Below, piece after piece: positions 1-27,947 of a DNA stretch of 27,947 nucleotides; within the stretch, counting starts at the first letter, position 1, and each line of letters begins with the position of its first letter. The position numbers were made by a program, and so were the translations under genes. The stretch covers positions 1 through 27,947 of the IMG/VR virus record IMGVR_UViG_3300032315_001044; one strand, 5' to 3'. Below the pieces are notes generated by a model. The model was not told the DNA's origin, did no database searches, and saw only the letters and a list, made by a program, of their open reading frames with translations. This DNA comes from a virus.

Positions 1-85
1 CCCTAGGGCCAGCCGGGCCTTGAAAATCAAGCTCTCCACATGCAGTCAAAGTAATCAAAGACAAAAACAAAATTGCGTTTTTCAT
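1..85 (-). CDS. Partial lipoprotein with collagen-like start
   Basis: This gene starts at 85 on the minus strand and runs off the left edge, so only 28 residues are visible. They begin with a short basic tip (MKN), a hydrophobic stretch (AILFLSLITL) and the lipobox L13-T14-A15-C16, a type II signal peptide predicting lipidation at Cys16. The mature part begins GELDFQGPAGPR, and GPAGPR has the Gly-X-Y look of collagen-like lipoproteins. Its ATG overlaps the stop of the preceding 28-aa gene (TAATG), which suggests translational coupling. In a phage, a small lipoprotein next to tiny membrane peptides could be an outer-membrane spanin or a surface/exclusion protein; the visible part cannot decide. 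Confidence 0.7.
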   Translation of the reverse strand, partial: MKNAILFLSLITLTACGELDFQGPAGPR

Positions 86-171
86 TATCTGAATCTCCCA
101 ATTGTTATATTAAATTCTATCCACTCACACTTAAGCATAACAGCCAATTCGATTTCTTTTATTATATCCAT
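85..171 (-). CDS. Small 28-aa hypothetical protein
   Basis: This 28-residue reading frame (MDIIKEIELAVMLKCEWIEF, then eight more residues) lies between the 30-aa membrane peptide and the lipoprotein. The gap to the upstream stop is 13 nt, and its own stop overlaps the lipoprotein start. The upstream purine run AAAAAAGAAA is only a poor Shine-Dalgarno sequence. I recognise no family. The support is the tight packing and same-strand coupling, not the protein itself. Confidence 0.4.
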   Translation of the reverse strand: MDIIKEIELAVMLKCEWIEFNITIGRFR

Positions 172-184
172 TGTGATTTCTTTT

Positions 185-277
185 TTATCGTTCATTTACC
201 ACCACACCTATCGCCAACCCTACCGATATCAGGGCCATGAAAAAATTAAGTGCCACCATTGCGTCAAGTGATAACAT
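185..277 (-). CDS. Small 30-aa membrane peptide
   Basis: A 30-residue frame starts MLSLDAMVAL and continues with a hydrophobic stretch of about 20 residues (NFFMALISVGLAIGVVV) before a polar NER end, so it is a single-pass membrane peptide. The start is supported by AGGGAG, which overlaps the end of the upstream 53-aa gene only 3 nt away; the two are probably translationally coupled. An inner start at the second Met is possible. Tiny membrane proteins beside a lipoprotein can be lysis or superinfection-exclusion proteins, but no specific function is visible. Confidence 0.5.
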   Translation of the reverse strand: MLSLDAMVALNFFMALISVGLAIGVVVNER

Positions 278-280
278 ATA

Positions 281-442
281 TTAACTCCCTAGTCCCGACT
301 TAACAAACTCGTCAAATAAGTCAAGGGCTTTTAATTGGTCCCGAGTCAATGAATCCGAGTCAATGTCACCTAACCGGATAATGCCGCGAGTTTCAGCTTC
401 AACCAATTCACACACTAAACAAGAACAGTTTAATTCACACAT
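281..442 (-). CDS. Small 53-aa Cys-rich acidic protein
   Basis: The 53-residue frame has a strong Shine-Dalgarno sequence (AAGGAGTC) placed as for two other genes in this leftward run. The N-terminus MCELNCSCLVCELVE has four cysteines (C2, C6, C8, C11) that could bind a metal or form a redox centre. The rest is acidic and probably helical (IDSDSLTRDQLKALDLFDEF). It lies between the 69-aa gene and the 30-aa membrane peptide, whose ribosome-binding site overlaps its 3' end. I recognise no family. Same-strand spacing and the shared ribosome-binding sequence make it a likely real gene. Confidence 0.6.
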   Translation of the reverse strand: MCELNCSCLVCELVEAETRGIIRLGDIDSDSLTRDQLKALDLFDEFVKSGLGS

Positions 443-521
443 AAAGACTCCTTAATCGTTAGAAAAATCGGCCCGTCCCTAGGCTATGTCACGGCTCACG
501 CCGCATCAAAAAATTGCTATA

Positions 522-731
522 TTATTTGCCTTGATCGAAAAGAATTTGTTCCAGCTTGTCGCGCTCAGTCCAAGAAAGTTCCTCAGTGATATCCTCGCTT
601 GTTATTTCATCGAATACTTTGAACCCCGTGATATCACCCCTATCTTCTGGGTCAAGTCTATTCCCATAGTACACTTTCCCGACTAGGTATAATTCCCGCC
701 CATCATGATCAACCAATAATTCCTTAACCAT
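522..731 (-). CDS. Small 69-aa acidic hypothetical protein
   Basis: The protein is 69 residues and acidic. It begins with a probable beta-hairpin segment (VKELLVDHDGRELYLVGKVYYG) followed by a charged region ending EELSWTERDKLEQILFDQGK. The start at 731 has AAAGGG seven bases upstream. It lies 19 nt downstream of the GP88-like gene on the same strand, so it probably belongs to the same leftward operon. The N-terminal strands resemble small phage proteins that describe or modify another product, but I cannot name a family. A plus-strand frame over the same bases has no ribosome-binding site and is taken as a shadow. Confidence 0.6.
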   Translation of the reverse strand: MVKELLVDHDGRELYLVGKVYYGNRLDPEDRGDITGFKVFDEITSEDITEELSWTERDKLEQILFDQGK

Positions 732-750
732 ATCGTGACCCTTTCTTTTA

Positions 751-1386
751 TTATGCGCTAACTCGGTCCCATGCCGTGTTATCGAATTTTTTATTGCCGT
801 GATATACTAACCCGATTCGATGATTAACGCTGATCGCATGGGTATCGTCGTGACTAGTATCGACGTATCCCGAAGCTTGCAATTGTTCAATCGAGGAAAA
901 GACTCGGCTGTGGCGATCAGTTTTTGTGTCAATCAAGTGATCTTCTCGCCCACCTAGAGAGAAAATGATGGTCAAGTTATCGGGCAATGTCACACTTTTG
1001 ACCATGCTCACGCTTTTCGTGTATGCGTAGAATTGCACCGATGGATTGAGTTTTGCAATGTCAATCCACTTCAAAAGATACTCAAGAGAGTAAAAATCGC
1101 CAGCGTCATGGATACGGACTAGGTCCGCCTTGACTCGCTTGACTTCAAGACTCATAGCCTGAACGAATTCAGGGGCTTGGGTTAGCTTCAAGTTTGCCTC
1201 GTGCTTTCCGTAAACATTGGACCAAACATAAGCACCCATCCGAGCGTAGCAACCGGACGCGCAGACTCCGGCCATTGGACAAGTTTTAAACCCGTCTTTG
1301 GTCATGAATGCGGGGATGGTCCAATTGAATATTTTTTTAAACCTCGAGCCTTCTGAGCGTTTCATTTTAGCATTTTTGGTTAACAT
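751..1386 (-). CDS. GP88-family phage protein (function unknown)
   Basis: This 211-aa protein has the pattern I associate with the phage GP88 family, named after a mycobacteriophage gene product. An N-terminal segment ends in a Cys cluster (C36, C42, C46, within TCPMAGVCASGCYARMGAY), followed by RIHDAGDFYSLEYLLKWIDIA (about residues 91-111) and a FYAYTKS strand. The conserved His-Asp and three Cys suggest a metal site; the biochemical role is not known to me. The start at 1386 follows TTAAGGAGTC. An 18-bp palindrome separates it from the 81-aa gene upstream. GP88-like genes occur in phage and plasmid accessory regions, consistent with an early or accessory operon here. Confidence 0.7.
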   Translation of the reverse strand: MLTKNAKMKRSEGSRFKKIFNWTIPAFMTKDGFKTCPMAGVCASGCYARMGAYVWSNVYGKHEANLKLTQAPEFVQAMSLEVKRVKADLVRIHDAGDFYSLEYLLKWIDIAKLNPSVQFYAYTKSVSMVKSVTLPDNLTIIFSLGGREDHLIDTKTDRHSRVFSSIEQLQASGYVDTSHDDTHAISVNHRIGLVYHGNKKFDNTAWDRVSA

Positions 1387-1399
1387 ATCATCGACTCCT

Positions 1400-1417
1400 T
1401 AATATAACGTTATATTA
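1400..1417. repeat. 18-bp perfect palindrome between two genes
   Basis: TAATATAACGTTATATTA is a perfect inverted repeat between the stop of the 81-aa gene and the ribosome-binding site of the GP88-like gene. The related TAATAATATAAC also precedes the 81-aa gene's ribosome-binding site (about 1679-1690), so this spacer sequence is partly repeated in the operon. It could be an operator, a promoter element or an mRNA hairpin setting expression of the GP88-like gene. Confidence 0.5.
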
Positions 1418-1663
1418 TTAGATGTCAGAAGTCCAATAAAATTCGCCGTCAATTTCCGTCAATTCACCGTCACTCAAAAGCGCATCTATATAGTTGGATA
1501 CTTCACACCGAAAGGCGATGGGGTCAAGCTTGCGCAGTGCGTCACCGGCAAGATATTCGAGCCGTCCGATTTTCAGTGGCTCTTGGGTCTGATTTAGTAA
1601 CTCTTGGAAAAGTTCGTTGGCATCGATCGGTGAAACATTAATTTTCAAGGTATTTTTTGACAT
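1418..1663 (-). CDS. 81-aa hypothetical protein
   Basis: I place the start at 1663 (MSKNTLKINVSPID). Its spacing from AAGGAGTC is about nine bases; the in-frame ATG two codons upstream would be only three bases away. The 81-aa product is acidic and probably alpha-helical (NELFQELLNQTQEPLKIGRL, then ALRKLDPIAFRCEVSNYIDA) and ends in EIDGEFYWTSDI. I recognise no family. It follows the 36-aa membrane peptide and precedes the GP88-like gene in the same leftward run. Confidence 0.6.
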   Translation of the reverse strand: MSKNTLKINVSPIDANELFQELLNQTQEPLKIGRLEYLAGDALRKLDPIAFRCEVSNYIDALLSDGELTEIDGEFYWTSDI

Positions 1664-1688
1664 ATGCATTGACTCCTTAGTTATATTA

Positions 1689-1799
1689 TTAAGCGTAAAA
1701 CTTAATGCAGTAAAGAATAAAAGCACAGCAAACGATTAAAGTTAAATTAAAGAGATTATCGTTTAGTTCAGATTCAATGGCGTCAATTTGTTTTTTCAT
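1689..1799 (-). CDS. Small 36-aa membrane peptide
   Basis: The frame encodes MKKQIDAIESELNDNLF followed by a hydrophobic segment (NLTLIVCCAFILYCIKFYA), so it is probably an inner-membrane peptide with a charged cytoplasmic N-terminus. The ribosome-binding site AAAAGGGGA lies about eight bases before the ATG and is one of the clearest in this region. It is the first recognisable gene of the leftward operon, directly downstream of the structured non-coding region. It is 10 nt beyond the downstream gene's ribosome-binding site. A lysis, holin-like or exclusion role is possible but unproven. Confidence 0.6.
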   Translation of the reverse strand: MKKQIDAIESELNDNLFNLTLIVCCAFILYCIKFYA

Positions 1800-2163
1800 G
1801 ATATATCCCCTTTTGTTTAGGCTCATCATCAGGCAAGGTCAATCCTTGCGACAACCCATTCCCTAGGGTTGTTTCGAACCTCACCAATTCAACGGACTTT
1901 CTACCGTTTGTTATCGGCTATACCCGGGGCCAGTAACCGCCTTATCCGGGGCACTAGGGCGTCAAAGCATAGCCAGTTAAGGCTTTAGCGTGGTACCCTA
2001 TCGGCGCAATCGTCAGGCTTAGTGCCACGCGACCACTTGTCTTCACTTACAATTGCACGAAGACCAACTCATGCAACGGGTTACCCATCATCAGGCTAGC
2101 GGTAACCATCCGCTAACGATACCCCGTCCGTGGGGTATTTCGGGAGAGAGAGGAGAGAGTTAA

Positions 2164-2196
2164 CACTAGATGAGAGAGGAGAGAGAGAATCTAGTG
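2164..2196. repeat. Hairpin with purine-only loop
   Basis: CACTAGA (2164-2170) and TCTAGTG (2190-2196) form a 7-bp perfect inverted repeat. The 19-nt loop between them is almost wholly purine (GAGAGAGGAGAGAGAGAA). The same kind of GA-rich tract lies just upstream at 2143-2159. There is no T-run after it, so it is not an obvious intrinsic terminator. Confidence 0.5.
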
Positions 2197-2399
2197 CTAT
2201 CTCGTGACGTTGCCGTCATGCCAGACATCAATGCTAACCCCATGCCAACCCCTCAAATCGTCATAACCCATTGAATTCATTACGATCAACGATATCACTT
2301 GACCCCTTAAACCATGTCTAAGCATTCGACATTGCCTAGAACTTCTACACCTTCAACTGAACGAGTTGACCTTGTATATATACCCGCGCCCGCGATACT

Positions 2400-2427
2400 A
2401 TTATATATCATGACCCTGCCAATGCAA
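2400..2427 (-). promoter_or_regulatory. Candidate leftward sigma70-type promoter
   Basis: On the minus strand TTGCAT (2422-2427) and a perfect TATAAT (2400-2405) are 16 bp apart. The -35 is a weak match, so the case rests on the -10. It points at the leftward small-gene operon but would leave a leader of about 600 nt through the hairpin-rich region. Confidence 0.3.
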
Positions 2428-2550
2428 CTTCGGTGCCACATGCAAGCCCCATACCAGGCACGATAATTGCAGGGGGATGCACGATCTATGCCAACCCGAT
2501 TGGCACGATTTGCAATAGCAAGAACTATGCCCTGCAAGTTCGGTGCCACA
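2424..2550. repeat. 17-nt direct repeat flanking three GCACGAT copies
   Basis: GCAACTTCGGTGCCACA (2424-2440) recurs with one change as GCAAGTTCGGTGCCACA (2534-2550). Between them GCACGAT occurs at 2458, 2479 and 2503, spaced 21 and 24 bp apart, about two helical turns. An 8-bp inverted repeat TTGCAGGG/CCCTGCAA (2467-2474 and 2530-2537) and a small hairpin GCCAACCCGATTGGC (2490-2504) overlap the same stretch. The arrangement is iteron-like or operator-like, but nothing in the sequence shows which protein would bind. Confidence 0.5.
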
Positions 2551-2644
2551 ACGATATTGATTGAGGGGGGGGGTAGGGTACTTCGAGGTTCGAGTGCGAC
2601 TGCGTAACCCCATCCACGAATTTTCACATATTATTCTAGAAACA

Positions 2645-2664
2645 TTAACAACTATTATAGAAAC
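2645..2664 (+). promoter_or_regulatory. Conserved phage promoter-like element, site A
   Basis: TTAACAACTATTATAGAAAC is one of the conserved elements found before most transcription blocks. It sits at the junction of the GC-richer left arm and the AT-rich right arm and points at the accessory genes from 2783 onward, leaving a leader of about 120 nt. TCTAGAAACA lies immediately upstream (2635-2644), so TAGAAAC occurs twice, 21 bp apart. Confidence 0.6.
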
Positions 2665-2782
2665 TCTATCCCATGAATGATGAGTTATATTATGTCAAAA
2701 GTGGGAAAATGAATCTTTCGTATCTATTTGATATCGTTAGGATACAAATAATCACTTAACTCGATTATATTATGTTAATTTT

Positions 2783-3313
2783 ATGAAAATTAAAGATTTA
2801 CTGAATTACTCTAAGCCTGGAATATGGGGATTCTTTAATGAGAAAGATAAACGATTCTTTATCTCTCATAGTAATAATATTCTAGCAGCTGTATCTAGAA
2901 ACATATCCCAAATTCAGGATAAGAGTCATTCTTGTAGGAAGCTAATCCGAGATTTACCCAATCTTAATTTCGTTATGCTGGTACAAGATACAGAAGAAGC
3001 TATGAGTCCAAAGAACCGTAAGATTCGTGCTCAAGAGCTTACTCAAGCGTTTATAGCTAAAGGATATACCTCTTACTCCAATAAGCTTGTAGTGGCGTAT
3101 AAGATACGTACAGTCATCACTACAGACTATCTCATCCAAGTACAACTCGTTAATAAACGTAACGACAAAATCGTTGTTGGTATATTCGATAAACTAGACC
3201 TAGCTGAATCATTCATATCCACCAACTATCCTAACAACACAGTATCTAAAGTAATATACTCCGATAACAATTTAACGACATTGTTTTATAAAGATACAAA
3301 AGACATTAGGTAA
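2783..3313 (+). CDS. Degenerate GIY-YIG-like protein
   Basis: The first 100 residues follow the GIY-YIG nuclease layout. KPGIWGFFNEKDKRFFISHSNNI matches the typical SGIYxIxNxxNxKxYVGSAKD start, followed by a helix, an HSxxKL segment (HSCRKLI, residues 49-55) and a strand with a downstream Glu (E85). The core motifs are changed: GIY reads GIW (13-15), YIG/YVG reads FIS (26-28), and the usual helix Arg may be R39. A non-catalytic or altered domain is therefore likely. The C-terminal half (100-176) is unrecognised. No good ribosome-binding site precedes the ATG. It is the first gene after site A; the family assignment is by eye. Confidence 0.55.
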   Translation: MKIKDLLNYSKPGIWGFFNEKDKRFFISHSNNILAAVSRNISQIQDKSHSCRKLIRDLPNLNFVMLVQDTEEAMSPKNRKIRAQELTQAFIAKGYTSYSNKLVVAYKIRTVITTDYLIQVQLVNKRNDKIVVGIFDKLDLAESFISTNYPNNTVSKVIYSDNNLTTLFYKDTKDIR

Positions 3314-3332
3314 TGTGTAGAGGTGTAGATGT

Positions 3333-3545
3333 ATGGGTATGGATGGTGTTATGTATGGATATATAGTAAGAAATTTACGAAAGCCAAAAAAGGATTTTTG
3401 TCTTTCTATTGGCTTGGTAGGAAGTTTTGTTTGGGATTTAAAGGATAGAAGTGGTGAATACACTAATCCGTGGCAATTAACTGAAGTTGTCGGTACGTCA
3501 ATTGGTAACGTCGGCGACTCGCTGTTTGAAGCTCGTCGTAGTTGA
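3333..3545 (+). CDS. Possible 70-aa hypothetical protein
   Basis: A 70-residue frame (MGMDGVMYGYIVRNLRKPKK and onward) has AGAGGT eight bases before its ATG and lies 19 nt after the GIY-YIG-like gene. The second half (about 3460-3540) is more GC-rich than its surroundings. A 98-codon frame exists on the opposite strand over the same bases, and a leftward promoter-like element at 3579-3597 would transcribe that strand, so the coding strand here is uncertain. I recognise no family for either. Confidence 0.35.
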   Translation: MGMDGVMYGYIVRNLRKPKKDFCLSIGLVGSFVWDLKDRSGEYTNPWQLTEVVGTSIGNVGDSLFEARRS

Positions 3546-3578
3546 TACGTAATGATCATCAGGTTCACATACGTGCAA

Positions 3579-3597
3579 CTTTAGTTATAGTTGTTAA
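3579..3597 (-). promoter_or_regulatory. Conserved promoter-like element on the minus strand, site B
   Basis: Read on the minus strand this is TTAACAACTATAACTAAAG, an exact match to the TTAACAACTATAA core. It points leftwards, against the genes on both sides. It would give antisense transcription of 3313-3570, or drive the minus-strand frame from 3568 (GTG start), if it is active. Confidence 0.5.
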
Positions 3598-3622
3598 ATT
3601 TACGTAACTATTGGAGATCATT

Positions 3623-3820
3623 ATGGAATTAGTCATTTTTATGGTTTTTATGGTCCTCGGATATAAGTTTTTTGGACTATTTAATGATAATGTAGACAGA
3701 AACAAGCCAGTAGCGAATAAAAAATGTCACGAAATTGACGAAATTCATGATTGGTCAAGACATCCTGTTACAGATAAGTTAACTTGTTGTAAATGTAATT
3801 ATGAGGCTGGATCAGAATGA
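3623..3820 (+). CDS. Small membrane-anchored Cys/His protein
   Basis: The start at ATG 3623 is chosen because TTGGAG precedes it by seven bases; an in-frame TTG at 3611 is part of that site. The 65-aa product begins with a hydrophobic segment (residues 2-20) and ends with a small metal-binding-like module: C35, H36, H42, H47, C55, C56 and C58, of the form CHEIDEIHDWSRH...CCKC. This resembles small phage proteins with a short zinc-ribbon-like tail. It overlaps the next start by four bases (ATGA), so it heads a translationally coupled run with the following genes. Confidence 0.6.
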   Translation: MELVIFMVFMVLGYKFFGLFNDNVDRNKPVANKKCHEIDEIHDWSRHPVTDKLTCCKCNYEAGSE

Positions 3821-4062
3821 ACAAACTTAATAAAAAAATTAGACAAACAGATAAATCTAGAAACAAGAACAAACGTTTTAATAAAATACACAGTACAAAT
3901 AAAGATATGAGATTTTGGGACTGGATGTACGTAGAAGATGAAAATAACGAGATGATATTTGCTGCTGTAATTAATACAGACAACTTAAAAATGTATGAAT
4001 TTATAGTTTCTAATACGATGAATATACCCACTAAAACAGGTAAAAATTATGGAAAAAAATAA
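3817..4062 (+). CDS. 81-aa basic hypothetical protein
   Basis: The product starts with a strongly basic segment (MNKLNKKIRQTDKSRNKNKR) and continues with a more ordered part (RFWDWMYVEDENNEMIFAAV) that looks like two or three beta strands, ending in a basic KKTGKNYGKK-type tail. Its ATG overlaps the stop of the preceding gene (ATGA) and its end overlaps the next start by 14 nt, so the three genes are tightly coupled. The basic N-terminus could bind nucleic acid. I recognise no family. Confidence 0.55.
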   Translation: MNKLNKKIRQTDKSRNKNKRFNKIHSTNKDMRFWDWMYVEDENNEMIFAAVINTDNLKMYEFIVSNTMNIPTKTGKNYGKK

Positions 4063-4258
4063 ACGATTATGTAAGCAATGTAATTTACTAAAAGATAGGA
4101 TTGAGTCGGGTAAGTACCCCGATGGGAAAAATAAGAAGCACGTTGACGAAACCGGGAAGCTTTGGAACGGTTCTGTTTGTGGATCTTGTAATGTAAGTCG
4201 TTCTCATGAAAATATGATTAAACTAAGGATGAGAAGAAAATCACATGAGACAAGTTAA
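4049..4258 (+). CDS. Small zinc-binding-like phage protein (69 aa)
   Basis: Two Cys pairs, C8-x2-C11 (LCKQC) and C44-x2-C47 (CGSC), flank the conserved-looking stretch RIESGKYPDGKNKKHVDETG and a WNGSVCGSC segment. This suggests one bound zinc ion. The pattern recalls small phage and recombination-endonuclease-related zinc proteins, but the His/Asn catalytic residues of an HNH nuclease are not obvious. The C-terminus is basic (IKLRMRRKSHE). The gene overlaps both neighbours, consistent with a coupled operon. Confidence 0.6.
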   Translation: MEKNKRLCKQCNLLKDRIESGKYPDGKNKKHVDETGKLWNGSVCGSCNVSRSHENMIKLRMRRKSHETS

Positions 4259-4685
4259 TATGTCGTTTTTAGCTGTATGGATTTCTTCTATTATATTATT
4301 TTTTACTTTACCAATCAATAATATTGATAAAGAGCTTAACTCGTATTACAAAGAGTTTATGGATTTAGGTAAAGAACGTTGTAATAAAGTACAAAAACCA
4401 AATCAATTTTCCATCAAGTTTGGTAAATTAACAGACGATAATATTGGTTTGTGTACAGTTTATATACATCGTAAAGAAGTGTTGATTGATGAAAATTATT
4501 GGGCTATTTCTAATCTAGAAACAAGAAAGCAATTAGTGTTTCACGAATTAACTCATTGTGTTTTAGATATGCATCATATAGACTTAGAAAACAACTACAT
4601 GAATTCATATTTGATAGAATTACCTAAAGATGTTTTGTATAATCAGGTTAAAGAAAATATGAGGTTATTTTGTGAACAACGCTAA
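4245..4685 (+). CDS. Membrane-anchored metzincin-like metalloprotease
   Basis: The 146-aa protein has a hydrophobic N-terminal anchor or signal (residues 7-24) and the zinc motif HELTHCVLDMHH at residues 100-111. H100, H104 and H110 match the HExxHxxxxxH spacing of metzincins, with E101 as the general base; the usual Gly of that motif is Leu. A Met follows in ENNYMNSYLIE (M119), a candidate Met-turn. Small matrixin-like proteins of this kind occur in phages. It overlaps both neighbouring genes. A start at the inner ATG (4260) is also possible. Substrate is unknown; a periplasmic or envelope target fits the N-terminal segment. Confidence 0.6.
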   Translation: MRQVNMSFLAVWISSIILFFTLPINNIDKELNSYYKEFMDLGKERCNKVQKPNQFSIKFGKLTDDNIGLCTVYIHRKEVLIDENYWAISNLETRKQLVFHELTHCVLDMHHIDLENNYMNSYLIELPKDVLYNQVKENMRLFCEQR

Positions 4686-5355
4686 TATACCATTATTACC
4701 TGTTAAAGTAAGAAAAGAGTTTCTTCGAAATTTAGAAGATGGGCATGGTGAATTTTTAAATGGGTATTTATTTGGTGTTTATGCACAACGTAACCAAGCA
4801 TTGTTGTTTCATGTATTTCTAGAAACAGGCGCTGTTTACTATAGACTTCCTTTAAATGCATTTACAGACACCAATAAGCCTTCTGTAAAAGATGATATGA
4901 AAACATCTGACGTTCAGTTATGGGATTGTTTATCTAATCAAATAGAAGTTATACAATGGGGGTTTCTTAAAGATCAAACTGGTATTGTTAACTTAGATGA
5001 AGTAAATAAACAAAAAGGACGTTATTTATTCACTATTGAATTTTTACAAAACGACACAAACGAATTGGATTTAGGGTTTATTAATGTTCCCGGCGAATAT
5101 AAGTGTGCTCATATTTTATTAATGGATAATGGATATTTTTGCGCTATGCCAAACAATCGTATTGTATGGCAAGACCAAGCTTTTGTTAAAAAAAACAAAA
5201 TAAAACATGATTATAAAATAAATAAAAACAGATTTTTTGCTGAAACAGATAGAACTATTCAAGATGAAGATCTTTATTTTTACACAACAGACCCATTAAA
5301 TATTGAAGACGTTACAGATGCTTTAAATTATAGTCTTCAAGGAATTAAAAAATAA
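4672..5355 (+). CDS. 227-aa hypothetical protein
   Basis: The gene starts at a GTG (4672) preceded by GAGG at a good seven-base distance, overlapping the metzincin-like gene by 14 nt. The product is soluble and rich in beta-strand-like segments: GHGEFLNGYLFGVYAQRNQA, LLFHVFLETGAVYYRLPLNA, WDCLSNQIEVIQWGFLKDQT and a later PGEYKCAHILLMDNGYFCAM segment. The end (ITEDLYFYTTDP-like) is acidic. I do not recognise the family. It is the last gene of the rightward accessory run and converges on the endolysin gene across 95 nt in which I see no clear terminator. Confidence 0.65.
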   Translation: MNNANIPLLPVKVRKEFLRNLEDGHGEFLNGYLFGVYAQRNQALLFHVFLETGAVYYRLPLNAFTDTNKPSVKDDMKTSDVQLWDCLSNQIEVIQWGFLKDQTGIVNLDEVNKQKGRYLFTIEFLQNDTNELDLGFINVPGEYKCAHILLMDNGYFCAMPNNRIVWQDQAFVKKNKIKHDYKINKNRFFAETDRTIQDEDLYFYTTDPLNIEDVTDALNYSLQGIKK

Positions 5356-5450
5356 CAGGTGTACCCAAAAAGAACATCGGGATATTCTGGAGTAAGCTAG
5401 GGTTATCTTTTGTAAAAAATTACCCGTAATTGCAAATGCGTCAGGGTGGA

Positions 5451-5885
5451 TTAGTATTTCCAACGACGAATCTTATCATCCCTAAGATCAACGTGAATGA
5501 AGTTATTAGCAATACCAATTGATTTAAATTGCTTTTCTGCTATAGGTAATAGATTTAACGGTGTTAAACTAGAAACAGAAATATCAGCAGCATCACCTTT
5601 TTCGTGAGTGCTTTTTTTAGCTACTACTGTTGAAACCCCGCTCTTACGAATAGATTCTTGATGAGCCGAGCATCTAAAACCAGAAGTAATGCGCATAGGA
5701 CTTTTTGTATATTCGCGTATTACTGTTAAACGATTAATTAAGTCTACTGATATTTTTTGCTCAATGCACTCTTTATTAGTGCATTTGCACTCAAACTCTT
5801 TAGTTTTAAACCAATTATTGATCCAAACATTGTCACCCTTGTTCCAAATATAATAATTGTCTTGAATTTTAATAGTTTGACTCAT
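5451..5885 (-). CDS. Endolysin, M15-family peptidase
   Basis: The 144-aa protein matches the M15 zinc peptidase (L-Ala-D-Glu or D-Ala-D-Ala type) endolysin layout. A conserved SGFRCSAHQ segment (residues 68-76) precedes STHEKGDAADI (92-102), with zinc ligands H94 and D101, and FIHVD (129-133) gives the third ligand H131, followed by a basic end. The N-terminal part carries a Cys cluster C33, C35, C40. It would cleave peptidoglycan cross-link or stem peptides during lysis. I use the Met at 5885 (MSQTIKIQ), since the longer upstream frame starts inside the divergent promoter region. The only minus-strand gene of the right arm, it diverges from the holin-like gene. Confidence 0.85.
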   Translation of the reverse strand: MSQTIKIQDNYYIWNKGDNVWINNWFKTKEFECKCTNKECIEQKISVDLINRLTVIREYTKSPMRITSGFRCSAHQESIRKSGVSTVVAKKSTHEKGDAADISVSSLTPLNLLPIAEKQFKSIGIANNFIHVDLRDDKIRRWKY

Positions 5886-5886
5886 A

Positions 5887-5922
5887 TATATTAAGTTGTT
5901 AATTAACAACTGTATATAGAAA
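5887..5922. promoter_or_regulatory. Divergent promoter-like element built on a 16-bp palindrome, site C
   Basis: GTTGTTAATTAACAAC (5895-5910) is a perfect palindrome. Its right half begins the plus-strand element TTAACAACTGTATATAGAAA (5903-5922), pointing at the holin-like and packaging genes. Its left half gives TTAACAACTTAATATAT on the minus strand (from 5902), ending next to the endolysin ATG. Both halves match TTAACAACT; the minus-strand site lacks the ACTATA part. One sequence could therefore serve lysis and packaging transcription in opposite directions. Confidence 0.6.
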
Positions 5923-6013
5923 AGTGGTAACTTCAATGCCAACCGCCACATTAAGGCAAATAAAATCAGTGGCTTACGAAACCATCACTTTTTAATTTTA
6001 TTAAGGAAATATT

Positions 6014-6301
6014 ATGAAAGAGTATATTAAATATATCCCTCTTGGACTTTTTGTTGCTTTTAGTGTAAAAATGCTAATTAATGGTGTATCTTTACAAGAC
6101 GCACCCGCGTTTGCAATTATAGCAACGTTTGCTGGATATATAATTAATAGAGAAGAAAATAAAAATCTTAAATATTTAAATGATCGTTTGAAGGCATTAG
6201 AAGATGGTGCATCTGAATCTAAAAAAGAAGCAGAAGAATTACGTTCTCATGTTTCAAGTATAAAATTGGGGCAGCAAATAAGAACTGCTGTTAAATTTTA
6301 A
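6014..6301 (+). CDS. Two-helix membrane protein, candidate holin
   Basis: The 95-aa product has two hydrophobic segments (about residues 8-24 and 31-45), separated by a short GVSLQDAP loop. A charged C-terminal half probably forms a coiled coil (REENKNLKYLNDRLKALEDG onward). Two membrane helices, small size and a position divergent from the endolysin gene suggest a class II-type holin or other lysis membrane protein; the long charged tail is unusual for one. AAGGAAA precedes the ATG. The stop is directly against the next start (TTTTAATG). Spanin or antiholin roles are alternatives. Confidence 0.5.
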   Translation: MKEYIKYIPLGLFVAFSVKMLINGVSLQDAPAFAIIATFAGYIINREENKNLKYLNDRLKALEDGASESKKEAEELRSHVSSIKLGQQIRTAVKF

Positions 6302-6729
6302 TGGACTCAATGGATAAAATGTTAGAACAATTTAAAGATATGAGTTCTCTGCAAAAATATGCAGAAGCGCAATATAAAACTATTTTATCTTTATCTAGAA
6401 AAGTTAAGGTATTAGAAGAAGAAAACGTAGAATTAAAAGATCTTCTTGAAAAATCGACTCCACTCCTTAATGAAGAAAAAAAGAATTTTGTAGCGTATCA
6501 GGTTGAGGCATCTTCGGATGAAGAAATGATTGCCAAAGTTCAGTTGGCTCGTATGAAAGAGATTTCAATGGGAAGAGAACTCACTCTTGAAGAAGCAAAA
6601 CGTGTTGAAATCTTTACAAAAATTCTCGTGAATAAAGGTTCAAATTCATCAATTTCAATTCAAACACAAAAAATGAATAGTGATGATTTGTTAAAAATGT
6701 TAGATAATGACACAACAACCTTCTCCTAA
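6301..6729 (+). CDS. Candidate terminase small subunit
   Basis: This 142-aa protein is largely helical and charged, with a coiled-coil-like region (SLSRKVKVLEEENVELKDLLEK, about residues 29-50) and a second helical part (EMIAKVQLARMKEISMGREL). It overlaps the large terminase start by 23 nt. Position immediately before the large terminase and helical composition fit a small terminase subunit, which recognises phage DNA and regulates packaging. A DNA-binding helix-turn-helix is not obvious, so the assignment rests mostly on context. Confidence 0.6.
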   Translation: MDSMDKMLEQFKDMSSLQKYAEAQYKTILSLSRKVKVLEEENVELKDLLEKSTPLLNEEKKNFVAYQVEASSDEEMIAKVQLARMKEISMGRELTLEEAKRVEIFTKILVNKGSNSSISIQTQKMNSDDLLKMLDNDTTTFS

Positions 6730-8164
6730 AAAAATTAATAAGGGAGCTGCGATTGCCGAATTATGGAATCGTGGCGAATTATCTTGGAAATGTCACGCTG
6801 TTCAAAAAGACATGCGTAAAATCTTTAATGATGCCGATGATAATGCTACCCTTGTGTGGCTACTAGCTCGTCAGAGTGGTAAATCTGTAGCTCTTGCACT
6901 TATTGCTTTAGAGCAATGTCTTCGTAAATCAAACTCCATTGTAAAACTTCTAACTGACACAAAGCTTCACGCTCAAAACATCTTTGATCCTATCTTTAAA
7001 ATGCTTTTAGAGGATTGTCCTGAGCATTTAAAGCCAACATATATTGAAAGTAAGTTTACATACCACTTTGCTAATGGAAGTTCTATTCAGTTAGCTGGTA
7101 GCGATAACAAACACTACGAACGCCTACGGGGTCAAAAATCGGATCTTGTTCTTGTAGACGAGGCTGGTTTTTGTGATAACTTAAAACACATCGTTAAATC
7201 TATTTTATTACCCACTCTAATGCATACTGGTGGAAAAATTATTCTTGCTTCTACACCACCAACAGACCCTGATCATGATTTTTATGAGTTTATTGAACAA
7301 GCTGAATTAAATAATACACTCACTAAAAAAACAATTTTTGACAACCCAATGCTTGCTCAAGAACAAATTGATCGAGCAATTAAAGAAATGGGTGGAGAAA
7401 ACTCTCCACAGTTTCGTCGTGAGTATCTTTGTGAAGTTATTCGAGAAGAAGAAAACGTTTTATTTCCAGAGTTTACTGTAGAGCTGGAAAAGGAAATCGT
7501 AAAAGAATGGCCCAAACCACCGTTCTATGATACGTATGTGGCAATGGATTTGGGGTATAAAGATCTTACGGCTGTATTATTTGCGTACTATGATTTTAGA
7601 GCAGATAAAATTATTTTTGAAGATGAGATTATATTAAGCGGTAAAGAATTACAATTACCGGATTTAACGGATCGTATTCTTAAAAAAGAAACTGAACTTT
7701 GGACAAATCCATTATCTAATGAAGTAAAAATTCCAAATATTAGAGTAAGTGATATTAATTATATTGTAACTCAAGAGATTGCTCGCATTTCAAATAATAA
7801 AATAACCTTCTTACCTGCTAAAAAAGATGACAATGAGTCTGCTTTAAATAATCTTAGAGTGATGTTGGCTAATAAAAAAATTATTATAAACCCAAAATGT
7901 AAAACTTTAATTAGACATTTACGAAATTGTAAATGGAAAAACGTAGAAACTAAAACAACTTTTGCTCGCTCCCCAGATAACGGTCATTATGATGCAGTAG
8001 ATGCTGCAAAATATTTAATAAGATCAATAACTTATACAAAAAATCCTTATCCAGCTCACTATAATTATAATTTAAAAGATCTTCATGTACACAATCCAAC
8101 CAATTTTTATGGGCAACAATCACACGACATATATAGAACGATCTTTAATGTAAAAAGAAAATAA
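6707..8164 (+). CDS. terL: Terminase large subunit (DNA packaging ATPase and nuclease)
   Basis: The 485-aa protein has both terminase domains. In the ATPase, the Walker A-like motif is ARQSGKS (54-60), Walker B is LVLVDE (147-152), and the STP coupling motif follows a beta strand (IILASTP, 178-184). The nuclease domain has D281 in VAMDLGYKDLTAV, D349 in RVSDI and the final acidic pair in HYDAVDAAKYLI (427-438, D429 and D432), as in RNase H-like terminase nucleases. Length is typical. It would cut concatemeric DNA and drive it through the portal. The stop codon lies within promoter-like site D, upstream of the portal gene. Confidence 0.95.
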   Translation: MTQQPSPKKINKGAAIAELWNRGELSWKCHAVQKDMRKIFNDADDNATLVWLLARQSGKSVALALIALEQCLRKSNSIVKLLTDTKLHAQNIFDPIFKMLLEDCPEHLKPTYIESKFTYHFANGSSIQLAGSDNKHYERLRGQKSDLVLVDEAGFCDNLKHIVKSILLPTLMHTGGKIILASTPPTDPDHDFYEFIEQAELNNTLTKKTIFDNPMLAQEQIDRAIKEMGGENSPQFRREYLCEVIREEENVLFPEFTVELEKEIVKEWPKPPFYDTYVAMDLGYKDLTAVLFAYYDFRADKIIFEDEIILSGKELQLPDLTDRILKKETELWTNPLSNEVKIPNIRVSDINYIVTQEIARISNNKITFLPAKKDDNESALNNLRVMLANKKIIINPKCKTLIRHLRNCKWKNVETKTTFARSPDNGHYDAVDAAKYLIRSITYTKNPYPAHYNYNLKDLHVHNPTNFYGQQSHDIYRTIFNVKRK

Positions 8165-8187
8165 CAACTATATATGTTCTAGAAACA
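8163..8187 (+). promoter_or_regulatory. Conserved promoter-like element, site D
   Basis: TAACAACTATATATGTTCTA (8163-8182) continues into GAAACA, so the ACTATA core is followed by TCTAGAAACA (8178-8187). It overlaps the terminase stop codon and precedes the portal ATG by about 24 nt. The first T of the TTAACAACT consensus is replaced by A. Confidence 0.5.
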
Positions 8188-8210
8188 TTTGGATATAAAT
8201 GGGTAATTAA

Positions 8211-10277
8211 ATGGATACACCTAATACACAGATCTACCAAAAACACCAAGATGACGTGTACTTTGCTCAAAAAAAAGCAGAGGACTGCGCTGGTATCCTT
8301 TTAGCAAAAGGTGATAGCTTTTTTAATATATTAAGAGCTAATGCTTACTTAGAAAAAATGTCTCGGATGTGGCGAGCCTATCACGGCGCATACTCTAATG
8401 ACTTAGGGTATGGTCACAGGGTAGAATTCTCTGGGGAACAAGGCGAACTTGTCATGTTGCCAGTTAATCACTTCGCAAATATTGCCCAACACATTTATAC
8501 AATGATTACAGCAAACCGTCCTACAATGGAAGCTCGGGCTGTAAATACCGATTATAAGTCATTAGCACAAACTTATGTAGCAAATGGTGTTTTAGACTAT
8601 TATATGCGAGAAAAGCATCTTGAAGATTGTTTAAAAAAAGCAACCGAGATGGCAATTGTTTTAGGTACAGGTTTTATTAAACTTGATTGGAATGCTACTG
8701 CTGGGGAAGCTTATGATGCTGACCCTGAAACTGGTGAAATGGTTTACGAAGGGGAATTAGAATTCACAAACCTTTCACCATTTGATGTTGTTGTAGATGG
8801 AACAAAAGAAACTTGGAATAACGAATGGATTTTAACTCGTTCATTTCAAAACCGTTACAATTTAATCGCTAAGTATCCTGAATTAAAAGATAAACTTTTG
8901 GGTGTTAAACCAAAAAACCAGAGTGCCGTTTATCGTCTTGCTGTGTTCAGCAACGATGATACTGACGATGTTCCTGTTTATGAATTTTATCACAAACGAA
9001 CCGAGGCTATGCCAGACGGTCGTTATATGTTATTTGTTGATTCTAATATTATTCTATTAGACACAAAAATGCCATATAGAGTTCTCCCTGTTTTCCGTAT
9101 TACTCCTCGTGAGATCATGGGAACTCCATATGGTTATACACCAATGTATGATATTTTTCCCATTCAAGAGGGAATTAATTCACTATATAGCACAATCATG
9201 ACTAACCAAAATGCCTTTGGTGTTCAAAACTTATTCGTTCCTCGTGGATCGGATCTAAGTATTGAATCATTAGATGGTGCGATGAATATTGTTGAAGGTA
9301 ATTCTAAACCAGAACCATTACAACTAACATCAACTCCACCAGAAGTTTTTAATTTTTTGAATATGCTTATTCAATCTGCTGAAACTATTTCAGGAGTTAA
9401 TAGTGTAACTCGCGGTAATCCTGAAGCTTCTCTTAAATCAGGAACAGCACTTGCTCTTGTTCAGTCTATGTCATTGCAGTATATTTCTGGTCTTCAACAA
9501 AGTTATGTAAAACTAATTGAAGACGTTGGAACTGCTATTGTGCAGATTCTAAAGGACTTTGCCACAACTCCAAAAGTTATTACTCTTGTTGGTAAGAACA
9601 ATAGACCACTTTTAAAAGAATTCACAGGAGAACAAATTTCAGCAATCAATCGTGTTGTTGTTGATGTTGGTAATCCTCTTGCTCGTACAACAGCCGGTCG
9701 CGTTCAAATGGCAGAGCAAATGCTTCAAATGAATTTAATTAAATCACCTGAACAATATTTTCAAGTTATCAATACTGGTAAAATTGAAACTATGTTTGAA
9801 GGAGAAATGAACGAGTTGCTTCTAATTAAATCTGAAAATGAACAGATGCTAGAAGGAAAAAATGTTATTGTCTCTCCTCTTGATAAACATCGTTTACATA
9901 TTAACGAACATAAAGCAGTTCTTTCTGATCCAGATCTTCGTAGAGATCCTGAGCTTGTTCGTATTGTTTTAGATCATATTGAAAGTCATTTAAATGCATT
10001 AAGAGAGACAGACCCAGCATTGCTACAATTAGTTGGAGAGCAACCTCTTCCTCCTATTGGTCAACAACAAGGAATCCCTGGACAACAAATGCCAACAAAT
10101 GAATCATTACAAGGTTCTCCAATGGAACAAATGATGGCTGCTCAAGGAGGAAATGTTGCTGCTGGTGAAACAATAAAATCAATGACTGGTCAAGGCGTTG
10201 AAGTACCAGGTGTACCTTCCCCACCACCGCCATTTGAAAATATGCCAGTAAGCCCAGAACAAATGCTTCCTAAATAA
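8211..10277 (+). CDS. Portal protein
   Basis: At 688 aa this is a long portal of the P22/podovirus sort. Recognisable parts include MITANRPTMEARAVNTDYKS (about 100-120), the LEFTNLSPFDVVVDGTKETW strand region, the central VSGVNSVTRGNPEASLKSGT-type segment (about 395-420) and a long helix (SLQYISGLQQSYVKLIEDVG). The C-terminus is Gln/Pro-rich and low-complexity (PPPPFENMP), typical of podovirus portals. It forms the dodecameric ring at the head vertex through which the terminase packages DNA. The ribosome-binding site before 8211 is weak. Confidence 0.88.
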   Translation: MDTPNTQIYQKHQDDVYFAQKKAEDCAGILLAKGDSFFNILRANAYLEKMSRMWRAYHGAYSNDLGYGHRVEFSGEQGELVMLPVNHFANIAQHIYTMITANRPTMEARAVNTDYKSLAQTYVANGVLDYYMREKHLEDCLKKATEMAIVLGTGFIKLDWNATAGEAYDADPETGEMVYEGELEFTNLSPFDVVVDGTKETWNNEWILTRSFQNRYNLIAKYPELKDKLLGVKPKNQSAVYRLAVFSNDDTDDVPVYEFYHKRTEAMPDGRYMLFVDSNIILLDTKMPYRVLPVFRITPREIMGTPYGYTPMYDIFPIQEGINSLYSTIMTNQNAFGVQNLFVPRGSDLSIESLDGAMNIVEGNSKPEPLQLTSTPPEVFNFLNMLIQSAETISGVNSVTRGNPEASLKSGTALALVQSMSLQYISGLQQSYVKLIEDVGTAIVQILKDFATTPKVITLVGKNNRPLLKEFTGEQISAINRVVVDVGNPLARTTAGRVQMAEQMLQMNLIKSPEQYFQVINTGKIETMFEGEMNELLLIKSENEQMLEGKNVIVSPLDKHRLHINEHKAVLSDPDLRRDPELVRIVLDHIESHLNALRETDPALLQLVGEQPLPPIGQQQGIPGQQMPTNESLQGSPMEQMMAAQGGNVAAGETIKSMTGQGVEVPGVPSPPPPFENMPVSPEQMLPK

Positions 10278-10291
10278 TATAATAATCCATT

Positions 10292-10312
10292 TTAACAACT
10301 ATAAAAGAATGG
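10292..10312 (+). promoter_or_regulatory. Conserved promoter-like element, site E
   Basis: TTAACAACTATAAAAGAATG (10292-10311) lies in the 48-nt gap after the portal gene and just before the ribosome-binding site of the first virion fibre-like gene. It matches the consensus exactly through the ACTATAAAAG part and is nearly identical to the element at 25279. Confidence 0.6.
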
Positions 10313-10325
10313 AGAAGTGTGTTAA

Positions 10326-11237
10326 ATGGCCGGTCCTAATGCCCCTTATACTCAATTAGATGCTGATCAAGTCTTAAAGCAATCGTTTGATGAAACAAAT
10401 GATAGATTAAGAGTTGACGCATCTGTTACTGCTGTCGTAGCTGGTGTCACATTAGACGCTGCTACTTCTGATATTGCTATTGCTGATCGTGTAACTGGTA
10501 ATTTATTAAAAGTTAACGCTGATGGAAGCGTCGATGCTAATGTTGTTGTATCCGCTTCCGGTGGGGATAATATAGCAATTAGCGATGGAACTAATACATT
10601 AGATATTAATTCCGATGGTTCTATTAATGTAAAAGCAACAGATTTAGATATTAGAAATTTAACTTTTGCTTCTGACAAAGTTGATGTTTCTGGGTCTAGC
10701 GTTTCTGTAACAGCTTCTGATCTTGATATTCGAAATCTTTCCGCGCTACAAGATAACGTTGCAATTAGCGACGGCTCTAACACTCTAGCTATAAATTTAG
10801 ACGGTAGTTTAAATGTTTCTGGTGTTGCAACCGAACTAACATTATCATCAATTGACGCAAAACTTCCAACTCTTGGTGCAAACACCGTAGCAAATTCAGT
10901 ATCTGTTACATTAGCAACTGATCAAACTCCACTTCCTGTTAATTTAGATGCTTTTACTAATGTCGATCCTGATAGCGTTCAACTTGTTGGAAGTATTAAT
11001 GGCACTAAAACAGGAACAAAGTATGGGATTGTAAACAATTTACGTTTACAAATATTGGATTCCCATGATAGAGTAGCAGCATTCACTTATGTTGATTTTG
11101 GAACAAAGAATCAAAGAATTACACAAATTAACTATACTAGCGGTACCTTTCCGGGTACAACTGTGCAGAGACAGTTTTCTTACACGCTAGTAGGAACAAA
11201 TTATCGAAGAGATAATGAAACTTGGGCAATTGTTTAA
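10326..11237 (+). CDS. Repeat-containing virion/fibre-like protein
   Basis: The 303-aa protein is acidic, Ser/Thr/Asp-rich and built of short beta-type repeats. Units of the kind DNIAISDGTNTLDINSDGSI and DNVAISDGSNTLAINLDGSL alternate with DLDIRNLTFASDKVDVSG and DLDIRNLSALQDNV. The C-terminal 90 residues (from LDAFTNVDPDSVQ) form a different beta-rich domain. Such repeats are common in phage tail or head fibres and baseplate-type proteins. It is the first gene after the portal and has its own promoter-like element. Confidence 0.65.
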   Translation: MAGPNAPYTQLDADQVLKQSFDETNDRLRVDASVTAVVAGVTLDAATSDIAIADRVTGNLLKVNADGSVDANVVVSASGGDNIAISDGTNTLDINSDGSINVKATDLDIRNLTFASDKVDVSGSSVSVTASDLDIRNLSALQDNVAISDGSNTLAINLDGSLNVSGVATELTLSSIDAKLPTLGANTVANSVSVTLATDQTPLPVNLDAFTNVDPDSVQLVGSINGTKTGTKYGIVNNLRLQILDSHDRVAAFTYVDFGTKNQRITQINYTSGTFPGTTVQRQFSYTLVGTNYRRDNETWAIV

Positions 11238-11247
11238 GGAGTAGAAA

Positions 11248-13599
11248 ATGAGACTTTTAGATACCGATTTATTAGCTAACGTAGGAACAACCTACGATCA
11301 AACAAGAACAACGCTTCAAGGTAATATATATCAAAAAACTTTTAATAGTGTGCAGGTTTTAGGAGCACCGATTACTAAGTTTATTGATGTGGTGACAGAT
11401 TCAGGTATTCAGCCAAACGGTTTTACGTTTTGCACAACAAACAACCGACTTTTTATCATCGGAGCTGCTGTCGGCGCAGTGGCTGGAACTGCTCAACAAC
11501 ATCCAATTATGTTGTATAACTTCGACCTAGCGACAGGAGCGTCAAGCTATGTCGGAAGGATCGTTGTCCAACTCCCGGTTTCGTCAACAACAGCCCACAC
11601 ATTCCGTTCTATTAAAGTTATTGATAATCCGGGTACTACTGGGTGGAAAATTTATCTAACAACCAACCAAGTTTTTTTACAATCTGGTCAATTTTTAGTT
11701 AATAACGTAGATCAAGCTGATTTCGTTCAAGGTGCATCTCCTCCTCCTATTCAATATCCAATCGCAGCTGGTACTAACCAAAAAGCTGTTTACCATTTAG
11801 GACAAACATCCCCTTCAAACAACCTTACAGGGACTCCTACGCTTGGAACACCTGTTACATTCAACGTAGCAGGTCATACATATGTTAACGGTGATCAGGC
11901 TTATATTAGTTCACAAGTAGGACCAGCGTGGACAGCAGCTACATTTGTTGTAAACACTCGTTATTTCGTCGTAAACGCTGGTGTAGGAACATTCCAATTA
12001 TCTGCTACATTCGGTGGTGCTCCTATTGCAGCAGCAGCAGGTCCAACCTCGGTAGTAATTAGTCAAATCAATACAGAGATTGAACCAGCTGGTGCAGTTT
12101 TAGATTTTGCAGCAAATAGGCTATACACTCATACTGGATTAGCAGCTGCTCACCAATATTTTGTTAGAAATACAGCAGTAGCGCCCGTTTATTCAGCAGA
12201 TTCAGGTGCTACTGTTACAGCAGCGGCTCCCGGTAAAGTGCAAATTATTGGTCATAGTTATAAAGTAAACGACACAGTGATGTTACTTGGTGGAACAATT
12301 CCGGGTGGTTTGGCCCTTGCTACAGTTTATTTCGTAGTTAACCCGACTGCAAACGACTTTGAATTAAGCGCAACTGCTGGTGGTACTGGTATCACTACAT
12401 CTACAGCAGGTCTTGTAACAATTGGTCGCGCTTGGGGTTACACTAACTCACAGTGGGTACACAGAACCAGTATTTTACCAGCATTAACTGGTACTATTCT
12501 TTTAACCGATTCTGAAAACCAAGCACTCCCTGTTGCTGCACCTGTAAATGGTGGTATTTTAAATGGAAATTCGTGCGCATTTTTTGCCACAACTTCCAAC
12601 ATGTACCTCGGTTTGCTTTCAGAACTAACAGCAAATGCAACAACATGGCCTAGTTTAACTACTTCAAACTATCTTGGGGCGATTGGACAGTATGTTGTTC
12701 CTTCAGCAGTCAACGCGTCTTGGTCAAATTCAATTGACCAATCAATTGTTGCGCTCAACACTGTAAAATTCCTTACTAAAAAAGTTATTAACAACCAAAT
12801 TGACACTGTTTTCGGACAGATGGGGATTAGACAATACGAAGCAGTTAATCCTCAAGGTGTTGAAATGGAATTTTTGGGTACTCCACAAGGATTTTCAAAC
12901 CAATTCGGGTGGTTATTTGCCGTTGGACCTACAGCAGCAGCTCAGGCGCAGCGGGGCGTTATCGCGATGGATTTAAAATCTGATATCGCATGTGAAACCT
13001 CGTATATTGTGACACGAGTTTTAAACTTTGTACCAACAACCACTATCAAAATCCTTAAAGCTACTCTTCAAAATGAAGATCCTGGGTCACAACTTGCTAT
13101 ATTTTATCGAACAAGTGGTTTTGGAAGCATCTCCGGCGGTTGGACAATGATTAATCCAAACGATCTATTAGCACTTGGAAGTGTTTCTCAAATCCAATTT
13201 AAATTGGGTGTTAAACTACAGTGCATTGGTAAATCTTCACCACTACAAATCTCAGGATTCCAGATTGGATATGACTCGCTTCAAGTTTTGTCAGACAACT
13301 GGGAATATAGTTACGATGATTCAAGCGTTGGAACACCAACTCGTTGTGGATTTAGACTAAAAGCAACGTATGCTTCATCTGTTCCAAGCACTCTAACCTT
13401 TAGAGCATTTGATCTTTCAAATACACAATTGGTTTCACAAAGTATTACATCCAATCCGGGCAATTTCCAATACTCAACTGATAATGGTTCAACTTGGTTA
13501 TCTCTAGGCGTTGTTCCTAACGTAGTAGGTACTCTAATTCGTTATACCTTCACCAGCCCTCCGGGTGTTGACATTCGTCCAAGTCTTAGAGACTCATAA
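11248..13599 (+). CDS. Large virion structural protein with two beta repeats
   Basis: This 783-aa protein has a strong AAGGAG before its start. Residues 199-272 and 320-392 are two copies of a known phage virion module: a GHTYVNGD or GHSYKVND turn, an ATVYFVVNP-type strand and a FxLSATxGGxxI end. The N-terminal 180 residues (TTNNRLFIIGAAVGAVAG and on) resemble a beta-propeller-like repeat, and the C-terminal third (STLTFRAFDLSNTQLVSQSI) may be a jelly-roll-like part. It is probably a tail or head-tail appendage; no enzymatic motif is seen. Confidence 0.7.
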   Translation: MRLLDTDLLANVGTTYDQTRTTLQGNIYQKTFNSVQVLGAPITKFIDVVTDSGIQPNGFTFCTTNNRLFIIGAAVGAVAGTAQQHPIMLYNFDLATGASSYVGRIVVQLPVSSTTAHTFRSIKVIDNPGTTGWKIYLTTNQVFLQSGQFLVNNVDQADFVQGASPPPIQYPIAAGTNQKAVYHLGQTSPSNNLTGTPTLGTPVTFNVAGHTYVNGDQAYISSQVGPAWTAATFVVNTRYFVVNAGVGTFQLSATFGGAPIAAAAGPTSVVISQINTEIEPAGAVLDFAANRLYTHTGLAAAHQYFVRNTAVAPVYSADSGATVTAAAPGKVQIIGHSYKVNDTVMLLGGTIPGGLALATVYFVVNPTANDFELSATAGGTGITTSTAGLVTIGRAWGYTNSQWVHRTSILPALTGTILLTDSENQALPVAAPVNGGILNGNSCAFFATTSNMYLGLLSELTANATTWPSLTTSNYLGAIGQYVVPSAVNASWSNSIDQSIVALNTVKFLTKKVINNQIDTVFGQMGIRQYEAVNPQGVEMEFLGTPQGFSNQFGWLFAVGPTAAAQAQRGVIAMDLKSDIACETSYIVTRVLNFVPTTTIKILKATLQNEDPGSQLAIFYRTSGFGSISGGWTMINPNDLLALGSVSQIQFKLGVKLQCIGKSSPLQISGFQIGYDSLQVLSDNWEYSYDDSSVGTPTRCGFRLKATYASSVPSTLTFRAFDLSNTQLVSQSITSNPGNFQYSTDNGSTWLSLGVVPNVVGTLIRYTFTSPPGVDIRPSLRDS

Positions 13600-13612
13600 T
13601 AATAGGTGATAA

Positions 13613-14701
13613 ATGAACCAGTTAATATCAAACGGGACGATTGTCCAAGGAACATCACTGGCCGTAGTTTGGGGTAATCAGCTTGCTTCTGGTGGAGTTA
13701 AGCAAGAATCTTCTTTGGCTTGTGTCATTGACTTAATTCCTCCTGTATTTGCTGGTGTAAGCGCAACTACATTAGGATCTTTAGGACAAATTAGAGCACA
13801 ATGGTCAGCTGCAACAGACGTTTCTAATCCAATTAGTTACGAAGTTTATGTACAAGCTTCCACTGCTGTTGGATTATTTAATCCAATTAATATAGCATAC
13901 GTTACAACTCAGCTTCAAATGAATATTTTTGCTGATAGTTTTGGTAATTTGCTTCAAAATGCAGTTCAATATTATATTGGAGTTAGAGCAGTTGATGCTG
14001 TTGGTAATAGAGACTCTAATTCTGTATCGCTAATGCAAATCTCTCCGGGTATTACTGGTGCTGTTAGTGCTGCTATTAGTGGTATTTTCAACATTGACGA
14101 TAATAATCAATTAATTGCTTCATTTTGGGTCACTGATAGTTTCGGGGTTATTAATAATCCGACTCGTTTAGGTACGGCTTCATATGTTATTTATGATAGA
14201 TATGGCAATCTAGTTCCCGGTATGGCACAGTCTGGGATTGTTGCTGACGCGGAAGGATTTTTTGAGATTACACCAGTTACATCAATTCTAGATCTTGATA
14301 ATAATTTCTATGCAGCAAAAGTAACTATTCCAGTTGATGGTGTTCCTATTGTCTATAATCTACCAGTTGTTCATGCAGCTGTTGGTCATCAATATGAACC
14401 TCGTGCTGTGTTCTCGATTAACGCTTCAAACCAGCTACAAGCCACTATTTGGTGTACTAAAGATGGTGAGTTAATGAGCGATGGAACATTAGCAACAGCA
14501 AGTTATACTATTTATGATAAAGATGGTACTTCTATTGGTATTACTGAATCTGGAATTGTTGCTGATTTAAATGGTTATTTTAAAACGTTACCAGTAAGTG
14601 CTGCTGCTATTTTAGATTTAACTCACTATGTTGCTAAAATTACTGTAAATGCAGCTGGTGAAGATAGAGTTGGAACAGTTGGTATTACTTTAGGTGAATA
14701 A
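13613..14701 (+). CDS. Virion protein with FN3-like domain and two-fold repeat
   Basis: The 362-aa protein contains a fibronectin type III-like domain (about residues 41-146: IPPVFAGVSAT, WSAATDV, YYIGVRAVDAVGN, SVSLMQISPG). Two copies of a roughly 98-residue module follow (155-252 and 262-360). Each has a [IV]FxI-x-[DA]-x-NQL start, an ASYxIYD strand, a SGIVADxxG[YF]F turn and a YxAK[IV]T end. Such domains are typical of phage appendages that contact cell surfaces or other virion proteins. The stop codon overlaps the next ATG by one base. Confidence 0.65.
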   Translation: MNQLISNGTIVQGTSLAVVWGNQLASGGVKQESSLACVIDLIPPVFAGVSATTLGSLGQIRAQWSAATDVSNPISYEVYVQASTAVGLFNPINIAYVTTQLQMNIFADSFGNLLQNAVQYYIGVRAVDAVGNRDSNSVSLMQISPGITGAVSAAISGIFNIDDNNQLIASFWVTDSFGVINNPTRLGTASYVIYDRYGNLVPGMAQSGIVADAEGFFEITPVTSILDLDNNFYAAKVTIPVDGVPIVYNLPVVHAAVGHQYEPRAVFSINASNQLQATIWCTKDGELMSDGTLATASYTIYDKDGTSIGITESGIVADLNGYFKTLPVSAAAILDLTHYVAKITVNAAGEDRVGTVGITLGE

Positions 14702-15147
14702 TGTCTAATAGTATATCATTACAAGCAAGACAAAGATTTAGACAACAACTTCAAAATGTTGAATATGCTGATGAAATTGTTGATTCTTTAAATGAATATT
14801 TAAGTAGATTTGTTCCTTTTTCTGGAAATTTTTCTTCTTCAAGTTGGAATACTATTTATGAATATCAAACGACTAATAAATGTACTGTTATGGTGACATA
14901 TTCAATTATAGCTAAAGAATCTATTTCTAAACAAGCTGGATTTAAAAGAACAGCTGTTTTTTATAATGAAAACAATATTGTGCAAGGTGTTAATTTAACT
15001 CAAAGTGATTACACAAATAAAACACAAGGTGAATTTGATGTAAGACTAACTACAATAAACAATAAAATTTTAGTGCAAGTTAAAGGAGCCACAAACAATC
15101 CTACAAAATGGAACGGCTCGCTACAAATTGAAAAACTAGATACGTGA
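14701..15147 (+). CDS. 148-aa virion-associated hypothetical protein
   Basis: The product begins with a charged helix (SLQARQRFRQQLQNVEYADE) followed by a beta-rich part (WNTIYEYQTTNKCTVMVTYS and later LTTINNKILVQVKGA). It lacks a signal peptide and has no recognised family. It is coupled to the preceding FN3-like gene (its ATG shares a base with that stop; AGGTGA is the ribosome-binding site) and precedes a large fibre gene. A small accessory fibre or tail component is likely from context. Confidence 0.6.
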   Translation: MSNSISLQARQRFRQQLQNVEYADEIVDSLNEYLSRFVPFSGNFSSSSWNTIYEYQTTNKCTVMVTYSIIAKESISKQAGFKRTAVFYNENNIVQGVNLTQSDYTNKTQGEFDVRLTTINNKILVQVKGATNNPTKWNGSLQIEKLDT

Positions 15148-15166
15148 TAAAGGGGGAAAATATCAC

Positions 15167-16987
15167 ATGGCAAATATAACAGGCTTAATTACAGTTAATA
15201 GTAAACAAATTTTAGAAGTCGATGCCGACCCAAGTACAGGGTTAGGGGCGGTTGCTTCTGTTGGTTCATTGGCTCTTTTTGATGATAGTGGTTCTGCTGT
15301 TATTTATATTAAAAATGGAGCAGCTGATACCGCATGGTCGGCTATTTCTACTGTTACATCAGAAGATATCCAAGATACTATTGGTAATATTTTAGCAAAC
15401 ACAGCAAATATTAATTTAACATATGATGATGCTGGTAACCAAATTTCTGCTGATTTAACAAATACTTCCGTTGCTGCTGGATCTTATGGGTTGGCTGGTT
15501 CTGTTGGAAGTTTTACAGTCGATGCTAAAGGACGATTAACAGCAGCATCAAACGTTGCTATTAGCATTTCTGCGTCACAAGTTTCTGATTTTAGTTCAGC
15601 AGCTGACGCTAGAATATCACTTCAAAAAGGAGTTGCTAACGGCATTGTTCCTTTAGATGGTAATGCGTTAATTCCTTCTCAATATCTTCCTTCTTATGTA
15701 GATGATGTTCTTGAGTTTGCTAATTTTGCAGCATTTCCAGCAACAGGCTCAAACGGTGTTATTTATGTAGCGTTAGATACAAATAAAACATATCGTTGGT
15801 CTGGTTCGATCTATATTGAAATTTCTCCCTCTGAAGTAACTTCTGTTTTTGGTCGTTCTGGATCTGTTACGGCACAAAGTGGTGACTATAGTGCTTTACA
15901 AATTACAAATACACCATCAGGGAACATTTCATCAACAACAGTTCAAGCTGCAATTGACGAACTCGACTCTGAAAAACAACCAGTCGATGCAACGTTAACT
16001 GCACTTGCTGCATTTAATAGTAATGGTATTTTAGTTCAAACCTCTCAAGATACTTTCGTTTCAAGAAGTATTACAAACGGCACCGGAATTACTGTTTCTG
16101 ATGGAGATGGTGTTTCTGGTAATCCTAGTATTGCGATTTCAAACACTGGAGTTTCTAGTGGTTCTTACGGATCGGCTAGTCAAGTACCAGTTTTATCTGT
16201 TAATGCTCAAGGTCAAATTACTTCAGCATCAAATACATCTATTGCAATTGCTTCAACACAAGTAACCGATTTTAATGAAGCAGCACAAGATGCCGTTGGT
16301 GCAATGGTTTCTACTAGCGCATCAGTTGCTTTAAGTTATAACGATGTTGCAAATGAATTAGTTGCCGATGTCGTACAATCTGGTATTGATCATGGTTCAA
16401 TTTCTGGATTAGGTGATGATGACCATAGTCAATATGCTTTACTAGCAGGTCGTTCTGGTGGTCAAAGTCTTATTGGTGGAACAGCAGCGGCAAATAACCT
16501 ATCATTAAGTTCAACTAGCAGCGTTACAAAGGGTAAAATTAATTTAGGCTCCTCCGCTGCCTTTGATGAAGCTAACACTAGATTAGGTGTTGGTTCAAGC
16601 TCTCCTGAAAGTTTACTCCATTTACAAGAAAACAACGTTAAGTATAATGTTAGTGCAAACAGCACAACTACAGCCGGAGCGGTAAATGCTGTTGTTGCAT
16701 CAATTGCAACCGCAACAAATAGCGTTGAACTTGTAAAAGTTTTTATTACCGGATTTAGAACTAACGGTTCTAGTGAATCTGTAGCTTATGAACGAACACT
16801 AAGAATTAAAAATGCAGCAGGAACCGTATCAGTGCCAACAGTTCAGTCTGACTATACATCAGAAGATCCAGTATTAACTTCAGCTACCGTAGTTCCAATT
16901 GTAAATGGTGCTTCTGTTGATATTCGAGTTACAGGAGTTGCTTCATGTGATATTACTTGGAAAGCTGTTATTAACAGAATGAGATAA
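15167..16987 (+). CDS. Tail-fibre-like protein with DHSQY motif
   Basis: The 606-aa protein has hallmarks of phage fibres. The GLGDDDHSQYALLAGRSGGQ stretch and following IGGTAAANNLSLSSTSSVTK are the known fibre DHxQY segment. The sequence LGVGSSSPESLLHLQENN is the usual head of the fibre distal part. Repeats include GSYGxAxxVxxxxVxAxGxIT (about residues 100-135 and again 330-365). The N-terminal 60 residues resemble those of the next gene (MANLGSITVNEIEIIEVDQS), so they are probably the virion-attachment part. AGGGGG precedes the ATG. Confidence 0.75.
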   Translation: MANITGLITVNSKQILEVDADPSTGLGAVASVGSLALFDDSGSAVIYIKNGAADTAWSAISTVTSEDIQDTIGNILANTANINLTYDDAGNQISADLTNTSVAAGSYGLAGSVGSFTVDAKGRLTAASNVAISISASQVSDFSSAADARISLQKGVANGIVPLDGNALIPSQYLPSYVDDVLEFANFAAFPATGSNGVIYVALDTNKTYRWSGSIYIEISPSEVTSVFGRSGSVTAQSGDYSALQITNTPSGNISSTTVQAAIDELDSEKQPVDATLTALAAFNSNGILVQTSQDTFVSRSITNGTGITVSDGDGVSGNPSIAISNTGVSSGSYGSASQVPVLSVNAQGQITSASNTSIAIASTQVTDFNEAAQDAVGAMVSTSASVALSYNDVANELVADVVQSGIDHGSISGLGDDDHSQYALLAGRSGGQSLIGGTAAANNLSLSSTSSVTKGKINLGSSAAFDEANTRLGVGSSSPESLLHLQENNVKYNVSANSTTTAGAVNAVVASIATATNSVELVKVFITGFRTNGSSESVAYERTLRIKNAAGTVSVPTVQSDYTSEDPVLTSATVVPIVNGASVDIRVTGVASCDITWKAVINRMR

Positions 16988-16989
16988 TA

Positions 16990-17607
16990 ATGGCAAATCT
17001 AGGTTCTATTACAGTAAATGAAATAGAAATCATAGAAGTGGATCAATCTCCTAGAATATCGGGAGTTGATGCTGCCGTTGGATCTTTAGCTATATTAACA
17101 GATGGTTCTTCTATTTTTTTAAAAGCAACGGCGGCTTCTACTGGTTGGACGCCTATCTTTTTAGATTATTCTTATGTTATTCAATCTGCAAACCAAACTA
17201 GAACTGCTATTACTTATATCGATGTAACAGAATTAATTTCGGACGTTTTGCCTGTTGGAACTTATGCATTTGAATGTTTTGCTTTATGTCAATCAACAGC
17301 AACAACCACAGGAATTGGATTAAGGGTAGGTGCGGTTTCAGCTGTTTTAGGTACAACATTTGGTAGATGGGAAATAAGTCAGGCTGTAGATGGAGTAAGT
17401 AAAACTTTTATATACGATCAACTAACAGCAACAACAAACGTATCGTCGGCTTCCGCAGCAGCTATTAACACAAATTTTATTGTTACTGGTAGCGGAATCG
17501 TAACAGTAACTACAAGTGGAACGGTAGCCGTACAAATAAGATCCGAAACAACTACAGCAGTAAGCATAAGAATTGGTTCTTTTTTTAATTTAAGAAAAAT
17601 TGCATAA
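16990..17607 (+). CDS. Virion protein sharing an N-terminal module with the fibre gene
   Basis: The 205-aa protein starts MANLGSITVNEIEIIEVDQS and continues VGSLAILTDGSSIFLKATAA, which aligns with the first 60 residues of the 606-aa fibre (MANITGLITVNSKQILEVDA, VGSLALFDDSGSAVIYIKNG). The rest is a different beta-rich domain of about 140 residues (RTAITYIDVTELISDVLPVG, RIGSFFNLRKIA). It may be a short fibre or cap using the same virion socket. It starts two bases after the previous stop, without a clear ribosome-binding site, suggesting coupled translation. Confidence 0.65.
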   Translation: MANLGSITVNEIEIIEVDQSPRISGVDAAVGSLAILTDGSSIFLKATAASTGWTPIFLDYSYVIQSANQTRTAITYIDVTELISDVLPVGTYAFECFALCQSTATTTGIGLRVGAVSAVLGTTFGRWEISQAVDGVSKTFIYDQLTATTNVSSASAAAINTNFIVTGSGIVTVTTSGTVAVQIRSETTTAVSIRIGSFFNLRKIA

Positions 17608-17608
17608 T

Positions 17609-18154
17609 ATGGCATCAAGACGAGTTAAAATGTTAAATAATAACAATTATGTACAACCCTTAAAAATTTGTTTTAAGAATAAAATGCTTATTTGTCCCGG
17701 CTCCGCTTATACATCAATTGTTACAAAATATAACCATAGACCTTGCAATAAAGACCAATACAAAATTCAAAGTTGGGCTAAATTTGATGCAGAAAACTTT
17801 GATGGAATTCAAGTATTTGCTGGATTATTTAAAAATAAAGGATTTAAAAGTGCAGCGTCTTGTACATTTAAAATATATTCTATCTCTGTAGATGATAATT
17901 GGGTTGAAACTTTACTATCAACTCAAGTTGGTACGCCTCTTTCTGGTGGTAGATTTAAAGGTATGTTTAGTGAAGTGAGCTTAGCACCTTCTGAGCAAAC
18001 AGGTGAAATTACTTTTAAATTAGAAGTTGAGTTAGTTAGATTAGGTCAAACTTATACTGAAATTTATTTCTTTAATCATCTCGGTATTTATGGTAGCTTT
18101 ATTAGGTTATCACAAGAAGTTGATTTCTTGAGTATTACAAAGAAAGATTTATAA
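17609..18154 (+). CDS. 181-aa hypothetical protein
   Basis: I place the start at ATG 17609 (MASRRVKMLNNNNYVQPLKI), one base after the previous stop, rather than a TTG at 17600. The protein has several beta-strand-like segments (LKICFKNKMLICPGSAYTSI, GEITFKLEVELVRLGQTYTE, IYFFNHLGIYGSFIRLSQ) and a basic start. I recognise no family. Its position among fibre-like genes points to a virion role. Confidence 0.6.
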   Translation: MASRRVKMLNNNNYVQPLKICFKNKMLICPGSAYTSIVTKYNHRPCNKDQYKIQSWAKFDAENFDGIQVFAGLFKNKGFKSAASCTFKIYSISVDDNWVETLLSTQVGTPLSGGRFKGMFSEVSLAPSEQTGEITFKLEVELVRLGQTYTEIYFFNHLGIYGSFIRLSQEVDFLSITKKDL

Positions 18155-18155
18155 A

Positions 18156-18281
18156 ATGGCAAGACATAATAATGACAAACTACAATTAGTAAAAGTTTCT
18201 CGAATGACTCATTCAGAAAAACTACTTTATGTTTTAATTGTAATTGAATTAATTGATTTGATTGTAAGTTTTGTGAGGTAA
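18156..18281 (+). CDS. Small 41-aa membrane peptide
   Basis: A 41-residue frame (MARHNNDKLQLVKVSRMTHS, then EKLLYVLIVIELIDLIVSFV and a final R) fills the gap between two genes exactly, starting one base after one and ending one base before the next. The second half is a hydrophobic stretch of about 17 residues, so it is probably a single-pass membrane protein. The ribosome-binding site is weak (AAAGA). The perfect fit between neighbours supports it more than the sequence does. Confidence 0.5.
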   Translation: MARHNNDKLQLVKVSRMTHSEKLLYVLIVIELIDLIVSFVR

Positions 18282-18282
18282 T

Positions 18283-18546
18283 ATGGCTAAACCAGCAAAA
18301 GGCAAACGATTTACAAAGATCATTAAAACAGTAGGTGGTAGGACTCGCAAAGTGTCTTATGGTCAGGCAGGTAAGGCATCTGACGGCGGCGATCGCATAA
18401 GGCCCGGTACGTCTAAAGGCAATTCTTATTGTTCAAGAAGTTATGGACAAATGAAAATGCACCCTTCGGCAGCAAAAGATAAAAACTCACCACTAAGACT
18501 TTCCAGAAGAAAGTGGCGTTGCGCGGGTAAGTTTTCTAAAAAGTAA
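18283..18546 (+). CDS. Conserved small basic phage protein
   Basis: This 87-aa protein is very basic. It starts MAKPAKGKRFTKIIKTVGGR, contains a conserved-looking IRPGTSKGNSYCSRS segment and ends with LSRRKWRCAGKFSKK. I recognise this type (two Cys and a Gly/Lys/Arg-rich body) as a recurring small phage protein of unknown function, usually in structural gene clusters; DNA contact would fit the charge. The GAGG in the end of the preceding small gene serves as its ribosome-binding site. Confidence 0.6.
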   Translation: MAKPAKGKRFTKIIKTVGGRTRKVSYGQAGKASDGGDRIRPGTSKGNSYCSRSYGQMKMHPSAAKDKNSPLRLSRRKWRCAGKFSKK

Positions 18547-18599
18547 TTTATGAGAATCAATAAAAAACTAAAAGGTATTGCGTTTTAAGGAATAATTTT

Positions 18600-19211
18600 A
18601 TGGATAATGATGAGTTATTAAAAAGATCAAATATTAGAAGATTACGTGAACAGCTTGCAGAAGAAGCTGCTTTAAAAAAACTTAAAGCTGGATCTAAAGA
18701 AGCGGATGAGTATGGTAGTTTAGGATTTTTATCTGGTGTAGAAGAAACTATTAAAGATAAATTAAAAAATTTACCCAAAGATGAAGGTATGGAAGTAATC
18801 GAAAAAACATTAATTCCATACAGAACTCCCGGATCTGTTGAATATCGACCATTTAAAAAACAAAATGAAGCAGAGCCCTCTATTGTTGAAAGTTTTCGCG
18901 GCGAAACAATCACAGAAGCTAGAAAACCAAAATACGGGTATGAGCCAACCGCAAGGGAAATACTAGCAGAATCTAGTGAAAAAGCAAAACAACGGTTTAA
19001 TATAATTAAAAATTCAATGGGTAAATCAAAACCTGAAGAAGAATCAATTTCAAGAGCACCGGCCAGTCAACCACAACAAGAATTAAACACCGAAGGATTG
19101 ACAGACCGAGATATTAGAATCGGAAAAGAATGGTATGGTCCTAATGCGAATGAATATTATGATTCGGTAAGATTAAAAAATAAAAATAAAATGTTCGGTT
19201 CAGAGGAATAA
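18600..19211 (+). CDS. 203-aa charged hypothetical protein
   Basis: The protein is charged and mostly helical at the start (DELLKRSNIRRLREQLAEEA, ALKKLKAGSKEADEYGSLGF), has a Pro-containing middle (TLIPYRTPGSVEYRPF) and ends in a more polar, disordered-looking stretch (AREILAESSEKAKQRFNIIK, then EEESISRAPASQPQQELNTE). TAAGGAATAA precedes its ATG. I recognise no family. It lies in a set of three small charged genes between the fibre cluster and the scaffold gene; an internal or assembly role is plausible from context only. Confidence 0.6.
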   Translation: MDNDELLKRSNIRRLREQLAEEAALKKLKAGSKEADEYGSLGFLSGVEETIKDKLKNLPKDEGMEVIEKTLIPYRTPGSVEYRPFKKQNEAEPSIVESFRGETITEARKPKYGYEPTAREILAESSEKAKQRFNIIKNSMGKSKPEEESISRAPASQPQQELNTEGLTDRDIRIGKEWYGPNANEYYDSVRLKNKNKMFGSEE

Positions 19212-19216
19212 TATTT

Positions 19217-19759
19217 ATGCCCAAATTTAATGAATTAAATGAACAAGATAGAGAAGAATATTTAAAACAATTAGATCAGCAACAATTTGATAAACAAGTT
19301 GATGAAAAAGCTAGATTGGATTCTCTTCAAAAATTAAAAGACCAAGGTCTCGGGCAACAATTTGAAGGACATGGTGGAAACTCTTTTAATACAAGAAGAT
19401 ATGGTCCATATCAATTAAATACAATGCTTGAACAATCTAATTCATTTTATAATAACAATGAAAATAAATTAGGAAAAATTATAAATACCGTCAGATTTTT
19501 AGGAGGGCAGCATTCTCCAGAAGATGCTAAAAAAATTGCCGAAGAATTAAAATGGCCTGGAGAAAAGGTTGACTATGAAAATATAGGTAAAAGATTATCT
19601 AACTTAAAAGAAAACCAACATGCTTTATTTAATTTACAAGATCGTGTAATGGAAAGTTCTAATGGACCCGAATTAGGACCAATGTGGTACGAAGAATCAC
19701 CTGAAGAAAAACAAAAAAAATTAGATAGATTTAATAAATTAAAAACATCATTAAAATAA
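19217..19759 (+). CDS. 180-aa charged hypothetical protein
   Basis: The start MPKFNELNEQDREEYLKQLD and the following QQQFDKQVDEKARLDSLQKL are helical and strongly charged, the middle (RRYGPYQLNTMLEQSNSFYN) is Asn/Tyr-rich, and the end (PMWYEESPEEKQKKLDRFNK) is basic. There is no recognisable family or membrane segment. It lies six bases after the previous gene and is followed by a 36-aa basic peptide. Like the gene before it, it may be an internal virion or assembly protein. Confidence 0.6.
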   Translation: MPKFNELNEQDREEYLKQLDQQQFDKQVDEKARLDSLQKLKDQGLGQQFEGHGGNSFNTRRYGPYQLNTMLEQSNSFYNNNENKLGKIINTVRFLGGQHSPEDAKKIAEELKWPGEKVDYENIGKRLSNLKENQHALFNLQDRVMESSNGPELGPMWYEESPEEKQKKLDRFNKLKTSLK

Positions 19760-19763
19760 TAAT

Positions 19764-19874
19764 ATGTCAGCATCTTCTAATACTTACCAATCAACAAAAC
19801 CATTATATAAAGAATCTTACTCCGATAAGAAGCGGTTTAGTAGGATTAAAAAGTGTTGTAAAAAGGACAAATAA
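19764..19874 (+). CDS. Small 36-aa basic peptide
   Basis: The frame encodes MSASSNTYQSTKPLYKESYS followed by DKKRFSRIKKCCKKDK, which is basic with adjacent cysteines. It begins four bases after the preceding stop and ends just before promoter-like site F. The basic, Cys-containing tail is reminiscent of small phage peptides, but I cannot name one. It may be too short to be real. Confidence 0.4.
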   Translation: MSASSNTYQSTKPLYKESYSDKKRFSRIKKCCKKDK

Positions 19875-19876
19875 TA

Positions 19877-19896
19877 TTAACAACTATAATAGAAAC
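19877..19896 (+). promoter_or_regulatory. Conserved promoter-like element, site F
   Basis: TTAACAACTATAATAGAAAC is the best full-length copy of the element and sits before the scaffold, small head and capsid genes, with a 61-nt leader (19897-19957). It differs from site A (2645) at a single base. Confidence 0.65.
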
Positions 19897-19957
19897 CTAC
19901 TCATATCGAGCGGTTCACTTTAAACTACCCGCAAGGGCGTAAAAAGGATATTATATT

Positions 19958-20884
19958 ATGGAAAATAATGCTGTACAGTCTGCTGTCCCTGAATCGTCTT
20001 CTGAATCATTTGAATCTGCTTCTGTTGAAGGATCTGTAGAAGGAGTTGAAGCTGCTGCCTCTCCTGCTGAAGCTAAAGCTGTTGCTAAAGAAGCAGCTCG
20101 GCTTCGTTCTCTCCGTCTAAAAGTAGATGGACGTGAGATTGATGAAGATCTTCCGTTTGAGATTCCTGATGATCCTGAAGCTATTGAGTACATGAAACGC
20201 CACCTCCAAATGTCACGCATGGGGACAAAGCGAGCACAAGAGTATGCACAGCTTGAAAAAGAAATCCGCCAGCTAATCACCGAAGGTACAAAAAACCCCC
20301 GTAAACTTCTTAAAGAACTTAGCATTGATGAACGTGAATTGGCAAGACAAATTATTGAACAAGAAATTGAGAATGCTCAAAAGACTCCTGAACAGCTTGA
20401 AAAAGAGCGTATTGAAGAAGAGCTTCGTTCTCTTAAAGAAGAACGCGAAAAAGAAAAGCAACAGTTTGAGCAAAAAGAATTTGAACGCCTACAAGAACAG
20501 GCATACGAGAAGTACGACCAGCAAATGACTGCTGCTCTAGAAAGCTCTAATCTTCCTAAAGAACCATACGTGGTTAAGAAGATTGCAGATTATATGCTTG
20601 TAGCTTTACAAGAAGGATATGACGTTTCCGCTGAAGATGTTATTCCCCTTGTAAAACAAGAACTTGAAAAAGATATTCAAACCCTCATCAACGCTATGCC
20701 AGATGAGGCATTAGAACAGTTTTTAGGAAAGCAGCGTTTAGCTAATTTCCGTAAAAAGAATCTTGCTAAGGCTAAAGAAGCAGTCGCTGTTTCTTCTGCT
20801 AAGGCAGTAAAAGATACGGGCGGTAAAACTTCTGTAAAAGAACCTGAAAAGAAAATGTCTTATAAGGACTTTTTCGGAGTTTAA
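19958..20884 (+). CDS. Capsid scaffolding protein
   Basis: The 308-aa protein is acidic and strongly helical with a low-complexity Ser/Glu/Ala N-terminus (SSSESFESASVEGSVEGVEA). A long central coiled-coil follows (EKERIEEELRSLKEEREKEK, about residues 150-175), and the C-terminus is basic (KKMSYKDFFGV). Size, charge and position directly before the head genes fit a capsid scaffold, which guides assembly and leaves the prohead. A helix-loop-helix near the C-terminus may bind the coat protein. Site F drives it together with the genes that follow. Confidence 0.8.
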   Translation: MENNAVQSAVPESSSESFESASVEGSVEGVEAAASPAEAKAVAKEAARLRSLRLKVDGREIDEDLPFEIPDDPEAIEYMKRHLQMSRMGTKRAQEYAQLEKEIRQLITEGTKNPRKLLKELSIDERELARQIIEQEIENAQKTPEQLEKERIEEELRSLKEEREKEKQQFEQKEFERLQEQAYEKYDQQMTAALESSNLPKEPYVVKKIADYMLVALQEGYDVSAEDVIPLVKQELEKDIQTLINAMPDEALEQFLGKQRLANFRKKNLAKAKEAVAVSSAKAVKDTGGKTSVKEPEKKMSYKDFFGV

Positions 20885-21004
20885 TCGTTTGTTTTATAGG
20901 GTAGTCAACTACGACTTTCCATAACCAGTTATACTGAGTGGAAATATCCAAGGTGATTACAAAACAATTAACTATTAACCATTTAACCAAATATAGGAAA
21001 TAAT

Positions 21005-21328
21005 ATGTCAATTTCTTATCAGTCAAAAGACGACAAAGTTCTTTCGGTTGCACTAAAAGTGCAGGAACTTTGTTTAAAACTATCAGACATTGGTGTTGTT
21101 GCTCTTGGGGCAGGAACCAATGTCGTAATTCAAGTGGGTGAGCCTGTTGCTGAAGTTCGGGCAGCTTTACATTGTGACGACAGCGTTGGTGTTTATCTAA
21201 TCGCTCAAGCTGGAATTGCAATCGGAACTCCTTCTGGTGGCGTTGCTGATTCACAAGTAACTCTAACACTCAGTGCAGCTATGGTTGCTGCAGACAGTGT
21301 TATTTTAAAATACGTTGTAAAAGAATAA
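21005..21328 (+). CDS. Small head (decoration-type) protein, 107 aa
   Basis: The product has a Gly/Val/Ala-rich, beta-strand-like sequence (IGVVALGAGTNVVIQVGEPV, DDSVGVYLIAQAGIAIGTPS) after a short helix (KVLSVALKVQELCLKLSDIG). It lies between scaffold and major capsid protein, the usual place for a head decoration or stabilising protein. The assignment is from position and size. The preceding 120 nt hold two small hairpins (GTAGTCAACTAC and a TTTCCA/TGGAAA stem) but no promoter-like element. AGGA precedes the ATG. Confidence 0.55.
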   Translation: MSISYQSKDDKVLSVALKVQELCLKLSDIGVVALGAGTNVVIQVGEPVAEVRAALHCDDSVGVYLIAQAGIAIGTPSGGVADSQVTLTLSAAMVAADSVILKYVVKE

Positions 21329-21351
21329 TTAATAGAAAGGAAATATAGTAT

Positions 21352-23734
21352 ATGGCAAGTGCAAATACTTACGGTACTCCAAATAATACCGTTGGAACAT
21401 TGAATGGATTTTTTGGGTAGATCTTTGAAAAAGTGAGGTGAAACCCCTCCTAGTTGAATACCTTTAGTATTTGAGGTATGATGATACTAGAAAACCTTGT
21501 GAATTGCTGGAACCCCTAACGTAAAGTCGAGGGCAATCAGCAGCGAAGCCGTAAAATCGGAACGTTCACAGACTAGATAATTTAATAATCCAGATCACTT
21601 AGTGAGTAGGATATAAATGCTTAATAGAGATAAACGAAGTTTAGTTTTGTCATTGGTTTTAGGTGATGGTTGTTTGCATTATATTAAAAATAGAGGAAAA
21701 CTCTATGGTGGTTTAACAATAGACCACGGTTTAGAGCAAGCTGACTATCAGTCATGGAAAGCAAAATTGCTCTCTGATATTTTTCAAAGAGATGTTAAAA
21801 TGCGAAATGGTCATAAAGGCAAATCGGTGCAAGTATCGGTTTGTGAAAAAAGACTAAGGGCGTGGAGAAAGTTTTGTTATCCAAACGATAGAAAAAGTGT
21901 ACCTAAAATTTTAAAGTTTATTACAAATCCATATTTTGCTATAGCAGTGTGGTTAATGGATGATGGGTATGTTGAACCATCGTTTAGTAAACTAAAAAAT
22001 GGCGATAAAAAAAACTATGGGGCAAGATTTAGAATTTTTACAAATTCTCAAACATTAGAAGAAGTAGAAGAAATAAAAAAATGGTTTACTGATTTAGGAT
22101 TAGAACCAAAAATAAAACTTCACTCTGATAATGGTAAACAAGTTCCAATAATTAAATTTACACAAAAGGATAGTTTAATTATTTGGGAAAAAATAAGAGA
22201 GTTTGTTTTAACATTTAAATCAATGCAATATAAGTTTAGATATATTGAAGACATTTATAAATTAAAATTGTCACAAGCGCAAGGTAGTGATAAAATCACT
22301 AATGATATAGTCGATGCCTAAGTGAAGAATTTAGGAAAAGTAAAGAAAGAAACTTATGCAGATCGTTTAGCGGAATTGATTCCTGATGGGGTTAAACTCC
22401 TCAACAAAATCAAATTCATGTCTAAAGATAAGCAACCCGGTAATCTATACCATTAATGTTGGTGGTATTAAAATCTTCTCTAATTGACTTGAAACTCCTG
22501 AAGAGGACAACAAGGCGGAAGCAAAAAATGCACCGTGAGAGACTAAACGAGAAGACTACGAAAGTAGATGCGATAGTCCGACCTACAGATATAACCGAAT
22601 GAAGCTGTAGAGGATAGCAGAAATGTCTATCCCCCCAGAAATGGGAGTAACAATGGGCAACCAATCATCCTCGGTCTAGAACACGGCGTTACCTTCGCTG
22701 GTTCAGATGAAGATGCTTTCAATCTTCAAGCTCCAGTAGCAGGACAAGTCAAAGATGCTCAGGTGAAAGGCTCTCCAGCCGTTCTCCGTTCACTCCTTGG
22801 CTACGTTGCTGCTTCTCGTGCTGCTCTCGGTGGTCAAAAAGCGTTCATGGATGCTACTAAATTCCTAGTGGCAAACATGCTTCGCTCTATGGCTAAGAAG
22901 CTTGAAATCGAGATGCTCTATGGTCAGGTTGGTTATGCTGTTGTTGACTCCGCACTTGGTGCAGTCATCACCATTCAAACCGCTGAATGGGCACCTGGTA
23001 TCTGGGCAGGGGCAGAAGGAATGCCTATTGAAATTCGTGATCCTTCATCAGGTGCTTTAAAAGCATCCGTTAAGGTTCTTTCAGTAGACATGGCTGCTCA
23101 GACCGTTACCTGTGACTCTTCTGTTGCTGCTCTCATCGCTTCTGGCGATGTTATTTGGCACAAAGGGGCTTATGGAAACGAATTCGCTGGAATCCACAAG
23201 ATTCTAACCGTTTCTTCAGGTTCACTCTTCAACATCGACGTTCAAACTTACAACCTATTCCGTGGTAACAGTTATAGCGCAGCTTCAGCTGCTCTATCCT
23301 TCACCAAACTCGGACAGGCTGCAACCCGTGCTGTTGAAAAAGGTCAGGAAGGTACACTTCTTGCTCTAGTTAACGTTCGTTCTTGGCAGAACATGCTCAC
23401 CGATCAAGCTGCTCTACGCAAGTATGATCAGAGCTATAGTCCTGCTAAAATGGAAAACGGAGCTAAGTCTCTCAAGTTCCATTCACAGAACGGCGAAATC
23501 GAAATTGAGCCTTCACTCTATGTTAAACAGGGATATGCTTATCTCCTTAACGTAGAAGATTGGATGCGTGTTGGTTCTTGTGACATTACCTTCAAACGTC
23601 CAGGCCAAGGCGAAGAGTTCTTCCGCGATCTCGAAAACAGCGCAGCTTACGAGCTCCGCCTCTACACTGACCAAGCTTTGTTCTGCCAAGCTCCCGGTCG
23701 CAATACAATTATCACTGGTATTGTTAACTCATAA
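21352..23734 (+). CDS. Major capsid protein, gene split by two group I introns
   Basis: The coding sequence is the join of 21352-21414, 22346-22453 and 22658-23734, giving 415 aa. Exon 1 encodes 21 residues ending TLNGFF. Exon 2 encodes 36 residues starting KETYADRLAELIP and ending KQPGNLYH, and exon 3 continues QPIILGLEHGVTFAGSDEDA. The joins are phase 0, and the resulting line reads like other phage capsid proteins in this N-terminal region. Later segments include LGYVAASRAALGGQKAFMDA and SMAKKLEIEMLYG. A HK97-fold coat is expected. AAAGGA lies about ten bases before the ATG, and a terminator follows the stop. Unspliced RNA would give only a 22-residue peptide ending at the intron's TAG. 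Confidence 0.85.
21415..22345 (+). mobile_element. Group I intron 1 in the capsid gene, with endonuclease ORF
   Basis: The 931-nt intron has a clear guide. Exon 1 ends TTTTTT, which pairs with GAAAAA in the intron (P1, with the U-G at the splice site). The adjacent TCTTT pairs with the start of exon 2, AAAGA (P10). The core carries AATCAGCAG and AACGTTCACAGACTA (P3/P7 5' strand, GACTA at 21571-21575), and GATATAGTC (22304-22312) is the P7 3' strand. TTAGTGA (21599-21605) and TCACTAA (22296-22302) form P8. The intron ends in G (22345). The endonuclease gene sits between the P8 strands. Confidence 0.88.
21617..22321 (+). CDS. LAGLIDADG homing endonuclease in intron 1
   Basis: The 234-aa protein has two LAGLIDADG motifs: LSLVLGDGCL (residues 11-20, acidic D17) and AVWLMDDGYV (110-119, acidic D116). 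Between and after them lie the usual saddle strands, e.g. YGARFRIFTNSQTLEEVEEI and KQVPIIKFTQKDSLIIWEKI. It would cut intronless capsid alleles to promote intron homing. AGGA precedes the start by six bases. The last codons (KITNDIVDA) overlap the intron's P8 and P7 3' strands, so one sequence codes protein and ribozyme core. Confidence 0.88.
   Translation: MLNRDKRSLVLSLVLGDGCLHYIKNRGKLYGGLTIDHGLEQADYQSWKAKLLSDIFQRDVKMRNGHKGKSVQVSVCEKRLRAWRKFCYPNDRKSVPKILKFITNPYFAIAVWLMDDGYVEPSFSKLKNGDKKNYGARFRIFTNSQTLEEVEEIKKWFTDLGLEPKIKLHSDNGKQVPIIKFTQKDSLIIWEKIREFVLTFKSMQYKFRYIEDIYKLKLSQAQGSDKITNDIVDA
22454..22657 (+). ncRNA. Group I intron 2 in the capsid gene, 204 nt, no ORF
   Basis: Exon 2 ends ATACCAT, which pairs over seven bases with GTGGTAT in the intron (P1, U-G at the splice site). 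The adjacent GTTG pairs with CAAC, the first bases of exon 3 (P10). The core has GGACAACAAGGCGGAAGC, GAGAGACTA (P7 5' strand) and GCGATAGTCC (P7 3' strand), with P8 as a CTAC-GAAA-GTAG hairpin. P9-type hairpins include CTACAG/CTGTAG and GGATAG/CTATCC. The intron ends in G (22657), and removing it keeps the frame. It lacks an ORF and is close to minimal size. Confidence 0.82.
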
Positions 23735-23748
23735 TCAGTAGTATTTGG

Positions 23749-23789
23749 GAAGGGGGATACTTAATTGTATCCTCCTTCTTTTTTATTTT
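23749..23789 (+). terminator. Intrinsic terminator after the capsid gene
   Basis: GAAGGGGGATAC (23749-23760) and GTATCCTCCTTC (23767-23778) form a 12-bp stem with one G-U pair and a TTAATT loop. TTTTTTATTTT follows. It ends the scaffold-capsid transcript 15 nt after the capsid stop and separates it from the endonuclease gene. Confidence 0.9.
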
Positions 23790-23800
23790 CTTTCTCAATC

Positions 23801-23829
23801 TTGAAAACACAGCTTAATTACTATACAAT
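23801..23829 (+). promoter_or_regulatory. Sigma70-type promoter for the free-standing endonuclease
   Basis: TTGAAA (23801-23806) and TACAAT (23824-23829) are separated by 17 bp, a host-type promoter with near-consensus boxes. It lies directly after the terminator, and the expected start site is at or next to the ATG (23836). The transcript would be leaderless or nearly so. No conserved phage element is present here. Confidence 0.65.
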
Positions 23830-23835
23830 AAAACC

Positions 23836-25263
23836 ATGGCAAGACCTAAAGGCGTAATTCAAAAACGAAATGAAAGTAAATATTGGACTCCGTCTGGAGT
23901 TAAACTCAAATTAAATCAATTAGATACATACAATAAAGATACTAAATTGATCTTTATTGATGATGAATTCGGTGAATTTGTATCTTCTTTTAAAGCTTTA
24001 CAGCAAGCAAACGCAAGCACACATCCGAATTCTGTTAAAAAACGAAGAGAAACCACCAACTTATCAAAATATGGAGTTGCTAATGCTGGTGCTGCTATAG
24101 AAGTGCGTAAAAAAGCTCGCTCTACAATGAAAAAAAAGTATGGCGTTGAACACGCACTACAAAATAAAGAGTTTTTCGATAAATCAAAAAACACATTAAA
24201 GTTTAATTATGGGGTTGAATCTCCTATGCACAGCCCAGAGTTAAGAAAAAAACAAGTTTCAACAACGATTACAAATCATGGCGTGTCCAATCCTATGTTT
24301 TCTGAAAAGATTAAATTGAGTCTAAAAGAATCAAATTTAAAAAAATATGGGGTAGAAAACCCAGCCTCCTTACCAGAAACAAAAGAAAAATATTTAAATA
24401 CTTTATTACAAAATGGTAGTTTGTTTGTCTCAGAAGGCGAGCTACAGATAAAGAAATGGCTAGAATCTATTGGCATTACAGCAGAATCTTCTTTTATTGG
24501 TGGAAAAAATCCAAAACAAATTGATTTAAAAATTAAAGAGAATAATATAGCTATTGAATATAACGGTGCTTTTTGGCATTCAGAATACAATAAAAAAATG
24601 TATCCTAAATATCACCTAGATAAAACAAATATAGCAAAAGAAGCTGGGCTGGATTTAATTCATATATTTGATTTTGAATGGAAGAATAAATGCAATCAAG
24701 TAAAGTCCTTTCTACGATCTAAATTAGGTAAAAATGAAATAAGAATATACGGAAGGGAATGTGAAATAAAACAAGTTCCTAAAAAAGAAGCTAAGTATTT
24801 TTTAAATCAATATCACATTTTAGGGTCGTGTTCATTTATAGAAGCAATTGGTTTATACTTTAACGACGAATTACTGTCTGTAATTACAATCGGAAAGCAT
24901 CATAGAAAAAACAAAGAATATGTCCTTAGTAGGTATTGTGTAAAGGAAAACTATACTGTTGCTGGTGGAATTACTAAATTAACTAAATTTGCAAGCAATA
25001 AATATAGTGAACTTATTACATGGATTGATTTAAGGTGGTCCAATGGATCTTCTTGGATTAAAAATGGCTGGGTTTTAGATGGGATACTACCTCCAGATTA
25101 TTTTTATTATGACTCTAAGAAAGCAATCATTATATCCAAACAATCTAGACAAAAGGCGTTGGTGAATACTCCAATTGGAATGACTGAGCATGAACACTCT
25201 CTAAAAGATGGTCTATACCGAGTATATGATTGTGGTAAACTACGCCTAGTATATAAAAAATAA
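23836..25263 (+). CDS. Free-standing Vsr-like homing endonuclease
   Basis: The 475-aa protein has the layout of Vsr-like (EDxHD) homing endonucleases such as I-Bth0305I. An N-terminal part includes FIDDEFGEFVSSFKALQQAN (about 40-59). Five copies of a KYGVxN-type repeat lie about 23 residues apart (near 79, 102, 125, 148 and 171). A nuclease core (about 199-285) follows with GELQIKKWLESIG, IDLKIKENNIAIEYNGAFWH (D230, E241, H248) and LDLIHIFDFEW. The C-terminal 170 residues form a further domain ending RVYDCGKLRLVYKK. It lies between two virion gene groups, separated upstream by a terminator and with its own promoter. Confidence 0.8.
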   Translation: MARPKGVIQKRNESKYWTPSGVKLKLNQLDTYNKDTKLIFIDDEFGEFVSSFKALQQANASTHPNSVKKRRETTNLSKYGVANAGAAIEVRKKARSTMKKKYGVEHALQNKEFFDKSKNTLKFNYGVESPMHSPELRKKQVSTTITNHGVSNPMFSEKIKLSLKESNLKKYGVENPASLPETKEKYLNTLLQNGSLFVSEGELQIKKWLESIGITAESSFIGGKNPKQIDLKIKENNIAIEYNGAFWHSEYNKKMYPKYHLDKTNIAKEAGLDLIHIFDFEWKNKCNQVKSFLRSKLGKNEIRIYGRECEIKQVPKKEAKYFLNQYHILGSCSFIEAIGLYFNDELLSVITIGKHHRKNKEYVLSRYCVKENYTVAGGITKLTKFASNKYSELITWIDLRWSNGSSWIKNGWVLDGILPPDYFYYDSKKAIIISKQSRQKALVNTPIGMTEHEHSLKDGLYRVYDCGKLRLVYKK

Positions 25264-25278
25264 TATAATTTTGAGTAT

Positions 25279-25298
25279 TTAACAACTATAAAAGTATG
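25279..25298 (+). promoter_or_regulatory. Conserved promoter-like element abutting a start codon, site G
   Basis: TTAACAACTATAAAAGTATG runs directly into the ATG (25296) of the next gene. There is no room for a normal leader or Shine-Dalgarno sequence. It is near-identical to site E (10292) and supplies the first virion gene after the endonuclease. Confidence 0.6.
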
Positions 25299-25772
25299 AG
25301 TGTAACAATTACCATTCAGGGCACGCCCATTGAATTTCCCTCCTCTGGAGAGTCTCCTAATTGGGCTCCGGCAGTTATTGAATTTGCCCAAGCCACAGAA
25401 CAGGCTCTTTTATCTGCTGTTGGGCCTTATGATATTGCCCCCCAAGTATTCAACTTAATTAGTGACGTTAATACTAATTTAAATATTACAGATTTAAACT
25501 TTCCAACTTCTGTGGTTCGTGCTGGTTATATTAAATATGCTGTAGTTAGAATTGGAACAGTTGGTTTAATTACAACTACTTTAAGCGAAGCAGGTAATAT
25601 TACAGTAGTTTATGATGGATCGGCTTGGACATTAACAAGAGATTATGTTGGTGATGCTGATTGTACGTTTAATATAACTTCAGCAGGTCAAGTTAGAATC
25701 ACAACCCCAACATTAGCTGGATATAGTTCAGGTAAGGTTAGCTTCTCAGCCCAAACCTTACAACAAAGTTAA
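25296..25772 (+). CDS. 158-aa virion-associated protein
   Basis: The protein starts MSVTITIQGTPIEFPSSGES, and the following PNWAPAVIEFAQATEQALLS helix makes this N-terminal start convincing although no ribosome-binding site precedes it. The remainder is a beta-rich domain (LISDVNTNLNITDLNFPTSV, AVVRIGTVGLITTTLSEAGN, DYVGDADCTFNITSAGQVRI), the kind seen in fibre-associated or chaperone-like virion proteins. It comes just before a fibre-like gene with a 9-nt gap. Confidence 0.6.
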   Translation: MSVTITIQGTPIEFPSSGESPNWAPAVIEFAQATEQALLSAVGPYDIAPQVFNLISDVNTNLNITDLNFPTSVVRAGYIKYAVVRIGTVGLITTTLSEAGNITVVYDGSAWTLTRDYVGDADCTFNITSAGQVRITTPTLAGYSSGKVSFSAQTLQQS

Positions 25773-25781
25773 GAGGCTTAC

Positions 25782-27497
25782 ATGGCACTAAATTTTCGTA
25801 AATTTATTGAAGGATTGAGGATCGTACCTAAAGCTGCTTCAACAGCAAGCGAAAAAGGTGATCTTGACGTTGTATCTGGCTCCGGTAAGTTAAACTACCA
25901 CAATGGAACAACAGCTTCTCCAATTGTAACAGAAGATCATTCAGCCACTCTTACAAATAAAACAATTGATGGTGATAACAACACCGTTCAAGATTTAGCT
26001 CTTGGTTCTCTTAAAACAATTCTTGCTGACGCAGATAAAGTAATCCGACGTGATGCAGCTGGCGCTGTTTTATCTGGCAACTCACTTCCAAACTCTAGTC
26101 AAATTGTCACACTTGATTCTTCCGATACACTCACCAATAAAACAATCGACGGCGATACAAACACCGTACAAGATCTAGCTCTTTCATCACTTAAAACTGT
26201 TTTAGGTGATGCTAATAAAGTTGTAAGACGCGATGTATCTGGTATTGTTGTATCAGGTAATGCTTTACCCAATAGTAGCCAACTTGTTACATTAGATTCT
26301 TCTGATACTCTTACAAATAAAACACTTACTTCTCCAGTTTTAAATACACCAACAGCTGATACTATCACTGGTATTGTTGGTGGTGCATTAACAATTCAAT
26401 CTGCTTCTAATCAAAACCTTATCCTTCAAGGACAAGGTACTGGTTATGTTAGGGCAGTTACACGTCTTTCTGTTGATGGAAAATTAGATACCCCATCTGA
26501 AGCAGATGTTACTTCTGGATCTAATGTTACATTAGCATCTCCTTCTAAAACAATTGTTCGTTTAACAAATGCTTCTTTAGCAAGTGTCAATATGATTCCT
26601 GCTGGGGTTGATGGACAACAATTAACTCTAGTAAATACAACATCAGCTGCAATTACATTCAATGATGATACTGGCGCTACTGCTGCAAATCGTATTCGCA
26701 CTGGTACTGGCGCTCCTGTTACAATTCAAAATAATGCATCTATTGAACTTGTTTACAATGGAACAACTAGCCGATGGATGATTGTCGGTGGAGTTGGTGG
26801 TAGTAGTTCCACTGTTAACGCTGTTGCTGGTGAAAACTTAGCAATTGGTGATGTTGTTTATATTTCTTTAGGTGCCTCAGACGGCGGACGTACAGCTGGT
26901 CGTGTTTATAAAGTTGACGCAGCAAACGTTGCATCTCCAGACACTCGCATTGAATATATTGGATTTGCTGCTGATGCTGCTACCGCTGGAAACAGCCTTC
27001 GCGTACAAGTAGCAGGAGAACTCGGTGGATTTACAGGACTAACTGCTGGTCAACAACAATTTGCCAGTACATCAACCCCCGGTGGAAGACAAACTGCTGT
27101 ACCTTCCGTTAATGGACAATGGATTATTCCACTTGGTATTGCAAAAGATTCAACAACTATAGTTATAAATGGTGCTCTTTCTTCTACAGCAACAAAAATT
27201 ACTGGATCTGCGGCTGGGCAGTTTTTAAATGTTGTTTCAACTTCAATTGATTTAACATTAACCAATACAAACGATGTTGTTTTAGCAAGTGCAGCTAGTG
27301 GTTTAAGAACAATAACATTACCAATTCCTTCTAGTGGTAAAACATTAACAGTTAAAAAAACAGATTCTGCGGTTAATCCAGTTAAAATTCTTCCGGCTGG
27401 AAGTGAAACAATTGATGGCGTTGCTTCATATAATCTTTCCGCCCAATATGAATCAATTTCAATTACCACAGACGGAACTAATTGGTATATTATTTAA
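25782..27497 (+). CDS. Fibre-like protein with two 60-residue repeats
   Basis: The 571-aa protein begins ALNFRKFIEGLRIVPKAAST followed by KGDLDV...LNYHNGTTASPIV, a common fibre N-terminal layout. Two 60-residue repeats (57-116 and 117-176) of LTNKTIDGDxNTVQDLALxS type are followed by a third partial copy (LTNKTLTSPVLNTPTADTIT), all typical of phage fibres. Later parts include LVYNGTTSRWMIVGGVGGSS, a VVYISLGASDGGRTAGRVYK domain (capsid-fibre type, about 347-430) and a C-terminal module ending ISITTDGTNWYII. AGAGG precedes the ATG. Confidence 0.75.
   Translation: MALNFRKFIEGLRIVPKAASTASEKGDLDVVSGSGKLNYHNGTTASPIVTEDHSATLTNKTIDGDNNTVQDLALGSLKTILADADKVIRRDAAGAVLSGNSLPNSSQIVTLDSSDTLTNKTIDGDTNTVQDLALSSLKTVLGDANKVVRRDVSGIVVSGNALPNSSQLVTLDSSDTLTNKTLTSPVLNTPTADTITGIVGGALTIQSASNQNLILQGQGTGYVRAVTRLSVDGKLDTPSEADVTSGSNVTLASPSKTIVRLTNASLASVNMIPAGVDGQQLTLVNTTSAAITFNDDTGATAANRIRTGTGAPVTIQNNASIELVYNGTTSRWMIVGGVGGSSSTVNAVAGENLAIGDVVYISLGASDGGRTAGRVYKVDAANVASPDTRIEYIGFAADAATAGNSLRVQVAGELGGFTGLTAGQQQFASTSTPGGRQTAVPSVNGQWIIPLGIAKDSTTIVINGALSSTATKITGSAAGQFLNVVSTSIDLTLTNTNDVVLASAASGLRTITLPIPSSGKTLTVKKTDSAVNPVKILPAGSETIDGVASYNLSAQYESISITTDGTNWYII
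25950..26309 (+). repeat. Two tandem 180-bp repeats in the fibre gene
   Basis: The two units (25950-26129 and 26130-26309) encode near-identical 60-residue blocks and keep the reading frame, with a third start (LTNKT) at 26310. The DNA has diverged mainly at third codon positions (e.g. ATTGATGGTGAT against ATCGACGGCGAT), so this is an old duplication held by protein selection. Confidence 0.75.
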
Positions 27498-27509
27498 TTA
27501 GAGGTTATT

Positions 27510-27947
27510 ATGAGTTTTAGTCCACTTTCAAAATTAGGAATTATACAGAATCAAAATTACATCCCTAATTCTGATTTTAATAATTTCCCATTTGCATCAA
27601 ATGCAACATTAGGATGGAGTCTTAAAAACGGCGGCACTCCTAATGCCACAACAAAACTTCCAACTTCAGCACCAAGTGCAGCAGCCGCCGGAACTCTTTT
27701 ACTTAGTTCAGTTAGCGGTGGATCACAAATCAGTGGCACAGTTTCTGCTAGTTTATCATCTACAGCAGCAACAACTGCTGGGGATATGTTAATTACAGAT
27801 GCATTAACTTTAGATTCTAAAGCTCAAGCATCGGTTCAAACATTCTCTTTCTTCTATAAAGTTACATCAAACGGCACAGGAACTCCTAACTTCTCAGGAA
27901 CAAGTTCTAACGCTATCGGTGTTGCAATCTATGACGTTACAAACGCA
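27510..27947 (+). CDS. Partial fibre or virion protein, right edge
   Basis: This frame starts at 27510 after AGAGG and is open to the end of the window (146 codons, no stop). It begins SFSPLSKLGIIQNQNYIPNS followed by DFNNFPFASNATLGWSLKNG, the pattern of jelly-roll carbohydrate-binding-type virion modules (an NxIPNSDF start with a later GW). Ser/Thr/Ala-rich beta segments follow. It is the third virion gene after site G and is probably a receptor-binding or adhesin-like protein; its C-terminus is not visible. Confidence 0.65.
   Translation, partial: MSFSPLSKLGIIQNQNYIPNSDFNNFPFASNATLGWSLKNGGTPNATTKLPTSAPSAAAAGTLLLSSVSGGSQISGTVSASLSSTAATTAGDMLITDALTLDSKAQASVQTFSFFYKVTSNGTGTPNFSGTSSNAIGVAIYDVTNA

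Follow-up and report, generated by a model that had tools for sequence, protein, structure and literature searches.

A tailed-phage major capsid gene split by two predicted self-splicing group I introns, in a gene segment that serves as a dense intron landing zone

Group I introns are a familiar class of intron; the route by which they reach new sites, and their pile-up in a few conserved genes, are debated. In crAss-like phages of the Zeta and Delta groups, capsid genes are split by group I introns, several of them per gene as in the locus described here, with five capsid ORF fragments in one Zeta genome (PMC7886860). However, these are unrelated gut phages with introns across many genes, whereas here a capsid stretch of 214 nt is concerned. 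The major capsid gene of mycobacteriophage LittleE (gp13) also contains an ORF-bearing group I intron, but only one, at nucleotide 496 (PMC11855218). Two or three group I introns per gene, with a small exon in between, have been described in Bastillevirinae and Twort, for which splicing was demonstrated in vitro; there the polymerase, terminase, thymidylate synthase and ribonucleotide-reductase genes are affected, and capsid genes are not mentioned (PMC11878797). The Jug phages contain approximately 18 short group I introns per genome, and metatranscriptome reads support 37 of their 76 predicted introns, but these are huge gut phages in which the examples given are split terL, nrdD and polymerase genes (PMC12363816). 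Many group I introns and insertion sites in one conserved gene are also known from fungal cox1, a mitochondrial and not a phage structural gene (PMC2814812; PMC2987802). Group I introns favour conserved positions (PMC2814812).

The sequence analysed here (the window) is the 27,947-nt virus record IMGVR_UViG_3300032315_001044 from an uncultured phage. It contains terminase and portal genes, with the capsid gene downstream of them. A minus-strand gene for an M15-type peptidase, likely a lysin, was seen at 5451-5951 and a GP88-like gene at 751-1386, the region otherwise being mostly plus-strand. The joined capsid protein matches phrog_14242, a major head protein (E 3e-10, residues 13-403), and its closest relative in the annotated phage collection, the only one there, is from a Silvanigrella phage (31% identity). 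We consider it very probable that two self-splicing group I introns, the first of them most likely mobile by homing, divide the major capsid gene of a tailed phage here, and that its 5' quarter acts as a landing zone for introns of this kind. Splicing is predicted from the sequence: each intron would fold after transcription, its guide pairing with the end of the upstream exon (P1) and the start of the downstream exon (P10), and two guanosine-started transesterifications would excise it, giving an mRNA for a coat protein of 415 aa. The features are listed in Table 1.

Table 1. Positions of the capsid exons, introns, pairing strands and endonuclease genes in the window
Feature	Start	End	Strand	Remarks
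Capsid exon 1	21352	21414	+	63 nt, 21 codons; closely preceded by a ribosome-binding motif, GGAAA
Intron 1 P1, exon side	21409	21414	+	TTTTTT
Group I intron 1	21415	22345	+	931 nt, after codon 21; RF00028 37.3 bits, E 1.4e-7; same-site homologues L020, L039
Intron 1 P10 strand	21422	21426	+	TCTTT; pairs with exon 2 AAAGA 22346-22350
Intron 1 internal guide	21427	21432	+	GAAAAA; U.G at splice site
Intron 1 P7 5' strand	21571	21575	+	GACTA; partner TAGTC 22308-22312; conserved in L020, L039
Intron 1 ORF, LAGLIDADG_2 homing endonuclease	21617	22321	+	234 aa; PF03161 E 1.7e-16
Capsid exon 2	22346	22453	+	108 nt, 36 codons
Intron 2 P1, exon side	22447	22453	+	ATACCAT
Group I intron 2	22454	22657	+	204 nt, without ORF, after codon 57; covariance model, covariation, minimum free energy
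Intron 2 P10 strand	22458	22461	+	GTTG; pairs with exon 3 CAAC 22658-22661
Intron 2 internal guide	22462	22468	+	GTGGTAT; P1 with U.G at splice site
Intron 2 P3 5' strand	22474	22480	+	TCTTCTC; partner GAGAAGA 22549-22555; compensatory change in 5/7 pairs
Intron 2 P7 5' strand	22541	22545	+	GACTA; partner TAGTC 22574-22578; relatives GACTG/CAGTC, GACTT/AAGTC
Capsid exon 3 including stop	22658	23734	+	codons 58-415
Free-standing homing-endonuclease gene	23836	25263	+	475 aa, directly after capsid stop; phrog_3339 E 5.5e-95

The boundaries were determined by spliced alignment to 11 uninterrupted relatives, allowing introns at any place and in any phase, with no preference for splice letters. All four window boundaries were reproduced exactly by 10 of the 11 references; with the remaining one, the distant L070, intron 1 was exact and intron 2 was shifted. 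The boundaries did not change when U/G borders were penalised in the alignment. A U precedes each of the two introns and a G is the last base of each. Both joins are in phase 0, and the residues at the joins (FF-KE and YH-QP) are continuous in intron-free relatives (NGFFKETYAD and GNLYHQPVILG). The two group I introns proposed in the initial annotation, with their exact splice points, phase-0 joins and a single restored coat protein, were borne out by these alignments and by the structural tests for group I introns described below. Translation of the window also located the stop that, as had been claimed, ends the unspliced product from 21352 after 22 residues.

The P1 and P10 pairings were as the initial annotation had given them, and guides and exon ends co-vary in relatives with an intron at the same site. 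P1 of intron 1 consists of U-A pairs and the U.G only. At site 21 (sites are given as window codon and phase) the exon end and guide were TTTTTT/GAAAAA, GATGTTT/GAACATC and CCTCTTT/GAAGAGG, including the homologues of intron 1 in L020 and L039, and at site 57 they were TACCAT/GTGGTA and TTCCAT/GTGGAA. P10 co-varied at site 57 as well (CAAC/GTTG versus CAGC/GCTG). For 46 introns the median P1 score with the own guide was 14.5, against 4.5 for swaps with introns of other sites, which reached 14.5 in only 0.3% of the swaps. The predicted P1 pairings are evidence independent of the alignment-derived boundaries.

Relatives of the capsid gene were collected by scanning viral and genome contigs, with a first search seeded on codons 94-415 only; this gave 93 non-redundant capsid loci and 91 usable genes, including the window. 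The presence of introns was patchy: 46 introns were found in 24 genes (one in ten genes, two in seven, three in six and four in one) and 67 of the 91 genes were uninterrupted. These introns occupy 18 distinct sites, all located in codons 21-92 of 415, within a coding stretch of 214 nt: 21.0, 24.1, 34.0, 49.0, 53.0, 54.2, 55.1, 57.0, 59.0, 59.2, 61.2, 63.0, 67.0, 67.2, 77.1, 79.2, 86.0 and 92.2. None of the 91 genes had an intron beyond codon 92, though the search seed of codons 94-415 would expose later interruptions. Two genes that were added later, L288 and L327, have introns at sites 55, 57 and 59. In the relatives, homology alone set most boundaries to within 1 nt, and the rule of a U before the intron and a G at its end was used as a tie-breaker, so that their perfect U/G score is not evidence; for L092 and L136, the 3' ends of the introns carry more uncertainty. 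First-exon introns in L015, L024, L083 and L128 and matches in L052 and L151 were rejected as alignment artefacts. Intron model matches in the located virus records fall in the capsid gene. With intron model R1, 19 of 32 records had a match; the nine virus records without capsid introns that were searched, each of 30-96 kb, had none.

Codons 21-92 are approximately the most conserved stretch of 72 codons (0.675, versus 0.60 for codons 94-415). Conservation alone was rejected as the cause of the clustering, since shorter stretches that are equally conserved (126-150 and 376-400) hold no intron. Judging from the genes compared, group I introns in this phage group have a recurrent and dense landing zone in the 5' quarter of the gene. 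The initial annotation had regarded two group I introns in a short 5' part of a capsid gene as unusual. This holds only in part: multi-intron phage capsid genes have already been published and the window alone belongs to a known type, but the clustering in the gene family is far denser than the window shows. In a limited literature search we found no published account of so dense a hotspot, nor of this capsid family.

Coding pieces between introns are as short as 12-30 nt in the relatives, the shortest internal exons being 12 nt (L080), 13 nt (L067), 14 and 18 nt (L009) and 16 nt (L199). We regard it as unlikely that the introns of the window splice and also regulate, with in-frame skipping of exon 2 yielding a coat variant of 379 aa. 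The length of exon 2 is indeed a multiple of three, and Twort orf142 and phage SIOphi are reported cases of exon skipping by group I introns (PMC11878797). However, P10 of intron 1 pairs with exon 2 and not with exon 3, many internal exons of the relatives have lengths not divisible by three (43, 14, 29, 61, 16, 13 and 62 nt), so that there is no sign of a frame being kept, and the most conserved stretch of the protein is encoded in part by exon 2.

Over codons 121-415, the window and its two closest relatives, L001 and L002, have 90-96% DNA identity, and their joined proteins are identical over about the first 112-115 residues compared. Their intron sets are disjoint: sites 21 and 57 in the window, 49, 59 and 67 in L001, and 63 and 77.1 in L002. 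Between the window and L001 there are 79 nucleotide differences, 37 of which lie in codons 11-70, where none changes an amino acid, indicating purifying selection on this zone. The clustering of these differences is suggestive of a replacement of codons 11-70 from another lineage. In a codon-aligned survey of all pairs, genes that share an intron site were not more similar in their exons, so that co-conversion of flanking exons is suggested for the pair of window and L001 only. It is very improbable that these are degenerate insertions in a dead capsid gene whose role is taken by a different coat gene or by a start inside exon 3. An internal GTG ORF does span codons 94-415 (22763-23734), but neither exon 1 nor exon 2 is damaged and both agree with the relatives that lack introns, P1 and P10 fit the local exons, and the first 115 residues are the same as in L001 and L002 despite DNA differences, which argues for purifying selection.

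The initial annotation had proposed a search with the group I model RF00028 on the introns of this capsid gene. This search gave 37.3 bits for intron 1 and 16.1 bits (E 0.31) for intron 2, with E-values over all 4227 Rfam families. Both scores are below the gathering cut-off of 50 bits, which is a curation cut-off and not a structural feature, although intron 1 is significant by its E-value. A default Rfam scan at the gathering threshold returned neither intron, and a permissive scan returned both. Introns in the same gene of relatives reach 50-81 bits, and those in L001, L006, L007 and L141 exceed the cut-off. Staphylococcus and Felix-O1-like phages have introns similar to the core of intron 1. 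The P3 pairing of intron 1 is poorly defined in the RF00028 alignment; its P7 strands are conserved across three homologues, and the 3' strand of P7 overlaps the 3' end of the endonuclease ORF.

With a covariance model built from the relatives, the window left out, intron 2 scored 175.5 bits (E 4.7e-35). Covariation was tested on a group I core drawn by hand, using 11 introns without an ORF from capsid genes of this family. In the core from P3 to P9.1, 96.5% of the cells were paired, versus 76.1% in shuffles; none of 500 shuffles matched this core, and 31-43% were paired in slid controls. Two-sided (compensatory) change was seen in 29 of the 41 core pairs, and the P3/P7 group I core of intron 2 is thereby backed by covariation. 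The minimum free energy is -56 kcal/mol (z -4.2), and the minimum-energy fold alone gives P1, P3-P6, P8, P9 and P9.1. Only the low Rfam scores would speak for inteins, group II introns or elements of another type, and these can practically be dismissed, as in-frame stops rule out inteins, no Rfam family besides group I was significant, and the P3-P7 group I core shows covariation.

The ORF in intron 1 contains two motifs, LVLGDG and LMDDG; its product is presumably an active LAGLIDADG endonuclease, which most likely copies the intron into intron-free alleles (homing). Intron 2 most likely derives from an endonuclease-carrying form, because the site 57 introns of L012, L019, L028 and L136 contain GIY-YIG-like ORFs (a GIY-YIG domain in L012 and similar ORFs in the other three). 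Among the 46 introns, 30 are long and 16 are shorter than 300 nt. The long introns contain LAGLIDADG_2, GIY-YIG or HNH endonuclease ORFs, varying by site, and at some sites forms with and without an ORF occur, which fits gain and loss of endonuclease ORFs. A 502-nt intron in L039 (4424-4925) has a GIY-YIG ORF of 106 aa, about half the size of the same-site ORFs elsewhere; this looks like an endonuclease gene that is being lost. At site 55.1 in L092 (3582-5040), a 1459-nt intron seemingly contains two endonuclease ORFs, GIY-YIG and LAGLIDADG. Ten relatives likewise have the free-standing endonuclease gene downstream of the capsid gene, and in six of these (L001, L002, L008, L027, L039 and L082) the capsid gene has introns. 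This gene, which is not part of an intron, could assist the mobility of introns that, like intron 2, lack an ORF.

In a tree of 123 introns of the intron-2 type, one clade (support 0.82) consists exclusively of the introns of sites 57 and 63, which lie 18 nt from each other, and a single additional intron, itself the site 57 intron of L327. This suggests a move of an intron between the two sites. The introns L009:4063-4927 and L003:4079-4925 have 75% identity over 823 nt, the endonuclease ORF included; their sites, 67.2 and 67.0, are separated by only 2 nt and the guides differ accordingly, which may reflect a small shift of the insertion site. A single local radiation of all capsid introns was rejected, since the site 59 intron of L067 and the site 61 introns group with introns of other phages. 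In addition, the site-67 type is similar to Streptococcus phage introns, and at the DNA level capsid introns resemble introns from phages of S. thermophilus and Staphylococcus.

A pattern search on RNA sequence only found the intron-2 type in at least 120 stretches. The survey of flanking ORFs comprised 99 ORFs among the matches listed, with most loci of the own capsid family left out; these ORFs are neighbours and not proven exons. Among the matches listed, 22 of the 99 have their match in phrog_283 and 13 in phrog_1357, two families of major head proteins; endonucleases account for many of the others. Portal and scaffold ORFs were also seen near the intron-2 type among the matches listed (L211-L330). 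The clade of sites 57 and 63, together with the 35 of 99 flanking ORFs, among the matches listed, in two other head-protein families, led us to the tentative idea that the 5' quarter of phage capsid genes might be a niche for one group I lineage, which would re-target its guide within the gene and spread between unrelated capsid families.

The gene family with its dense landing zone is more interesting than the window alone. One short coding stretch combines 18 occupied sites, related introns at neighbouring sites, three endonuclease superfamilies and intron-free alleles, and its exons of 12-30 nt test the minimum size of an exon between group I introns. For environmental phages it is a warning that standard gene calling, and Rfam at its default cut-off, can miss or truncate capsid genes.
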